Assembly: GCF_013362815.1 (NCBI RefSeq)
Contig: NZ_JABFVK010000023.1
Coordinates: 1 to 64,000 of the forward strand
Source: Hamadaea sp.
Lineage (GTDB): Bacteria; Actinomycetota; Actinomycetes; Mycobacteriales; Micromonosporaceae
Direction: 5' to 3'
DNA: 64,000 nucleotides
How positions within the stretch are numbered: position 1 is the stretch's first letter; every line of letters starts with the position of its first letter. This document shows positions 1 through 64,000 of the stretch, in pieces. Position numbers and translations under genes: made by a program. The notes under the pieces are model-generated. The model was not told where the DNA came from and did no database searches. It saw nothing but the letters and a program-made list of their open reading frames with translations.

Positions 1-11
1 CGGCCCGCGCC

Positions 12-51
12 CGCCCGCCAAGCGGAGCCCGCCGCGCCCGCCAAGCGGAGC
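12..51. repeat. two direct copies of a 17-bp GC-rich word
   Basis: The word CGCCCGCCAAGCGGAGC occurs at 12-28 and again at 35-51, a period of 23 bp. It lies in the gap downstream of the leftward DUF3515 gene. No gene is seen in 1-96. The repeat could be an intergenic remnant or chance in very GC-rich DNA. Confidence 0.4.
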
Positions 52-96
52 GCACCCGTGAGCGAGGACGGCGGAGCCGCCCGAGCGCGGAAAGGG

Positions 97-660
97 TCAG
101 CCGACAGCGGCGATGGAAGCAGTCGGAACGGCCGCGGTGGTACACCCGCTGGGAGCAGTGGAAGCGCTCGGCACGGTGGACCCGATGGCGCTGGTCAACC
201 CGATCACCCACTGCGACGAGCCGGCCTTCGCCCCGGGAACGTTGACCTTCACCGGGATCTCCCGGTCGACGGTCTGCCAGACGGTGGAGCCGGAGGCGTC
301 GGTGGTGTGCCAGCACACTCCGTTCAGCAGCCAGACGTCGTCGGTCTCCGGGAAGCTCGCCGGGGGAACGCCGCACGACACCACCATCGCGGGATCGCCG
401 TACGCCGCGTTCTGCTCGGTGCCGGCGGTGACCGGCCGGCGGGGCATGTCGCGTACGCGATCAGGCAGCTTGGCGACGAGAGCCCGGCAGACGACGGCGG
501 CGCGTTCGTTCAACGGCTGGGCGTCGACGGTCACCGGACCGGTCGCCGTAGCGTTGGGCTGTGCGGAGGTGTCGCCGGGCATGCCGAGGTTGTAAACCAC
601 GACACCGGTCAGGAGGGCGACCGGCAAGGCGATGAGGGCCGCGAGGAGGCGTGGGCTCAA
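97..660 (-). CDS. DUF3515 family exported or membrane-anchored protein
   Basis: This 187-residue protein begins with a hydrophobic segment (about residues 5-27, LLAALIALPVALLTGVVVYN) that should act as a signal peptide or membrane anchor, followed by an extracytoplasmic domain with conserved cysteines (VVCRAL, VVSCGVP, GVCWHT). The pattern fits actinobacterial DUF3515 proteins, whose function is unknown. The TTG start at 660 overlaps the TGA stop of the upstream Lrp-like gene (TTGA), so the two are probably translationally coupled. Related genomes often place this family next to cell-wall genes such as ddl, but the window ends before that can be seen. Confidence 0.75.
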   Translation of the reverse strand: MSPRLLAALIALPVALLTGVVVYNLGMPGDTSAQPNATATGPVTVDAQPLNERAAVVCRALVAKLPDRVRDMPRRPVTAGTEQNAAYGDPAMVVSCGVPPASFPETDDVWLLNGVCWHTTDASGSTVWQTVDREIPVKVNVPGAKAGSSQWVIGLTSAIGSTVPSASTAPSGCTTAAVPTASIAAVG

Positions 661-890
661 AGCTTGACCACCGAGCAGGTCAGGGTTCGGGTGATGCCGG
701 GCACGGCTTGCACTTTACTGATAATCGACCGGCCGAGTTCGTCGACGTTCGGGCTCTCCGTGAGCACGACGACGTCGTACGGGCCGGTGACCGCGTCGAC
801 GCGGACCACACCCGGGATCTTCTCGATCTCGGCGGCCACGTCGCGAGCCCGACCGACCTCGGTCTGAATCAGGATGTAGGCGTGGACCAC
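657..890 (-). CDS. stand-alone Lrp/AsnC ligand-binding (RAM) domain protein
   Basis: This 77-residue protein is a lone Lrp/AsnC effector-binding domain (starts MVHAYILIQTEVG, contains GVVRVDAVTGPYDVVV, ends TRTLTCSVVKL) without the helix-turn-helix. Such small proteins form beta-sheet oligomers that sense amino acids; the ligand is not known here. The GTG start at 890 gives the usual family length and lies 7 nt downstream of a TAGCTT box on the minus strand, which suggests a leaderless mRNA. The gene is divergent from thiL and its stop overlaps the DUF3515 start. Confidence 0.85.
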   Translation of the reverse strand: MVHAYILIQTEVGRARDVAAEIEKIPGVVRVDAVTGPYDVVVLTESPNVDELGRSIISKVQAVPGITRTLTCSVVKL

Positions 891-897
891 GACGTTG

Positions 898-903
898 AAG
901 CTA
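898..903 (-). promoter_or_regulatory. -10 box of leaderless Lrp-like gene
   Basis: TAGCTT on the minus strand ends 7 nt before the GTG start at 890. This spacing puts the transcription start at or next to the start codon. Confidence 0.5.
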
Positions 904-938
904 CCGCACGTGACAGGCGTGTTTCTTCGGGTGTCCGG

Positions 939-1883
939 TTGAGTGGCACAGGAGAGTTCGGTCTCATCGATCGAATGACGGCTCGCCTGCCGCAAGGCGA
1001 GATCAGTCTGCTCGGCCCGGGCGACGACGCGGCGATTGTGGCCGCGCCCGACGGACGGGTTGTGGCCTGCACGGACGCGCTCGTCGAGGGCCGGCATTTC
1101 CGCCGGGACTGGTGCGAGGCCGCCGACGTGGGGCATCGGGCCGCGGCCGCCAATCTGGCCGACGTGGCGGCGATGGGCGCCGTCCCGACCGCTCTGCTCG
1201 TCGCGCTGTGCGCGCCGGGCGACCTCCCGGTTCAGTGGGCGGAGGAGTTCGCGGAGGGTGTCGCCGACGAGGCCGGGCTCGTGGGGGCCAGCGTGGTGGG
1301 CGGGGACACGACCTCGTCCGCGCTGCTCACGATCGTGGTCACGGCACTCGGCGACTTGCAAGGACGAGATCCGGTGGTACGCGCGGGGGCGCGACCGGGT
1401 GACGTCGTGGCCTTGGCGGGGCGGGTCGGCTGCGCCGCTGCCGGGTACACGGTCCTGTCGCGGGGGTTCCGGACGCCGAAGGTGCTGGTGGACGCGTACC
1501 GGCGGCCGGAGGTCGACTATCGGGCCGGTCCGGCCGCCGCCATCGCGGGCGCGACCAGCATGATCGACGTCTCCGACGGGCTGCTGGCCGATCTCGGTCA
1601 CATCGCCAAGGCCAGCGAGGTGCACATCGACGTGACGAAGGACGCGTTCGGTCTGCCGCAGCAGTTGCGCGATGCCGCCCGAGCCCTCGGCGTCGACCCG
1701 TACCAGTGGATTCTTGCGGGTGGTGAGGACCACGCGTTGGCCGCGACGTTCCCCGCGCACGCGTCGTTGCCGCCCGGCTGGATGGTGATCGGGAAGGTGG
1801 GCCGGGGCGAGGGCGTCACCGTCGACGGCCGCGACTGGGTCGGACCGCGAGGCTGGGACCACTTCACCCGCAGCGGGTCTTGA
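939..1883 (+). CDS. thiL: thiamine-monophosphate kinase
   Basis: ThiL phosphorylates thiamine monophosphate to the cofactor thiamine diphosphate with ATP. The sequence shows the N-terminal GEFGLIDR segment, the nucleotide-binding GPGDDAAIV motif, ALVEGRHF, the GGDTT segment and the C-terminal SDGLLADLGHIAK motif of the PurM/ThiL fold. From the TTG at 939 the protein has 314 residues, the usual length. A GTG at 882 in the same frame would add 19 residues and overlap the divergent Lrp-like gene; neither start has a clear ribosome-binding site, so the start is uncertain. The GNAT gene follows after 15 bp. Confidence 0.9.
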   Translation: MSGTGEFGLIDRMTARLPQGEISLLGPGDDAAIVAAPDGRVVACTDALVEGRHFRRDWCEAADVGHRAAAANLADVAAMGAVPTALLVALCAPGDLPVQWAEEFAEGVADEAGLVGASVVGGDTTSSALLTIVVTALGDLQGRDPVVRAGARPGDVVALAGRVGCAAAGYTVLSRGFRTPKVLVDAYRRPEVDYRAGPAAAIAGATSMIDVSDGLLADLGHIAKASEVHIDVTKDAFGLPQQLRDAARALGVDPYQWILAGGEDHALAATFPAHASLPPGWMVIGKVGRGEGVTVDGRDWVGPRGWDHFTRSGS

Positions 1884-1885
1884 TC

Positions 1886-1891
1886 TACTCT
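1886..1891 (+). promoter_or_regulatory. -10 box of leaderless GNAT gene
   Basis: TACTCT ends 7 nt before the GTG start at 1899 and lies just past the thiL stop codon. It supports independent leaderless transcription of the acetyltransferase. Confidence 0.45.
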
Positions 1892-1898
1892 CACGCTC

Positions 1899-2363
1899 GT
1901 GAGTGATCTCCAGATCCGCCCCGTACGCTACGGCTCGCCCGTCGCCCAGCGCCTGGTCCAGGCGATCTTCGCCGATCAAGAGGCGCGCTACGGCGGCAGC
2001 GACGGCGCCCCGGTCGAGGCGATGGAGTTCGACCCGCCCGAAGGCGCTTTCCTGGTCGCGTACCTGGCGGGGGAGCCGGTGGGCTGCGGGGGCTGGCGCA
2101 GCTTCGACGAGAGCGAGGAGGTCGCCGAGCTGAAGCGGCTCTACTGCGCGCCGGAGGCCCGCAATCGGGGCATCGCGTCGGCGCTGGTCGCGGCGGTCGA
2201 GGAGAACGCGCGCGAGCACGGGCGCAAGCGGATGATCCTGGAGACCGGCGACCGGCAGCCGGAGGCGATCGCGCTCTACACCAAGCTCGGGTACGCCCCG
2301 ATCGAGCACTACGGCTTCTACAAGGACGAAGACGGCGTCGTCAGCCTAGGCCGCGACCTGTAG
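1899..2363 (+). CDS. GNAT family N-acetyltransferase
   Basis: This 154-residue protein has the GNAT fold: an acceptor-side N-terminal half, the strand AELKRLYCAPEARNRGIAS with the acetyl-CoA pyrophosphate loop (consensus Q/RxxGxG/A; here RNRGIA), and the C-terminal ALYTKLGYAPIEHYGFY segment typical of small-molecule acetyltransferases. It should transfer an acetyl group from acetyl-CoA to an amine; the substrate cannot be read from sequence. It is convergent with rpmB. Confidence 0.85.
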   Translation: MSDLQIRPVRYGSPVAQRLVQAIFADQEARYGGSDGAPVEAMEFDPPEGAFLVAYLAGEPVGCGGWRSFDESEEVAELKRLYCAPEARNRGIASALVAAVEENAREHGRKRMILETGDRQPEAIALYTKLGYAPIEHYGFYKDEDGVVSLGRDL

Positions 2364-2376
2364 ACCCACGCCCGAA

Positions 2377-2419
2377 TCCGCATACGCGGAAAGGCCGCCC
2401 GTCGACGACGAGCGGCCTT
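2377..2419 (-). terminator. double hairpin between GNAT gene and rpmB
   Basis: Two hairpins lie between the convergent genes: TCCGC/GCGGA with loop ATAC (2377-2390), and AAGGCCGC (2391-2398) with GCGGCCTT (2412-2419). They can terminate transcription from both sides. Confidence 0.6.
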
Positions 2420-2438
2420 GGCCGAAGTTCAGGCTGAA

Positions 2439-2630
2439 TCAGCTGCGGGCGACCTTGCCGGCCTTGATGCACGAGGTGCACACGTTCAGCTTGCGGGTCG
2501 TGCCGCCACCGGCCGGGGTGCGAACCGTCTGGATGTTGGGGTTCCAACGACGGTTGGTCCGCCGGTGCGAGAAGGACACGTTGTGGCCGAAGCCCGGCCC
2601 CTTGCCACAGACGTCGCACACGCTTGCCAC
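2439..2630 (-). CDS. rpmB: 50S ribosomal protein L28
   Basis: This 63-residue protein ([20 protein letters not shown], then [14 protein letters not shown]) is bacterial L28 of the zinc-ribbon type: CDVC near the N-terminus and VCTSC near the C-terminus can bind a zinc ion. The GTG start at 2630 is preceded by AGGAG at a spacing of 7 nt. It is a monocistronic gene upstream of and divergent from the DAK/recG genes, a common actinobacterial arrangement. Confidence 0.97.
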
Positions 2631-2811
2631 GGGATACTCCTGAGGTGGATAAACCCCGCCGCTGCGGGGACGGATCTGGACCCGCGTCGCGGGCAACCTG
2701 GCCAGGATACCTGACCGGACCGGTGCGTACCCAATCGGGCCGCCTCGGCAACCGGTGGAGCTTAGCGCAGTACGCCGCGCGCGCAGCCAGGTGGGTGTCG
2801 GGAGTCACGAC

Positions 2812-2817
2812 TAGGCT
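2812..2817 (+). promoter_or_regulatory. -10 box of leaderless DAK gene
   Basis: TAGGCT ends 7 nt before the GTG at 2825. It defines this GTG as the probable start and suggests a leaderless mRNA. Confidence 0.55.
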
Positions 2818-2824
2818 GGGCGGC

Positions 2825-4414
2825 GTGCTGGAGGTTTTGGACGCGGCGGCGGTGCGGCGCTTCGCCGAGCGGGCGGTGACCGCACTCGGTCGGCATCGGG
2901 CGGAGATCGACCAGCTAAACGTCTATCCCGTGCCCGACGGCGACACCGGCACCAACATGCACCTGACGATGGTCGCCGCCCGGGATGAGCTGGCGGTGCA
3001 CTCCGGCGAGGCGACGACAGAGCCGTCGGAGGCCGCCGGGTTACTGGCGCGCGGCGCGTTGATGGGCGCGCGGGGCAACTCAGGGGTCATCTTGGCGCAG
3101 CTGTTGCGCGGCGTCGCCGATCTGATCGCCGACGGCTCCCCGAGCGCGGTCGCCGCGGGCCTCGGAGAGGGCGCGAAGGCAGCGCGGGCCGCGGTCGCCC
3201 GTCCGGTGGAGGGGACGATCCTCAGCGTCGCCGACGCGGCGGCTCAGGCTGCGCGTGACGTCGCGCTGCGGGCGGGCTCGCTGGCCGACGTCGTGGGGGC
3301 GGCCCTGGGCAAGGCGGTCAAGGCGCTGGCGCTGACCACCGAGCAGTTGCCGGCGCTCACCGCGGCCGGAGTCGTCGACGCGGGGGGCCGGGGCCTGGTG
3401 GTGATCCTCGACGCCCTTCGCGGCGAGGTGACCGGCGAGGAGAGCGAGCTGCCCGAGGTGACCGGGGCCGCCGTGATCGGCGTCGACGCGGCTGCGGCCG
3501 CCGACGAGGCGGTCGGTCAGTTCGGCTATGAGGTGCAATACCTCCTCGACGCTCCCGAGGCCGCCGTCGAGCGGCTGCGCGGGACCCTCGACCGGCTCGG
3601 CGACTCGCTCGTCGTCGTGGGCGGACCGGAGACCTGGCGAGTCCATGTCCACGTCGCCGACGTGGGCGCCGCCATCGAAGCAGGCGTTCGGGCCGGCCGG
3701 CCGTATCAGATCGGCGTGACCGACCTCACGAAACAGGTCGCCGGGCGGCAGTGCCTGGACCCGGAGGCGCGCGGCGTGGTCGTCGTCTCCGCCGGTGACG
3801 GGCTGGACGACCTGTTCCAGGCCGAGCACACGGTGACGGTCGGGGCGAACCCGTCGACGGCGGAGTTGCTGGAGGCGATCCGGCGCGCGGCGGCCGGCCG
3901 GGTCGTGGTGCTGCCCAACGACCCCGATACGCAGGCCGTGGCCACGATGGCGGCGGGGGAGGCGTACCACGAGGGCATCAAGGTGCGAGTCGTGCCGACG
4001 AAGTCGCCCGTGCAGGCGATCGCGGCGTTGGCCGTGCGCGACCCCGCCCGCCGGTTCGAAGACGACGTCATCGCGATGGCCGAAGCCGCCGGAAAATGCC
4101 GGTACGCCGAGGTCACCCGGGCCGCCCGGGAGGCGCTGACGGTCGCCGGGCCGTGCCGCCCGGGTGACGTGATCGCGTTGGTCGAAGGCGAGGTGCACCT
4201 GATCGGCAGTGACCTGGTCCAGGTCGGCCGGGATCTGCTGGATCGCCTGCTCGGCGGCGGCGGCGAGCTCGTCACGCTGTTGCTGGGCGCGGATGCTCCG
4301 GCCGAACTGGAGCAGGTGCTCGTCGAGCATCTCGCGTCGGCGTGGCCGTTCGCCGAGGTGCAGTGCCTGTCCGGTGGCCAACCGCATTACCCGCTGATCG
4401 TGGGGGTCGAATGA
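2825..4414 (+). CDS. DAK2/DegV-like protein, fatty-acid kinase subunit A (YloV/FakA) family
   Basis: This 529-residue protein has an N-terminal DhaL/DAK2 kinase domain (about residues 10-200) with the nucleotide and magnesium motif NVYPVPDGDTGTNM and the segment GALMGARGNSGVILAQ, followed by a central domain and a C-terminal DAK1-like region. In Firmicutes the family (FakA) uses ATP to phosphorylate fatty acids held by a FakB partner; a partner is not in this window. The ATGA at 4411-4414 joins its stop to the first ATG of the 74-bp duplicated unit ahead of recG, so co-translation with recG is likely. Confidence 0.85.
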   Translation: MLEVLDAAAVRRFAERAVTALGRHRAEIDQLNVYPVPDGDTGTNMHLTMVAARDELAVHSGEATTEPSEAAGLLARGALMGARGNSGVILAQLLRGVADLIADGSPSAVAAGLGEGAKAARAAVARPVEGTILSVADAAAQAARDVALRAGSLADVVGAALGKAVKALALTTEQLPALTAAGVVDAGGRGLVVILDALRGEVTGEESELPEVTGAAVIGVDAAAAADEAVGQFGYEVQYLLDAPEAAVERLRGTLDRLGDSLVVVGGPETWRVHVHVADVGAAIEAGVRAGRPYQIGVTDLTKQVAGRQCLDPEARGVVVVSAGDGLDDLFQAEHTVTVGANPSTAELLEAIRRAAAGRVVVLPNDPDTQAVATMAAGEAYHEGIKVRVVPTKSPVQAIAALAVRDPARRFEDDVIAMAEAAGKCRYAEVTRAAREALTVAGPCRPGDVIALVEGEVHLIGSDLVQVGRDLLDRLLGGGGELVTLLLGADAPAELEQVLVEHLASAWPFAEVQCLSGGQPHYPLIVGVE

Positions 4415-4488
4415 CCGGCCGTAGGACGGGCATCGGCAGGCTCAGCCCTAGTCGTGCGAGCGCCGGCCGCAGGTCGGTGATCGCATGA
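4411..4488 (+). CDS. possible 25-aa coupled leader ORF, copy 1
   Basis: An ATG overlapping the DAK stop codon (ATGA) opens 25 codons starting MTGRRTGIGR and ending GRRSVIA, with six arginines. It stops at a TGA that overlaps the ATG of the second copy. It may be a translated relay between DAK and recG rather than a functional peptide; codon choice includes AGG and AGT, which the neighbours use little. No homologue is recognised. Confidence 0.25.
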   Translation: MTGRRTGIGRLSPSRASAGRRSVIA

Positions 4489-4558
4489 CCGGCCGTAGGA
4501 CGGGCATCGGCAGGCTCAGCCCTAGTCGTGCGAGCGCCGGCCGCAGGTCGGTGATCGC
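4411..4558 (+). repeat. perfect 74-bp tandem duplication between DAK gene and recG
   Basis: Copy 1 (4411-4484) and copy 2 (4485-4558) are identical over 74 bp, and the first five bases (ATGAC) occur a third time at the recG start. Each unit starts with ATGACC and ends with AGGTCGGTGATCGC, which holds a ribosome-binding-site-like AGGTCGGTG. The unit length is 3n+2, so every unit opens a 25-codon frame that closes at an ATGA overlapping the next ATG. Confidence 0.97.

Positions 4559-4562
<4 letters not shown>
4485..4562 (+). CDS. possible 25-aa coupled leader ORF, copy 2
   Basis: This is an exact repeat of the preceding 25-codon frame. Its TGA overlaps the ATG of recG (ATGA at 4559-4562). If ribosomes re-initiate at each junction, the duplication would alter the DAK:RecG ratio without breaking the coupling. 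Confidence 0.25.
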
Positions 4563-6775
<2,213 letters not shown>

Positions 6776-6787
6776 GCCCGCAACGGC

Positions 6788-6823
6788 GAAGGCGCTGTGG
6801 TCCCGAGGGACCACAGCGCCTTC
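6788..6823. terminator. strong bidirectional terminator
   Basis: A 17-bp perfect stem (arms 6788-6804 and 6807-6823, GAAGGCGCTGTGGTCCC on the left) lies between the convergent recG and LPXTG genes. Confidence 0.85.
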
Positions 6824-6841
6824 AATCATCCGTGGAGCGGA

Positions 6842-8440
6842 TTACTCGACGTCCGTCAGCTTCCGCCGCCGCGCCCCGATGAGGAGCACCGCGCCCCCGC
6901 CGAGCAGCAGCGCCGCGACACCGGCGATCAAGCCGACCTGCACACCCGTGACCGGCAGCCCCGGGGTGCCGGTCGAGGTGCTCGGCGACGGGGTCTCCGA
7001 CCCCGGTACGCCGGGCGAGTCGGTCGGCCGCGGCGACGGCGTCCCGGAGGCGCAGTCGGACGGCTTGGTGTAGACGAGGGTCACTTCCTTGTCGAAGTCG
7101 GGGAAGGAGACCGTTGCCTCGGTCGCGTCGCCCGCGGCGAAGGTGACCTTCTCCGTCCTGCCCGGCTGGACCGTCAGGTTCTTCGACTGGTCGCCGTACC
7201 GGACGGTGGCGTCGGCCGGCAGGTTGCCCTCCGGGTTGGTCACCGACACGGTGAACGAGTCGCAGGTGGACTCACTGGTGACGGTGGGCAGGGCGCAGTG
7301 CCCCGGCTGCCACATTCCTTCGGCGACGAAGTCCTTGCCCGAGGAGACGGTGACCTTGCCCCCCTTTTCGGCCGGGACCAGCACGTCGACGGACTTGCCG
7401 GGCTGGACGGTGACCTCCTTGACGAAGGAGCCGTCGAGTCCGGCGACCACCTTGAACGGCGCGTCGTACTTGGCGTCGGCGCCCGCGTTGGTGAGGTGGA
7501 CCGTCACGGTTCCGTCGCAGGCCGAGACCATCGTCGCGTCCGGCGTGACACAGGCCTTCGAGCCGCCGTTGTACCAGGCCTGCGGGCCCTTCGACCGGTT
7601 GCCGGGCGCGCCGCCGGAGCCGAGCTTGCGGTCGTTGTACCGCTCGCCGTTGGCGACCATCGGGTTGATCAGCTTGTCGCCCCAGACCAGGTCGACCTGC
7701 GTGAAGCAGGCCGGAATGTCGACGCCCAGGTCCACAGTGGGGTGATCGGCGTCGATGACGCCGACGACCGAGTCGTACTTGTACTGCGGCCACGTCGCCG
7801 AGGCGGACGGCGCGTAGTACGAGACGAGCAGGAAGGACTGCGACTGACCGGCGCACAGCGGCAGGTCGCCCGCGAGCTTGATGGTCGAGGTCGCCGACGA
7901 TCCGGACACCGCGAACGTGTGCGCGTACTTGGCGGCGTCCGCCGTGACGCACTTCTCGGTCGGCTGGCACGTGCCCTTGAGGCGTACGGTCTCGCTGACC
8001 TTCTTGGTGGCGCCGTCGTTGGGCTTGCCCTGCTCCTTGGACCACACGACGGTGAAGGAGAGCTGCGCCGACTTCGCGTCGCCCGGAAGAACCTGCGTCG
8101 CGGTCAGCTGACCGTCGATGTTGCGGTCCTTCTGCGGCACGACCGCTCCCGCGAGCGGAACGGCGGGGTCACCCACCGTCACGTCGCCCGCCGGCTGCGA
8201 CTCCACCTCGGTGATGGTCGCGTCGCGGTTCCACTCGTTCTCGAGCGTCCAGGTGACTCGCCACTTGCCGGTGCTGGTGTCGCACTGGGTGGCGGACTCG
8301 GTCAGGCTGAACTGGTTCTTGTGGTGATCGTCGCCGGTCTGCACCGGACCCGAGGCAAGCGCGTGGCCTGCGCTGAGCAGCGCGAAAGCCACGCCCGCCA
8401 CGGCCACGAGGGCACGCCGGACGGAGGTGTGGGTGGTCAT
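6842..8440 (-). CDS. LPXTG-anchored cell-surface protein
   Basis: This 532-residue protein has a signal peptide (ALVAVAGVAFALLSAGHALA, residues ~11-30), a long extracellular part with paired cysteines and at least two related Ig-like repeats (segments beginning ACDGTVTVHLTN and TCDSFTVSVTNP, each followed by VQPG), a Ser/Thr/Pro-rich stalk, and a C-terminal sorting signal LPVTG with a hydrophobic stretch and RRRK tail. A class E or similar sortase should attach it to peptidoglycan; no sortase gene is in the window. GGAGA precedes the ATG. The gene interrupts recG-rsmD on the opposite strand. The ligand or role is not known. Confidence 0.85.
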   Translation of the reverse strand: MTTHTSVRRALVAVAGVAFALLSAGHALASGPVQTGDDHHKNQFSLTESATQCDTSTGKWRVTWTLENEWNRDATITEVESQPAGDVTVGDPAVPLAGAVVPQKDRNIDGQLTATQVLPGDAKSAQLSFTVVWSKEQGKPNDGATKKVSETVRLKGTCQPTEKCVTADAAKYAHTFAVSGSSATSTIKLAGDLPLCAGQSQSFLLVSYYAPSASATWPQYKYDSVVGVIDADHPTVDLGVDIPACFTQVDLVWGDKLINPMVANGERYNDRKLGSGGAPGNRSKGPQAWYNGGSKACVTPDATMVSACDGTVTVHLTNAGADAKYDAPFKVVAGLDGSFVKEVTVQPGKSVDVLVPAEKGGKVTVSSGKDFVAEGMWQPGHCALPTVTSESTCDSFTVSVTNPEGNLPADATVRYGDQSKNLTVQPGRTEKVTFAAGDATEATVSFPDFDKEVTLVYTKPSDCASGTPSPRPTDSPGVPGSETPSPSTSTGTPGLPVTGVQVGLIAGVAALLLGGGAVLLIGARRRKLTDVE

Positions 8441-8564
8441 TCGTTCTCCAGGGGTTGGGCACGGCTTCCCCTGTTCGGGTGCCAGCGCCGGAGATCCACG
8501 ACAAAAGTCGGCCTACAGTATCGACATAAGGCCGTCACGTCACCTCATACTTTCGGCTATCGCG

Positions 8565-8570
8565 TAGCGT
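8565..8570 (+). promoter_or_regulatory. -10 box of leaderless rsmD
   Basis: TAGCGT ends 6 nt before the GTG start at 8577. Confidence 0.45.
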
Positions 8571-8576
8571 CAGAGG

Positions 8577-9176
8577 GTGACCAGAATCGTGGCGGGGGTC
8601 TACGGCGGACGACGGCTGACCACCTTGGCCGGACCGCACACCCGGCCCACCGCCGACCGCGTACGCGAGGCGCTGTTCTCCTCATTGGCCAGTGAGCACG
8701 GCGGTGACCTGCACGGCCTGCGATTCGCCGACCTGTACGCCGGATCCGGCGCGATCGGCCTGGAGGCGTTGTCCCGGGGCGCGGCGTACGCGTTGCTGGT
8801 CGAGTCGGATCCGAAGGCCGCCCGGGTGATCCGGGCGAACATCACAACCCTGCAGGCAAATGCCGAGCTGCTGACGACGAAGGTGGCGGCGGCCGTCGCG
8901 GGTCCGCCCCCGGGCGGTCCGTTCGACATCGTCTTCGCCGATCCGCCGTACGCCCTGGGCGAGGACGAGCTGAAGTCCGTCCTCGACGGATTGGCGGTCC
9001 AGGGCTGGCTGGCCGAGGATGCGCTGGTCGTCATCGAGCGGGCACGCCGGTCGCCGGAGCCGCCGTGGGTGCATCACATCACCGGAGAGCGGTCACGCCG
9101 TTACGGTGAGACGACTCTTTGGTACGGTCGCGCCGACCGAGGGGTAAACCCGGCAGCAGAAGGAATGGCGCAATGA
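8577..9176 (+). CDS. rsmD: 16S rRNA (guanine-966-N2)-methyltransferase
   Basis: RsmD methylates G966 of 16S rRNA in the 30S P-site region with S-adenosylmethionine. The 199-residue protein starts with the family signature RIVAGVYGGRRL, then RPTADRVREALFS, the SAM-binding DLYAGSGAIGLEALSRG and the catalytic DPPY motif (IVFADPPYALG). Its TGA overlaps the ATG of coaD (ATGA), the usual two-gene operon. Confidence 0.95.
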   Translation: MTRIVAGVYGGRRLTTLAGPHTRPTADRVREALFSSLASEHGGDLHGLRFADLYAGSGAIGLEALSRGAAYALLVESDPKAARVIRANITTLQANAELLTTKVAAAVAGPPPGGPFDIVFADPPYALGEDELKSVLDGLAVQGWLAEDALVVIERARRSPEPPWVHHITGERSRRYGETTLWYGRADRGVNPAAEGMAQ

Positions 9177-9655
9177 GGCGTGCAGTCTGTCCCGGCTCGT
9201 TCGACCCGGTGACGAACGGGCATCTGGACATCATCGTCCGGTCGGCCCGGCTCTTCGACGAGGTCATCGTCGGAGTGTTGATCAACGCGTCGAAGTCGGC
9301 GGTGTTCACCGTCGACGAGCGGATCGCGATGTTGCGGGACGCGACCGCCGGTACGCCGAACCTGCGTATCGTCGGGTTCCACGGCTTGCTGGTGGACTTC
9401 TGCCGGGAACAAGGCGCGCAGGTCGTGGTCAAGGGACTGCGGGCGGTCAGCGACTTCGACTACGAACTGCAGATGGCTCAGATGAACGTTGGGCTGTCGG
9501 GTGTCGAGACCTTGTTCATGCCGACCAACCCCCTGTATTCGTTCATCGCGTCGAGCCTGGTGAAGCAGGTCTGCAAGCTCGGCGGCGACGTCGCCCAGTA
9601 CGTGCCGAAGGCGGTCGAGGAGCGGCTCGTGGCCAAGCTCCGCACGGTCCAGTAA
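9173..9655 (+). CDS. coaD: phosphopantetheine adenylyltransferase
   Basis: CoaD makes dephospho-CoA from 4'-phosphopantetheine and ATP, the penultimate step of coenzyme A synthesis. The 160-residue protein has the nucleotidyltransferase motif PGSFDPVTNGHLDII near the N-terminus, KGLRAVSDFDYELQMA, and the C-terminal ISS-like signature FIASSLVKQV. AAGGA lies 10 nt before the ATG, which overlaps the rsmD stop. Confidence 0.97.
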   Translation: MRRAVCPGSFDPVTNGHLDIIVRSARLFDEVIVGVLINASKSAVFTVDERIAMLRDATAGTPNLRIVGFHGLLVDFCREQGAQVVVKGLRAVSDFDYELQMAQMNVGLSGVETLFMPTNPLYSFIASSLVKQVCKLGGDVAQYVPKAVEERLVAKLRTVQ

Positions 9656-9814
9656 GCGCAACGTCGGCTAAGGGAACCGTGCATCAAGGACGAAACGGGA
9701 CGTGACACGCCCCGTCCGTTCGTGCGACACGCGGCCGGACGTCCGGTCGGCCCATCCATGGCGGAGACGACGCATGATGGATCAGCTACGACTGCAACTA
9801 ACGAGGAGTGTTCG

Positions 9815-10312
9815 GTGGACCCGCTCGACCGCATCGATGAGATCATCGCCATGGTGGAGAGCGCTCGGTCGGTGCCCATGTCGCGCAACTGCATGGTCGA
9901 CCGCGGCGAGATGATCGGCGTGCTCGACGAGCTGCGCGCGGATCTCCCGGCCGAGCTGCGTAAGGCAGCGGCGCTCCTGGAAGAACGCGACAACATCCTG
10001 GACGCCGGTCAGCGCGAGGCGGACCGGATCATCAACGAGGGTGAGCGAGAGCACTCCCGGCTCGTCTCCATGCACGAGATCACGGTCTCGGCCGAGCACG
10101 AGGGCAATCGCATCATCTCCGAGGCTCGGGCCGAGGCTCAGCGGCTCCGGGAAGAGGTCGACGACTACGTCGACACCGCGCTGGCCAACTTCGAGCAGTT
10201 CCTGACGCGGGCGTTGGCCTCGATCGAACGCGGCCGCGACAAGATGCACGCGCTGCGCGAGATCGGCCAGTTCGTCCCCGGCGAGGACGAACGTCCCCTG
10301 CCGTCCCTGTAG
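9815..10312 (+). CDS. DivIVA/cell-division-initiation coiled-coil protein
   Basis: This 165-residue protein is almost entirely helical: residues ~35-150 form a charged coiled coil (ELRKAAALLEERDNILDAG, READRIINEGEREHSRL, REEVDDYVDTALANF). The N-terminus (DPLDRIDEIIAMVESARSVPMS) and overall form match actinobacterial cell-division-initiation/DivIVA-like proteins encoded next to coaD. The GTG start at 9815 is preceded by GAGGAG (9804-9809). A role in polar growth or septation is inferred; related proteins are sometimes labelled as ATP-synthase-subunit-b-like because of the coiled coil alone. Confidence 0.75.
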   Translation: MDPLDRIDEIIAMVESARSVPMSRNCMVDRGEMIGVLDELRADLPAELRKAAALLEERDNILDAGQREADRIINEGEREHSRLVSMHEITVSAEHEGNRIISEARAEAQRLREEVDDYVDTALANFEQFLTRALASIERGRDKMHALREIGQFVPGEDERPLPSL

Positions 10313-10322
10313 ACCGTGTGAG

Positions 10323-10341
10323 GTCCAACCCCCGGTTGGAC
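10323..10341 (+). terminator. short hairpin after the coiled-coil gene
   Basis: GTCCAACC (10323-10330) pairs with GGTTGGAC (10334-10341) over a 3-nt loop. It may terminate or attenuate before yceD, which has its own -10-like TAATCT at 10361-10366. Confidence 0.5.
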
Positions 10342-10360
10342 GTCCGCCCGCGCTTCCAGG

Positions 10361-10366
10361 TAATCT
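10361..10366 (+). promoter_or_regulatory. -10-like box before yceD
   Basis: TAATCT lies 34 nt before the ATG at 10401, between a hairpin and the gene. No convincing -35 element is seen. Confidence 0.35.
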
Positions 10367-10400
10367 TCTACGTCGGCCTCACTACGGCCGGAGTCTTACT

Positions 10401-10967
10401 ATGCGTGATCATCAGCCGAAGCACCTCGATGCCCGGGCACCGCTTGTCCTCGATACGAGGGAGCTGCCGCGCCGCCCGGGGGCGATGCGTGCCCTGAAAC
10501 TGGTCGTTCCCGCACCGGCGGACCTCGGTTTGGAGCTGATCGGCGTGCCGGAAGGCGCCGACCTCACCCTCGATCTGAGGATGGAGTCGGTCACTGAGGG
10601 CGTGCTCGTCTCCGGCACCGTTCACGGTGCGCTGGAAGGTGAGTGCGGTCGCTGCCTGCGCCCGATCTCCGACGAGCTCACCGTGCGGATCCAGGAGCTT
10701 TACGCGTACCCGGACTCCGCGACGGACGAGACGACGGATGAGGACGAAGTCGGCCGACTTCAGGACGACATGTTCGACCTGGAACCGGCGCTGCGGGATG
10801 CGGTGGTGCTCGCACTACCGGTCAACCCGCTTTGCCAGCAAGACTGCCCGGGATTGTGCCCCGACTGCGGGGTGCACTGGGACGAGCTGCCCGAGGGGCA
10901 TACCCACGAGCAGGTCGACCCGCGCTGGGCGGCCCTGAGCAACCTGACCGTGAGCACTGAGGAGTAA
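10401..10967 (+). CDS. yceD: YceD/DUF177 family protein
   Basis: YceD proteins are linked to 23S rRNA accumulation and are encoded with rpmF in most bacteria, as here (5 bp apart). The 188-residue protein has the family core VSGTVHGALEGECGRCLRPI and a C-terminal cysteine cluster (CQQDCPGLCPDCGV) that may bind zinc. The ATG at 10401 gives normal family length. Its function is inferred from the family and from operon position with rpmF, plsX, rnc and mutM. Confidence 0.9.
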   Translation: MRDHQPKHLDARAPLVLDTRELPRRPGAMRALKLVVPAPADLGLELIGVPEGADLTLDLRMESVTEGVLVSGTVHGALEGECGRCLRPISDELTVRIQELYAYPDSATDETTDEDEVGRLQDDMFDLEPALRDAVVLALPVNPLCQQDCPGLCPDCGVHWDELPEGHTHEQVDPRWAALSNLTVSTEE

Positions 10968-10972
10968 CTACC

Positions 10973-11146
10973 GTGGCTGTCCCGAAGCGGAAGATGTCGC
11001 GCAGCAACACCCGTCACCGCCGGGCGCAGTGGAAGGTCTCCGCTGTCGCGACGGTCGCCTGCCCGCAGTGCAAGTCGCCGAAGCTCCCGCACGGCGCCTG
11101 CACCGTCTGTGGCACCTACAACGGCCGTCAGGTCCTCTCGGTCTGA
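10973..11146 (+). CDS. rpmF: 50S ribosomal protein L32
   Basis: This 57-residue protein starts MAVPKRKMSRSNTRHRRAQW and carries the L32 zinc ribbon CPQC...CTVCG. The GTG start at 10973 follows five bases after the yceD stop, with GAGGAG at the end of yceD as ribosome-binding site. L32 sits near the peptidyl-transferase centre of the large subunit. The yceD-rpmF-plsX order is the standard one that links ribosome and phospholipid synthesis. Confidence 0.97.
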   Translation: MAVPKRKMSRSNTRHRRAQWKVSAVATVACPQCKSPKLPHGACTVCGTYNGRQVLSV

Positions 11147-11205
11147 CCCGGTCACCGGTGACGCTCGAAGTCACTCGGAAAGACGATCTTCGCGCCGGTC
11201 GGTCC

Positions 11206-12156
11206 GTGACACACGGGCCGACCGGTGACGCGTCGTCAGGGCCGGTGAAGATCGCCGTCGACCTCCTCGGCGGGGACGATGCTCCCGCCGTCGTGGTGGG
11301 CGGCGCTCTTCAGGCGCTGTCCGTCGATCCGAGGTTGTGCTTGCTACTCGTCGGCCCGCACGATGCGGCCGACGCGGTTCTGCGTACCCTGCCGCCCGCC
11401 GATCGCGTGCGGGTCGAGGTCCGGGCGGTCTCCGGCGGCGTCGCCATGGCCGATCCGCCGACGCGGGCCGCCTCCGGCGAGACCAGCATCCGGGTCGCCG
11501 CGCACGCTGTGGCCAGTGGCGCCGCCGACGCGCTGGTCTCCGCGGGTTCCTCCGGCGCGACGGTCACCGCCGCGGTTCTCGCCCTCGGCCGTTCCCAAGG
11601 TGTACGCAAACCGCCGCTGGCGGCGTGGCTGCCGACGATGCGGCCGGACCGGGAAACCCTGCTCCTCGACGTCGGCGGCTCGATGGAATCCACCGTCGCC
11701 GTCCTGCTGTCCCACGCTGGGCTGGGGACGGCGTACTGGTCTCAGCACACCGGACACGATCAGCCGCGGATCGGGCTGCTCTCGGTCGGCCGGGAACCCG
11801 GCAAGGGCGACCGCGTACGCCGGGCGGCCGAAGCGGCGCTGGCCACCACCGACGGCTTCGTCGGCCTGGTCGAAGGCGACGACGTGCTGACCGGTGACCG
11901 GGCCGATGTGGTGGTCACCGATGGCTTCACCGGTAATGTGCTGCTCAAAGGGATCGAAGGTGCGTACCGGCTGGCGACGGCGGGGATCGCGGGTGCGTCG
12001 CACGGGATGGCCCGGGCGGCCGTGCTGCTGGGAGTGCCGGGCGTGGTCGTGGTCTGCCACGGCGCGGCCGATGCCGGCGACCTGGCGTCGGGGCTGCTGG
12101 AGGCGGCGCGCCTGGTCCGTGCCGGCCGAGACGGAGAGCGGGAGGATCAGCGGTGA
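11206..12156 (+). CDS. plsX: phosphate acyltransferase PlsX
   Basis: PlsX converts acyl-ACP to acyl-phosphate for phosphatidic acid synthesis. The sequence shows [20 protein letters not shown], the [13 protein letters not shown] segment, [10 protein letters not shown] and the C-terminal [18 protein letters not shown] motif. Starts at GTG 11158, 11206 or 11245 are in frame; 11206 gives 316 residues, close to the family norm, but none has a clear ribosome-binding site. The gene ends with a GTGA overlap into rnc. Confidence 0.9.
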
Positions 12157-12902
12157 AGAAGCGTCCGCCACTGTCGCATCTGGAGGAAGCCCTCGGCGTC
12201 AAGCTCGAGGAGACGCTGCTGGAGCTCGCCCTCACGCACCGGTCGTATGCGTACGAGAACGGCGGCATCCCGACGAACGAACGACTGGAGTTCCTCGGTG
12301 ACGCCGTGCTGGGCGTGGTCGTCACCGATGCGTTGTTCCGCGATCATCCGGAGCTGGCCGAGGGGCGGCTGGCCAAGCTCCGCGCCAGCGTCGTGAACTC
12401 CCGGGCGCTCGCCAGCGTCTCCCGTACGCTCGGCCCGTACGGTCTGGGCGCGTACCTGTTGCTGGGCAAGGGCGAAGAGGGCACCGGCGGCCGGGAGAAG
12501 GACTCGATCCTGGCCGACGCCCTGGAGGCGGTGCTGGGCGCGATCTACATCGAGCACGGCATCGAGACCGCCACCACCGTCATCCTGAAGCTTTTCGACC
12601 CGCTGATGAGCGAGTCCGCCCGCAAGGGCGTCGGTCTGGACTGGAAGACCAGCCTCCAGGAGCTGACCGCGATGAACAGCTGGGGCGTGCCGGAGTACGA
12701 GGTCACCGAGGAGGGCCCGGACCACGCCAAGGCGTTCACCGCCTGGGCGGTCGTCGGTGGGGAACGCTTCGGCGGCTCGCGCGGCCGGACGAAGAAGGAG
12801 GCCGAGCAGCGCTCGGCCGAGGAGGCGTTCCTCGTGCTGAGCAATCGCGCGGTGGACGAAAGCCATCCCGAGGCGGAGGGATCCGATGCCGGAACTGCCT
12901 GA
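12153..12902 (+). CDS. rnc: ribonuclease III
   Basis: RNase III cuts double-stranded RNA in rRNA precursors and regulatory duplexes. The 249-residue protein has the signature [13 protein letters not shown] with its catalytic acids, the second acidic site [17 protein letters not shown], and a C-terminal dsRNA-binding domain ([18 protein letters not shown]...[10 protein letters not shown]). The GTG start overlaps the plsX stop (GTGA) and the 3' end overlaps mutM by 17 bp. Confidence 0.97.
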
Positions 12903-13740
12903 GGTCGAGACGGTCCGGCAGGGGGTCGAACGCTGGATCACCGGCCGGACGATCGCCGCGGCCGAGGTGCTGCACCCGCGCGCGGTCCGGCGGCACGTCG
13001 CCGGGGCCGGCGACTTCGTGGCGGCCCTGCGCGGCGTCAAGGTGCTGGGGGCGCGGCGGCGGGGCAAGTACCTGTGGCTGCCGTTGGACAGTGGGGACGC
13101 CGTCGTCGGCCATCTCGGCATGTCGGGTCAGCTGCTGGTCCAGCCACCGGACACGGAAGACGAGAAGCACCTGCGCATCCGGTTCCGCTTCGAAGACGGC
13201 GACTCCGAGCTGCGCTTCGTCGACCAGCGCACGTTCGGTGGGCTCGCGCTGTCCCGGGGCGGGGCCGAGCTGCCGGCCGAGATCGCGCACATCGCGCTCG
13301 ACCCGTTCGACGCCGACTATCGCGAGGCGCTCGTCGCCACCGCGCTCCGGGCCAAGAAGACCGAGGTCAAGCGGGCCCTCCTCGACCAGACTTTGATCTC
13401 CGGCGTCGGCAACATCTACGCGGACGAGGCGCTCTGGCGGGCCAAGCTCCACGGCGCGCGGCCCACCGACCGGCTCAGCCAGGCCGTCGCGCTCACGCTC
13501 CTCGGTCACTGCCGCGACGTCATGGCCGAGGCCATGATCGCGGGCGGCACCAGCTTCGACGCCCTCTACGTCAACGTCAACGGCGAGAGCGGCTACTTCG
13601 ACCGGTCACTCAACGCGTACGGGCGGGAAGGGGAACCGTGCTCGCGGTGCGGGTCCGCGATCCGGCGCGAGTCCTTCATGAACCGCAGCTCGTTCAGCTG
13701 CCCGCGCTGCCAGCCTAAGCCGCGGCTCAGCGCTCGGTGA
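12886..13740 (+). CDS. mutM: formamidopyrimidine-DNA glycosylase
   Basis: MutM (Fpg) removes 8-oxoguanine and other oxidised purines and nicks the abasic site. The 284-residue protein starts [11 protein letters not shown], with Pro2 and Glu3 as catalytic residues, has the lysine in RRGKYLW, the helix-two-turn-helix around [17 protein letters not shown], and a C-terminal zinc finger CSRCGSAI...CPRCQ. The ATG lies within the end of rnc, so the two are coupled. Its 3' end overlaps the convergent small gene by 14 bp. Confidence 0.97.
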
Positions 13741-14002
13741 CGTACAGCTCGAAACCCTTGTCCCGGCACGCTTTCATCGCGCGGTCCACGTCCGGTCCCG
13801 CCACATAGCACACCGGGGTACGCCCAGCGGCGCGGACGTCTTTCACCACTTCGGGACTGGCCCCGAACGCGTCGAACACGGCGACCTCGTCCGGGGTGTA
13901 GTCGCCGGGGTCGAGCTCGCGCAGGTCGGGCTGGGCGCGGCCGATCACCATCAGCGTGATGACGACGGCCGCGCCGAGCAGCAGGATCTTGACGAGCTTC
14001 AC
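13727..14002 (-). CDS. small membrane-anchored protein, unknown function
   Basis: This 91-residue protein has one N-terminal hydrophobic segment ([16 protein letters not shown], residues ~6-21) and a short exported domain with two cysteines ([22 protein letters not shown]). It starts at GTG 14002, 12 bp downstream of the spherulation-like gene, so the two form an operon. The C-terminal segment ([15 protein letters not shown]) resembles the TIM-barrel strand of that neighbour's wider fold class, but I do not recognise a family. Confidence 0.6.
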
Positions 14003-14014
14003 CGCCGGGCGGCT

Positions 14015-14512
14015 TTACGCCGTGGCCATCGCCGGAGCGAGGCAGCCCGCCGAGGTCGCGACGCCCCAGGTGGCGCCCCGGCCCCGCATCAGTTCCAGGC
14101 AGTGCTCCAGGCGATCGCCGGGCACTCCGTGCACGACGTGCCCGTCACCGGGGCGTACGCCGTCCTCGGTGCCGGCCTGGTAGTCGATCCAGTCGCCTTC
14201 GAAGGTGCAGATGATTGCACCCAGCCCTCGATAGAGACTGTCGGTCGGCCGGCCCGGGTTGATCAGGATGGTGTCGAAGCCCAGCCGACGCGCCGAGCGT
14301 ACCGCCATCGCGACCGGGCCGATCGAGAACGGACTGGTCGGGACCTGGTCGAAGAAGAGGCCGCCGACCGCCTGCGCGGCCCATTCGTCGAGTTCGGCCT
14401 TGACCGACTCGACCGGGCGCGAGCCGAAGGCGAGGTCGAGGTAGCCCAGGGGGACGCCGGCGTTGACGGGACCGGCGACCGGATGCGCGTAGATCGTCAG
14501 GTGTCTGCCCAC
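14015..14512 (-). CDS. spherulation-specific family 4-like protein
   Basis: This 165-residue protein has the sequence style of spherulation-specific family 4 (spherulin-4) proteins: an N-terminal strand with AHPVAGPVNAGVPLGYLDLAF, then GLFFDQVPTS, the strand TILINPGRPTDSLYRGL and the acidic IICTFEGDW. The family has a glycosidase-like TIM-barrel fold and is often secreted. Here no signal peptide is seen and the length is shorter than usual, so activity is uncertain. It is the first gene of a two-gene minus-strand operon. Confidence 0.55.
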   Translation of the reverse strand: MGRHLTIYAHPVAGPVNAGVPLGYLDLAFGSRPVESVKAELDEWAAQAVGGLFFDQVPTSPFSIGPVAMAVRSARRLGFDTILINPGRPTDSLYRGLGAIICTFEGDWIDYQAGTEDGVRPGDGHVVHGVPGDRLEHCLELMRGRGATWGVATSAGCLAPAMATA

Positions 14513-14565
14513 ACCGACGTCAACGATTTGCCCGTTTGACCCGCGACTGTCGCTGAATTGACAGG

Positions 14566-14608
14566 CGCCGGGGAGTGCTTGCGCGAGCCGCCAGAAGTGC
14601 AGTCAGTT
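14566..14608. repeat. 43-bp repeat core shared with 23405-23447
   Basis: The segment CGCCGGGGAG...GCGAGCCGCCAG(A/G)AGTGC(A/G)GTCAGTT occurs here and, with the same length and about eight differences, at 23405-23447. Both copies lie in gaps between genes. The flanking gap 14513-14628 holds no gene. Confidence 0.8.
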
Positions 14609-14628
14609 TGACGGCTGGCCCGGCGGTG

Positions 14629-15318
14629 TTACTGCCGTCCGAAGTCCTGGGTCCAGTACGGTGACGACTTTCGGTACGCCAACCCGACGCCGATCGCCTT
14701 CAGATCGCAGTTGAGGATGTTGGCCCGATGACCGGGGCTGTTCATCCAGCCCTTCATCACCGCCGCCGCGTCGGCATACCCGTACGCGATGTTCTCCGCC
14801 GCGGCCGCGCTGCGGGGATAGCCGGCCGCTACGACCCGGTCGACGAAGGAGGACCCGTCCGGCCCCGTATGGCTGAAGAAGTTCTTCTCGGCCATCAGGG
14901 CGCTGTAGGACCGGGCCGCTCTGTGCAGGCGCGAGTCGTTACGCAGCTTGCCGCAGCCGGCTTTCACCCGTTCGGAGTTCACCAGATCGAATACTTTGTT
15001 CTCGATCGCCGTGATCTTGTCGACCGCGGTCGGGGAGGCCTTGGTGGGCGACGGCGTCGCCGAGGCCGACGGCGTACTGCTCGAAGGCGACGCCGGGACG
15101 GGTGAACCGGTCGGTCCGTCTGTCGCCCCGGAGAGGGAGGCCGAGGCGGTCGCCCCCGGGTTGCCGGCCGCCAGCGACGGCGCGAAATTCGGGGCGAACA
15201 GCGCAACAGCGGCGAAAAGCCCGACGATCAAGGTCACCGCAAGCAGGAGGGCGAGCGCCAAGGGCAGGGGTGACCTGCGCGGAGCCCGGTGCATCGGCCG
15301 ATCGGGGGAGGGGCGCAC
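14629..15318 (-). CDS. secreted or anchored CAP-domain (SCP/PR-1) protein
   Basis: This 229-residue protein has a basic N-terminus, one hydrophobic segment (PLALALLLAVTLIVGLFAAV, residues ~18-37), a Ser/Pro/Thr-rich linker (~60-100) and a C-terminal CAP domain with NSERVKAGCGKLR, ALMAEKNFFSHTGPDG, AENIAYGY, MKGWMNSPGHRANIL and a final YWTQDFGR. It should act outside the membrane; CAP proteins in bacteria have varied or unknown roles. The GTG start at 15318 lies 6 nt after a TAGCTT box. Confidence 0.9.
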   Translation of the reverse strand: MRPSPDRPMHRAPRRSPLPLALALLLAVTLIVGLFAAVALFAPNFAPSLAAGNPGATASASLSGATDGPTGSPVPASPSSSTPSASATPSPTKASPTAVDKITAIENKVFDLVNSERVKAGCGKLRNDSRLHRAARSYSALMAEKNFFSHTGPDGSSFVDRVVAAGYPRSAAAAENIAYGYADAAAVMKGWMNSPGHRANILNCDLKAIGVGLAYRKSSPYWTQDFGRQ

Positions 15319-15324
15319 CCGCCG

Positions 15325-15330
15325 AAGCTA
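15325..15330 (-). promoter_or_regulatory. -10 box of leaderless CAP-protein gene
   Basis: TAGCTT on the minus strand ends 6 nt before the GTG at 15318. Confidence 0.5.
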
Positions 15331-15421
15331 TCGGGACGACCGGGCATGGGCAACCCAGACGATGTGTCAGATCACGACAGACCGGGAACAGGCGGTAACG
15401 GGTGTCACTCGGTGGCGCAGC

Positions 15422-15450
15422 TTGACTCCGACTCCCGATCGGCGGAGTAT
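15422..15450 (+). promoter_or_regulatory. sigma-70-type promoter of the small coiled-coil gene
   Basis: TTGACT (15422-15427) and GAGTAT (15445-15450) are separated by 17 bp. They would give a 5' leader of about 115 nt before the ATG at 15571. Confidence 0.5.
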
Positions 15451-15570
15451 GGAATCCGACGCCGTATCGCGCCCTAACCGTGTCCACCCACATGCGCCGT
15501 GGGCTGGCTGCCGCGAGACAAATGGGCGCGTGTCGACCGGCATACCGGTGGCGCAGAACAAGGAGATGAA

Positions 15571-15771
15571 ATGGCGAAGGCCCTCTTTGGCCACGTCACG
15601 ATGGCACCAGACCGGCGCCTTCTCGACGAGGTCACGAAGTTGCGTGCCCGGGTGAACTCGTTGGAGTTCGAGAACACCCGCCTGCGGGCGGAGAACGATC
15701 GGCTGGCCGCTGCGGTCGCCGGGAGCGAGAACGACGAGTTCCTCCGTCTCGCCGAGACGGCCATGGCCTGA
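15571..15771 (+). CDS. small coiled-coil protein, unknown function
   Basis: This 66-residue protein starts MAKALFGHVTMAPDRRLLDE and is mostly one coiled coil with heptad pattern (LLDEVTKLRARVNSLEFENT, then RLRAENDRLAAAV). The ATG at 15571 is preceded by AAGGAG at good spacing. It has its own promoter and a strong terminator, so it is an independent gene. It resembles small conserved actinobacterial coiled-coil proteins without assigned function; nothing links it to the adjacent smc except position. Confidence 0.75.
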   Translation: MAKALFGHVTMAPDRRLLDEVTKLRARVNSLEFENTRLRAENDRLAAAVAGSENDEFLRLAETAMA

Positions 15772-15795
15772 TCGGCCTGGTCGGAAGAACCTGAT

Positions 15796-15826
15796 AGCGC
15801 GCCTGCCACGATGGTGGCGGCGCGCT
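15796..15826 (+). terminator. terminator of the small coiled-coil gene
   Basis: AGCGCGCC-t-GCCAC (15796-15809) pairs with GTGGC-GGCGCGCT (15814-15826), a 13-bp stem with one bulged base. Confidence 0.8.
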
Positions 15827-15942
15827 GTTGTCTGTCTATGGCCCGGCCGCGACCTGCGCTTGTGTAGCGCTGTCCGATAGTGGGTAGGTGCGCCCGGCAC
15901 CGCGTCCCGCCGCGCCGCCGCCGACGTCGGACCCCGAGCGGG

Positions 15943-15948
15943 TAGGCT
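15943..15948 (+). promoter_or_regulatory. -10 box before smc
   Basis: TAGGCT lies 34 nt before the smc GTG; GGAGA at the end of the short leader can serve as the ribosome-binding site. Confidence 0.4.
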
Positions 15949-15982
15949 CCACCTCTGCACCTTCACGAGACAGCGGAGACCC

Positions 15983-18900
15983 GTGCACCTCAAGACCCTG
16001 ACGGCGAAGGGGTTCAAGTCCTTCGCCTCCACGACCAAGTTGCAGCTGGAGCCGGGAATCACCTGCGTGGTGGGCCCGAACGGCTCCGGCAAGTCGAACG
16101 TGGTCGACGCCATCTCCTGGGTTCTCGGCGAGCAGGGCGCCAAGGCGCTGCGCGGCGGCAAGATGGAAGACGTCATCTTCGCCGGGACCGCCGGTCGCCC
16201 GCCCCTGGGCCGCGCCGAGGTCACCCTGACGATCGACAACGGTGACGGCGCGCTGCCGATCGACTACACCGAGGTGTCGATCACGCGGCGGATGTTCCGC
16301 TCGGGCGAGAGCGAGTACGAGATCAACGGCGACCGCTGCCGCTTGATCGACATCCAGGAGCTGCTCTCCGACTCCGGCATCGGCCGGGAGATGCACGTCA
16401 TCGTGGGGCAGGGTCAGCTCGACGCGGTTCTGCACGCCAAGCCGGAGGACCGCCGCGCGTTCATCGAGGAGGCGGCCGGCGTACTGAAGCACCGCAAGCG
16501 CAAGGAGAAGGCGCTGCGGAAGCTCGACGCGATGCAGGCCAACCTCAACCGGCTCAACGACCTCACGACGGAGCTCCGGCGGCAGCTCAAGCCGCTCGGC
16601 CGGCAGGCCGAGATCGCCCGGCGGGCCGCCGGCATCCAGGCCGATCTACGTGACGCCCGGCTGCGGCTGCTCGCCGACGACCTCAACACGCTGCGCAGCA
16701 CCCTCGATCGGGAGATCGCCGACGAAGCCGCGCTGCGCGACCGCCGGCGCACCGTCGAGGCCGAGTACGCCCAGGCCCAGCGCCTGCTGAACGAACTGGA
16801 GACGGCGCACGCCGCGGACGCGCCGGCCCTGCAGGCTGCTCAGGACACTTGGTACCAGCTCTCCGCCTTGCAGGAGCGGTTCCGCTCGACTGCACAGCTC
16901 GCGGCGGAGCGCCTGCGGCACCTGTCCGCCCCCGCCGAGGACGAGCAGCGTGGCCGTGACCCGGACCTGCTCGTCGAAGAGGCCGAGGCGGTCCGGGACG
17001 AGGAGATCGCCCTCCGCGAGGCTCTGGAGATCGACAAGGACCGGCTGGCCGAGGCGATCGCCGCCCGCCAACGGCTGGAGCACGAGCTCGCCGCGGCCGA
17101 GAAGGCGCTCGTCGCCGCGGTCAAGGCGATCGCGGACCGGCGCGAAGGGCTGGCCAAACTGGCCGGTCAGGTCGCCAGCGCCCGAACCCGGACGACCACC
17201 GCCGCCGAGGAGATCTCCCGGCTGAGCGCCGCGTACGCCGACGCCGCCGCGCGCGCCGGTCAGGCGCAGGAGGAAGTGGACGTCGCCAACGCCGAGTCGA
17301 CCGAGGCCGACCGGGACAACGTGGCTCTCGACGAGGCGCTCGCCGAGGCGACTGCTGCCCTGACCGAGGCCAACGAACAGCTGAAACTGCTCTCCGACGC
17401 CGAACGGACGACGGAGAAGGACGCGGCGAGCTGGCGGGCCCGGGCCGAAGCCCTGTCGCTCGGCCTACGCCGCAAGGACGGGGCCGGTGCGCTGCTCGCC
17501 CGGTCCGACGACGTACCCGGGCTGCTGGGCAGCGTCGCGTCGCTGCTCACCGTCGAGGCGGGTTATCAGGGTGCGATCGCCGCCGCGCTCGGTGGGCTGG
17601 CCGACGCCGTGGTCGTCGCCGGGGTCGACGAGGCCGCCGAGGCGATGCGCCTGCTCAAGATCTCCGACGCCGGCCGGGCCGCGATGCTGATCGGCGGGCG
17701 CGGGGTGAGCCGGCCGCCCGCGGTGGCGCTGCCGGACGGCGCCCGATGGGCCAGCGACCTGGTGCGGTGCGCCGAGGAACTGCGGCCGGCCGTCGACAAG
17801 GCACTCGCCGAGGTCGCGATCGTCACCGATCTGCGCCAGGCGACCGAGCTGGTGACGGCGTACCCGCAGGTGAAGGCGGTGACTCCGGAAGGCGACGTCA
17901 TCGGGGCGTACGCCGCTGCCGGTGGATCAGCCAAGGAACCCAGCTACATCGAGACCCAGGCCGCCGTCGACGAGGCCGACCAGAAGCGGGCCGCCGCCGA
18001 GGCGGAGTTGTCCCGGTTGCGCCATCAGATCACCGCGTCGCGGGAAGTCATCGCGGTCCGGAAGAAGTCCGTCGACGACGCCGCGGCGGCCAAGCGAGCG
18101 GCCGAGGGCGAGCGCAACGCCGTCGCCCGTCACCTGGCCGAACTCGGTGCGGCCGCCCGCTCGGCGCGAGCCGAGGCCGACCGGCTCGCCCTCGCCCGGG
18201 ACAAGGCGGTGGCCAGCCGCGAGGAGGACCTCGAACGCCTCGCCGAGCTGGAGGAGCGCCTCGAACTGGCCCAGGACAGCCCGATCGAGGAGGATCCCTC
18301 GTCGGCGGAACGGGACCGGCTCGCAGCGTTGGTGCCGCAGGCTCGACAGAATGAGATGGAAGTCCGCCTCGCTGTGCGTACCAGTGAGGAACGGGTATCG
18401 AGCATCGCGGGCCGCGCGGATTCCCTGTTGCGCCAGGCGCAGGCCGAACGGGCCGCGAGAGAACGGGCAGCCGCCCGCCGCGCGGCCCGGGAGCGTGGCG
18501 CGGGTATCGCCCGGTCCGTCGAGAGCGGCGCGCGACTGGCCCTCGAACAGCTGTCCGGCGCGTTGATCGCAGCCGCGAGCCGCCGGGACGAGCTGGCCGA
18601 GGCGCGGACTGCGCGGGAAGCCGAACTGGCCGAGGTACGCGCGGACGCCAAGCGGCTCGGCGGCGACCTGGAGCGGCTCACGAGCGAGGTGCACCGCGAC
18701 GAGGTGGCCCGGGCGGAGCAGCGGCTGCGCATCGAGCAGCTGGAGGCGAAGGCGGCCGAGGAGTACTCGATCGACGTCGACACCCTGCTCGGCGAGTATG
18801 GCCCGCACGTTCCCGTGCCGGTCGTGCTCGACTCCGATGGCGACGAAGAGGCCGACGCCATTCCTTACGACCGGGCGATCCAGGAGAAGCGCGCCTCGAA

Positions 18901-19525
18901 GGCGGAACGCGAGCTGGCCCTGCTCGGCAAGGTCAACCCGCTGGCGCTGGAGGAGTTCGCGGCGCTGGAGGAGCGCTACAAGTTCCTCTCCGACCAGCTC
19001 GAAGACCTCAAGGCCACCCGCAAGGACCTGCTCACCGTGGTCAAGGACGTCGACGACCGCATCCTCCAGGTCTTCGCCGACGCGTTCCACGACACGGCGC
19101 GGGAGTTCGAAGAGGTCTTCCGGGTCCTGTTCCCGGGCGGCGAGGGCCGGCTGATCCTCACCGATCCCGACGACATGCTGACCACCGGGGTCGAGGTCGA
19201 GGCACGCCCGCCGGGCAAGAAGATCAAGCGGCTGTCGCTGCTGTCCGGCGGCGAGCGGTCGCTGACGGCGGTCGCGTTGCTCTGCGCGATCTTCCGGGCG
19301 CGCCCCAGCCCGTTCTACATCATGGACGAGGTGGAGGCGGCGCTCGACGACGTCAACCTCGGCCGCCTGATCACCCTCTTCGAGCAGCTCCGCGAGAAGA
19401 GCCAGCTGATCATCATCACGCACCAGAAGCGCACGATGGAGGTCGCCGACGCGTTGTACGGCGTCACCATGCGTGCCGGTGTGACCGAGGTGATCAGCCA
19501 GCGACTGTCGCGTGAGGACGATTGA
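15983..19525 (+). CDS. smc: chromosome segregation protein SMC
   Basis: SMC forms the condensin ring with ScpA/ScpB to fold and segregate the chromosome. The 1180-residue protein shows an N-terminal head with Walker A GPNGSGKSN (~residues 32-40), long coiled coils on both sides of a hinge (~510-660, with GYQGAIAAALGGLADAVVV), and a C-terminal head with the signature LSGGERSLTAVALL and Walker B FYIMDEVEAALDD. Length is typical. Its TGA overlaps the start of the HAD gene. Confidence 0.98.
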   Translation: MHLKTLTAKGFKSFASTTKLQLEPGITCVVGPNGSGKSNVVDAISWVLGEQGAKALRGGKMEDVIFAGTAGRPPLGRAEVTLTIDNGDGALPIDYTEVSITRRMFRSGESEYEINGDRCRLIDIQELLSDSGIGREMHVIVGQGQLDAVLHAKPEDRRAFIEEAAGVLKHRKRKEKALRKLDAMQANLNRLNDLTTELRRQLKPLGRQAEIARRAAGIQADLRDARLRLLADDLNTLRSTLDREIADEAALRDRRRTVEAEYAQAQRLLNELETAHAADAPALQAAQDTWYQLSALQERFRSTAQLAAERLRHLSAPAEDEQRGRDPDLLVEEAEAVRDEEIALREALEIDKDRLAEAIAARQRLEHELAAAEKALVAAVKAIADRREGLAKLAGQVASARTRTTTAAEEISRLSAAYADAAARAGQAQEEVDVANAESTEADRDNVALDEALAEATAALTEANEQLKLLSDAERTTEKDAASWRARAEALSLGLRRKDGAGALLARSDDVPGLLGSVASLLTVEAGYQGAIAAALGGLADAVVVAGVDEAAEAMRLLKISDAGRAAMLIGGRGVSRPPAVALPDGARWASDLVRCAEELRPAVDKALAEVAIVTDLRQATELVTAYPQVKAVTPEGDVIGAYAAAGGSAKEPSYIETQAAVDEADQKRAAAEAELSRLRHQITASREVIAVRKKSVDDAAAAKRAAEGERNAVARHLAELGAAARSARAEADRLALARDKAVASREEDLERLAELEERLELAQDSPIEEDPSSAERDRLAALVPQARQNEMEVRLAVRTSEERVSSIAGRADSLLRQAQAERAARERAAARRAARERGAGIARSVESGARLALEQLSGALIAAASRRDELAEARTAREAELAEVRADAKRLGGDLERLTSEVHRDEVARAEQRLRIEQLEAKAAEEYSIDVDTLLGEYGPHVPVPVVLDSDGDEEADAIPYDRAIQEKRASKAERELALLGKVNPLALEEFAALEERYKFLSDQLEDLKATRKDLLTVVKDVDDRILQVFADAFHDTAREFEEVFRVLFPGGEGRLILTDPDDMLTTGVEVEARPPGKKIKRLSLLSGGERSLTAVALLCAIFRARPSPFYIMDEVEAALDDVNLGRLITLFEQLREKSQLIIITHQKRTMEVADALYGVTMRAGVTEVISQRLSREDD

Positions 19526-20130
19526 TGACCGGCGTACGCGAGCCCGCGAAAGCCCTTCTGCTCGACCTGGACGGAGTACTTCGCCACTACGACGGGGCGA
19601 TCGACGCCGTGATCGAGGACCGGCACTTCCTCGAACCCGGCGCGATCTTCCGGACGGCGATGGAACCCGCGCGCTACAAGACGCTGGTCACCGGCGGGTG
19701 GACTCGGGCCGAGTGGTTGGCCGACGTCGGTGCGACTCTCGGGCTGACTTCCGCGGAGGTCGACGAGCTGGCTGCGTACCGGGGTTATGTGGACCGTGAG
19801 GTGCTCGAGTTCGTCCGGGAGGTACGCGCGGCCGGCGTACCGGTCGGGTTGTGCACCAACGCGCCCCGGGATCTGGCGGACGATCTCGCCCAGCTCGGCA
19901 TCGCCGAGGACTTCGACGCCGTCGCCAACTCCTCCGACGTCAGGTACGCCAAACCACAGCCCGAGTACTACCGGGCGGCGTGCGTACTGGTGCGGACGGT
20001 TCCGCGGTATTGCCTGTTCGTCGATGACTCGATGCGCAACGTCGAAGGCGCTCGCCGGGTCGGCATCGCCGCTTTCCGGTGGAGCGGCCACGGGGACATC
20101 CCTTATCTGAAAGCCGCGCTGGGTCTTTAG
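19525..20130 (+). CDS. HAD-family hydrolase
   Basis: This 201-residue protein is a HAD phosphatase with motif I LLDLDGVLRHYD (nucleophile Asp and acid Asp), motif II around LCTNAPRDL, and motif III/IV in KPQPEYYRAACV and CLFVDDSMRNVEGA. It should dephosphorylate a small substrate that cannot be named. The ATG at 19525 overlaps the smc stop (TGATG), so it is co-translated with smc. Confidence 0.9.
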   Translation: MTGVREPAKALLLDLDGVLRHYDGAIDAVIEDRHFLEPGAIFRTAMEPARYKTLVTGGWTRAEWLADVGATLGLTSAEVDELAAYRGYVDREVLEFVREVRAAGVPVGLCTNAPRDLADDLAQLGIAEDFDAVANSSDVRYAKPQPEYYRAACVLVRTVPRYCLFVDDSMRNVEGARRVGIAAFRWSGHGDIPYLKAALGL

Positions 20131-20137
20131 CTCTCAG

Positions 20138-20201
20138 CTGCAGATCACGGTTACGCAGGCCTCCCGGGGTCGTTCGAAGCATGCGTAACCGTGATCTGCA
20201 G
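20138..20201. repeat. inverted repeat, family C copy 1
   Basis: A perfect 20-bp arm (20138-20157, CTGCAGATCACGGTTACGCA) is repeated inverted at 20182-20201 with a 24-bp centre. It lies between the convergent HAD and AAA-ATPase genes and can terminate both. A related element is at 32268-32324. Confidence 0.95.
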
Positions 20202-20207
20202 CGATCG

Positions 20208-21314
20208 TCAGAGGTACTGACCGACCCGCTCGTCCGCGTCGACGGCCCGGGCGGACGGCGTACCGGAGCGGAGCGCGTACAGCTCGGCGAGGGTCGCGCC
20301 ACCGGTAGGGATGCCGGACGGCGTACCGAGCCACGTGGCGGCCTCGGCGTACGGGAGAGCCGTCACCTCGATGCGCGCCAGGCAGCGTCCCGGGCGCAGG
20401 ACTGCCGGGTGCAGCCGGGACAGGTCCTCGTTCGTGGTGATCGCGACCAGCACGTTCCGCCCCTGGCCCAGGAGTCCGTCGGTGAGGTTGAGCAGCCGCG
20501 ACAGCGCCTGGCCGGTCGCCTGCTTCGCCTCGGCCCGGATCAGCTCGTCGCAGTCCTCCAGCAGCAGCATCCGCCAGCTCGGACCGTCCTCGTCGTCGTC
20601 CATCCCGACCGCCATGCTCATGAGGTAGGACGGCGAGCCGAACAGCGACTCGGGGTCGATGACGGCGTCGATCCGGCACCAGGACCGCCATTCGCGGGCG
20701 AGGCTGCGCAGCACGTTGGTCTTGCCGGTGCCGGGCGGGCCGTGCAGGAGCAGCAGGCGTCCGTCGATCGTGTCCGGGGTGAGCGCCATGAGCCGGTCGA
20801 ACTGCTCGGCGACCGTGTTCGCGTAATTCCGCCGCAGCTCCCGCCACGGCGTGGTGGCGATCTTGCGTACCGCGCGCCGGGGTCCGTTCCCGGTGAAGTG
20901 GGCGAAACCGACCTCGACCGTCTCGGTGTCGGTCGGCTCCGGCTCCTGGACGTCCTTGATGCTCTCCTCGAGCACCGTCCGGGCCAGCTCGGCGGAGTCG
21001 GCGGTGACGGTGACCATGGCGGAGCCGCCGCGCCAGCGTACGGCCCGGAGGGTCCAGCCGTCGCCGGTGGCGAGGTGGGAGCTGGTGCCGTCGTCTTTGG
21101 CGGCGCGCTGGATCTGGGCGCCGGCGGGCAGCAGCAGCGCGTCCGACCGCACCCGTTCCAGGCGCTTCGTACGCGCGAAGGGCTGAGCGCCCGTCGCGAA
21201 CTCGGCGAGCGCCATGGCGTCGATGACGTCGACCGGAGAGTCGCCGTCGTCCAGGTAGAAGGTGTGCGGGAAAGACACCTGAACATGATCGGGCCGGTGC
21301 CCCGCATCGATCAA
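20208..21314 (-). CDS. AAA+ ATPase with DUF5925 N-terminal domain
   Basis: This 368-residue protein has an N-terminal DUF5925-type region (FYLDDGDSPVDVIDAMALAE) and a C-terminal AAA+ module with Walker A LHGPPGTGKTN, Walker B RMLLLEDCDELI, a sensor-1 region LVAITTNEDLSRLHPA and an arginine-finger-like VLRPGRC. Its client is unknown. The TTG at 21314 is the most upstream plausible start; a GTG at 21278 also fits. It is divergent from ftsY with 67 bp between them. Confidence 0.8.
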   Translation of the reverse strand: MIDAGHRPDHVQVSFPHTFYLDDGDSPVDVIDAMALAEFATGAQPFARTKRLERVRSDALLLPAGAQIQRAAKDDGTSSHLATGDGWTLRAVRWRGGSAMVTVTADSAELARTVLEESIKDVQEPEPTDTETVEVGFAHFTGNGPRRAVRKIATTPWRELRRNYANTVAEQFDRLMALTPDTIDGRLLLLHGPPGTGKTNVLRSLAREWRSWCRIDAVIDPESLFGSPSYLMSMAVGMDDDEDGPSWRMLLLEDCDELIRAEAKQATGQALSRLLNLTDGLLGQGRNVLVAITTNEDLSRLHPAVLRPGRCLARIEVTALPYAEAATWLGTPSGIPTGGATLAELYALRSGTPSARAVDADERVGQYL

Positions 21315-21381
21315 CGGATTTCGGCTGGGCCGACGCCGGGCGTGCCGACGCCGGGCGGCCCGAGTCTGAGAGGATGGCCGG

Positions 21382-22569
21382 ATGGAAAACCTCGTCATCC
21401 CTCTGGTGGTGCTGATCGTTGTGATCGGCATCGCGCTCGCCGTCTTCGCAGTACGCCGTACGCGCCGCAGCGTTCCGCCGCAGCCGTCCGCGCCGAGCGT
21501 CGAGGCGGCACCCGGCGAGGTCACCGCTCCCACCAAGGCACCCGCTCCCGCTGAGGTCGCGCCCGCCCCGCCGACACCGGTCATCCGGGAGCCGGAGGCT
21601 GTGCCGGAGCCGCAAGTCGAGGTGCCCGAGCCCACCGCCGGTCGGCTCGTCCGCCTCCGGAGCCGGCTCGCCCGCAGCCAGAACGCCTTCGGCCGGGGTC
21701 TGCTGGCGGTGCTGTCCCGGGACCGGCTGGACGAGGACGCCTGGGAGGAGATCGAGGAGAGCCTGATCACGGCGGACGTCGGGGTCGAGGCCACCGGTCA
21801 GATCGTCGCCAAGCTGCGCGAGCGCACCCGTATCCTCGGTACGCGTACCGTGTCCGACGTCAAGACGCTGCTCGCCGAGGAGCTCACCGAGGCACTGGAC
21901 CCGAAGCTCGACCGGTCGCTGAAGGCGAGCCCGCACGACGGCCGCCCGGCGGTGATCCTGGTCGTGGGGGTCAACGGCGCCGGCAAGACCACCACCTGCG
22001 GGAAGATCGCCCGCGTACTGGTCGCTGACGGCCACAGCGTCGTCCTCGGCGCGGCCGACACGTTCCGGGCCGCCGCCGCCGACCAGCTCGCCACCTGGGG
22101 TGGCCGGGTCGGCGCGACCGTCGTCCGCGGCCCTGAGGGCGGCGACCCGGCCGCCGTGGCCTTCGACGCGGTCAAGCAGGGCATCGACACCGGCGTGGAC
22201 ACGGTGCTCATCGACACCGCGGGTCGGCTGCAGAACAAGATCGGCCTCATGGACGAGCTCGGCAAGGTCAAGCGGGTGGTGGAAAAGCACGGCCCGGTCG
22301 ACGAGACCCTGCTCATCCTGGACGCCACAACCGGACAGAACGGCTTGGAGCAGGCCCGCGTCTTCATGGAGGTGTGCGACGTCTCGGGTGTCGCGCTCAC
22401 GAAGCTGGACGGAACCGCCAAGGGCGGTATCGTCATCGCTGTGCAGCGCAAGCTCGGGATCCCGGTCAAACTGGTGGGACTCGGCGAGGGCCCGGACGAC
22501 CTGGCCCCGTTCGAACCCGCCGTCTTCGTCAGCGCTCTGCTGGGCACCGAACACCCGGACGCCGTGTGA
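21382..22569 (+). CDS. ftsY: signal recognition particle receptor FtsY
   Basis: FtsY is the membrane receptor that takes SRP-bound ribosomes to SecYEG. The 395-residue protein has an N-terminal membrane segment (LVIPLVVLIVVIGIALAVFA), a Pro/Ala/Glu-rich linker to about residue 90, then the NG domain with GVNGAGKTTT (~195-204), DTAGRLQN and TKLDGTAKGG. GAGGA just upstream can act as ribosome-binding site. The stop overlaps the kinase gene (GTGA). Its partner ffh lies 5 kb downstream. Confidence 0.97.
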   Translation: MENLVIPLVVLIVVIGIALAVFAVRRTRRSVPPQPSAPSVEAAPGEVTAPTKAPAPAEVAPAPPTPVIREPEAVPEPQVEVPEPTAGRLVRLRSRLARSQNAFGRGLLAVLSRDRLDEDAWEEIEESLITADVGVEATGQIVAKLRERTRILGTRTVSDVKTLLAEELTEALDPKLDRSLKASPHDGRPAVILVVGVNGAGKTTTCGKIARVLVADGHSVVLGAADTFRAAAADQLATWGGRVGATVVRGPEGGDPAAVAFDAVKQGIDTGVDTVLIDTAGRLQNKIGLMDELGKVKRVVEKHGPVDETLLILDATTGQNGLEQARVFMEVCDVSGVALTKLDGTAKGGIVIAVQRKLGIPVKLVGLGEGPDDLAPFEPAVFVSALLGTEHPDAV

Positions 22570-23357
22570 CTGTGGACTATGAGATCCCGCTGCGCGGAGG
22601 CAACGTCTCAACCGTAGTGCGGGTGGGAGACACCGTACGCCGGAACGCCGGGCCCTGGACCCCGTCAGTCCACGCTCTGTTGCGCCATTTGGAGCACGCC
22701 GGGTTCACCGGCTCGCCCCGGGCGCTCGGCATGGACACGCAGGGCCGTGAGGTCCTCTCCTACCTGGCCGGGGAGTGCGGCGAGTACCCGCTCAAGCCCT
22801 ACTGGGTGACCGATGAGGCGCTCGTCACCGTCGCCACCATGCTGCGCATGTTCCACGACGCCCAGGCCGGTTTCCGCCCGCCGCCCGGCGCGGTGTGGCG
22901 CTCGTTCGGCCCGCCGCCGCCGGACGCCGAGGTCATCTGCCACCACGACGCCGCTCCGCACAACGTCATCTGGCGTCCGGACGGCACCCTGGCGATGATC
23001 GACTTCGACCTGGCGTCGCCCGGTGCGCGCATCTACGACGTCGCGTACGCCGCCTGGACCTGGGTGCCGCTGTTCAGCGACCGGGACTCGGTGACGCTCG
23101 GGTGGCACCGGCCCGACCGGCCGCGCCGCCTGCGGCTGTTCGCCGACGCCTACGGGCTGATCCCGCGCGACCGCCACCGCCTCGTACGCACGATCCGCAA
23201 GCGCATCGTCGACCACGTCGAAGGCATCCGCCGGATGGCGGCCGCGGGTGATCCTGCGTTCGTCCGGATCGTCAACAAGGGTCATCTCCGGCGGCCGATG
23301 CGCGATCTGCGGCTGCTTGATTACGAGCGCTACACGTTGGAACACGCCCTGCGTTGA
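22566..23357 (+). CDS. aminoglycoside phosphotransferase (APH)-type kinase
   Basis: This 263-residue protein has the APH/choline-kinase fold: the catalytic Brenner motif CHHDAAPHNVIW (HxDxxxxN), the metal-binding MIDFDLASPG and the C-terminal helix region that follows. The N-terminal lobe (GNVSTVVRVGDTVRR) is short. It should phosphorylate a small hydroxylated substrate; resistance function cannot be inferred. The GTG at 22566 overlaps the ftsY stop; GTG 22572 is an alternative. Confidence 0.8.
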   Translation: MTVDYEIPLRGGNVSTVVRVGDTVRRNAGPWTPSVHALLRHLEHAGFTGSPRALGMDTQGREVLSYLAGECGEYPLKPYWVTDEALVTVATMLRMFHDAQAGFRPPPGAVWRSFGPPPPDAEVICHHDAAPHNVIWRPDGTLAMIDFDLASPGARIYDVAYAAWTWVPLFSDRDSVTLGWHRPDRPRRLRLFADAYGLIPRDRHRLVRTIRKRIVDHVEGIRRMAAAGDPAFVRIVNKGHLRRPMRDLRLLDYERYTLEHALR

Positions 23358-23375
23358 GCGCGCCCGGCTTCCGGG

Positions 23376-23479
23376 GCGCTGGATCACGGATCTGGGTCGA
23401 ATCACGCCGGGGAGCCTCTCGGGCGAGCCGCCAGGAGTGCGGTCAGTTGGGAATTCGACCGAGAACCCTGATCCAGCGC
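23376..23479. repeat. composite inverted repeat, family A copy 1
   Basis: GCGCTGGATCA (23376-23386) pairs with TGATCCAGCGC (23469-23479), and GGTCGAAT (23395-23402) with ATTCGACC (23453-23460). The loop contains the 43-bp core (23405-23447) also found at 14566-14608. It lies just after the kinase gene. The 303-bp gap 23358-23660 holds this repeat and the GlnR-like site and no gene. Confidence 0.9.
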
Positions 23480-23514
23480 TAAAACGGACGGCCGAAGAGC
23501 CTCGTGAGGATTTC

Positions 23515-23551
23515 TTCACACGCCGGAAACACTTCGTCACACACACGAAAC
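23515..23551 (+). promoter_or_regulatory. GlnR-box-like site upstream of amt
   Basis: TTCAC-N6-GAAAC-N5-GTCAC-N6-GAAAC occupies 23515-23551. The actinobacterial GlnR consensus is GTNAC-N6-GAAAC repeated with a 22-bp period; here the period is 21. The site ends 109 bp before the amt start and fits nitrogen-starvation activation of amt-glnK-glnD. Confidence 0.7.
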
Positions 23552-23660
23552 CGCGCAACGTGAATGCGTGAAACACGCGCCCGGAAAGCTCCCCCAACAA
23601 CCGGCGCAGCGGCGATGCGGCCCAGCCGGGAGGGAGAATTCCACTCACTGAGGAGGGCAC

Positions 23661-25073
23661 GTGCTGCTCCTGGAGGACGCGCCGACGATCGACACCGGGA
23701 ACACGACCTGGTTGCTCGTCTCCAGCGCACTTGTGTTGCTCATGACGCCGGGTCTCGCCTTCTTCTACGGCGGTCTCAACCGGGCCAAGAGCGTACTGAA
23801 CATGATGATGATGAGCTTCGTGACGATCGGGCTCGTCTCGGTCCTGTGGCTCATGTACGGCTTCTCGCTCGCGTTCGGCACCAACGACAACGCGGACGTG
23901 AACACCGTCATCGGTAGCTTCAGCCAGTATCTGGGCGGCAAGACCGGGACGACGTTCAGCGAGTTCTGGATGGCGGGCGGCGCGTCGACGGGCATTCCCA
24001 CGTTCGTGGTGATGGCCTTCCAGATGATGTTCGCCATCATCACCGTCGCCCTGATCAGCGGCGCCCTGTCGGACCGCCTGAAGTTCGCGGGCTGGCTGGT
24101 CTTCGCCTTCGGCTGGTTCACCCTCGTGTACGTTCCGGTGGCGCACTGGATCTGGGGTGGCGGCTGGATCGCCACGAAGCTGCACGCGCTCGACTTCGCC
24201 GGTGGTACCGCGGTCCACATCAACGCCGGTGCGGCTGCCTTGGCCGTCGCGCTGGTGCTGGGCAAACGGGTCGGCTGGCCGAAGGAGGCGTTCAAGCCGC
24301 ACAACGTGCCGTTCGTGGCGCTCGGCGCCGGCCTGCTGTGGTTCGGCTGGTTCGGATTCAACGCCGGTTCGGAGCTGACCGCCGACGGCACCGCCGCGAT
24401 CGCGTTCGTCAACACCCAGGTCGCCACGGCGGCCGCCGTCCTGGGCTGGGTCGCGGTCGAGTGGATCAAGTCGGGCAAGCCGACCCTCGTCGGCGCGTCC
24501 TCGGGCGCGGTGGCCGGTCTGGTCGCCATCACCCCGGCCTGTGGCTTCATCTCCCCATGGGCCGCGGTCGTCCTCGGCATCATCGCCGGTGCGGTTTGTG
24601 CCCTCGCGGTGAGCTTGAAGTACCGCTTCGGCTTCGACGACTCGCTCGACGTCTTCGGCGTTCACTTCGTCGGCGGATGGATCGGCTCGCTGTCGATCGG
24701 CTTCTTCGCCAACGACTACGTGAACTCCTGGATCACCGACGACAAGATCCTCGGCGCCGACAACGGCCTGTTCTACGGGGGCGGCCTGACTCAGCTCGGC
24801 CGACAGGCGCTGGCCAGCGGCTCGGTCTCGATCTTCTCGTTCGGCGTGGCGGCCCTGATCGCCCTGGCGATCAAGTACACCATCGGGCTGCGGACGTCGC
24901 CGGAGACCGAGGTCGAGGGCATCGACGTCGCCGAGCACGCCGAGTCGGCGTACGACTTCGCTCCCACCGGCGGCGCTGCCGGTGCGTTCGCCCTGGCCGG
25001 CCTCGCGTCGGCGCCGGGCAAGGCCGCGGAGGCCGAAGAGTCGGCCCCGTCCACCGAGAAGGTGGCCGGTTAA
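23661..25073 (+). CDS. amt: ammonium transporter
   Basis: Amt is the trimeric membrane channel for ammonium uptake at low nitrogen. The 470-residue protein has about eleven membrane segments, family signatures FFYGGLNRAKSVLNMMMMSF, the conserved His in DFAGGTAVHINAGAAAL and in FGVHFVGGWIGSL, and a cytoplasmic Ala/Glu-rich tail. The GTG at 23661 follows GAGGAGGG. It heads the amt-glnK-glnD operon; GlnK should block the channel when nitrogen is plentiful. Confidence 0.97.
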   Translation: MLLLEDAPTIDTGNTTWLLVSSALVLLMTPGLAFFYGGLNRAKSVLNMMMMSFVTIGLVSVLWLMYGFSLAFGTNDNADVNTVIGSFSQYLGGKTGTTFSEFWMAGGASTGIPTFVVMAFQMMFAIITVALISGALSDRLKFAGWLVFAFGWFTLVYVPVAHWIWGGGWIATKLHALDFAGGTAVHINAGAAALAVALVLGKRVGWPKEAFKPHNVPFVALGAGLLWFGWFGFNAGSELTADGTAAIAFVNTQVATAAAVLGWVAVEWIKSGKPTLVGASSGAVAGLVAITPACGFISPWAAVVLGIIAGAVCALAVSLKYRFGFDDSLDVFGVHFVGGWIGSLSIGFFANDYVNSWITDDKILGADNGLFYGGGLTQLGRQALASGSVSIFSFGVAALIALAIKYTIGLRTSPETEVEGIDVAEHAESAYDFAPTGGAAGAFALAGLASAPGKAAEAEESAPSTEKVAG

Positions 25074-27622
<2,549 letters not shown>

Positions 27623-27677
27623 CTGCCCGCCCCCGCCCGCTCGTCGCACGCTCGCGCGCTGTGCTGGTCTTTGGGCA

Positions 27678-27736
27678 CCGGATCAGGGTTCTCGGTCGAA
27701 TCTTGCCCCATGATTCGACCCACATCCCTGATCCGG
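27678..27736. repeat. inverted repeat, family A copy 2
   Basis: CCGGATCAGGG (27678-27688) pairs with CCCTGATCCGG (27726-27736); inside, GGTCGAATC (27694-27702) pairs with GATTCGACC (27712-27720). The element follows glnD and precedes ffh and may terminate the nitrogen operon. The rest of the gap 27623-27855 holds nothing recognised. Confidence 0.93.
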
Positions 27737-27855
27737 CGGCTTCCTGCGGCCCACGAAGCTCGGCGCGCCGAGCGCCCTGGGCGGCGGGTAGTCTTTCGGG
27801 GGCGGCGGCGAGCCGCCCTTGATCGGACAAACCTCACCAACGGGATGATTGCGCT

Positions 27856-29379
27856 GTGTTTGACACACTGAGCGACCGGCTTTCGGGGATCTTCACGAAG
27901 CTGCGCGGCAAGGGGCGGCTCACCGAGGCCGACATCGACGCCACCGCCCGCGAGATCCGGCTCGCCCTGCTCGAGGCGGATGTCGCGCTGCCGGTCGTGC
28001 GCGCGTTCATCGCCGCGCTCAAGGAGCGGGCGCGCGGCTCCGAGGTGTCGCAGGCGCTCAACCCGGCCCAGCAGATCATCAAGATCGTCCACGAGGAGCT
28101 GATCAACGTCCTCGGCGGCGAGGCTCGGCGGCTCCAGTTCGCCAAGCAGCCGCCGACCGTGATCATGCTGGCGGGTCTCCAGGGTTCCGGTAAGACCACC
28201 CTGGCCGGAAAGCTCGCCAAGTGGCTCAAGGGTCAGGGCCACCAGCCGATGCTGGTCGCGGCCGACCTGCAGCGCCCGAACGCCGTCAACCAGCTGCAGG
28301 TGCTAGGCGAGCGGGCGGGCGTCGAAGTCTTCGCCCCCGAGCCGGGCAACGGCGTCGGCGACCCGGTCGCGGTCGCCAAGGAGTCGATCGAGTACGCCCG
28401 CCGCCACATGCGCGACATCGTCATCGTCGACACCGCCGGTCGGCTGGGCATCGACCAGGAGATGATGGCGCAGGCCGCCTCGATCCGCGACGCGGTCACC
28501 CCCGACGAGGTCATCTTCGTCATCGACGCGATGGTGGGTCAGGACGCGGTCGCCACGGCCGAGGCATTCCGCGACGGAGTCGGCATCACCGGTGTCGTGT
28601 TGTCCAAGCTGGACGGTGACGCCCGGGGTGGCGCGGCGCTGAGCGTACGCCATGTCACCGGGCAGCCCATCCTCTTCGCGTCCACCGGCGAGAAGCTGGA
28701 GGACTTCGACGTCTTCCACCCCGACCGGATGGCCAGCCGCATCCTGGGTATGGGCGACGTCCTCACGCTGATCGAGCAGGCCGAGGCGGCCTTCGACGCC
28801 GATCAGAAGGAGAAGATGGCCGCCAAGCTCATGGGCGGCGAGCAGTTCACGCTGGAAGACTTCCTCGACCAGCTGATCGCGATCCGCCGGATGGGCCCGA
28901 TCGCCAACATGCTCAAGATGATGCCGGGCATGAACCAGATGAAGGGTCAGCTCGACGACCTGGACGACAAGCACTTCGACCGGGTAACCGCGATCATCCG
29001 GTCGATGACCCCGCACGAGCGCGCCAACCCGAAGATCATCAACGGGTCGCGCCGCGCCCGCATCGCCAACGGTTCCGGCGTCACCGTCATGGACGTCAAT
29101 CAGCTGCTCAACCGTTTCACCGACGCGCAGAAGATGATGAAGCAGATGGGCGGCATGATGGGCCTGCCCGGCGGCGGCCGGCGCAAGGCGACCAAGAGCC
29201 CGAAGAACAAGCGCAAGGGCACCAAGGGCGGCGGCCGCTCCGGCGGCGGCTTCCCGGCCGGCCTGCCCGGTGGGATGCCTCAGCTTCCGCCGGGTCTGGA
29301 CCCGACGCAGCTTGGCGGCGGCGACGACTTCAAGGTGCCGAAGCTGGACTTCAACAAGCTCTTCAAGCGGGACAACTAG
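27856..29379 (+). CDS. ffh: signal recognition particle protein Ffh
   Basis: Ffh binds 4.5S RNA and signal sequences and docks on FtsY. The 507-residue protein has the N domain, a GTPase domain with GLQGSGKTTL (~107-116), DTAGRLG and SKLDGDARGGAAL, and a Met-rich M domain (MLKMMPGMNQMKG; MMKQMGGMMGLPGGG). The C-terminus carries a Gly/Lys-rich and then Pro-rich tail. The GTG start gives MFDTLSDRLSG, the usual N-terminus. Confidence 0.98.
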   Translation: MFDTLSDRLSGIFTKLRGKGRLTEADIDATAREIRLALLEADVALPVVRAFIAALKERARGSEVSQALNPAQQIIKIVHEELINVLGGEARRLQFAKQPPTVIMLAGLQGSGKTTLAGKLAKWLKGQGHQPMLVAADLQRPNAVNQLQVLGERAGVEVFAPEPGNGVGDPVAVAKESIEYARRHMRDIVIVDTAGRLGIDQEMMAQAASIRDAVTPDEVIFVIDAMVGQDAVATAEAFRDGVGITGVVLSKLDGDARGGAALSVRHVTGQPILFASTGEKLEDFDVFHPDRMASRILGMGDVLTLIEQAEAAFDADQKEKMAAKLMGGEQFTLEDFLDQLIAIRRMGPIANMLKMMPGMNQMKGQLDDLDDKHFDRVTAIIRSMTPHERANPKIINGSRRARIANGSGVTVMDVNQLLNRFTDAQKMMKQMGGMMGLPGGGRRKATKSPKNKRKGTKGGGRSGGGFPAGLPGGMPQLPPGLDPTQLGGGDDFKVPKLDFNKLFKRDN

Positions 29380-29495
29380 CGTTCGTTCGGGGCGACGCGC
29401 GAGCGCGCCGCCGCCAGCGAGCGGGCGGAGGCCGCCGGACAACGCGAGCGAGCTGATACGAGCGGGGGCGGCGAAGCAGGGGCTGCGCGCGACGC

Positions 29496-29507
29496 TACTC
29501 GCGAGTA
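29496..29507. promoter_or_regulatory. 12-bp palindrome at the lipase promoter
   Basis: TACTCGCGAGTA is a perfect palindrome that overlaps the TACGTT -10-like box (29506-29511), which ends 6 nt before the ATG at 29518. It may be an operator for a repressor not in this window. Confidence 0.4.
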
Positions 29508-29517
29508 CGTTGCGTCC

Positions 29518-30354
29518 ATGTTGCGACGCATCACCTCCGTCGCCGCCGTTGCCGCGCTCACCCTGGGACTCGTGGGCGCTCCCGCGTCGGCCTCGCCGGA
29601 CAGATCCACCACGTACTATCTGGCGCTCGGCGATTCGCTGGCGGCCGGCTACCAGCCGGTCACGCCGTTGGACCGCACCGAGGGCTACGTCTGGCAGCTG
29701 CACCGTCAGCTGCAGGCCACCCAACCGAAGCTGAGCCTGGAGAATCTGGGCTGCGGCGGCGAGACCTCGGGCACCCTGCTCGACGGCGGGATCTGCGAGT
29801 ACCCCGGTCGCGCCTCTCAACTCGAGGCGGCCGAACGCTTCCTGCACGCGCACAAGGACAAGGTCTCGCTGGTCACGATCGACATCGGCGGCAACGACCT
29901 CAACCACTGCGCCAAGGGCGGCACGATCGATCCGGGGTGCGTACAGAGCGCGCTGGCGGCGTTGACCGTGAATCTCGGGCAGATCCTCGCCCGGCTGCGG
30001 GCGGTCGCTCCGCATACGCCGATCATCGGGATGACCTACTACAACCCCTACCTCGCGGCCTGGCTGGCCGGGCCGGCCGGTCGGGCGCTGGCGCTTCAGT
30101 CCATTCAGGTCAGTGGCCTCTTCAACAACATTCTGACGGCGCTCTACCACGCCGCGGACGCCCGGGTCGCCGACGTCGCGGGCGCGTTCGCCTCGACGGA
30201 TCTCACGACTCAGGTCCCGCTCCCCGGCGTCGGCACGGTGCCGCTCGCCGTCGCGCGGATCTGCGCATGGACGTGGATGTGCGCGAAGACCGACATCCAC
30301 GCGAACACCATCGGGTACGCCGTCCTCGCAGACGCGTACCAGGCGGAGGTCTGA
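29518..30354 (+). CDS. secreted SGNH/GDSL-type lipase or esterase
   Basis: This 278-residue protein has a signal peptide (ITSVAAVAALTLGLVGAPASA) and the SGNH hydrolase blocks: YLALGDSLAAGYQP with the catalytic Ser, a Gly block at ENLGCGGETSG, block III GGNDLNHC with the oxyanion Asn, and a C-terminal DIHANTIGY with catalytic His. Several cysteines suggest disulphides as in Streptomyces lipases. It should cleave acyl esters outside the cell. A leaderless start is likely. Confidence 0.9.
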   Translation: MLRRITSVAAVAALTLGLVGAPASASPDRSTTYYLALGDSLAAGYQPVTPLDRTEGYVWQLHRQLQATQPKLSLENLGCGGETSGTLLDGGICEYPGRASQLEAAERFLHAHKDKVSLVTIDIGGNDLNHCAKGGTIDPGCVQSALAALTVNLGQILARLRAVAPHTPIIGMTYYNPYLAAWLAGPAGRALALQSIQVSGLFNNILTALYHAADARVADVAGAFASTDLTTQVPLPGVGTVPLAVARICAWTWMCAKTDIHANTIGYAVLADAYQAEV

Positions 30355-30375
30355 CCTGACCGGATGGGTCGCCAC

Positions 30376-30409
30376 AAGGGCAAGGGCGTCGAGGAACGCC
30401 CTTGCCCTT
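30376..30409 (+). terminator. terminator of the lipase gene
   Basis: AAGGGCAAGGGCGT (30376-30389) pairs with ACGCCCTTGCCCTT (30396-30409) over a 6-nt loop. Confidence 0.85.
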
Positions 30410-30412
30410 CCG

Positions 30413-30431
30413 TATTACGCGGTAATAAAAT
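30413..30431 (+). promoter_or_regulatory. toxin-antitoxin promoter with overlapping operator
   Basis: The inverted repeat TATTAC-GCG-GTAATA (30413-30427) overlaps a -10 box TAAAAT (30426-30431) that ends 6 nt before the antitoxin GTG. TTGCCC at 30402-30407 is a possible -35 with 18-bp spacing. The position fits autorepression by a ribbon-helix-helix antitoxin. Confidence 0.65.
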
Positions 30432-30437
30432 CAACGG

Positions 30438-30785
30438 GTGACTGAGCCGGGGAGCGAGAAGTCGCGCAACAGGAAACCGATCGAGCCGGGCGCAAAGCCT
30501 GGCAGCGGAAAGGTGGTCAGGTTGTCGCTATCGCTGGATAGTCAGTTGGACACTCGCCTGCGGGAGGCCGTAGCCGCGTCGGGTGTCACGATGTCGGCCT
30601 GGGTGTCCCAGGCCATCGAAGAGCGCCTGGATCGGCTGAAGGCCGATCTCGAGGAGGATGCCAGGATCCAGCAGCGTCTCCGTGAGCTGGATGAGTTCTT
30701 CGGGCCAGTGCCCGAGGACATCGCCCGTGAAGTCGACGAGGAGATGATCCGGCTGGGTCTGATGGATCCGAAGGACCGCCGATGA
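30438..30785 (+). CDS. ribbon-helix-helix antitoxin, VapB-type
   Basis: This 115-residue protein has a flexible basic N-terminus and a ribbon-helix-helix DNA-binding core (VVRLSLSLDSQLDTRLREAV, then TMSAWVSQAIEERL, residues ~26-62), followed by an acidic C-terminus that should wrap the toxin. The stop overlaps the PIN toxin start (ATGA). It is expected to neutralise the toxin and repress the operon by binding the palindrome that overlaps its -10 box. Confidence 0.8.
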   Translation: MTEPGSEKSRNRKPIEPGAKPGSGKVVRLSLSLDSQLDTRLREAVAASGVTMSAWVSQAIEERLDRLKADLEEDARIQQRLRELDEFFGPVPEDIAREVDEEMIRLGLMDPKDRR

Positions 30786-31162
30786 CGTCGATTGTTTATG
30801 ACACTGGCGCCTTGTTGGCGGCGGAACGTCGCGACTTCCGCTTCGTCCGGATGCACCGGAACCGAACGACGTCGCAGGTCCCGCTATTCGTACCAGTCGT
30901 CGTCCTCGCCCAGGCTTGGCGGGACGGCAAGCAGCATGGCCTGATCGAGGTTCTCAAGGACTGCGAAATCACCCCTGACACTGAACGCATCGGCAGGGCG
31001 GCCGGGGAGGCCTGCGCAAGGTCCGGCACGAGTGACGTGGTGGACGCGATCGTGGTCGTCACCGCGCTCGCTCACGGATCGGCAGTGGTCTCCAGCGATC
31101 CCAGTGACCTCCGGAAGATCGCCGCCGCCCTGGGGAAGAAGCTGGACATCCTTGTGGTCTAG
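30782..31162 (+). CDS. PIN-domain toxin, VapC-type ribonuclease
   Basis: This 126-residue protein is a PIN-domain nuclease: first acidic block IVYDTGALLAAE, a middle block VVVLAQAWRDG, then RAAGEACARSGTSDVVDAIVV and the last block SAVVSSDPSDLRKIA. The position in the second block that is often Glu reads Gln, while the other acidic residues are kept. It should cut a specific RNA when freed from the antitoxin. The two genes sit between the lipase terminator and the amidohydrolase and look like a small insertion. Confidence 0.8.
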   Translation: MTSIVYDTGALLAAERRDFRFVRMHRNRTTSQVPLFVPVVVLAQAWRDGKQHGLIEVLKDCEITPDTERIGRAAGEACARSGTSDVVDAIVVVTALAHGSAVVSSDPSDLRKIAAALGKKLDILVV

Positions 31163-31170
31163 TGGAGCGC

Positions 31171-32250
31171 ATGGCGTTGCACGTACGCGGAGTGCTCCTT
31201 CCCGACGATGAGACCGGCGATCTGTGGCTCGACGGCGACCGGGTGTCGCGTACACCGATACCTGGCGCCACCACGGTCAACGACGGCGGGTTCATCCTTC
31301 CGGGGCTGGTCGACGCCCACTGCCACATCGGGATCGCCCCAGGCGGCCGTCCAATCGAGAGCCTCGACCAGGCCCGGGAGCTCGCCCTGATCGACCGGGC
31401 CGCCGGAGTTCTCGCGATCCGCGACGCCGGTTCGCCGTATGCGTACCCGGAGCTGGACGACGAACCGGAGTTGCCCCGGCTGGCCCGAGCCGGGCGGCAT
31501 GTCGCACCACCACGCCGGTATCTGCCCGAGATCGGCGTCGAGGTCCCCGCCGAACTCGTGGCGGAAGAAGTCACCCGGCAAGCGGCGGCCGGCACGGGCT
31601 GGGTGAAGCTGGTCGGCGACTGGATCGATCGAGACCGGGGCGATCTCGCTCCCGCTTGGGACGATGCGACCTTGGCGGCTGCGGTCGAGGCAGCGCACGC
31701 CGCCGGCGCGCGGATCACCGCACACTGCTTCGAGGAGCAGAGCGTCGCGACGCTGGTCCAGGCCGGGATCGATTGCGTCGAGCACGGCACCGGATTGTCC
31801 CCGGAGATCATCGCTGAGATGGGGCGCCGCGGGACGGCGCTCGTTCCGACGATGATCAACATCGCTACGTTCGGATCGATCGCGCAGCGGGCCGAAGCCA
31901 AGTTCCCGGGGTACGCCAAGCACATGCTCGCGCTGCGAGACGGCTTCCCGGCGGTGGTCGCGGCGGCCCATGAGGCGGGGGTGCCGATCTACGTCGGGTC
32001 CGACGCCGGTGGCGGCATCGCCCACGGGCTGGCCGCCGAGGAGATGCTGCTCCTGCACTCGGCCGGGTTGTCGGCCGACGAAGTGCTGGCCGCCGGTTCG
32101 TGGCGCGCGCGGGAATGGCTGGGCTTCCCCGGACTCGCCGAAGGCGGGTGGGCCGACCTCGTCGTCTATCCACGAGATCCGCGTCAGGACCTCACGGTCT
32201 TGCGTGAACCGAGCCTGATCATCCTGCGTGGCCGAATCGTCTCCGCCTGA
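31171..32250 (+). CDS. amidohydrolase family metal-dependent hydrolase
   Basis: This 359-residue protein has the amidohydrolase TIM barrel: metal-binding HxH in LPGLVDAHCHIGIAPGG, His in ARITAHCFEE and in DCVEHGTGLSPE, and the catalytic Asp in VGSDAGGGIAHG. It should cleave an amide or lactam bond such as in imidazolonepropionase- or prolidase-like members; the substrate is unknown. The ATG at 31171 is 9 bp after the toxin stop; a GTG at 31162 overlapping that stop is an alternative. It is transcribed with, or read through from, the toxin-antitoxin pair. Confidence 0.85.
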   Translation: MALHVRGVLLPDDETGDLWLDGDRVSRTPIPGATTVNDGGFILPGLVDAHCHIGIAPGGRPIESLDQARELALIDRAAGVLAIRDAGSPYAYPELDDEPELPRLARAGRHVAPPRRYLPEIGVEVPAELVAEEVTRQAAAGTGWVKLVGDWIDRDRGDLAPAWDDATLAAAVEAAHAAGARITAHCFEEQSVATLVQAGIDCVEHGTGLSPEIIAEMGRRGTALVPTMINIATFGSIAQRAEAKFPGYAKHMLALRDGFPAVVAAAHEAGVPIYVGSDAGGGIAHGLAAEEMLLLHSAGLSADEVLAAGSWRAREWLGFPGLAEGGWADLVVYPRDPRQDLTVLREPSLIILRGRIVSA

Positions 32251-32267
32251 CCTCGGCGGTAGGCAAG

Positions 32268-32324
32268 CAGATCACGGATACGCATGCTTCCCGTGCCCAA
32301 GATCGCATGCAGATCCGTGATCTG
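32268..32324. repeat. inverted repeat, family C copy 2
   Basis: CAGATCACGGAT (32268-32279) pairs with ATCCGTGATCTG (32313-32324), with GCATGC on both sides of the centre. The arm resembles that of 20138-20157 (GCAGATCACGG(T/A)TACGCA). Confidence 0.9.
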
Positions 32325-32385
32325 GTGCTCACGGTGTCGGCGTGGGGCGGGCGGTGGCCAGCGAAGGCGAGCCGAAGGCGGCCAG

Positions 32386-32391
32386 TAGGAT
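32386..32391 (+). promoter_or_regulatory. -10 box of leaderless proS
   Basis: TAGGAT ends 8 nt before the ATG at 32400 and fixes that codon as the start. Confidence 0.55.
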
Positions 32392-32399
32392 GAGTGCCC

Positions 32400-33809
32400 A
32401 TGGCGCGTGTGCTGACTCCCCGGGCGGAAGACTTCCCCCGCTGGTACCAAGACGTGATCGCGAAGGCCGAGCTGGCTGACAACGGCCCGGTCCGGGGCAC
32501 GATGGTGATCCGGCCGACGGCGTACGCGATCTGGGAGCGCATGCAGGCCGACATGGACGGCCGGATCAAATCGACCGGGGCGGAGAACGCGTACTTCCCG
32601 CTGTTCATCCCCGAGAGCTACCTGCACCGGGAGGCGCAGCACGTCGAGGGGTTCTCCCCGGAGCTGGCCGTCGTCACCCACGGCGGTGGTAAGCAGCTCG
32701 CCGAGCCGGTCGTGGTCCGGCCTACGAGTGAGACTGTCATCGGCGAGTTCATGGCGAAGTGGGTCGACTCCTACCGGGATCTGCCGCTGCTGCTCAACCA
32801 GTGGGCGAATGTCGTCCGGTGGGAGATGCGCCCGCGGATCTTCCTGCGTACCAGTGAATTCCTGTGGCAGGAGGGGCACACCGCGCACGCGACCGAGCAG
32901 GACGCCAAGGATTACACCCTGCGCATCCACCACGAGGTCTACGAGAAGCACATGCGTGAGCTCCTCGCCATCCCTGTCGTGCCCGGCCGGAAGACCGACC
33001 GCGAGCGGTTCGCCGGCGCCACGAGCACCTACACGCTCGAAGGCATGATGGGCGACGGCAAGGCGCTGCAGATGGGCACCTCCCACGAGCTCGGCCAGAA
33101 CTTCGCCCGCGCCTTCGACATCCAGTACTCGAGCGCCTCCGGCTCCCGTGAGTACGCCTGGACGACCTCGTGGGGCTCGTCGACCCGGATGCTGGGCGGC
33201 CTGATCATGTGTCACGGTGACGACAACGGTCTGCGCCTGCCGCCGCTGCTGGCCCCGACGCAGGCGCTGGTCATGGTGGTGAAGGAGAGCGACGGTTCGG
33301 TGACGGCCGCTGCCGAGGGCCTCGTCGGCGAGCTCGCCGCTGCGGGCGTACGCGTGAAGCTTGATGATCGGGTGGACACGCCGTTCGGCCGCCGCGCCGT
33401 GGACGCGGAGCTGAAGGGCGTGCCGCTGCGGATCGAGGTCGGCCCGCGCGACCTGGCCGCCGGCAACGTGACGTTGGCCCGCCGGATCGACGGCTCGAAG
33501 ACCCCGTTGCCGCTGGGCGGAGTGGTCGCCGAGGTGACCGCGGCGCTGGTCGCCGACCAGAAGGCTCTCTACGAGGAGGCTCTGGCCCGGCGCGAGGCGA
33601 ACACGGTCGAGGTCAAGACGCTGGACGAGGCGATCGAGGCCTCGCAGACCGGCTGGGCCCGGGTGCCGTGGTCGGCGGTCGGCGTCGACGGCGAGGCGAA
33701 GGCGAACGAAAGCGCGATCACCGTGCGCTGCCTGTTCCGCGAGGACGGCTCGGCTCCGGCCGCGCAGGACGAGCCGAACCTGACCGCGATCCTCGGCCGT
33801 TCCTACTGA
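32400..33809 (+). CDS. proS: prolyl-tRNA synthetase, archaeal/eukaryotic type
   Basis: ProRS charges tRNA-Pro. The 469-residue protein has class II motifs: motif 1 around VRGTMVIRPTAYAIWE, RPTSETVIGEFMAKWV, motif 2 WEMRPRIFLRTSEFLWQEGH, TLEGMMGDGKALQMGTSHELGQ, motif 3 around GGLIMCHGDDNGLRLPP, and an anticodon-binding domain. It lacks the 180-residue editing insertion of the common bacterial ProRS and has the short archaeal/eukaryotic form, which some actinobacteria use. It is followed 14 bp later by the DUF402 pair. Confidence 0.95.
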   Translation: MARVLTPRAEDFPRWYQDVIAKAELADNGPVRGTMVIRPTAYAIWERMQADMDGRIKSTGAENAYFPLFIPESYLHREAQHVEGFSPELAVVTHGGGKQLAEPVVVRPTSETVIGEFMAKWVDSYRDLPLLLNQWANVVRWEMRPRIFLRTSEFLWQEGHTAHATEQDAKDYTLRIHHEVYEKHMRELLAIPVVPGRKTDRERFAGATSTYTLEGMMGDGKALQMGTSHELGQNFARAFDIQYSSASGSREYAWTTSWGSSTRMLGGLIMCHGDDNGLRLPPLLAPTQALVMVVKESDGSVTAAAEGLVGELAAAGVRVKLDDRVDTPFGRRAVDAELKGVPLRIEVGPRDLAAGNVTLARRIDGSKTPLPLGGVVAEVTAALVADQKALYEEALARREANTVEVKTLDEAIEASQTGWARVPWSAVGVDGEAKANESAITVRCLFREDGSAPAAQDEPNLTAILGRSY

Positions 33810-33822
33810 GCGCCAACGCGAG

Positions 33823-34470
33823 ATGCGGTTCGAACCCGGCCGGGTGGTCCTGCACCGCCATTTCCAGGGTCCCCGGCTGGGTCTGCTGAAGACCGCGGTC
33901 GTGCTCGCCGACGACGATCGCGGCCTGCTGCTCTGGGTGCCCCGGGGTGCGCCGATGCTCGACCGGAAGGCGGTCGACGGCCGGGGTCTGCGGGCGATGC
34001 CGTTCGCGGAGTGGCTCGTCACCGAGACCAAGCTCTGGGAGATGACCTGGCGCGGTCCGGCCATCCTCAAGGTGCTGCCGCCCGGTGAGGACTACTCCGT
34101 GTGGCTCTTTCGCACCGAAGACGGCGCGTTCAGGGGCTGGTACGTCAACCTGGAAGAGCACGGCGTCCGGTGGGACGACGGCTCGGTGGCCGGAGTCGAC
34201 ATCGTCGACCAGGACCTCGACATCTGGGTCGAACCGGATCGCTCCTGGTCGTGGAAGGACGAGGAGGAGTTCGCCGAGCGGCTGGCGTACTCCTCCGATT
34301 ACTGGGTGGCCGACGGCGACGCCGTACGCCAAGTGGGCGAGCGCGTGATCAAGCGCATCGAAGCCGCCGAGTTCCCGTTCGACGGCTCTCTGCGTACCCT
34401 CACGGGCGAAGCGGAATGGACCGGATCGCAGCACGTGCCCGCAGGCTGGGACCGACCACGAGCCCGGTGA
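33823..34470 (+). CDS. DUF402 domain protein, copy 1
   Basis: This 215-residue protein belongs to the DUF402 family: FEPGRVVLHRHF at the N-terminus, then EDYSVWLFRTEDGAFRGWYV and the acidic metal-site-like DIVDQDLDIWVEPDRSW followed by WKDEEEFAERL. Characterised relatives are nucleoside-diphosphate phosphatases or RNA-associated proteins; the role here is unknown. It follows proS by 14 bp and precedes a paralogue with the same layout. Confidence 0.8.
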   Translation: MRFEPGRVVLHRHFQGPRLGLLKTAVVLADDDRGLLLWVPRGAPMLDRKAVDGRGLRAMPFAEWLVTETKLWEMTWRGPAILKVLPPGEDYSVWLFRTEDGAFRGWYVNLEEHGVRWDDGSVAGVDIVDQDLDIWVEPDRSWSWKDEEEFAERLAYSSDYWVADGDAVRQVGERVIKRIEAAEFPFDGSLRTLTGEAEWTGSQHVPAGWDRPRAR

Positions 34471-34497
34471 GGGGCCGCGCGCCGGAAGCGACTCGAT

Positions 34498-34503
34498 TAC
34501 CTT
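34498..34503 (+). promoter_or_regulatory. -10 box of leaderless second DUF402 gene
   Basis: TACCTT ends 7 nt before the ATG at 34511. Confidence 0.4.
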
Positions 34504-34510
34504 GGGGCCC

Positions 34511-35161
34511 ATGGTCTTCGAGCGGGGCGAGATCGTCTACTTGCGACACTTCCAGCGCGACACGATCGCGGGCCTGTACCCGCTTCGGGCCGTACGCCAC
34601 GACGACCGTGGCGCGTTGCTGTGGGGCCATACGGGAAATCGGCATTTCGTCACCTCCCTGACTGACGGCCGTATGCTCCGGGAGGTCCCGCTGCCGGAGT
34701 GGGTACGCAGTCCGAAGCGGCTGATCGACTTCGAAGCGGTGCACTCCGTGCTGTGCTGGCATCCGGCCGGTGCCGACTACTCCATCCGATTCTTCTTCCG
34801 CCCCGGCGGCGAGTTCTACGCCTGGTACGCCAACCTTGAGCTGCCCGCGGTCGCCTGGCGGTCGGCCGACCTCGCCGGGCTGGACACCGTCGACTGGGAC
34901 CTGGACGTGTGGATCGAACCGGGTCGGACTTGGCGCTGGAAGGACGAGGAGGAGTTCGTCGAGCGGCTGAGCCAGCCCGACTATTACTGGGTCGACGACG
35001 AGCAGCGCGTACGCGAAGCCGGCCGGGCAGTGATCGAACTCGTGGAGGCGGGGAAGTTTCCCTTCGACGGGACCTGGACCGATTTCCGGCCAGATCCGGA
35101 CTGGAGTCCGATCGCGTCGACCGAGCCGCCGCCCGGCTGGGACGCCCCCCGCCGCTGCTGA
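34511..35161 (+). CDS. DUF402 domain protein, copy 2
   Basis: This 216-residue paralogue shares the family layout (FERGEIVYLRHFQ; GEFYAWYANLEL; DTVDWDLDVWIEPGRTW; WKDEEEFVERLSQPDYYW) with the gene upstream but has diverged in the middle. The aligned Asp/Glu cluster is kept in both, so both may be active. A separate -10 box suggests that it can be expressed apart from the proS operon. Confidence 0.8.
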   Translation: MVFERGEIVYLRHFQRDTIAGLYPLRAVRHDDRGALLWGHTGNRHFVTSLTDGRMLREVPLPEWVRSPKRLIDFEAVHSVLCWHPAGADYSIRFFFRPGGEFYAWYANLELPAVAWRSADLAGLDTVDWDLDVWIEPGRTWRWKDEEEFVERLSQPDYYWVDDEQRVREAGRAVIELVEAGKFPFDGTWTDFRPDPDWSPIASTEPPPGWDAPRRC

Positions 35162-35230
35162 TAGGCGAGTGGATGTGATCTGCGTCCCGTACGCCCGGCG
35201 GGGTGGGTCCGCGGGTTCCCGGACGTCTGG

Positions 35231-35340
35231 CACAATTGACGATTGGTATTCGATGCGCGCACGGCAGCCCTCTAACTTCCGACGCCCGTCGTGTCCATGA
35301 ACGCTCGCACCGCTCACAACCCCACGTGGGATGGCGAGCG
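35231..35340 (+). promoter_or_regulatory. rpsP promoter region and structured leader
   Basis: A -10-like CACAAT is at 35231-35236. Downstream, CGCTCGC (35302-35308) pairs with GCGAGCG (35334-35340) and encloses the palindrome CCCACGTGGG (35321-35330). The leader is about 130 nt and may regulate rpsP. The gap 35162-35372 holds no gene. Confidence 0.4.
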
Positions 35341-35372
35341 CTCGAAACCTATCGCAACAGGAGCGAACAAAC

Positions 35373-35822
35373 GTGGCCGTCAAGATCCGGCTTCTGCGGA
35401 TGGGCAAGATCCGCAACCCGCAGTACCGCATCGTCGTCGCCGACTCGCGTACCAAGCGCGACGGCAAGGCGATCGAGTTCATCGGCGTGTACCACCCCAA
35501 GGAGGAGCCCTCGCTGATCGAGGTCAAGTCCGACCGGGTGCAGTACTGGCTGTCGGTCGGCGCGCAGCCGAGCGAGCCGGTCATCGCCATCCTCAGCAAG
35601 ACCGGTGACTGGCAGAAGTTCAAGGGTCTGCCCGCTCCGGCCGAGCCGCTGAAGGTCGCTGCCGCCAAGGCCGACCGCAAGGCGATCTACGAGGCCGAGG
35701 CGCAGGCCGCCGTCGGCGTCACGGAGACCAAGAAGGCGGAGCCGAAGAAGGCCGAGAAGAAGGCCGAAGCCAAGGCTGAGACGCCCGCCGAGCCGGCTGA
35801 GGCTCCGGCCGAGGGGGCCTGA
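35373..35822 (+). CDS. rpsP: 30S ribosomal protein S16
   Basis: The 149-residue protein starts [20 protein letters not shown] and has the S16 core ([29 protein letters not shown]...[14 protein letters not shown]) followed by an Ala/Lys/Glu-rich tail (~residues 85-149), as in other actinobacteria. The GTG at 35373 is preceded by AACAGGAG. It heads rpsP-khpA-rimM-trmD. Confidence 0.97.
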
Positions 35823-35824
35823 CC

Positions 35825-36088
35825 TTGCGCGGCGGCTCGTCGGGCCGGACCGACAGCACCCTGCGTCCGGCGCTCGAACACCTGGTCAAGGGCATCGTGG
35901 AACACCCGGATGAGGTCCGGGTGCGGTTCGTCGACGCGCGCCGCGGCGCGCGGCTCGAGGTGCGGGTGCACCCCGACGATCTGGGCACGGTGATCGGCCG
36001 CGGCGGGCGTACCGCCCGGGCGCTGCGCCAGGTGATCGGGTCGGTGGGCGGCAAGGGGATGCGCGTCGACATCGTCGACGCGTACTGA
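35825..36088 (+). CDS. khpA: KH-domain RNA-binding protein KhpA
   Basis: The 87-residue protein is a single KH domain (LEHLVKGIVEHPDEVRV...GTVIGRGGRTARALRQVIGS with the GxxG loop). KhpA binds RNA, often with KhpB, and affects cell size and RNA stability in other bacteria. The TTG at 35825 lies 2 bp after rpsP. The position between rpsP and rimM is conserved in Gram-positive bacteria. Confidence 0.9.
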   Translation: MRGGSSGRTDSTLRPALEHLVKGIVEHPDEVRVRFVDARRGARLEVRVHPDDLGTVIGRGGRTARALRQVIGSVGGKGMRVDIVDAY

Positions 36089-36096
36089 CCGTCGTC

Positions 36097-36615
36097 ATGC
36101 TGCTGGTCGTAGGCAAGATCCTCCGTCCGCACGGTATCCGCGGCGAACTCGTCGTGGAGGTCCGCACGGACGAGCCTGAAGACCGCTTCGCGGTGGGGTC
36201 GGCGTTCGACGCCGGCCCCACCGAGCAGAAGCGGGACACCAGGCTCACCATCGAATCGATCCGTTGGCACCAGGGCCGTCCGCTGATCTTCTTCGCGGAG
36301 GTTCCGGACCGCCACGTGGCCGAAGAGCTGCGCGGCCTCTACCTGTGGGTCGATTCCGCCGGCATAGCCGCTCCGGCGGACCCGGACGAGTTCCACGACC
36401 ACCAGCTGGTCGGGCTCGACGTGGTCACGGTCGCGGGGGACAAGGTCGGGGTGGTCGATCGCATCGATCACGCGCCGGCTTCGGACATGCTGGTCGTACG
36501 CAAAGAGGACCGGACGACCGCGTTGGTCCCGTTCGTGCGGGCCATCGTCCCGACGGTCGACGTCGCGGGGGGCCGAGTCGTGATCGACCCGCCCGGCGGA
36601 CTGCTGGATCTCTAG
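36097..36615 (+). CDS. rimM: ribosome maturation factor RimM
   Basis: RimM binds S19 and helps assemble the 30S head. The 172-residue protein has the N-terminal barrel ([20 protein letters not shown]) and the C-terminal PRC-barrel ([11 protein letters not shown]...[19 protein letters not shown]). The ATG at 36097 is 8 bp after khpA. Confidence 0.95.
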
Positions 36616-36623
36616 GCGGCGTG

Positions 36624-37379
36624 ATGCGCGTCGACGTCGTCTCCATCTTCCCCGAGTACTTCGCCCCGCTCGACCTCTCCCTGCTCGGCAAGGCCCGCAC
36701 GGAGGGGCGGCTGGAGCTGGCGGTACATGATCTGCGTACGTGGACGCACGATGTGCACCGGACGGTCGACGACTCTCCGTACGGCGGCGGCGCCGGCATG
36801 GTCATGCGTCCCGAACCGTGGGGCGAGGCGCTGGACGCCCTGGCCGACGGGCGTACGCGATTGGTCGTCCCCGCGCCGACCGGACGGCTGTTCACCCAGG
36901 AACTGGCGCACGAACTGGCCGCCGAGGAGCACCTGCTCTTCGCGTGCGGGCGGTACGAGGGCATCGATCAACGCGTACTCGATCACGCGGCCGGTCGGAT
37001 GCCGGTGACCGAGGTTTCGCTCGGCGACTACGTGCTCTTCGGCGGTGAGGTCGCCGTGCTGGTGATGCTGGAGGCGATCACCCGGCTGCTGCCCGGCGTA
37101 CTCGGCAATGCCGCCTCGCTCGACGAGGAGTCGCACGCGAACGGGCTGCTCGAAGCGCCGATGTACACCAAGCCGGCCGTCTGGCGGGGGCTGGAGGTGC
37201 CCGAGATCCTGCGCTCGGGTGACCACGGCAAGATCGCCCGTTGGCGGCGTGACCAGGCCCTTCTGCGTACGGCCGACCGCCGCCCCGACTTGATCGAGGC
37301 GCTCGATCCCGAATCGCTCGACAAGAAGGACCGGGCGGCGCTCGCCTCTCGAGAGCCGGGACCAGCCTCGGCGGTGTGA
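36624..37379 (+). CDS. trmD: tRNA (guanine-37-N1)-methyltransferase
   Basis: TrmD methylates G37 of tRNAs that read CNN codons and prevents frameshifts. The 251-residue SPOUT protein starts [20 protein letters not shown], with [28 protein letters not shown] and the knot [20 protein letters not shown]. The ATG at 36624 is preferred to the GTG three bases earlier; both are 5-8 bp after rimM. Confidence 0.96.
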
Positions 37380-37436
37380 TCTGACCGGGCCGGTTTCCGC
37401 CCCGCGTACCAGATGTGGCAAAGTAGAGAGGTTGCC

Positions 37437-37562
37437 GTTCTCGCGGGGCTCTCGCACGCCCGCAGAACGAGGACCACGCACCCGCACTCGCGGGTCGGAG
37501 CAGCCGGTGACGGCGGCGAGCGAGGTCAGAAATGTCCGCACGCGCGCCGGGAGCGGCGCGCG
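37437..37562 (+). promoter_or_regulatory. structured leader of rplS with three hairpins
   Basis: The 201-bp gap before rplS folds into GTTCT-c-GCGGG/CCCGCAGAAC (37437-37468), CCCGC-ACTC-GCGGG (37481-37494) and CGCGCGCC/GGCGCGCG (37541-37562), the last just before the ribosome-binding site GAGGAA. It is a candidate autoregulatory leader; no matching known leader family is recognised. Confidence 0.4.
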
Positions 37563-37580
37563 CGACACTGAGGAACAGCG

Positions 37581-37937
37581 ATGAACACGCTGGACAAGCT
37601 GGACGAAGCGTCCATCCGTACTGACACGCCGCCCTTCCGCGCCGGTGACACCGTCAAGGTCTATGCCCGAGTCGTCGAGGGCAACCGGTCCCGGGTGCAG
37701 ATCTTCCAGGGCGTCGTGATCCGCCGCCAGGGTTCGGGCCTGCGCGAGACCTTCACGGTCCGCAAGGAGAGCTACGGCGTCGGCGTCGAGCGCACCTACC
37801 CGATTCACAGCCCGGCCGTCGACCGGCTCGAGGTTGTGACCCGTGGTGACGTCCGCCGGGCCAAGCTGTACTACCTCCGCGATCTGCGGGGCAAGAAGGC
37901 CAAGATCAAGGAGCTGCGCGAGGCCAAGGCGGCCTGA
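37581..37937 (+). CDS. rplS: 50S ribosomal protein L19
   Basis: The 118-residue protein has the L19 core: [42 protein letters not shown] and [23 protein letters not shown] lies 7 nt before the ATG. L19 bridges the subunits. It is separated from trmD by a structured leader and followed by a strong terminator. Confidence 0.98.
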
Positions 37938-37962
37938 CGCGGTTTCTTATCGGTCGAACGTA

Positions 37963-37998
37963 CGACAAGACCTCGTCCAGATGGACGGGGTCTTGTCG
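37963..37998 (+). terminator. rplS terminator
   Basis: A 17-bp stem with one G-U pair (arms 37963-37979 and 37982-37998, CGACAAGACC on the left) follows rplS. Confidence 0.88.
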
Positions 37999-38092
37999 CG
38001 TTATCGGGCCGTCAAGGCTCCGGACAGCACCGATGTCCCGGAACTTAACCGTTCGGACATAATCGGCCCTCCCCAAACAGTCCGGCACCCTC

Positions 38093-38098
38093 TAGAGT
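38093..38098 (+). promoter_or_regulatory. -10 box of leaderless lepB
   Basis: TAGAGT ends 7 nt before the GTG at 38106. Confidence 0.5.
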
Positions 38099-38105
38099 GC
38101 CTCCG

Positions 38106-39305
38106 GTGACCGACCGCACATACGACCGATGGCCGGAGCAGCCTCGGTGGGAGGATTCGCGCGAACCCGACGGGGACGCCTCGCGGGATCGCCGATCGAC
38201 GGGTGAGCCCGCCGAGCCGTATCCTCCGCAGCGGTCGTGGGCGGACCAGAGCGATGCCCAGCGGTCATGGGCGGACCAGGACGAACCCCGGCGGTCGTGG
38301 GTGGACCCGCATGATCCCCGCTGGGAGAGCGAGCCCCGCTACGCGGAACCTCGCTATCAGGAGCCGCAGTATCAGGAGCCGCGGTATCAGGAGCCGCCGG
38401 ATCGGTCCGGCTACGAGGAGCGCTGGGGCACCGGCGTACCCGCCGTGCCGGCGTCGCGATCGCTGGAGCCGGTCAACCGCCCCGCTCCGGCCGGCCCGCA
38501 GCGCCGTCAGCGGCGGCGGCTCAAGCTGTGGCAGGAGATCCCGCTGCTCCTCGTGATCGCCCTCGGCGTCGCCTTCCTGGTGCAGACCTTCCTGTTCCGG
38601 GCGTACTACATCCCCTCCAGTTCGATGGAGGACACCCTGGTGCGCGGGGACCGCGTACTGGTGAACAAGGTCGTCTACCACTTCGGCGACCCGGAACGCG
38701 GCGACGTCGTCGTCTTCAAGGGCCCGCCGAACTGGGCTCCCGAGTTCTCCGAGGACCCCAACGCCAGCTTCTTCTCCAAGGTCGGCAGCGGGCTCAGCGA
38801 CCTCGTCGGCCTGGGCAAGCCGGGGGAGAAGGACTTCATCAAGCGGGTGATCGGCGTACCGGGGGACCGGGTCTCCTGTTGCGACGTCAAGGGCCGGATC
38901 TTCGTCAACGGTACGCCGATCGACGAGCCCTACGTCACCAAGAACGCCAACAAGGACAGCCCCAAGACGCCGGGGCAGTGCGGGCCACGACAGTTCGACG
39001 AGGTCGTGGTCGAGCCCGGCATGCTCTTCGTCATGGGGGACAACCGTTTCGTGTCCCAGGACTCGCGCTGCCGGGGCCTCGTCCCGATCGAGAACGTGAT
39101 CGGGCGCGCAGGCAGTGTCGTGTGGCCGATCAGTCGCTGGGATTCGATCTCCTCCCCGGACTCGTTCAAGGATGTTCCCGCTGGTCAGACCCAGGCACTC
39201 GGCGGGATGCCGGTGCTGCCGGTCGATCCCGCCGCAGTCTGGACCGTAGTGCCGGTGTGGCTCACCCGCAGGAACACAGCGCGGTCGCGTAGGCTCCCTG
39301 CGTGA
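38106..39305 (+). CDS. lepB: type I signal peptidase with long cytoplasmic N-terminus
   Basis: Signal peptidase I removes Sec and Tat signal peptides. The 399-residue protein has an N-terminal Pro/Arg/Tyr-rich cytoplasmic region of about 140 residues with short repeats (QRSWADQ; YQEPRYQEP-like), one membrane segment (LLLVIALGVAFLVQTFLF), the catalytic Ser in IPSSSMEDTL (~173) and Lys in DFIKRVIGVPGD (~245), and MGDNR. The start GTG 38106 fits a leaderless promoter; GTG 38097 is an alternative. The C-terminal 25 residues beyond the usual end overlap the next gene region. Confidence 0.93.
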   Translation: MTDRTYDRWPEQPRWEDSREPDGDASRDRRSTGEPAEPYPPQRSWADQSDAQRSWADQDEPRRSWVDPHDPRWESEPRYAEPRYQEPQYQEPRYQEPPDRSGYEERWGTGVPAVPASRSLEPVNRPAPAGPQRRQRRRLKLWQEIPLLLVIALGVAFLVQTFLFRAYYIPSSSMEDTLVRGDRVLVNKVVYHFGDPERGDVVVFKGPPNWAPEFSEDPNASFFSKVGSGLSDLVGLGKPGEKDFIKRVIGVPGDRVSCCDVKGRIFVNGTPIDEPYVTKNANKDSPKTPGQCGPRQFDEVVVEPGMLFVMGDNRFVSQDSRCRGLVPIENVIGRAGSVVWPISRWDSISSPDSFKDVPAGQTQALGGMPVLPVDPAAVWTVVPVWLTRRNTARSRRLPA

Positions 39306-39961
39306 TTGACGAGCAGACCAAGAGCAAGAGCAGCGGTAGCAGCGGATCGTTCTGGCGCGAACTGCCCATTCTTCTTGTCGTGGCCCTCGTGGTCGCGTTC
39401 CTGGTGCGGGCGTTCGTGGTCCAGACGTTCTTCATTCCGTCGCAGTCGATGGAGCACACGCTCAACATCGACGACCGGGTGCTCGTCAACAAGCTGGTCT
39501 ACGACTTCCGGGATCCGCACCGAGGCGAGGTCATCGTCTTCGTGTCGCCCGAGTCCTGGCGGTCGGACCCGAACGAGAAGGACTTCATCAAGCGGGTGAT
39601 CGGCGTACCGGGCGATCACATCACCTGCTGCGACCCGCAGGGCCGCATCCAGATCAACGGGCACCCGCTCGACGAGCCCTACATCCTGCCCAACACCGAT
39701 CACACCGGGCAGAACGCGGCGCCGCAGGACTTCGACATCATCGTCCCCGCTGGTCGGCTCTGGGTGATGGGCGACAACCGGTACTCCTCCGGCGACTCGC
39801 TGCAGAACTGGCGCGCCCACAACAACAGCGACATCAACCAGGCGACGATCCCGATCGACTCGGTCGTGGGGCGAGCCTTCGTGCTTTTCTGGCCGTTCGA
39901 TCGAATGCGCTGGCTCAGCGTCCCGGACAGCTATGACAGCGTTCCCGCGCCCACTGGCTAG
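39302..39961 (+). CDS. lepB: type I signal peptidase, short form
   Basis: The 219-residue protein is a second signal peptidase I with one membrane segment (LPILLVVALVVAFLVRAFVV), catalytic Ser in IPSQSMEHTL (~50), Lys in DFIKRVIGVPGD (~97) and the MGDNRYSSGDS box. It overlaps the first copy by GTGA and lacks the long N-terminal region. Two adjacent copies suggest division of labour between substrates. Confidence 0.95.
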   Translation: MIDEQTKSKSSGSSGSFWRELPILLVVALVVAFLVRAFVVQTFFIPSQSMEHTLNIDDRVLVNKLVYDFRDPHRGEVIVFVSPESWRSDPNEKDFIKRVIGVPGDHITCCDPQGRIQINGHPLDEPYILPNTDHTGQNAAPQDFDIIVPAGRLWVMGDNRYSSGDSLQNWRAHNNSDINQATIPIDSVVGRAFVLFWPFDRMRWLSVPDSYDSVPAPTG

Positions 39962-39964
39962 ATT
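39959..39964 (+). promoter_or_regulatory. -10 box of leaderless aminotransferase gene
   Basis: TAGATT, which includes the stop of the second lepB, ends 6 nt before the ATG at 39971. Confidence 0.45.
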
Positions 39965-39970
39965 GGGCCG

Positions 39971-41128
39971 ATGAACTTCGAGGGCGGCCGCGAGCTCTTC
40001 TCCTTCGACCCGTCGGTTGGTTACCTCAACCACGGTTCGTTCGGCGCGGTTGCGGTCCCGGTGCGGCAGACGCACCGGGACCTTCTTGATGAGGTCGATC
40101 GCAATCCCATGCGGTTCGCGCGGCGGCTGCCTGGCCGGTTGGCCGAGGTCCGCGCCCGGCTGGCGGGCTACGTCGGCGCCGACCCCACGAGGTCCGCGCT
40201 GGTCGTCAACGCGACGACGGCCACGGCGACCGTGCTCCACACTCTTGCTCCACTTGTACGCCCAGAGCACGAGATCCTGACCACCGATCACGCGTACGAC
40301 GCGGTGCTGACGGCGCTGGACCGGTTCTCCCGGCGGACCGGAGTGCGGGTGCGGATCGCGCACATCCCGTTGGCGGCCGACGACGACGAGGTGCTGGCGC
40401 GGCTGATGGCCGAAGTCCGCCCGGGCGTCACGCAACTAGCCATTGTGGACCACATCGCCGCCGCGACCGCGAAGTTGTTCCCGATCGAACGCATCGCCGC
40501 TGCCCTGCGGGCGGAGCGCGTACCGCTGCTGGTCGACGCCGCGCACGTGCCGGGAATGCTGGACACGGATGTCGAGGCCATCGGGGCGGACTTCTGGACG
40601 GGCAACTTCCACAAGTGGGCTTTCGCGCCCCGGGGAACCGCGCTGCTGACCGTCGGGCCGGAGTGGGTGGACCGCATCGAGCCGCTCGTTGTGTCGCACG
40701 GTGATCCGGAGGGCTTCCCCTGGGCGATCGAGCATCAGGGCACCCGGGATGTGACCGCCTGGCTGGCCGCCCCGGCCGGACTCGACCTGCTCGCCTCGCT
40801 CGGCCCGGACCGCGTCCGGGCGTACGCCGTGCGCATGGCGGAGTACACCCAAGCCGTAGTCGCTGACGCGGTCGGCGCCGACCGGCCGTACCCGGGCGAC
40901 GGCGTGAGCATGCGGGTCATCCCGTTGACCGGACCGCCCGGGTCGGCCGCTGCCTTCTGGCCGGAGCTGCGGGCACGCCTAGGCGACGAGCTGGGCGTCG
41001 AGGTCAACGTCAATCCCTGGGAAGACGGTGGGCTGCTCCGCGTCTCAGGGCACGTCTACGTGACCGACGCGGACGCGCAGCGGCTGGCGGCCGGACTGCC
41101 GGGGCTGCTCCGAGGTGCAGCGGCTTGA
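39971..41128 (+). CDS. PLP-dependent aminotransferase class V (isopenicillin-N-epimerase-like)
   Basis: This 385-residue protein has the class V fold: YLNHGSFGAVAVPVRQ at the N-terminus, VVNATTATATVLHTL, the Asp of VPLLVDAAHVPGML and the PLP-Lys in TGNFHKWAFAPRG. Members include cysteine desulphurases and isopenicillin N epimerases; the sequence is closest in style to the epimerase-like group of unknown substrate. Its last 119 bp overlap the end of the convergent M23 gene. Confidence 0.85.
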   Translation: MNFEGGRELFSFDPSVGYLNHGSFGAVAVPVRQTHRDLLDEVDRNPMRFARRLPGRLAEVRARLAGYVGADPTRSALVVNATTATATVLHTLAPLVRPEHEILTTDHAYDAVLTALDRFSRRTGVRVRIAHIPLAADDDEVLARLMAEVRPGVTQLAIVDHIAAATAKLFPIERIAAALRAERVPLLVDAAHVPGMLDTDVEAIGADFWTGNFHKWAFAPRGTALLTVGPEWVDRIEPLVVSHGDPEGFPWAIEHQGTRDVTAWLAAPAGLDLLASLGPDRVRAYAVRMAEYTQAVVADAVGADRPYPGDGVSMRVIPLTGPPGSAAAFWPELRARLGDELGVEVNVNPWEDGGLLRVSGHVYVTDADAQRLAAGLPGLLRGAAA

Positions 41129-41582
41129 GCCGGATGCGGCCCAACCCGAGCAGCGACAACGGATCCAGGTAGGTCTCGCCCCGGCGGGCTCCCCAATGCA
41201 GGCACCAGGTGATCGGGCACCCTGGATGCCCGGCGTCGAGCCGGCCGATCGAGTCACCCCGGTTCAGGACGGCTCCGGCGGTCGTCGTCGGCGTCACCGG
41301 TTCGTAGGTCGTGCGTACGCCGTCGGCGTGAGCCACGCTGACGACGCCTCGCCCGGCGACCATCCCGGCGAAGGTCACGCGGCCCGCTCCGGCGGTGCGG
41401 ACGACCTCCCCCGCCGAGCCGGCCAGGTCGACTCCGCGGTGCCCGGGGAGCCACGGTTCCGGCGGGGGATCGAACCGGCGGGTCACCGTCGGCGTACCGG
41501 GCAAGGGCCAGCCGAACTGCGCCGACGGCACCGGCGGCAGAACACTCGACAAGATCAGCAGAATCGCCGGAAGCAGTCGCAT
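41010..41582 (-). CDS. M23 family peptidoglycan endopeptidase
   Basis: This 190-residue protein has a signal peptide (LLPAILLILSSVLPPVPSA) and an M23/LytM domain with GHRGVDLAG (HxxxD zinc ligands), SVAHADGVRTTYEPV and CLHWGARRGETYLDPL. It should cut cell-wall peptides. The domain ends near residue 152; the last ~38 residues are an Arg/Pro/Ala-rich run read antisense to the aminotransferase, so the natural stop may have been lost. Confidence 0.85.
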   Translation of the reverse strand: MRLLPAILLILSSVLPPVPSAQFGWPLPGTPTVTRRFDPPPEPWLPGHRGVDLAGSAGEVVRTAGAGRVTFAGMVAGRGVVSVAHADGVRTTYEPVTPTTTAGAVLNRGDSIGRLDAGHPGCPITWCLHWGARRGETYLDPLSLLGLGRIRLKPLHLGAAPAVRPPAAARPRRSRRRALRRGAAHRLPRD

Positions 41583-41762
41583 CCCGGCATCGTCGGCCCG
41601 CCGACCGGCGTACGCCGAAGTGGCGTTCGTCGATTCTGTGGACGACGGGCGGATGTGGACAACCGGGCGGGTCCCGCCTCCCGGGTGTCACCCCGGTGAC
41701 GTAACGTCGAGTCTGGAGAACGGTGGATGGATGATCCGGATCAGGGGGAGGGCGCTGGCCGC

Positions 41763-42521
41763 ATGTTGATGCCGCCGAAGACGGTCACCCGCCGCGAGGG
41801 CGGGATCTACGCGCTGGAGCGCTCGCTGCGCCGGCGGGGATTCGCGTATGTCGCGGGGGCGGACGAGGCGGGCCGGGGCGCGTGCGCGGGGCCGCTGGTC
41901 GCTGCGGCCGCGGTGCTGCCCGACGGAAAGGCCGGCGAGATTTCGGGGCTGACCGATTCGAAGCTGCTCACGCCACTGGCCCGGGACCGGATCTACGACC
42001 AGGTCGTCAAGCGGGCGCTCGCCTACCACGTCGTCGTGATCGAGGCGGCCGAGGTGGACCGGCTCGGGCTGCAGTTCTGCAACCTGTCGGCGCTGCGGCG
42101 GTCGCTGGCCGCGTTGGCGGTGCGCCCGGAGTACGTGCTGACCGACGGGTTCCCGGTGGACGGCGCGGGCGTACCGGGGCTGGCGGTCTGGAAGGGCGAC
42201 CAGGTGGCGGCGTGCGTCGCAGCGGCCAGCATTTTGGCCAAGGTCACCCGGGACCGGATCATGGTGCAAATGGCGGAAAAGTATCCTGAATATGGCTTTG
42301 AGCTGCATAAGGGATATACCACCCCGGAGCACTCGGCAGCGCTGCGCGAGCACGGGCCGTGCCCCGAGCACCGGTTCTCCTATCAGAACGTGGCCGAGTC
42401 GGAACGAGCGCTCGATGGGCGCGAAGACCACGGCCGGGGTACGGTCGGCGTGGCGTCCGGTGACCCGGCTCGCCGCCGGCGCCGGGTGGGGGAAGATGTC
42501 AGCATGGAGGGCGTGCGATGA
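41763..42521 (+). CDS. rnhB: ribonuclease HII
   Basis: RNase HII removes ribonucleotides and RNA primers from DNA. The 252-residue protein has the catalytic GADEAGRGACAGPLVAAAA (Asp-Glu pair), LTDSKLLTPLARD, VLTDGFPVDG and the segment AASILAKVTRDRIM. The ATG at 41763 gives MLMPPKTVTRREGG, a typical N-terminus; an ATG at 41727 with GGAG upstream would add 12 residues. The C-terminal 40 residues are Arg/Gly-rich. It overlaps the DUF2469 gene (ATGA). Confidence 0.95.
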   Translation: MLMPPKTVTRREGGIYALERSLRRRGFAYVAGADEAGRGACAGPLVAAAAVLPDGKAGEISGLTDSKLLTPLARDRIYDQVVKRALAYHVVVIEAAEVDRLGLQFCNLSALRRSLAALAVRPEYVLTDGFPVDGAGVPGLAVWKGDQVAACVAAASILAKVTRDRIMVQMAEKYPEYGFELHKGYTTPEHSAALREHGPCPEHRFSYQNVAESERALDGREDHGRGTVGVASGDPARRRRRVGEDVSMEGVR

Positions 42522-42829
42522 GCGCTGAGGATCTCGAGAAGTACGAGACCGAGATGGAGCTTCAGCTCTACAAGGAGTACCGCGACATCGTCCGCCAGTT
42601 CTCGTACGTCGTGGAGACGGAACGGCGGTTCTATCTCGCCAACCAGGTCGACCTGCACGTGCGGAACTCCGACGGCGAGGTCTTCTTCGAGGTCGAGATG
42701 CACGACGCCTGGGTCTGGGATATGTACCGCCCGGCCCGGTTCGTGAAGAACGTTCGCGTGATGACCTTCAAGGATGTCAACGTCGAGGAACTGGAGAAGC
42801 CGGATCTGTCGCTGCCCAGCGACATCTGA
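42518..42829 (+). CDS. DUF2469 family protein
   Basis: The 103-residue protein begins MSAEDLEKYETEMELQLYKE and continues EYRDIVRQFSYVVETERRFY, a highly conserved actinobacterial family of unknown function, encoded next to rnhB in most members. It is acidic and has no membrane segment. The ATG overlaps the rnhB stop, so the two are coupled. Confidence 0.95.
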   Translation: MSAEDLEKYETEMELQLYKEYRDIVRQFSYVVETERRFYLANQVDLHVRNSDGEVFFEVEMHDAWVWDMYRPARFVKNVRVMTFKDVNVEELEKPDLSLPSDI

Positions 42830-42837
42830 TCGGCTCC

Positions 42838-43046
42838 TCACAGCACTCATTCGACGGTGCTTATCGCCTGTCCGCGCGGTTTGCGGGCAGGCGACTGTTC
42901 TTTGGAATTACAGCACTGTTCGAGGTGCTTATCGCCTGTCCGTGCGGTTTGCGGGCAGGCGACTGTTCTTTGGAGTCACAGCACTGTTCGAGGTGCTTAT
43001 CGCCTGTCCGCGCGGTTTGCGGGCAGGCGATAAGCACCTCCGCGCT
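42838..43046. repeat. three tandem ~70-bp hairpin units at the 3' end of dprA
   Basis: Units start with ACAGCAC at 42840, 42910 and 42978 (periods 70 and 68). Each holds a hairpin (42864-42894, 42932-42962 and a larger one at 42990-43040) with CGCCTG/CAGGCG arms. The third hairpin has 22 paired bases with one G-U and contains the dprA stop codon (42997-42999) in its left arm. Together they form the terminator between the convergent DUF2469 and dprA genes. Confidence 0.93.
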
Positions 43047-44172
43047 CTTCTAGGAGACCCTTCGTGACCAGGGCCGGCAGCTTCGCCAGCGCGACGCGTA
43101 CGGGGATGCCGGCGATCCGGGCGATCTCGCCGGACAGCATCGGGCGATGCGTCGGGACGGCGTCCATCAAGCGGCTCTCCACCTCGTCCAGCTGATCTTC
43201 CGGGCGTTCCGGCCCGAGCACCGGCGGGGCCAGGTCGGCCCCGATCCGGCCGATCTCCTCCAGCACGTGTGCGACGTTCGCCACCGCGAGCACCTCAGGT
43301 TTGCGCAGCTCCTCGTGGCAGCCGACCGAGGTCGCCGAGGTCACCTGGCCGGGCACCGCCATGGCCGCCCGGCCGAGTTGAAGCGCCCGGTGCAGGGTCT
43401 GCCGACTGCCGCTGCGAGCGGCCGCCTCGACCATCACGGTGCCCTGGGTGAGCGCCGCGATCACCCGGTTGCGGATCAAGAACCGGAACCGTAACGGCTC
43501 ACTGCCGAGTGGCCACTCGCTCAGCACGAGTCCGGCTTCCGAGATCTGCTCGAGCAGTCCGGCATGCCCCATCGGGTACGCGCGATCGACCCCACAGGCG
43601 AGGACGGCGATCGTCGGGCCACCCGCCGCGAGGGCGCCTCGATGGGCGGCGGCGTCGATGCCGAACGCGCCTCCGGAGACCACGGCGTACCCCTTGCGGA
43701 CGAGGTTGTAGCTCAACTCGGCGGCCACGTGATCGCCGTACGGGGTGCTCGCGCGCGCTCCCACGACGGCCACCGACCGGGCCACCGTCGCGGCCAGGGG
43801 CAGCGTTCCGCGTACCCAGAGGCATTGGGGCGGGAAGGTGTCCCGGTCGACTGCCGTTCCGCCGGACAGCGTCGGGCGGGAGATCCGCGCCAGGTCGGCC
43901 AGGCGCGTACCCGGCCATTCCAGGTCTTCCGGTGTGAGCACCCGGACTCCCGCCCGGTCAGCCGCGGCCAGCTGCCGCCGGGCGAGTTCCCTGGGGTCGC
44001 CACCGGCGAGGCGGCTGCGGACGACTTCGGCAGCGGCGGCGTCACCGGCGCAGAGCCGGGTGAGCGCTCCTTCCGGGCCCTCGGTCGAGACCAGTTCGAA
44101 CAGGTCCCTCCGGCCCGGCTCCACCAGGCAACCGAGGGCGACTCGGGCCAGGCGTACGCGGTGCTCGTTCAT
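42997..44172 (-). CDS. dprA: DNA processing protein DprA
   Basis: DprA (Smf) loads RecA on incoming single-stranded DNA. The 391-residue protein has an N-terminal SAM-like region, the Rossmann core with SVAVVGARASTPYGDHVA, VSGGAFGIDAAAHRGAL and VMVEAAARSGSRQTLHRAL, and a C-terminal winged-helix (IARIAGIPVRVALAKLPALV). The ATG at 44172 overlaps the comM stop (ATGA). The last ~15 codons lie within the terminal hairpin, so coding and terminator sequence are shared. Confidence 0.95.
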   Translation of the reverse strand: MNEHRVRLARVALGCLVEPGRRDLFELVSTEGPEGALTRLCAGDAAAAEVVRSRLAGGDPRELARRQLAAADRAGVRVLTPEDLEWPGTRLADLARISRPTLSGGTAVDRDTFPPQCLWVRGTLPLAATVARSVAVVGARASTPYGDHVAAELSYNLVRKGYAVVSGGAFGIDAAAHRGALAAGGPTIAVLACGVDRAYPMGHAGLLEQISEAGLVLSEWPLGSEPLRFRFLIRNRVIAALTQGTVMVEAAARSGSRQTLHRALQLGRAAMAVPGQVTSATSVGCHEELRKPEVLAVANVAHVLEEIGRIGADLAPPVLGPERPEDQLDEVESRLMDAVPTHRPMLSGEIARIAGIPVRVALAKLPALVTKGLLEERGGAYRLPANRADRR

Positions 44173-45674
44173 CGAATGTCTCCCAATCGCAGGGTCAGCG
44201 CGGTCGCCACGTCCTCGCGGACCGGCCGGTCGCGACCGGCGAGGTCGGCCAGGGTCCAGGCGACTCGCAGCACTCGGATGTAGCCCCGGGCCGACAGCAG
44301 CCCGGTGTCGATGCGGTGGCGCAGGTCGGCGGTGGCGGCCGGGGCGAGCCGGAGGGCGGACCGGGAAGCCTCGGCGTTCAGCCGCCACCCGTACGCCCGC
44401 CAGCGCTCGGCCGCCGCGTTCCGGGCCTCGACCACGCGCTTGCCGACGGTCTCGGTGGTCTCCAGCGGCTCGTCGACGGCGAACAGCCCGGCCGAGGTGA
44501 CCGGGAACAGCTCGACGCGCAGGTCGATCCGGTCCATGAGCGGCCCGGACAACCGCCCGAGATACCGCCGCCGGACGGTCGGGGAGCACTCGCAGTACGA
44601 GTCGCCGCCCGGTTTCGCGCAGGGGCAGGGGTTGGCCGCGGTGACCAGCTGGACCCGCGACGGGTAGCTGACCAGGTCTTTCGATCGGCCGATGCGGACC
44701 GAGCCCTCCTCCAGCGGCTGACGTAGCGCCTCCAGCGCGCTCCGGCTGAACTCGGGCAGTTCGTCCAGGAACAGAACGCCGCGGTGGGCGAGGGAGATCG
44801 CGCCCGGCCGGGCCAGTCCGGTACCGCCGCCCAGCAGCGCGGCAGTGCTCGTCGTGTGGTGCGGAGCCTGGAAGGGCGGCTGCCGGATGAGCCCGGCGCC
44901 TGGGGCGAGACGCCCGGCGATCGAGTACAGCGAAGTGACCTCCAGCGCGGCCGTGTCGTCCAGCGGCGGCAGCAGACCGGGCAGCCGGGCGGCGAGCATC
45001 GTCTTGCCCGCTCCCGGCGGTCCCAGCAGGCTCAAGTGGTGGCCACCGGCGGCGGCCACCTCCAACGCGACCTTCGCGTGCTCTTGTCCCACGACGTCGG
45101 CCAGGTCGAGGCGGGGACGGGCGTCCGGCGTACCGGCGGGGAGGGCGGCGGGCAGCTCCACGCCGTCGCGGACGTAGTTCATGACGGCGTTGAGCGAGGC
45201 GGCTGCCTTCACGCGTACGCCGGGGACCAGGGCGGCTTCGGCGGCGTTCGCCTCGGGCACGATCGCCCGGGTCAGCCCGGCCCGGGCGGCCGCCATCACC
45301 ATCGGCAGCACTCCGCGTACCGGGCGGATCATGCCGTCGAGGCCTAGCTCGCCGATGAGCGCCACGCCGTCTAGGGCGGCCAGCGGCAGCCGCCCGGCCC
45401 CGCCGAGGATCGCGACCGCGATGCCGAGGTCGAAGCTCGACCCCTGCTTGCGTACGGTGGCCGGCCGGAGGTTGACCGTCATCCGGCGCTGCGGCCACTC
45501 CTCCCCGGCGTTGACGACCGCCGCGCGTACGCGGTCTCGGGCCTCGTGCAATGCCGCGTCCGGCAACCCCGACACGACCAGCTGCGGCATACCCATCGCC
45601 ACGTCCGCCTCGACCTCGACGAGGACTCCGGTGACTCCGCTGATCCCGGCCGCATGCACCTTTGCGTAGCTCAC
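44169..45674 (-). CDS. comM: YifB/ComM family Mg-chelatase-like AAA+ ATPase
   Basis: ComM is a hexameric helicase that aids branch migration in natural transformation. The 501-residue protein starts MSYAKVHAAGISGVTGVLVE, with the Lon-like N-terminal domain (GELGLDGMIRPVRGVLPMV), Walker A LLGPPGAGKTMLA, Walker B VLFLDELPEFS and the CxxC-type segment NPCPCAKPGGDSYCECSP. The GTG start directly abuts the yraN stop. It is followed by dprA in the same operon. Confidence 0.95.
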   Translation of the reverse strand: MSYAKVHAAGISGVTGVLVEVEADVAMGMPQLVVSGLPDAALHEARDRVRAAVVNAGEEWPQRRMTVNLRPATVRKQGSSFDLGIAVAILGGAGRLPLAALDGVALIGELGLDGMIRPVRGVLPMVMAAARAGLTRAIVPEANAAEAALVPGVRVKAAASLNAVMNYVRDGVELPAALPAGTPDARPRLDLADVVGQEHAKVALEVAAAGGHHLSLLGPPGAGKTMLAARLPGLLPPLDDTAALEVTSLYSIAGRLAPGAGLIRQPPFQAPHHTTSTAALLGGGTGLARPGAISLAHRGVLFLDELPEFSRSALEALRQPLEEGSVRIGRSKDLVSYPSRVQLVTAANPCPCAKPGGDSYCECSPTVRRRYLGRLSGPLMDRIDLRVELFPVTSAGLFAVDEPLETTETVGKRVVEARNAAAERWRAYGWRLNAEASRSALRLAPAATADLRHRIDTGLLSARGYIRVLRVAWTLADLAGRDRPVREDVATALTLRLGDIR

Positions 45675-46034
45675 CTAGAACGCACCCATCACGTGGTCGA
45701 TCCGCGGCCGGTGGCCTTCGCCGGGGCGTACGGCGATCACGTCGAAGCGCAGTTCCCGGCCCTCGGCCTCGTGCTCGGCGAGCCAGATCGCCGCCAATCG
45801 GCGTACGCGCAGGGCCTTGCGGCCGAGCACAGCCTCGACGCCGGAGCCGAACAGGAGGCTTCGCCGGGTCTTGACCTCGCAGAAGACGATCGCGTCGCCG
45901 TCGAGGGCGACGAGGTCGAGTTCGCCGTCCGGGCAGCGCCAGTTTCGGTCGACCACTGCCATTCCGAGGTCCCGCAGGTATTGCTCGGCGACCTGCTCGC
46001 CCCACGCCCCCAGGGCGCGCCGTGTTCTCGTCAT
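45675..46034 (-). CDS. yraN: UPF0102/YraN family nuclease-like protein
   Basis: The 119-residue protein has the endonuclease-like fold of UPF0102: ALGAWGEQVAEQYLRDLGM, then DGELDLVALDGDAIVFCEVKTRR with the PD-(D/E)xK-type residues, and FDVIAVR. Its substrate is unproven. The ATG at 46034 gives the usual length. It is first in yraN-comM-dprA, a common bacterial order. Confidence 0.93.
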   Translation of the reverse strand: MTRTRRALGAWGEQVAEQYLRDLGMAVVDRNWRCPDGELDLVALDGDAIVFCEVKTRRSLLFGSGVEAVLGRKALRVRRLAAIWLAEHEAEGRELRFDVIAVRPGEGHRPRIDHVMGAF

Positions 46035-46196
46035 GGGCCGGGAGCGTCCCCGACCGACGGGTCCCCGCGCCACTGCGGAAGTGGCGCTGCTGTGGATTGC
46101 GACACGATGGGGAAAACTGCCCCAGACATCAGCCGTACGGCCGAGGCGATGTCACCGCCCAGTCAACGTGGATTGGCATTCCGGCGAGAAAGCGCC

Positions 46197-46202
46197 TACG
46201 GT
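46197..46202 (+). promoter_or_regulatory. -10 box of leaderless membrane-protein gene
   Basis: TACGGT ends 8 nt before the GTG at 46211. Confidence 0.4.
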
Positions 46203-46210
46203 CTACCGCC

Positions 46211-46882
46211 GTGGGCGGATACGACGGTGACCGTGGGTACGCGGACGAGCGGTGGCCCGGCGAAGATCGCGGGTACGAAGGCGACTGGCGCGATCGGCGC
46301 GGTGGCGGCGGATATGACGAACGTGGTCGCGGTGGGTACGCCCCCGTCGAAGTGAACCAGGGATACGGCGAGCCGAACCGCTTCGGGCCGCCCGCGCCGC
46401 CGCCGTTCGAGCCCGGCTACGGCCCCGGACCGAGTTCGCCGGCCGGCGGGCCCGGCCCCGCGTTCGGCCCCCGGCCGCCGGAGCGCGCGCCGATGATGGA
46501 GCCGCCGCCGACCCAGATCGCGCCGCCGACGCAGATGGCGCCCGAGGTACGCCCAGAGCCTCGCTCCCGCTCGGCCGAACGCGACGCCGATTCCGGTGTC
46601 TACCGAAGCAAGAAGCCCCTGCACGCCGCCCTGATCGGGGTGTCGCTGGGCGTCTTCGAGCTGATCATGTTCCTGGTCTTCGTCCGGGGTGTGTTCCAGC
46701 TCGACGTCAGCCGGATCGTCGCGGGCGGCCTGATGATGATGGCCTTGCCGCTGTTCGGGCTCGGCTTCTACGCCCTGATCACCGGGGCGGCCCACGCCGG
46801 GCCGAGGGCGTTCCTGAAGACGCCGCTGGCGTACCTACCGGTCGCGTTGATCCTGATGGTCGCGGCCGGCGCCGCGGCGTGA
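46211..46882 (+). CDS. membrane protein with Gly/Pro/Tyr-rich N-terminus, unknown function
   Basis: This 223-residue protein has a disordered N-terminal half (Gly/Arg/Tyr-rich, then Pro-rich with two PPTQIAP-like repeats, ~residues 1-130) and three membrane segments in the C-terminal half (LIGVSLGVFELIMFLVFVRG; VAGGLMMMALPLFGLGFYAL; YLPVALILMVAAGAAA). I do not recognise a domain. It is divergent from yraN and precedes rpsB. Confidence 0.7.
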   Translation: MGGYDGDRGYADERWPGEDRGYEGDWRDRRGGGGYDERGRGGYAPVEVNQGYGEPNRFGPPAPPPFEPGYGPGPSSPAGGPGPAFGPRPPERAPMMEPPPTQIAPPTQMAPEVRPEPRSRSAERDADSGVYRSKKPLHAALIGVSLGVFELIMFLVFVRGVFQLDVSRIVAGGLMMMALPLFGLGFYALITGAAHAGPRAFLKTPLAYLPVALILMVAAGAAA

Positions 46883-46946
46883 CGCTCGGCTGAGCCGCCG
46901 ACGAGGCGCTTGCCACCCTGGCTGGGGTGGCCCGAGGGCGGCGGCG

Positions 46947-47107
46947 TAGACTGGTCAATCGGTGACCGCCCCGTGCGGTCAACTTCGCGCGCCCAACTCC
47001 TGCATCCAGGGCACTGGTCAGGCACGCGCGGCCACCCTGGTCCCACCGCATGGTGGGCCCGCCGGGTCGCGGTGTGGGCGCCAGGGCGCAGACCGACCGG
47101 TCTGCGC
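46947..47107 (+). promoter_or_regulatory. rpsB promoter and structured leader
   Basis: A -10 box TAGACT (46947-46952) is followed by three hairpins: TGACCGC/GCGGTCA (46963-46981), CCCACC-GCAT-GGTGGG (47042-47057) and GCGCAGACC-GACC-GGTCTGCGC (47086-47107). The leader is about 180 nt and may sense S2. The gap 46883-47140 holds no gene. Confidence 0.45.
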
Positions 47108-47140
47108 GACAACCAGGGAACTAGGCAAGGAGCCATCCAC

Positions 47141-48019
47141 ATGGCCGTCGTCACCATGCGCCAGCTGCTGGAGAGCGGCGTTCACTTCGGGCACCAGACG
47201 CGTCGCTGGAACCCGAAGATGAAGCGCTTCATCTTCACCGAGCGCAACGGCATCTACATCATCGACCTGCGCCAGACGCTCGACTACATCGAGAAGGCGT
47301 ACGACTTCGTCAAGAACACGGTCGCCGAGGGCGGCTCGGTGCTCTTCGTCGGCACCAAGAAGCAGGCGCAGGAGGCCGTGGCCGAGCAGGCCAGCCGGGT
47401 CGGCATGCCCTACGTGAACCACCGCTGGCTGGGCGGCATGCTCACCAACTTCCAGACGGTCTACAAGCGGCTCCAGCGCATGAAGGAGCTCGAGGCGATC
47501 GACCAGCTCGGCGCGGAGAAGGGTTACACCAAGAAGGAGACCCTTCAGCTCCAGCGCGAGAAGGACAAGCTCAGCAAGACCCTGGGCGGTCTGCGCGACA
47601 TGCAGAAGCTCCCGGCGGCCATCTGGGTCGTCGACACCAAGAAGGAGCACATCGCCGTCGACGAGGCCCGCAAGCTGGGCATCCCGGTCATCGCGGTGCT
47701 GGACACCAACTGCGACCCCGACGAGGTCGACTACCCGATCCCGGGCAACGACGACGCGATCCGCTCGGCCGAGCTGCTGACCAAGGTCGTGGCCGCCGCC
47801 GTCGCCGACGGTCTGATCGCCCGTTCGGGCAAGTCGACCCGTGGCGCCGAGGCCAAGCCGGACGCCGGTGCCGTGGCAGCCGACGAGCCGCTGGCCGAGT
47901 GGGAGCGCGAGCTGCTCGAGGGTGACAAGGCCAAGGCCGCCGAGGCCGCCGCTCCGGCCACTGAGGCCGCTCCGGCCGCCGAGGCCGCTCCGGCTGCTGC
48001 CGAGCCCGCTGCCGAGTGA
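47141..48019 (+). CDS. rpsB: 30S ribosomal protein S2
   Basis: The 292-residue protein starts [20 protein letters not shown] and has the S2 core ([70 protein letters not shown]) and an Ala/Glu-rich C-terminal tail (~235-292). The ATG follows AAGGAGCC. It heads rpsB-tsf. Confidence 0.98.
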
Positions 48020-48056
48020 CCGTCGCAAGACCGACCGAGAACTGAGGAAGAGTCAG

Positions 48057-48881
48057 ATGTCTTTCACCGCTGCGGATGTCAAGCGCCTGCGTGATCTCAC
48101 CGGCGCCGGCATGTTGGACTGCAAGAAGGCGCTGGAGGAGTCGGAGGGCGACTTCGACAAGGCCGTCGAGATCCTGCGCGTCAAGGGCGCGAAGGACGTC
48201 GGCAAGCGGGCCGGGCGGACCACCGCCAACGGCCTGGTCGCGCACGCCGGATCCGCCCTGCTCGAGCTGAACTGTGAGACCGACTTCGTCGCCAAGAACG
48301 CGGACTTCATCGTGCTGGCCCAGAAGCTGGTCGAGCACGTGGACGCGGTCAAGCCGGCCGACGTCGACGCTCTGCTCGCCACCGAGCTGGACGGCAAGAA
48401 CATCGCCGACCTGCTGCAGGAGTCCTCGGCCGCGATCGGCGAGAAGCTGGTCGTGAACCGGTTCGCCGTGCTCGACGGCAACATCGCGGTCTACATGCAC
48501 CGCAAGAGCGCGGACCTGCCGCCGCAGGTCGGCGTGGCCGTCCAGTACGCCGGCAAGGACGACGAGGCGGGCGCGGACGACGCTCGGGGCGTGGCCATGC
48601 AGATCGCCGCGATGCGTCCGAAGTACGTCTCGCGGGACGAGGTCCCGGCCGAGATCGTCGAGTCCGAGCGCCGGATCGCCGAGCAGACCGCTCGCGAGGA
48701 GGGCAAGCCGGAGGCGGCCCTGCAGAAGATCATCGAGGGCCGGGTGAACTCCTTCTTCAAGGACTTCGTCCTGGTCGAGCAGGCCTCGGTGACCGACCCG
48801 AAGAAGACGGTGGCCCAGGTGCTCACCGAGGCCGGGGTAACCGTCACCGCGTTCACGCGGTTCGAGGTCGGCCAGGCCTGA
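48057..48881 (+). CDS. tsf: elongation factor Ts
   Basis: EF-Ts exchanges GDP on EF-Tu. The 274-residue protein has the N-terminal UBA-like domain ([20 protein letters not shown]), the conserved [14 protein letters not shown] and a C-terminal [24 protein letters not shown] precedes the ATG. A terminator follows. Confidence 0.98.
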
Positions 48882-48893
48882 CGGGGCACGCGC

Positions 48894-48926
48894 GGGGAGG
48901 TCGTTGGTGTGAGCCACGGCCTCCCC
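48894..48926 (+). terminator. tsf terminator
   Basis: GGGGAGGTCGT (48894-48904) pairs with ACGGCCTCCCC (48916-48926), 11 bp with one G-U pair. Confidence 0.75.
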
Positions 48927-49000
48927 GTGGCATATCGTCTTCCCGGACCGCCGTGCGCGACAGCCAGGGCGGGCGGGGTCAGCAACGAAGGGGTGGTGCA

Positions 49001-49729
49001 GTGACCGAGCAGGTGATGACCCGGGCGCGCCGGGTAGTGCTGAAGCTGTCCGGCGAGGTCTTCGGCGGTGGCGCCGTGGGCGTCGACCCCGACGTGGTCG
49101 CCGGGGTCGCCCGGCAGATCGCCAGTGTCGTCCGCAAGGGCGTACAGGTGGCCGTGGTGGTCGGCGGCGGCAACTTCTTCCGGGGCGCGGAGCTGCAGAA
49201 GCGCGGTATGGACCGGGCTCGCGCGGACTACATGGGCATGCTCGGCACGGTCATGAACTGCCTGGCCCTCCAGGACTTCCTGGAGAAGGAGGGCATCGAG
49301 ACCCGGGTCCAGACGGCGATCAGCATGGCCCAGGTGGCCGAGCAGTACATCCCGCTGCGCGCCATCCGGCACCTGGAGAAGGGCCGCGTCGTGATCTTCG
49401 GCGCCGGCGCGGGCATGCCGTACTTCTCCACCGACACCGTCTCCGCCCAGCGGGCCCTGGAGATCCACGCCGACATCGTGCTGATGAGCAAGAACGGCGT
49501 CGACGGCGTCTACACCGCCGACCCGCGGACCGATCCCGACGCCGTCAAGCTGGACACCTTGACCTTCGCCGAGGCGCTGCGCCGCGGCCTGCGCGTCGCC
49601 GACCAGGCGGCGTTCTCCCTCTGCATGGACAACGGCCTGCCGATGCTGGTCTTCGCCGCCGAAGGCGACGACACCATCGTGAAGGCGGTCAGCGGCGAGA
49701 AGATCGGCACGCTCATCACCGCCGAGTAG
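49001..49729 (+). CDS. pyrH: uridylate kinase
   Basis: UMP kinase makes UDP from UMP. The 242-residue protein has [28 protein letters not shown], the segment [32 protein letters not shown] and [19 protein letters not shown]. The GTG at 49001 has a GAAGGGGTGG stretch upstream; an ATG at 49016 is an alternative. Confidence 0.96.
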
Positions 49730-49814
49730 CGGATGATGGAACCGACTAGACGTGAGCCACCGCGCCACGCGGCGCGACAGCGAAGCACAGCAGCCTAAGG
49801 AGGCGACGAAGCCC

Positions 49815-50372
49815 GTGATCGACGACACGCTCCTCGAGGCCGAGGAGAAGATGGACCGGGCGGTCGAGCACGCCAAGGAGGAGTTCGCGGCGATCCGCAC
49901 CGGACGTGCCAACGCCTCGATGTTCTCCAAGATCTCGATCGACTACTACGGCACGCCCACGCCGCTGCCCCAGATGGCGTCGGTCTCGGTGCCCGAGCCG
50001 CGCATGGTCATCATCAAGCCGTACGACTCGTCGCAGCTCGGCGCGATGGAGAAGGCCATCCGCGATTCCGACCTCGGGGTCAACCCGGCCAACGAAGGCA
50101 CGCTCCTGCGGATCGTCGTCCCCCAGATGACCGAGGAACGCCGCCGCGACATGATCAAGATCGCCCGGGGCAAGGGCGAAGACGCGAAGGTCGCCGTCCG
50201 CAACATCCGCCGCAAGGCCAAGGAAGAGCTCGACCGGATCGTCAAGGACGGCGAGGCGGGCGAGGACGAGGGCCGGCGGGCGGAGAAGGAGCTCGACGAC
50301 CTCACGCACAAGTACACGGCGGTCGTCGACGAGCTGCTGAAGCACAAGGAAGCAGAGCTGCTCGAGGTATGA
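49815..50372 (+). CDS. frr: ribosome recycling factor
   Basis: RRF splits post-termination ribosomes with EF-G. The 185-residue protein starts [20 protein letters not shown] and has [20 protein letters not shown] and the C-terminal helix [18 protein letters not shown]. The GTG at 49815, with AAGGAGG upstream, gives exactly the usual family length. The stop overlaps cdsA (ATGA). Confidence 0.97.
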
Positions 50373-51433
50373 GCGACGACGGGACGGACCCCGGCTGGGG
50401 TGCCGGCGCCAACGCGTACGCCCGGCTGCGCGGCCTCGGCGACGACGACGATTCGGGCGGCTTCTTCGAGCGCTCGGACGACGCCCCGGCCGCGCAACCG
50501 CCTCCGCCCGAGCGCCGCGTTGTGCGTACAAGTGAAGCCGAAGCAGCGACCCCCGTGGAGGCTGAGCCGGAACCGAAGCCGGAGCCCGAGGCCAACCAGC
50601 CCAGACGCGGACGCCGACGCCGCTCCGCAGGCCGCAACGTGCCCGTGTCGATCGCGGTCGGGGTGCTCCTGGCCGGGACGGTGCTGGGCGTGCTGTTCTA
50701 CGCCAAGCAGCCGTGGTTCCTGCTGATTCTCGTCGCCGCGAGCTCGATCGGCATCTGGGAGCTGGTCCGGGCGATCCGCCCGACCGGCGCGAACCCGCCG
50801 CTGATCCCGTTGATCGTGGGCGGCGCGGTCATGCTGAGCCTGACCTGGTTCCGCGGTCTGGAGGCGCTGAGCCTGGGCCTGCTGATCACGGTGCTGGCGG
50901 TCTTCGTGTGGCGGCTGGCCGACGGTCCGCAGAACTACCAGCGCGACATCGGGGCATCCGCCCTGATCATGGTCTACGTCCCGTTCCTGCTCGGCTTCGC
51001 GGTGCCGCTCACCACGGCCGACGACGGCCAATGGCGCATCCTGGTCACGCTGGCCGCGGTGATCCTGTCGGATACCGGCGGTTTCGTGAGCGGCGTTCTG
51101 TTCGGGCGGCATCCGATGGCGCCGACCATCAGCCCGAAGAAGAGCTGGGAGGGGTTCGGCGGATCGATCGTCTGGGCCGCCGCCGGCTCGGCCGTCCTGG
51201 TCTGGCTGACCCTGGACGCGGCGCCGTGGTGGGGCGCGCTCTTCGGCGCGGTCGTCGCGGTCGCCTGCGTGCTCGGTGACCTGGCGGAGTCCCTGCTCAA
51301 GCGGGATCTCGGGATCAAGGACATGAGCAACCTGCTGCCCGGGCACGGTGGGCTGATGGACCGCCTCGACTCGATCTTGTTCGCGCTGCCGGCGGCGTAC
51401 CTGTTGCTGTCAGTCATCGCTCCTGTCCCCTGA
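50369..51433 (+). CDS. cdsA: phosphatidate cytidylyltransferase
   Basis: CdsA makes CDP-diacylglycerol, the precursor of the main phospholipids. The 354-residue protein has a disordered acidic/Pro-rich N-terminus (~1-85), about eight membrane segments and the signature [32 protein letters not shown], plus [20 protein letters not shown] and [12 protein letters not shown]. It is coupled to frr (ATGA). Confidence 0.95.
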
Positions 51434-51500
51434 GAGTCTGCGGTGAGGGACGCCACCGAGGCCACAGCCGCTGGTTCCGGCGTGGGACACTGGAACGACC

Positions 51501-52661
51501 ATGACTGAACTGCCGCTACTCTCCGTCGACCGCACCCCGATCGTGCTGGGCCGAGGCGTGAGCGAACCGGCGGCCCCGGCGCGCCATCGCGCCAAGCTGC
51601 CGCCGCGCCATCTCGCCGACCTCGACCTCGCCGCCCGGCGGGCGGCCGTCGCCGCGCTCGGGGAGAAGGAGTTCCGCGCCACCCAGCTCTCGACGCACTA
51701 CTTCGCGAGGCTCGAGCGGGATCCGGCCCGGATGACCGACATCCCGCTGACCGCCCGCGACCGGCTCGCGGGCGATCTGCTGCCGCCCCTGCTCACCCCG
51801 GTACGCGAATTGCAGTGCGACGACGGCGCGACCCGCAAGGCGTTGTGGAAGCTGCACGACGGTTCCCTGGTCGAGAGCGTCCTGATGGGCTATCCGGACC
51901 GGGTCACGGTATGCATCTCGAGCCAGGCGGGCTGCGGCATGGCCTGCCCGTTCTGCGCGACCGGCCAGGCCGGGCTGACCCGGAACCTGTCCACCGCCGA
52001 AATCGTCGACCAGGTGGTCTACCTGGCCGGAGTGGCCGCTTCGGGCGGTGTGCCGGGCAGCCCGAACCGGCTCAGCCACGTCGTGTTCATGGGCATGGGC
52101 GAGCCGCTGGCCAACTATCCGCGGGTCATCGACGCCGTACGCCGCCTCACGAGCCCGGCTCCGGAGGGCCTCGGGCTGTCCCAGCGGCACATCACCGTCT
52201 CGACGGTCGGCCTCGTCCCGGCCATGCGAAAGTTGGCCGACGAGGACCTCTCCGTCACTCTTGCGCTGTCGCTGCACGCACCCGATGATGAGCTTCGCGA
52301 TGAACTCGTGCCCGTCAACCAGCGCTGGAAGGTAGCCGAGGTGCTCGATGCGGCATGGGCGTACGCAGCTAAAACGGGGCGTCGAGTCTCCATCGAGTAC
52401 GCCATGATCCGGGACGTCAACGATCATCCGTGGCGCGCGGACCTGCTGGGCAAGCTGCTTGCGGGGCGGCTGGCCCATGTCAACCTGATCCCGCTCAACC
52501 CCACGCCGGGCAGCAAGTGGGACGCGAGCCCCAAGCCCGTGGAACGGGAGTTCGTCCGGCGGCTGCGCGCGGCCGGAGTCCCGACTACTGTGCGTGATAC
52601 GCGGGGGCGTGAGATCGACGGAGCGTGTGGACAGTTGGCGGCTAGCGAGGAGTCGGCATGA
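51501..52661 (+). CDS. rlmN: dual-specificity RNA methyltransferase RlmN
   Basis: RlmN methylates A2503 of 23S rRNA and A37 of some tRNAs by radical-SAM chemistry. The 386-residue protein has the cluster motif [36 protein letters not shown], and the second catalytic Cys near the C-terminus ([16 protein letters not shown]). The stop overlaps the DivIVA-like gene (ATGA). Confidence 0.96.
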
Positions 52662-53695
52662 GCGGACAGGGTGGCCAGCGTTTCAGGCGGCGGGCCGTAC
52701 GCCGTGGCTACAAGGTTGACGAGGTGGACACCTTCCTCGACCGAGTGGAGGCCACGCTGAACGGCGTCCCGAGCGCGCACGTCACCTCGCAGGAGGTCCA
52801 CGACGTCGTGTTCCGCGTACGCTTCGGCGGCTACGACGAGTGGCAGGTCGACCTGCATCTGGACCGGGTGGAACGGCAGCTCGCCGAGCTGGAGGAGCGC
52901 TCCAAGGGCCCGGGCCGGGGTGAGGCGCTGCGAGCGTCCGAGCGACCGGGTCCGGTTCCGCCGGTCGGCGGCCAGCCGCCGCTGCCGTCGCGTCCGGTTC
53001 CGCAGCCCCAGCGGTTCGAGCCCGAACCGGCCTTCGGCGGGTACGACAACGGCCCGGTCGGCGCCGGTTACGGTCCCGGCCCCGGGCAGCACGGCAAGGC
53101 CGACATGACCACCGAGATGCGGATGCCGCCGCCCCCGCCGCCGGGTGCGTTCGAGCGTCCGCCGGCCGGTCCGCCGAGCGGGTTCGACCGGCCGCCGCAG
53201 GCGCCTCAGGGCTTCCAGGCTCCGCCGCCGCCGTCGCGGGACAGCTACGGGCCGGGTCCGGAGTTCGAGCGGCCGGCGCCTTCGGGCAACACCTACGGAG
53301 CTCCGGTTACGCCGCCGCCTGCGTACGGTGGCGCTCCGCAGGGTGGCTTCAGCAGCCCGCCCGCGCCCGCCATGAACGGACCGGCCGGCATGAACGGACC
53401 CGCCGCGATGAACGGTCCGGCCGCCGGGATGTCCGGTCCGGGTGCGGCCGACGTGCAGCGCGTGGACCAGATGCGGCGCACGTTCCAGTTGCGCCGGTTC
53501 GGCAGCGGCTACGACCCCAGCCAGGTCGATCGGCTCTTCGAGGGCGTCATCGGCGCGCTCGCCGGGCAGCCGGGTGCGCCCATCGGCGACAACGAGCTCG
53601 ATCCGGCCCAGTTCAGCCTGGTGCCGGGCGGCTATTACGAGGCCGAGGTCGACGCCGCTTTGCGCGAAGTACGCGACATCGTCCGGCGGCACTAG
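52658..53695 (+). CDS. DivIVA-domain protein with four repeats and Pro-rich linker
   Basis: This 345-residue protein carries four short DivIVA-type units: [20 protein letters not shown] and [20 protein letters not shown] at the N-terminus, [20 protein letters not shown] and [19 protein letters not shown] at the C-terminus. Between them lie ~195 residues rich in Pro, Gly and Met, with [10 protein letters not shown]-type repeats. The family acts in polar growth or membrane-curvature sensing, but this symmetrical layout is unusual. It is coupled to rlmN. Confidence 0.8.
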
Positions 53696-53710
53696 CCGGC
53701 GCATACGCAC

Positions 53711-53742
53711 GATCGCCGCGCTCCTTTCGGGGCGCGGCGATC
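53711..53742 (+). terminator. terminator of the DivIVA-like gene
   Basis: GATCGCCGCGC (53711-53721) pairs with GCGCGGCGATC (53732-53742) over a 10-nt loop. Confidence 0.8.
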
Positions 53743-53768
53743 CTCGTTTGTGCGGGCTTTCGGCTCCA

Positions 53769-53821
53769 GATCAGGGTTCTCGGCCGAATCATGGCCCAAG
53801 ATTCGACGCTGAACCCTGATC
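53769..53821. repeat. inverted repeat, family A copy 3
   Basis: GATCAGGGTTC (53769-53779) pairs with GAACCCTGATC (53811-53821), and CGAATC (53785-53790) with GATTCG (53800-53805). The sequence is close to the element at 27678-27736. It lies between the convergent DivIVA-like and DUF2631 genes. Confidence 0.93.
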
Positions 53822-53839
53822 CGGCGCGAAAGTGAGCCC

Positions 53840-54058
53840 TCAGCGCAAGCCGTTCCGCCGCAGCACGGCGTCGATGATGATCAGCGCCGCGATGATGCCG
53901 GCGGTCGCGACGAGGAAGAGGTCCTCGACGCGGCCTTCGTGGTTGCCGATGGTCATCAGCAGCAAGACGATGATCGAGAGCACGCCCGCGATCCGCGCGG
54001 CCTTGACCGGCGTGGGCTTGTGCTGATCGGGGGAGGTCACCGGTTCGGTTCCAGCCAC
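53840..54058 (-). CDS. DUF2631 family small membrane protein
   Basis: This 72-residue protein has two membrane segments (IAGVLSIIVLLLMTIG and LFLVATAGIIAALIIIDAVL) around the conserved GNHEGRVEDL, the mark of actinobacterial DUF2631. The GTG at 54058 is preceded by AAGGA. Its function is unknown. Confidence 0.8.
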   Translation of the reverse strand: MAGTEPVTSPDQHKPTPVKAARIAGVLSIIVLLLMTIGNHEGRVEDLFLVATAGIIAALIIIDAVLRRNGLR

Positions 54059-54182
54059 TGTTCGGTCCTTCCAAGCGAAGCTGACGTGCTTAGTCTGGCA
54101 TGCTCCGCGCGTCCGGTAGCCTCGGGGCGGGGAAAGGGGCCTGTCGGCGGGCCCTGACGACGAGCTGAGGGAGACGGGACCG

Positions 54183-55724
54183 GTGCGGATCACGGGCACG
54201 GGGCACGCGAGTATGCGGATCGACACGGCGGCCGGCAGCATCCTGTGCGATCCGTGGGTGAATCCGGCGTACTTCGCCTCGTGGTTCCCGTTCCCCGACA
54301 ATTCGCAGCTCGACTGGGAGTCCCTCGGCGACTGCGACTACCTCTACGTCTCCCACCTGCACCGGGACCACTTCGACGCGGCGCACCTCAAGCGGTTCGT
54401 CAAGAAGACCGCCACCGTGCTGTTGCCGGAGTACCCGACCAGTCAGCTCGAGGACGAGCTGCGCGACCTCGGCTTCACCAGCTTCCTGAAGACCAAGTCC
54501 GACGAGGTGCACGAACTCGACGGCGGGCTCAAGGTGATGATCCAGGCGCTGATCTCGCCGACCGACGGCCCGATCGGAGACTCCTCGCTGTGGGTCGAGC
54601 ACGACGGCGTACGCGTCTTGAACCAGAACGACGCGCGTCCGACCGACCTCACTCGGTTCGCCGAATTGGGCCACGTGCACGCGCACATGCTCCAGTTCTC
54701 CGGGGCGATCTGGTACCCCATGGTCTACGAGCTGCCCCAGGCGGCGAAGACCGCGTTCGGCAAGCAGAAGCGTGATCGCCAGTTCGACCGCACCTGGCGA
54801 TACATCAACGACCTCCACGCCGACTGGGTCTTCCCGATCGCCGGCCCGCCGTGCTTCCTCGACGACGAGTTGTGGCAGTTCAACGACATCTTCGGGGACG
54901 AGGGGAACATCTTCCCGGACCAGTCCGTCTTCATCCGCGAATATGCTGCGGTAGGCGGAACAAATGGTGTCGTTCTACTCCCCGGTTCGGTGAGCGAGCT
55001 GACGACCGACTCGTGTGCGACGACGCACCCCGTCGACGATCTGGACGAGTTCTTCGAGCAGAAGGAAGCGCACCTCAAGGCGTACCGGGACCGGCAGCAG
55101 ATCGTCCTCGATCGGGAGAAGGCGAGCTGGTCGCATCCCGAGATCGACGTGCTGGCGGGGATGAAGGATCGCATCGAGCCACTGCTCGACGAGTCGGTCT
55201 ACCTGGCCAAGGGCGTCGGCGGGCCGGTCCGCTTCGACCTCACCGACCCGCACGGCGAAGTCATCGAGTCGATCGTCGTCGACTTCCCGGGCAAAGAGGT
55301 CCGCCCGGCCGCCGACGAGAAGGTCCGCTACCGGTTCAAGACCGAGCGCCGTCTCATCGAGCACCTGCTCTACCTCGATGAAGGCGACTGGGTGAACTCG
55401 CTGTTCCTCTCCTGCCGCTTCTCGGCCGCCCGGATCGGGCAGTACAACGAGTTCGTCTACGCCTTCTTCAAGTGCCTGTCCGAGGAGCGCCTGCAGTACG
55501 CGGAGGGCTGGTACGAGTCCCAGCGTCCGGACGCCGAGGACATCGTGATGGGCGGCTGGCAGTTCCAGCGCCGTTGCCCCCACCTCAAGGCCGATCTCAC
55601 CCGCTTCGGCATCGTCGAAGGCGACGTGCTCACCTGCCAGCTCCACGGCTGGAAGTTCAACCTCGCCAGCGGCAAGTGCCTCACCAGCGTGGGCCACGAG
55701 ATTCGCTCTTCACGCGCGGAATAG
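54183..55724 (+). CDS. metallo-beta-lactamase-fold protein fused to a Rieske domain
   Basis: This 513-residue protein starts with an MBL fold of the UlaG/NAPE-PLD-like type (SHLHRDHFD zinc ligands near residues 56-64; later HVHAHML and a histidine-poor middle) and ends with a Rieske [2Fe-2S] motif CPH-x17-CQLH in QRRCPHLKADLTRFGI...TCQLHGWKFN. The order resembles CMP-N-acetylneuraminate hydroxylase turned around (there the Rieske domain is N-terminal). The substrate is unknown; a redox-coupled hydroxylation or hydrolysis is inferred. It is monocistronic. Confidence 0.85.
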   Translation: MRITGTGHASMRIDTAAGSILCDPWVNPAYFASWFPFPDNSQLDWESLGDCDYLYVSHLHRDHFDAAHLKRFVKKTATVLLPEYPTSQLEDELRDLGFTSFLKTKSDEVHELDGGLKVMIQALISPTDGPIGDSSLWVEHDGVRVLNQNDARPTDLTRFAELGHVHAHMLQFSGAIWYPMVYELPQAAKTAFGKQKRDRQFDRTWRYINDLHADWVFPIAGPPCFLDDELWQFNDIFGDEGNIFPDQSVFIREYAAVGGTNGVVLLPGSVSELTTDSCATTHPVDDLDEFFEQKEAHLKAYRDRQQIVLDREKASWSHPEIDVLAGMKDRIEPLLDESVYLAKGVGGPVRFDLTDPHGEVIESIVVDFPGKEVRPAADEKVRYRFKTERRLIEHLLYLDEGDWVNSLFLSCRFSAARIGQYNEFVYAFFKCLSEERLQYAEGWYESQRPDAEDIVMGGWQFQRRCPHLKADLTRFGIVEGDVLTCQLHGWKFNLASGKCLTSVGHEIRSSRAE

Positions 55725-55860
55725 TCATTTCCCGGGTCCGCGTCGGTGCGGACCGCTGCTCCCGTCGGGCACCGGCCGGGCCGCCTTGGCGGCGTCCCGG
55801 CCTGCCAGGTCCGCGCTTGTCCCACTCACGGTCCGCGTCCCGCTGCCCGCTGGGGCCGCG

Positions 55861-55922
55861 CGTTATCCGGGGATAACGTCGCTATTCTGCGCGCCAAAGC
55901 CGCGTTATCCCGGGATAACGCG
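55861..55922. repeat. pair of near-identical palindromes 42 bp apart
   Basis: CGTTATCC-GG-GGATAACG is at 55861-55878, and a perfect 22-bp palindrome with the same arms (CGTTATCC/GGATAACG, extended by CG) is at 55901-55922. Centres are 42 bp apart, four helical turns. They lie between the convergent MBL-Rieske and TetR genes; the gap 55725-55962 holds no gene. Confidence 0.9.
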
Positions 55923-55962
55923 ATGATCTTGCCGCGTCGGCGGTCGCCGAGTCCGCCGAGCG

Positions 55963-56649
55963 TCACAGGGTGAGCTGGCGAAGCATGTCCTCGAGGTTCT
56001 GCTCGAACAGCGGCTCGGTGTCGTCGGTGGCCCACCGAAGGTGCCCGAAGATCTCCATCGTGATCGCGCCGGACAGCCGGGTCCAGCCGATGAGGAAGAA
56101 GGCCACGCCCTCGATCGGCAGCGCCTGCCGGAGCGTCTCGACGTTCGGCCCGCTGAGGGCCTCGGCCACCCCGGGGACGAGCGGCTGCGGTGGCGTGGTG
56201 CGGGCATGCCAGACGGCGGTGAAGGGTTCGAGGAAGGCCAGGGTGAACCGCATGGCGGCGTCGCCCTTGGGGTTCGATTCGACGTGGTCGTGCACCGTGC
56301 CGATGACCGGCTCACCGCAGATCAGGGCGTACTCGTGGGGATTGCGCAGGGCCCAACGGCGGTAGGCGCGGCACGCCTCGCGGAGCTGGTCGAGGGGAGT
56401 GGCGCCGTTCTCCCGGGCGGCTAGGACCTCCGTGGTGAGCGCGTCGTAGCGGTCGGCGCAGAGGTCTTCGACGAGCGCGTCGAGGCTGTCGTAGTACCGG
56501 TAGAGGGCGGCGGCGGTGAGACCCATGTCACGCGCGATCGCGCGCAGTGAGATCGAGTTCGGTCCGCCCGCCGTGAGCTGGGCCCGCGCCGCGTCGCGGA
56601 TCTCCGTCTTCGTGGCTTCCCGCTGTCGTTCCCGGCGGTTCGTCGCCAT
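55963..56649 (-). CDS. TetR/AcrR family transcriptional regulator
   Basis: The 228-residue protein has an N-terminal helix-turn-helix (TKTEIRDAARAQLTAGGP, then SLRAIARDMGLTAAALYRYYD) and a C-terminal ligand domain (YRRWALRNPHEYALICGEP). It is divergent from an MMPL transporter and most likely represses it through the inverted repeat at 56673-56709. The ATG follows AAGGGGAA. Confidence 0.9.
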   Translation of the reverse strand: MATNRRERQREATKTEIRDAARAQLTAGGPNSISLRAIARDMGLTAAALYRYYDSLDALVEDLCADRYDALTTEVLAARENGATPLDQLREACRAYRRWALRNPHEYALICGEPVIGTVHDHVESNPKGDAAMRFTLAFLEPFTAVWHARTTPPQPLVPGVAEALSGPNVETLRQALPIEGVAFFLIGWTRLSGAITMEIFGHLRWATDDTEPLFEQNLEDMLRQLTL

Positions 56650-56672
56650 GTGACACCCGTTCCCCTTGACAC

Positions 56673-56713
56673 GAGTTAACGGCGTTGGCAAAGTAAACGG
56701 CGTTAACTCTAAT
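56673..56713. promoter_or_regulatory. operator and promoter between tetR and mmpL genes
   Basis: GAGTTAACG (56673-56681) and CGTTAACTC (56701-56709) form an inverted repeat that also holds two direct copies of T(T/A)AACGGCGTT 18 bp apart. A promoter for the transporter, TTGGCA (56685-56690)-N17-TCTAAT (56708-56713), overlaps it, so a bound TetR dimer would block transcription. Confidence 0.65.
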
Positions 56714-56763
56714 AAGCAGCGCTCACAGCTTAACGCAAGCTGGAGCGAAGGGGGAGGTACGCG

Positions 56764-58911
56764 ATGTGGGGAAGGTTCATCCAGCGATTCCGCTGGCCTG
56801 TCCTGCTCGTCGCAATCGGCGTGGTGATCGTCAGCGCGGTCTGGGGCACCGGCGTCTTCAGCAAGCTCACCGGCAGTGGTTTCGAGAATCGGGCGAGTGA
56901 GTCCTACCAGGCCACCGTCAAGATCAAAGAAGTCTTCGGGGACCAGAGCATCGATCTGATCGCGCTCTACACCGCGCCGGACGGCAAGCAGATCTCGGAC
57001 TACTCCGCCGCGGTCACGAGCACGCTGACCAACCTGAAGGCGAATCCCGAGGTGTCCGAGGTCATGTGGGACCCGAGCCGGATGACCTCGACCGACGGCC
57101 ACTCCACCTATGCCGCGATCCGTCTGCACGGCGACGATCAGGACGCCAAGCGCGAGATCTACGACGATCTGCGGCCGTCGCTCGACGTGCCCGGGGTGAC
57201 CACCGAGGTCGGCGGTGCGATCGCGTTCCTCAAGTCGGTCAACGCGCAGACCAGTGAGGACATCGCCTTCGCCGAGACCATCTCGATGCCGATTCTGTTG
57301 CTGTTGCTGCTGTTCATCTTCCGAGGGCTGGTCGCCGCCGTCACGCCGCTGATCGTCGGGGTGATCGCCACGCTCGGCGCATTCGCCGCGGTCCGGCTCA
57401 TCACTTACGCCACCGACGTCTCGGTCTTCGCGATCAACATCATCACCATCCTCGGTCTCGGCATGGCGATCGACTACGCGTTGTTCATCGTCAGCCGCTT
57501 CCGTGAAGAGCTCGCCGCCGGGCTCGACACACCCGCCGCGATCACGCGTACCCTCCAGACCGCTGGGCGCACCGTCCTGGTCTCGGGCCTCACCATCGTG
57601 CTCGCGCTTTCCTCACTGCTCGTGTTCCCCCAGGTCTTCCTGCGGTCCATGGGCTTCGGGGGGATGGCGGCCGTGGGCGTCGCCATGCTCGCGTCCCTCA
57701 CCGTCCTGCCCGCGTTTCTCGCGCTCCTCGGTCCGCGCATCAACGCGGGTCGTCTCCGATTTGGTACGCGTAAAGCAGCGACCGAATCCGCGAGTGAGGA
57801 ACGGGGAACCTGGGGCCGGTTGGCGCACAGTGTGATGAAGCGGCCGGTGGCGTACGCCGTCGCCGTGGCCGCGGTCCTCATCACCATCGCGTTGCCGGCG
57901 CTGCGCATCAACTTCGGCGGGTTCGACGAGCGGCTGCTGCCCCCGGATTCGACCGTACGCACGGTGAACGACCGGCTCGACTCGGGCTTCACCGGCGCCA
58001 CCACGGATTACCCGATTCAGATCCTGGCGACTGGCGACGCACCGAGCTCCTATGTGGACCAGATCCGGGCGGTCGACGGAGTGACCGGCGCGAACGTCGT
58101 GGCGACCAAGGACGGGGTCACCTTGATCACGGTCGACTACGACGGCGACCCGTCCGAGGCGGCCACCCGGGACATCGTCCGGGATCTGCGCGACCTCCCG
58201 CCCCCGGCCGGTACGCATACCCAGGTGTCGGGGCGCGCCGCGATGGATCTCGACCTGCTCGACAGCCTCGGCGAGCGACTGCCCTGGGCGGCGTTGGTCA
58301 TGGCGGGTGCGACGTTCCTGCTGCTGTTCCTGGCCTTCGGCTCGGTGGTGCTGCCGATCAAGGCGGTGGTGATGAACCTGATCTCCATCGGCGCGAGCTT
58401 CGGCGTGATCGTCTGGGGCTTCCAGGAGGGCCACCTGGCCGGGGCCATGGGCTTCACCAGCACCGGCTTCCTCGATCCGACCAACCTCGTGCTCATCCTG
58501 GTCATCCTGTTCGGGCTGGCCACCGACTACGAGGTGTTCCTGCTCTCCCGCATCCGGGAGGAGTGGGACGCCACCGGCGACAACACTCGGGCGGTGGCGC
58601 GGGGCGTACAGCACACGGGCGGGATCATCACCGCGGCCGCGCTGCTGCTGGCGATCGTGGTCGGCGGGTTCGCCACCGGCGAGATGGCCTTCGTGAAGAT
58701 GATGGGCGTCGGCATGCTCGTCGCGATCCTCGTCGACGCGACGCTGGTCCGGATGATCCTGGTACCGGCGACGATGCGGCTGCTCGGCCGGTTCAACTGG
58801 TGGGCGCCCGGTCCGCTGGGGGCGGTCTACCGGCGGTTCGGCATCAAACACGACGCCGCCGCGGCCACCCCCGATCCCACCGGCACCCGCGAAACCGTCC
58901 TGACCCGTTGA
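56764..58911 (+). CDS. MMPL/RND family transporter
   Basis: This 715-residue protein is an actinobacterial MMPL transporter: an N-terminal membrane segment, a periplasmic-type loop (~30-170), about six membrane segments including GLGMAIDYALFIVSRFREEL, a second loop, and a second bundle with FGLATDYEVFLLSRIREEW, a pseudo-twofold repeat typical of RND exporters. It should export a lipid or drug by proton exchange; the substrate is unknown. Its stop codon lies in the arm of a large palindrome. Confidence 0.93.
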   Translation: MWGRFIQRFRWPVLLVAIGVVIVSAVWGTGVFSKLTGSGFENRASESYQATVKIKEVFGDQSIDLIALYTAPDGKQISDYSAAVTSTLTNLKANPEVSEVMWDPSRMTSTDGHSTYAAIRLHGDDQDAKREIYDDLRPSLDVPGVTTEVGGAIAFLKSVNAQTSEDIAFAETISMPILLLLLLFIFRGLVAAVTPLIVGVIATLGAFAAVRLITYATDVSVFAINIITILGLGMAIDYALFIVSRFREELAAGLDTPAAITRTLQTAGRTVLVSGLTIVLALSSLLVFPQVFLRSMGFGGMAAVGVAMLASLTVLPAFLALLGPRINAGRLRFGTRKAATESASEERGTWGRLAHSVMKRPVAYAVAVAAVLITIALPALRINFGGFDERLLPPDSTVRTVNDRLDSGFTGATTDYPIQILATGDAPSSYVDQIRAVDGVTGANVVATKDGVTLITVDYDGDPSEAATRDIVRDLRDLPPPAGTHTQVSGRAAMDLDLLDSLGERLPWAALVMAGATFLLLFLAFGSVVLPIKAVVMNLISIGASFGVIVWGFQEGHLAGAMGFTSTGFLDPTNLVLILVILFGLATDYEVFLLSRIREEWDATGDNTRAVARGVQHTGGIITAAALLLAIVVGGFATGEMAFVKMMGVGMLVAILVDATLVRMILVPATMRLLGRFNWWAPGPLGAVYRRFGIKHDAAAATPDPTGTRETVLTR

Positions 58912-59048
58912 TCATGAACCCAGGGTCCCCTTTGATGGCGTGTCGCACCCTCTTTGGCCGTGATCAACCACGCGGCGGCGCCGCGTTGATCACGACCGAG
59001 GGTGCGCCGACACGCCGCCGGGTGGGACCCTGGGTTCATGATCAACGG
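58905..59048. repeat. 144-bp nested palindrome after the MMPL gene
   Basis: Outer arms of 25 bp are perfect (58905-58929 and 59024-59048). Inside, a 16-bp arm with a 3-nt bulge (58937-58952 with 58998-59016), CGTGATCAAC/GTTGATCACG (58959-58968 with 58985-58994) and CGCGGC/GCCGCG (centre) continue the fold. The MMPL stop codon is inside the left arm. Confidence 0.95.
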
Positions 59049-59065
59049 GGTGCGGGGACGGGCGT

Positions 59066-59071
59066 TACCGT
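59066..59071 (+). promoter_or_regulatory. -10 box of leaderless GNAT gene
   Basis: TACCGT ends 6 nt before the GTG at 59078. Confidence 0.4.
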
Positions 59072-59077
59072 TGTCGG

Positions 59078-59635
59078 GTGATTTTCGAGACCGAGCGCCT
59101 GATCGTCCGTGAGTGGCGCGACACCCCCGACGATCTCGACCGGGTCTTCGAGATCTACCGGCACGACGAGGTCACCCGCTGGATCGGGATGGAAGAACCG
59201 CTCAAGAGCCCGGACGAGGCGCGTACGGTCATGACTCGTTGGCAGGCCCGCTACGAGAAGAACGAGCACAAGTACGGCCCGTGGGCGATGGAGATCAAGG
59301 CGAGCGGGATCGTGGCCGGAACGGTGCTGCTCGGGCCGCTCCCGGAGCCGTCCGACGGGAGCGAGGGCCGGGGCGAGATCGAGGTCGGCTGGCACCTCCA
59401 TCCCGACTCCTGGGGGCACGGGTACGCGACCGAGGCCGCCCGCGGCGCACTGGAACTCGCGTTCGGCCGCTACGAGGTGCCCGAGGTGTACGCGGTGGCG
59501 TACCCCACGAACGAGCGATCGATCGCCGTCATGCAGCGGCTGGGCATGTCCCCCCGAGGATTGACTACTCGCTGGTACGGCCGGGAAGCGCAGTGTTACG
59601 TCACTCTGCCGAGGCAGCGGGCCGCATCGAATTGA
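59078..59635 (+). CDS. GNAT family N-acetyltransferase, RimJ-like
   Basis: The 185-residue protein has the RimJ/RimL-type start FETERLIVREWRD, an acceptor loop, the strand EIEVGWHLHPDSWGHGYATE with the acetyl-CoA loop and the end PTNERSIAVMQRLGM. It should acetylate a protein N-terminus or a small amine; the substrate cannot be named. Confidence 0.85.
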   Translation: MIFETERLIVREWRDTPDDLDRVFEIYRHDEVTRWIGMEEPLKSPDEARTVMTRWQARYEKNEHKYGPWAMEIKASGIVAGTVLLGPLPEPSDGSEGRGEIEVGWHLHPDSWGHGYATEAARGALELAFGRYEVPEVYAVAYPTNERSIAVMQRLGMSPRGLTTRWYGREAQCYVTLPRQRAASN

Positions 59636-59646
59636 TCTTGAACGGG

Positions 59647-59652
59647 TAGACT
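59647..59652 (+). promoter_or_regulatory. -10 box of leaderless dxr
   Basis: TAGACT ends 7 nt before the GTG at 59660 and favours it over the GTG at 59654. Confidence 0.5.
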
Positions 59653-59659
59653 CGTGCTT

Positions 59660-60862
59660 GTGAGCGAACCCCGCGCCATCGTCCTGCTCGGCTCGACCGG
59701 ATCGATCGGTACGCAGGCGATCGACATCGTCCGGGCGAACCCGGATCGGTTCCGGGTGGTCGGGATCGGCGCAGGAGGCGGCAACGTGGAGTTGCTGGCC
59801 GCGCAGGCGCTGTCGCTCGAGGTCGACGTCGTCGGGGTCGCCAAGGCCAGCGCCGTTCAAGATCTGCAGCTCGCCTTCTACGCCGAGGCCGCCCGCCGGG
59901 GGTACGCCACCGGTGAGTTCAAGATCCCGAAGATCCTCGCCGGTCCGCAGGCCATGGCCGAGCTGGCCGAATGGCCCGCCGACGTCGTGCTCAACGGGGT
60001 CGTGGGTTCGCTGGGACTCGCTCCGACGCTGGCCGCTCTGCGGGCTGGTCGCGTACTCGCGCTGGCTAACAAGGAGTCGCTCGTAGCTGGTGGGCCCCTC
60101 GTGCGTGCGGTAGCCGCGAAGGGGCAGATCGTGCCCGTGGACAGCGAGCATTCCGCGCTGGCCCAGTGCCTGCTGGCGGGTGACCGGGCCGAGGTCCGCA
60201 AGCTGATCCTCACGGCGAGCGGGGGCGCGTTCCGCGACCGCCGGCGCACCGAGCTGGCCGGCGTCACCTATGAAGAGGCGCTCAAGCACCCCACCTGGGA
60301 CATGGGACCGGTCGTCACGATCAACTCGGCGACCCTGGTGAACAAGGCGCTCGAAGTGATCGAGGCGCACGAGTTGTTCGACGTGAGCTACGACGACATC
60401 GAGGTCACGGTCCACCCGCAGTCGGTGATCCACTCCCTCGTCGAGTACGCGGACGGCTCGACCATCGCCCAGGCGAGCCCGCCGGACATGCACCTGCCGA
60501 TCGCGCTGGCCCTCGACTGGCCGCGTCGAGTCGCTGGAGCGGCCGCGCCGGTGGACTGGACGATGGCCCACAACTGGGAGTTCCGGCCCCTCGACACCGA
60601 GGCCTTCCCCGCGATCGAGCTGGCCAAGCAGGCCGGCCGCACCGGCCGCTGCCGGCCGGCGATCTTCAACGCGGCGAACGAGGAGTGCGTCGCAGCCTTC
60701 TCACAGGGACGACTGCCATTCTTGGCGATCGTGGACACGGTCGCCGAGGTCCTCGCCGACGCACCGGAACTCGACGAACCGGGTACCGTCGAGGACGTGC
60801 TCGCCGCCGAGGAGTGGGCACGCACTCGGGCGACCGAGCTGATCGTCGGGAAGGGTTCTTGA
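59660..60862 (+). CDS. dxr: 1-deoxy-D-xylulose-5-phosphate reductoisomerase
   Basis: Dxr makes 2-C-methyl-D-erythritol 4-phosphate with NADPH, the committed step of the MEP isoprenoid pathway. The 400-residue protein has [16 protein letters not shown] (NADPH), [38 protein letters not shown] and the C-terminal [12 protein letters not shown]. The stop overlaps rseP (TGATG); with ispG it forms the MEP cluster of actinobacteria. Confidence 0.97.
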
Positions 60863-62097
60863 TGCTGATTCTGGGGATCGCCCTCGGCGCCTTGGCCATC
60901 CTGGTCTCGGTCTCGTTGCACGAGGCCGGGCACATGTTGACCGCCAAGATGTTCGGGATGAAGGTCACCCGCTACTTCATCGGCTTCGGCCCGACCCTGT
61001 GGTCGTTCAAGAAGGGCGAGACCGAGTACGGGATCAAGGGCATCCCGCTGGGCGGCTTCGTCAAGATCACCGGAATGACTCCGCAGGAGGAGGATGCCGA
61101 CGACCCGCGGGCGATGTGGCGTTACCCGGTCTGGAAGCGGACCATCGTCATGGTCGCCGGCTCAGTGGTGCACTTCATCCTGGCGTTCCTGATCTTCTGG
61201 TTCGTCGCGGCGAACTTCGCCCTGGCCAACCCCGACAACCCCGGGCCGAACGTGGCGGACCAGACCGCCTCGCCGGCGTACCTCACGGTGGCGCCGTGCG
61301 TGCAGAAGGATCTGAACACGCCGTGCACCACGACCGACGGCCCGGCGAAGGCGGCCGGGCTGCAGGACGGCGACTTGGTGACCCAGGTCGGCACGACGAC
61401 GATCACCAAGTACGGCGATCTGGTCACGGCCATCCGGGCGCTCGCTCCGGGTACGCCGACGCAGTTCACCTATGTCCGTGACGGGCAGACCCACACCACC
61501 ACGGTGACCCCGGCCGAGGCCCAGCGGCCGCCGATCGACGACGACAACGGCGAAGTCAAGAAGGTCGCCGCGATCGGCGTCGGAGTCGGCTACGACCCCA
61601 GCAAGCCCAAGACCGTCGAGTACAACGCCATCGAGGCCCTGCCGGTGGCCGGCGACCAGATGAAGGCCGCCGCGACCGGCGTCGTGACCTCGATCAAGAA
61701 CCTGCCCAACAAGATCCCCGGCCTGATCGACGCGATCGGGGGCGGTCAGCGCGACGCCGACAGCCCGGTCAGCGTGGTCGGTGCGAGCCGGCTCACCGGC
61801 GAAGCGATCGAACGCGGGTTCTGGGAGATCGCCCTGCTGATCATCGCGGGGCTGAACTTCTTCGTCGGCGTCTTCAACTTGTTGCCGCTGCTCCCGCTGG
61901 ACGGCGGCCACATCGCGATCGCCTGGTTCGAGCGCGCGCGGTCGTGGCTGTACGCGCGGCTCGGCAAGCGTGACCCAGGTCGCGTGGACTACTACAAGCT
62001 GATGCCCCTGACGTACGCCGTAATCTTGGTGTTCGGTGCGTTCACCCTGCTGACCGTCACCGCTGACGTCGTCAATCCCATCACGATCTTCAAGTGA
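60862..62097 (+). CDS. rseP: site-2 protease, RseP/Rip1 family
   Basis: The enzyme cuts regulatory proteins inside the membrane. The 411-residue protein has the zinc motif HEAGH at residues 20-24, a [13 protein letters not shown] loop, a PDZ domain (~155-240, with [16 protein letters not shown]) and a C-terminal LPLDGGH with the third ligand. Anti-sigma-factor or cell-envelope targets are likely. It is coupled to dxr and 7 bp from ispG. Confidence 0.95.
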
Positions 62098-62104
62098 GAG
62101 AGCT

Positions 62105-63274
62105 GTGACCGCGATCAACCTCGGTATGCCGGCAACTCCTCCGCCCGCCCTAGCTCCCCGTCGCCAGAGCCGTCAGATCATGGTCGGTTCGGTGCCGGTC
62201 GGCGGTGGCGCGCCGGTCAGCGTGCAGTCCATGACGACCACGCTGACCGCCGACGTCAACGCCACCCTGCAGCAGATCGCCCAGCTCACGACGAGCGGCT
62301 GCCAGATCGTCCGGGTCGCGGTGCCCAGCCAGGACGACGTCGAGGCGCTCCCCGCGATCGCCAAGAAGTCGCAGATCCCGGTCATCGCCGACATCCACTT
62401 CCAGCCCAAATACGTGTTCGCCGCGATCGACGCGGGCTGCGCCGCCGTACGCGTGAACCCGGGCAACATCCGTCAGTTCGACGACAAGGTGAAGGAGATC
62501 GCCAAGGCGGCCTCCGACGCGGGCGTGCCGATCCGGATCGGCGTGAACGCGGGCTCCCTCGACAAGCGGCTGCTCGAGAAGTACGGCAAAGCCACCGCCG
62601 AGGCCCTGGTCGAAAGCGCGCTGTGGGAGTGCTCGCTGTTCGAGGAGCACGGCTTCCGGGACATCAAGATCAGTGTGAAGCACAACGACCCGGTCGTCAT
62701 GATCCGGGCGTACCGGCAGCTGGCGGAGCAGTGCGACTATCCGCTGCACCTCGGCGTGACCGAGGCCGGACCGGCGTTCCAGGGCACGATCAAGTCGGCG
62801 GTCGCCTTCGGCGCGCTGCTCGCCGAAGGGGTCGGTGACACGATCCGGGTCTCGCTCTCGGCCCCGCCGGTCGAGGAAGTCAAGGTCGGCCACGCCATCC
62901 TGGAGTCGCTGGGGCTGAAGGAGCGCGGTCTGGAGATCGTCTCCTGCCCGTCCTGCGGCCGCGCCCAGGTCGACGTGTACACCCTGGCCGAGCAGGTCAC
63001 CGCAGCTCTCGAGGGCTTCCCGGCTCCGCTGCGCGTCGCCGTCATGGGCTGCGTCGTGAACGGCCCGGGGGAGGCTCGCGAGGCCGACCTCGGAGTCGCC
63101 TCCGGCAACGGCAAGGGCCAGATCTTCGTCAAGGGTGAGGTCATCAAGACCGTGCCCGAGTCGCAGATCGTCGAGACCCTGGTGGAGGAGGCGCTGAAGC
63201 TCTCCGTCCAGATGGGCGTCGAGCTCCCCGACGAGCTCCGCGAACTCGCCGGACCGGTAGTTTCCGTCCACTGA
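62105..63274 (+). CDS. ispG: 4-hydroxy-3-methylbut-2-enyl-diphosphate synthase
   Basis: IspG (GcpE) converts MEcPP to HMBPP with a [4Fe-4S] cluster. The 389-residue protein has [29 protein letters not shown], the cluster cysteines in [11 protein letters not shown] and [19 protein letters not shown]. It completes the dxr-rseP-ispG operon. Confidence 0.97.
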
Positions 63275-63281
63275 CGTCCCA

Positions 63282-63333
63282 TGATCAGCGGAGAGATCGT
63301 GGGGTCATAGCACCGCGAAAACTCCGATGATCA
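63282..63333. repeat. imperfect inverted repeat after ispG
   Basis: TGATCAGCGGAG (63282-63293) pairs with CTCCGATGATCA (63322-63333) with one mismatch. It lies just ahead of the terminator and resembles the GATCA-based repeats elsewhere in the window. Confidence 0.75.
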
Positions 63334-63342
63334 TGACACTCA

Positions 63343-63379
63343 GCGAAGAACCCCGCTCCACTCGAGCGGGGTTCTTCGC
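63343..63379. terminator. bidirectional terminator between ispG and the PadR gene
   Basis: A perfect 16-bp stem (63343-63358 with 63364-63379, GCGAAGAACCCCGCTC on the left) has a 5-nt loop. Confidence 0.9.
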
Positions 63380-63386
63380 GTCGGGC

Positions 63387-64000
63387 TTACTCCTCCGCGA
63401 GGATCGCGTAGAGCTTCCGGCGCGTCTCGTTGAGGATCTCCAGGGCGCGGGCGCGCTGCTCCGGCGTACCGGTGGCACCCACCTGGTGCAGGGCCTGCAT
63501 GATCCCGAATCCGGCCTGACGGAAGTCCTGAGCCTCGCTGACCTCGTCGGCCGTGAACTCCTGCCACGGGGCGCGGTTGGTCTCGGCCTCGGCCGCGGTG
63601 CGGCCCGCCTCGGTCAGGGCGTAGCTCTTGCGGCCGCCCGATTCGGTGACCTCGACCAGGCCTTCGTCTTCCAGCAGCTGCAGGGTCGGGTACACCGAGC
63701 CCGGTGACGGCCGCCAGACGCCGCCGGTGCGGGTCTCCAGCTCGGAGATCATCTCGTAGCCGTGCATGGGACGCTCGGCGAGCAGGCCCAGGATCGCGGC
63801 GCGGACGTTGCCACGGCGTCCTCGGCCTCGACCGCCGCCGCGGCGACCGTGCGGTCCCGGCCCGAATCCGGGGCCGAAGCCCGGCATGGGCGGGAAGCCC
63901 GGCCGGCCGCCGAAGGCGAACTGCCGGTGCTCATGGTCATGGTGCGCGTGATGCGCTTCGCGAAGTCGTTCGCGCAGTTCTCGAGGGATGCGGTTCCTCA
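63387..64000 (-). CDS. PadR family transcriptional regulator, partial at the right edge
   Basis: The PadR winged helix (RGNVRAAILGLLAERPMHGY, EMISELETRTGGVWRPSPGS, VYPTLQLLEDEGLVEV) is complete and followed by a C-terminal helix (RALEILNETRRKLYAILAE). An ATG at 63887 could start a 166-residue protein, but it has no ribosome-binding site, and the frame stays open to the window edge through a Gly/Pro/Phe run, a His-rich patch (AHHAHHDHEH) and an IPRELRERLRE helix. The true start therefore probably lies beyond position 64000. The His patch could bind a metal. The target is unknown. Confidence 0.8.
   Translation of the reverse strand, partial: RNRIPRELRERLREAHHAHHDHEHRQFAFGGRPGFPPMPGFGPGFGPGPHGRRGGGRGRGRRGNVRAAILGLLAERPMHGYEMISELETRTGGVWRPSPGSVYPTLQLLEDEGLVEVTESGGRKSYALTEAGRTAAEAETNRAPWQEFTADEVSEAQDFRQAGFGIMQALHQVGATGTPEQRARALEILNETRRKLYAILAEE

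What the first reader, a model, noticed from the sequence alone, without database searches (positions are those of the whole stretch)
4411..4563. Tandem 74-bp duplication that builds a chain of ATGA-coupled mini-ORFs ahead of recG
Two identical 74-bp units lie between the DAK gene and recG. Because the unit is 3n+2 long and starts at an ATGA, each unit opens a 25-codon frame that ends in an ATGA overlapping the next start: DAK stop, mini-ORF 1, mini-ORF 2, recG. Each unit also carries an AGGTCGGTG ribosome-binding-site-like stretch before the next ATG. The copies are perfect, so the duplication is recent or maintained. Gain or loss of units would keep the coupling and could tune RecG expression.
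Basis: partly seen in the sequence, partly recalled or inferred. Interest (0 to 1): 0.7.

Follow-up and report, generated by a model that had tools for sequence, protein, structure and literature searches.

The report
MIRU-like translation-coupling repeat before recG
The doubled 74-base unit ahead of recG is a copy of a mobile-looking DNA repeat, found at many gene junctions in this genome and in related forms across actinomycete bacteria, that sits exactly where one gene stops and the next starts and carries a tiny in-frame reading frame, much like the MIRU repeats used to type tuberculosis strains.

Summary
Two identical 74-bp units (4411-4484, 4485-4558) lie between a DAK2/FakA-like gene and recG; each opens a 25-codon ORF ending in the ATGA that starts the next. 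But the unit is not a local oddity: it belongs to a dispersed family, 28 units at 26 sites in this Hamadaea genome, with diverged relatives in 277 of 354 Micromonosporaceae genomes and in other actinomycete families. At 24 of 26 sites it lies between a long ORF ending and a long ORF starting at its ATGA ends (chance sites 11 of 268). Relatives mostly show a single DTGA there. Phase is kept: 106 of 112 rows read have 3n length, none of these with an internal stop, although the second hairpin lies in all three phases; in Hamadaea third codon positions vary least. So phase, not peptide, seems selected. This is the design reported for mycobacterial MIRUs (review PMC12548453, passages). Best reading: a MIRU-like coupling cassette, tandemly doubled at recG. 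Translation, coupling and the mobilising enzyme are inferred, and sequence kinship with MIRUs could not be tested. Copy-number tuning of RecG is possible but untested.

The parts
4411..4484 (+). Repeat unit 1 (74 bp, from its ATGA to the base before the second ATGA)
4485..4558 (+). Repeat unit 2, identical to unit 1
4411..4488 (+). Mini-ORF 1, 25 codons + TGA, sharing ATGA with the upstream stop and with the start of mini-ORF 2
4485..4562 (+). Mini-ORF 2, 25 codons + TGA, sharing ATGA with the recG start
4411..4433 (+). Hairpin 1 of unit 1, containing the start codon of mini-ORF 1; by sequence less regular in this copy than in the family consensus
   Evidence: family consensus fold and pair counts
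4453..4487 (+). Hairpin 2 of unit 1; its 3' arm holds the SD-like GGTGAT and reaches into the AUG of mini-ORF 2
   Evidence: family consensus fold and pair counts
4485..4507 (+). Hairpin 1 of unit 2
4527..4561 (+). Hairpin 2 of unit 2; its 3' arm holds the SD-like GGTGAT and reaches into the recG AUG
4476..4481 (+). SD-like GGTGAT before mini-ORF 2
   Evidence: sequence; SD scoring
4550..4555 (+). SD-like GGTGAT before recG
   Evidence: sequence; SD scoring
2624..4414 (+). Upstream gene, DAK2 / FakA-like protein, 596 aa as listed from its first start
4559..6775 (+). recG, 738 aa

Best explanation
The two units are a tandem pair of a MIRU-like mobile repeat. The element sits at a stop/start overlap (DTGA, here ATGA) between two co-directional genes and has a DTGA at each end. 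Its body is a short ORF of 3n length. Ribosomes ending the upstream gene would re-initiate on the element's start, translate about 25 codons through two hairpins and stop at the next DTGA. The 3' hairpin carries an SD-like sequence and reaches into the next start codon, so a ribosome on the mini-ORF would open the recG start. Insertion thus leaves operon translation intact, and units can be chained. The peptide itself is probably without function. SHOWN: dispersed family, placement at stop/start junctions, relatives with the element-free junction, kept phase, conserved hairpins in Hamadaea. INFERRED: that the mini-ORFs are translated, that recG depends on them, and that the element is moved by an enzyme acting in trans.
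For: Dispersed: 24 matches of one unit in the own genome at E<=0.001; 28 sense units at 26 sites with model R1, the same 28 with R2 (where 28 was also the number scored). Placement: 24 of 26 sites have an ORF of >=100 codons ending at the 5' TGA and one of >=100 codons from the 3' ATG; for arbitrary ATGA in the window 11 of 268. In 90 wider-family copies 68 pass, against 140 of 2395 DTGA sites in the same loci (chains of units were walked through for copies only). Element-free junctions (read by eye): of 17 sites matched on both sides in G001, 13 have a single ATGA or GTGA and no element, 1 a full copy, 2 shortened copies, 1 unclear; in H. tsunoensis none of 13 has the element. Phase: 37 of 39 Hamadaea copies, 84 of 90 wider-family copies, 67 of 73 matches outside the order are 3n; 106 of 112 pooled rows, none of the 106 with an internal stop, while hairpin 2 lies in phase 0, 1, 2 in 61, 20, 22 distinct copies. 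Column shuffles give about 9.7 stop-bearing copies among 79, none seen. Structure in Hamadaea: 98.3% of cells paired; 15 cells changed on both sides against 3.6 in shuffles. SD-like match before the 3' start 5.34 nt on average, random 1.16. Base after DTGA equal at both ends in 29 of 41 Hamadaea sites, 17.9 expected.
Against: No ribosome profiling or reporter data. Sites C118 and C3 fail the junction test; C3 and C5a are 1 nt short and end at a TGA a few bases before the next start. Four of 43 aligned Hamadaea copies were left out of A1: two with damaged ends (L008, L021), one in a 75-bp, phase-broken spacing (L023 first unit), one second unit of an array (L015). In the wider set 22 of 90 fail the two-sided test. 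The number of base pairs with a two-sided change, 3, is not clearly above shuffles (41 of 500 reach it), and the structure was derived from the same sequences. In the 84-nt wider-family copies third codon positions are level with second (0.327, 0.325) and the pooled fold is weak. Copies are related, so counts are not independent. Target-duplication signals differ between taxa. Published lengths of 46 bp for the smallest MIRU and 55 and 79 bp for the fpg1 repeats do not fit the 3n+2 rule. No MIRU sequence was compared and no mobilising enzyme found.
Confidence: 0.84

Rival explanations
1. A purely local slippage duplication or assembly artefact that happens to make ATGA-linked frames, without wider meaning.
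For: The two copies are identical while the next best unit in the genome is 88% identical, so the doubling itself is local and recent.
Against: The unit stands as a single copy with the same ends at 24 of 26 sites; a second identical pair lies at C99; arrays occur in a one-contig relative.
Confidence: 0.05
2. A REP/BIME-type palindromic element moved by a Y1 (RAYT) transposase, with no link to translation.
For: Two hairpins, short size, tens of copies.
Against: No Y1_Tnp (PF01797) match in 0 of 4 Hamadaea genomes; the control rang in 5 of 14 genomes. Such an element has no reason to keep 3n length, a stop-free frame and one orientation between stop and start.
Confidence: 0.04
3. The mini-ORFs encode a functional micropeptide dispersed as a gene family.
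For: Open frame kept; SD-like sites before starts.
Against: In Hamadaea third codon positions vary least (0.112 against 0.207 and 0.220) and in the wider sets there is no clear third-position excess. The second half of the ORF is read in all three phases. No Pfam hit.
Confidence: 0.06
4. A structured RNA element (stability, processing, attenuation) for which the ORF is incidental.
For: 98.3% paired cells in Hamadaea; the two-unit region folds better than shuffles, z -3.80. One paper says MIRUs may stabilise upstream mRNA and control downstream translation (PMC7884335, one passage).
Against: No Rfam family at gathering score. Does not explain the 3n rule or DTGA ends. It may be true in addition.
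Confidence: 0.15
5. The number of tandem units is a dial for RecG level.
For: Unit number varies between sites; repeat length before M. tuberculosis fpg1 was reported to go with expression (PMC2734929).
Against: No strain variation at this site was available. Most relatives do without: 60 of 80 recG loci have the bare -4 overlap.
Confidence: 0.2

Closest known systems
Mycobacterial interspersed repetitive units (MIRU; Supply et al. 1997), e.g. senX3-regX3
   Same: 46-101 bp tandem repeats at 41 loci of M. tuberculosis H37Rv (PMC3914561, passage); said to appear mobile and to insert at start codons so that an internal ORF is coupled at -4 nt (PMC12548453, passages). senX3-regX3 units of 77 and 53 bp (PMC4213456, passages) leave remainder 2 on division by 3, as do 71, 74, 77 and 80 here.
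   Different: Found here in Hamadaea and many other actinomycetes. One paper limits MIRUs to M. leprae and the M. tuberculosis complex (PMC4213456), another speaks of many mycobacteria (PMC12548453). Other published lengths (46, and 55 and 79 bp at fpg1) do not fit the 3n+2 rule. Sequence kinship untested. DTGA as the MIRU target is recalled from the 1997 abstract, which I did not see.
REP / BIME elements with RAYT
   Same: Short dispersed hairpin elements (recalled).
   Different: No Y1 transposase in the genus; frame, orientation and junction rules.
Coupled short upstream ORF (bicistronic leader)
   Same: A short ORF delivers ribosomes to an overlapping downstream start (PMC12548453, passage).
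   Different: Here the short ORF is a dispersed repeat inside operons and can be chained.

Membership tests
MIRU | Short (46-101 bp) repeat dispersed at tens of loci | tested here: met
   74-bp units, 28 at 26 sites
MIRU | Tandem arrays at some loci | tested here: met
   recG and C99 in this genome, C721 in G002; G338
MIRU | Internal ORF overlapping its neighbours at -4 nt | tested here: met
   24 of 26 sites; frame in 37 of 39 copies
MIRU | Mobile, inserted at DTGA stop/start sites (DTGA recalled) | tested here: met
   Element-free single-DTGA junctions in 13 of 17 matched sites of G001; no element at 13 of 13 in H. tsunoensis. Movement itself not observed
MIRU | Sequence kinship with the M. 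tuberculosis MIRU consensus | not tested
   No M. tuberculosis genome was recognised among 396 genomes, so nothing was compared
REP/RAYT | Y1 transposase gene in the genome | tested here: not met
   PF01797 in 0 of 4 Hamadaea genomes
Small-protein gene family | Peptide under purifying selection | tested here: not met
   Codon-position diversity, three phases of the second half
Known Rfam family | Match at gathering score | tested here: not met
   None in 8 wider-family loci or in the window
Coupled leader ORF | Mini-ORF translation drives downstream initiation | not testable with these tools
   Needs ribosome profiling or reporters

The most novel reading that the evidence does not exclude
MIRUs are one mycobacterial twig of an actinomycete-wide superfamily of mobile coupling cassettes: selfish elements that target the four-base stop/start overlap, duplicate it, carry their own SD and a phase-locked ORF whose peptide does not matter, and so stay nearly invisible to selection inside operons. 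At some sites, recG here, tandem growth could become a translational dial. An unknown enzyme acting in trans would move them.
Probability: 0.5. Interest if true: 0.82.

Novelty: new variant of a known kind. Interest (0 to 1): 0.62.

Why it matters
MIRU loci are widely used markers, yet how they move and what they do to translation is unsettled. A family of the same design in harmless, culturable actinomycetes, with tens of copies, element-free orthologous junctions and a recent tandem doubling, makes the coupling hypothesis and the search for the mobilising enzyme testable outside pathogens. The three-phase evidence is a natural experiment: the frame is kept while the peptide changes.

Tried and rejected
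Rejected: slippage or artefact as the whole story; REP/RAYT; micropeptide family; known RNA family (one search gave two chance-level hits).

Led nowhere: of 10 paper searches, those aimed at such repeats outside mycobacteria listed nothing that I found pertinent; the library lacks most subscription journals. A search for an IS6110 end, meant to spot an M. tuberculosis genome for a direct MIRU comparison, hit 12 of 396 genomes, all 5.5-6.6 Mb, so I dropped the comparison. The pooled fold of 47 wider-family 84-nt copies gave only a weak hairpin 2 (-6.4 kcal/mol); the two-hairpin model is shown for Hamadaea only.

Limits: of the 22 wider-family copies that fail the two-sided test, 14 have an upstream frame closing within 31 codons and 3 a downstream frame under 100 codons. 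The 90 copies are the rows over 30 bits of 100; the 10 weaker rows, mostly antisense, were dropped; one element is in twice (L169, L182). The 112 rows add 9 class-level loci and 13 of the 16 mycobacterial matches (L311, L312, L315 left out; L311 has a downstream frame of only 12 codons). Phases were set by a simple motif rule. mixes sites of three Hamadaea genomes, some orthologous. In one search, base +5 shows no signal in 30 f1 copies (24, expected 24.4), where -2, -1, +6 and +9 do, partly through orthologous sites; in 22 non-f1 copies -2, D, -1 and +5 do.

Full report
What is there. Two perfect 74-bp units lie at 4411-4484 and 4485-4558. The upstream ORF 2624-4414 (DAK2 and FakA-like domains) ends with the TGA inside the first ATGA; mini-ORF 1 (4411-4488) and mini-ORF 2 (4485-4562) each have 25 codons; recG starts at 4559.

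A dispersed family. One unit as a query gave 24 matches in the own genome. Model R1, built from 39 of 43 aligned copies, gives 34 rows in this genome: 28 sense units at 26 sites and six weak antisense shadows. The same call gives 25 rows in G002 (22 sense, 3 antisense), six in G001 (two of them weak) and none in G003. The only units reported in the window are the two at recG.

Where copies sit. At 24 of 26 sites an ORF of at least 100 codons ends at the TGA of the 5' ATGA and another starts at the 3' ATG; for arbitrary ATGA in the window this holds for 11 of 268. The exceptions are C118, with damaged ends, and C3, with a damaged frame. I compared all 26 sites with loci fetched from G001 and H. 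tsunoensis (22 of the 26 were in the query; orthology rests on flank similarity, and junctions were read by eye). In G001 17 sites matched on both sides: 13 without element and with a single ATGA or GTGA, one full copy (C26), two shortened copies (recG, C27), one unclear (C82). In H. tsunoensis 13 matched, none with the element. Nine and 13 sites had no two-sided match. At recG, H. tsunoensis has a bare ATGA overlap and G001 a 43-nt shortened copy. Of 80 recG loci of named relatives, 6 had no recognisable upstream end, 60 have the recG start exactly at -4, five more have a DTGA at the upstream stop but my script chose an earlier start, and nine have a spacer; four of these spacers (two Catellatospora, two Micromonospora) look element-like by eye. 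The likely ancestral state is a DTGA overlap.

Phase, not peptide. In Hamadaea 37 of 39 copies have 3n length (75, 78 or 81 with both ATGA) and none of the 37 has an internal stop. Third codon positions vary least, 0.112 against 0.207 and 0.220; in the wider sets there is no clear third-position excess (0.282, 0.405 and 0.327 in 78-, 81- and 84-nt copies, the last level with second positions at 0.325). A generalised model R2 finds members in 277 of 354 Micromonosporaceae genomes and 28 of 44 genera (E<=0.001); in 114 of 397 genomes drawn from the order (E<=1e-4), 50 of them outside the family; in 16 of 168 drawn from the class, 14 of them outside the order; and in 8 of 297 of a genus that I take for Mycobacterium from neighbouring genes, counting the centre genome that had been chosen for its hit. 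These scans score a limited number of candidates per genome and the samples overlap. Of 90 wider-family copies 84 are 3n; of 73 matches outside the order 67 are 3n. Pooled, 106 of 112 rows are 3n and none of the 106 has an internal stop, yet among 105 distinct 3n copies hairpin 2 lies in phase 0, 1 and 2 in 61, 20 and 22, two having no motif. Within one genome (G338) copies of 78 nt read the second half in different phases (L186 and L188 against L178). Shifts have been compensated elsewhere in the element, which is hard to explain unless the ORF is translated and only its openness and phase matter. Copies are related, so I give no overall probability.

Structure and SD. In Hamadaea the consensus has two hairpins; 98.3% of cells pair (96.6% in shuffles) and 15 cells are changed on both sides (3.6 in shuffles), but the number of such pairs, 3, is reached by 41 of 500 shuffles. 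Hairpin 2 holds GGTGAT in its 3' arm and pairs two bases of the next AUG. SD-like matches average 5.34 nt before the 3' start, 4.18 before the 5' start and 1.16 at random positions. The two recG units together fold better than shuffles (z -3.80), mainly by a long helix between the two copies of hairpin 2; a prediction only.

Mobility. The base after DTGA agrees at both ends in 29 of 41 Hamadaea sites, 17.9 expected, a hint of a target duplication of five bases or more; other taxa show signals at other neighbouring positions. No Y1 transposase was found in the genus. The mobilising enzyme is unknown.

The known. A 2025 review (PMC12548453, passages) says MIRUs appear mobile, insert at start codons and couple an internal ORF at -4 nt, citing Supply 1997, which I did not see. 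PMC4213456 (passages) gives 77 and 53 bp units and limits MIRUs to M. leprae and the M. tuberculosis complex, whereas the review says many mycobacteria. PMC3914561 (passage) gives 46-101 bp at 41 loci. Lengths of 77 and 53 fit the 3n+2 rule; 46, and the 55 and 79 bp of the fpg1 repeats (PMC2734929), do not. No MIRU sequence could be compared. I therefore call this a MIRU-like element by design and leave descent open.

Verdict. Observation confirmed; interpretation partly supported and enlarged. Every step from translation onward needs the bench.

Noticed in passing
window 42838-43059: Tandem array of 68-bp units (three copies, the last only 63% alike over its whole length) with a strong hairpin; the last copy forms a 22-nt inverted repeat. 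No Rfam match in the window.
   Followed up: partly
G002 contigs C802, C130, C140, C521: Contigs of the Hamadaea MAG begin or end at or near copies of the element or, for C802, at the recG start, so the repeat may fragment the assembly.
   Followed up: no
L008 (G000:C118:16370-16446): A copy without ATGA ends and without junction context, perhaps decaying.
   Followed up: no
L063, L076, L081, L115, upstream of recG: Element-like spacers, by eye, at the same junction in Catellatospora and Micromonospora, perhaps separate insertions at this site.
   Followed up: partly
G338:C1, 828056-828281 and 6370324-6370696: Arrays of three and five diverged units in a one-contig genome of another genus.
   Followed up: partly
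G403 (family f13): 24 matches to model R2 in a 5.4-Mb genome outside Micromonosporaceae.
   Followed up: no
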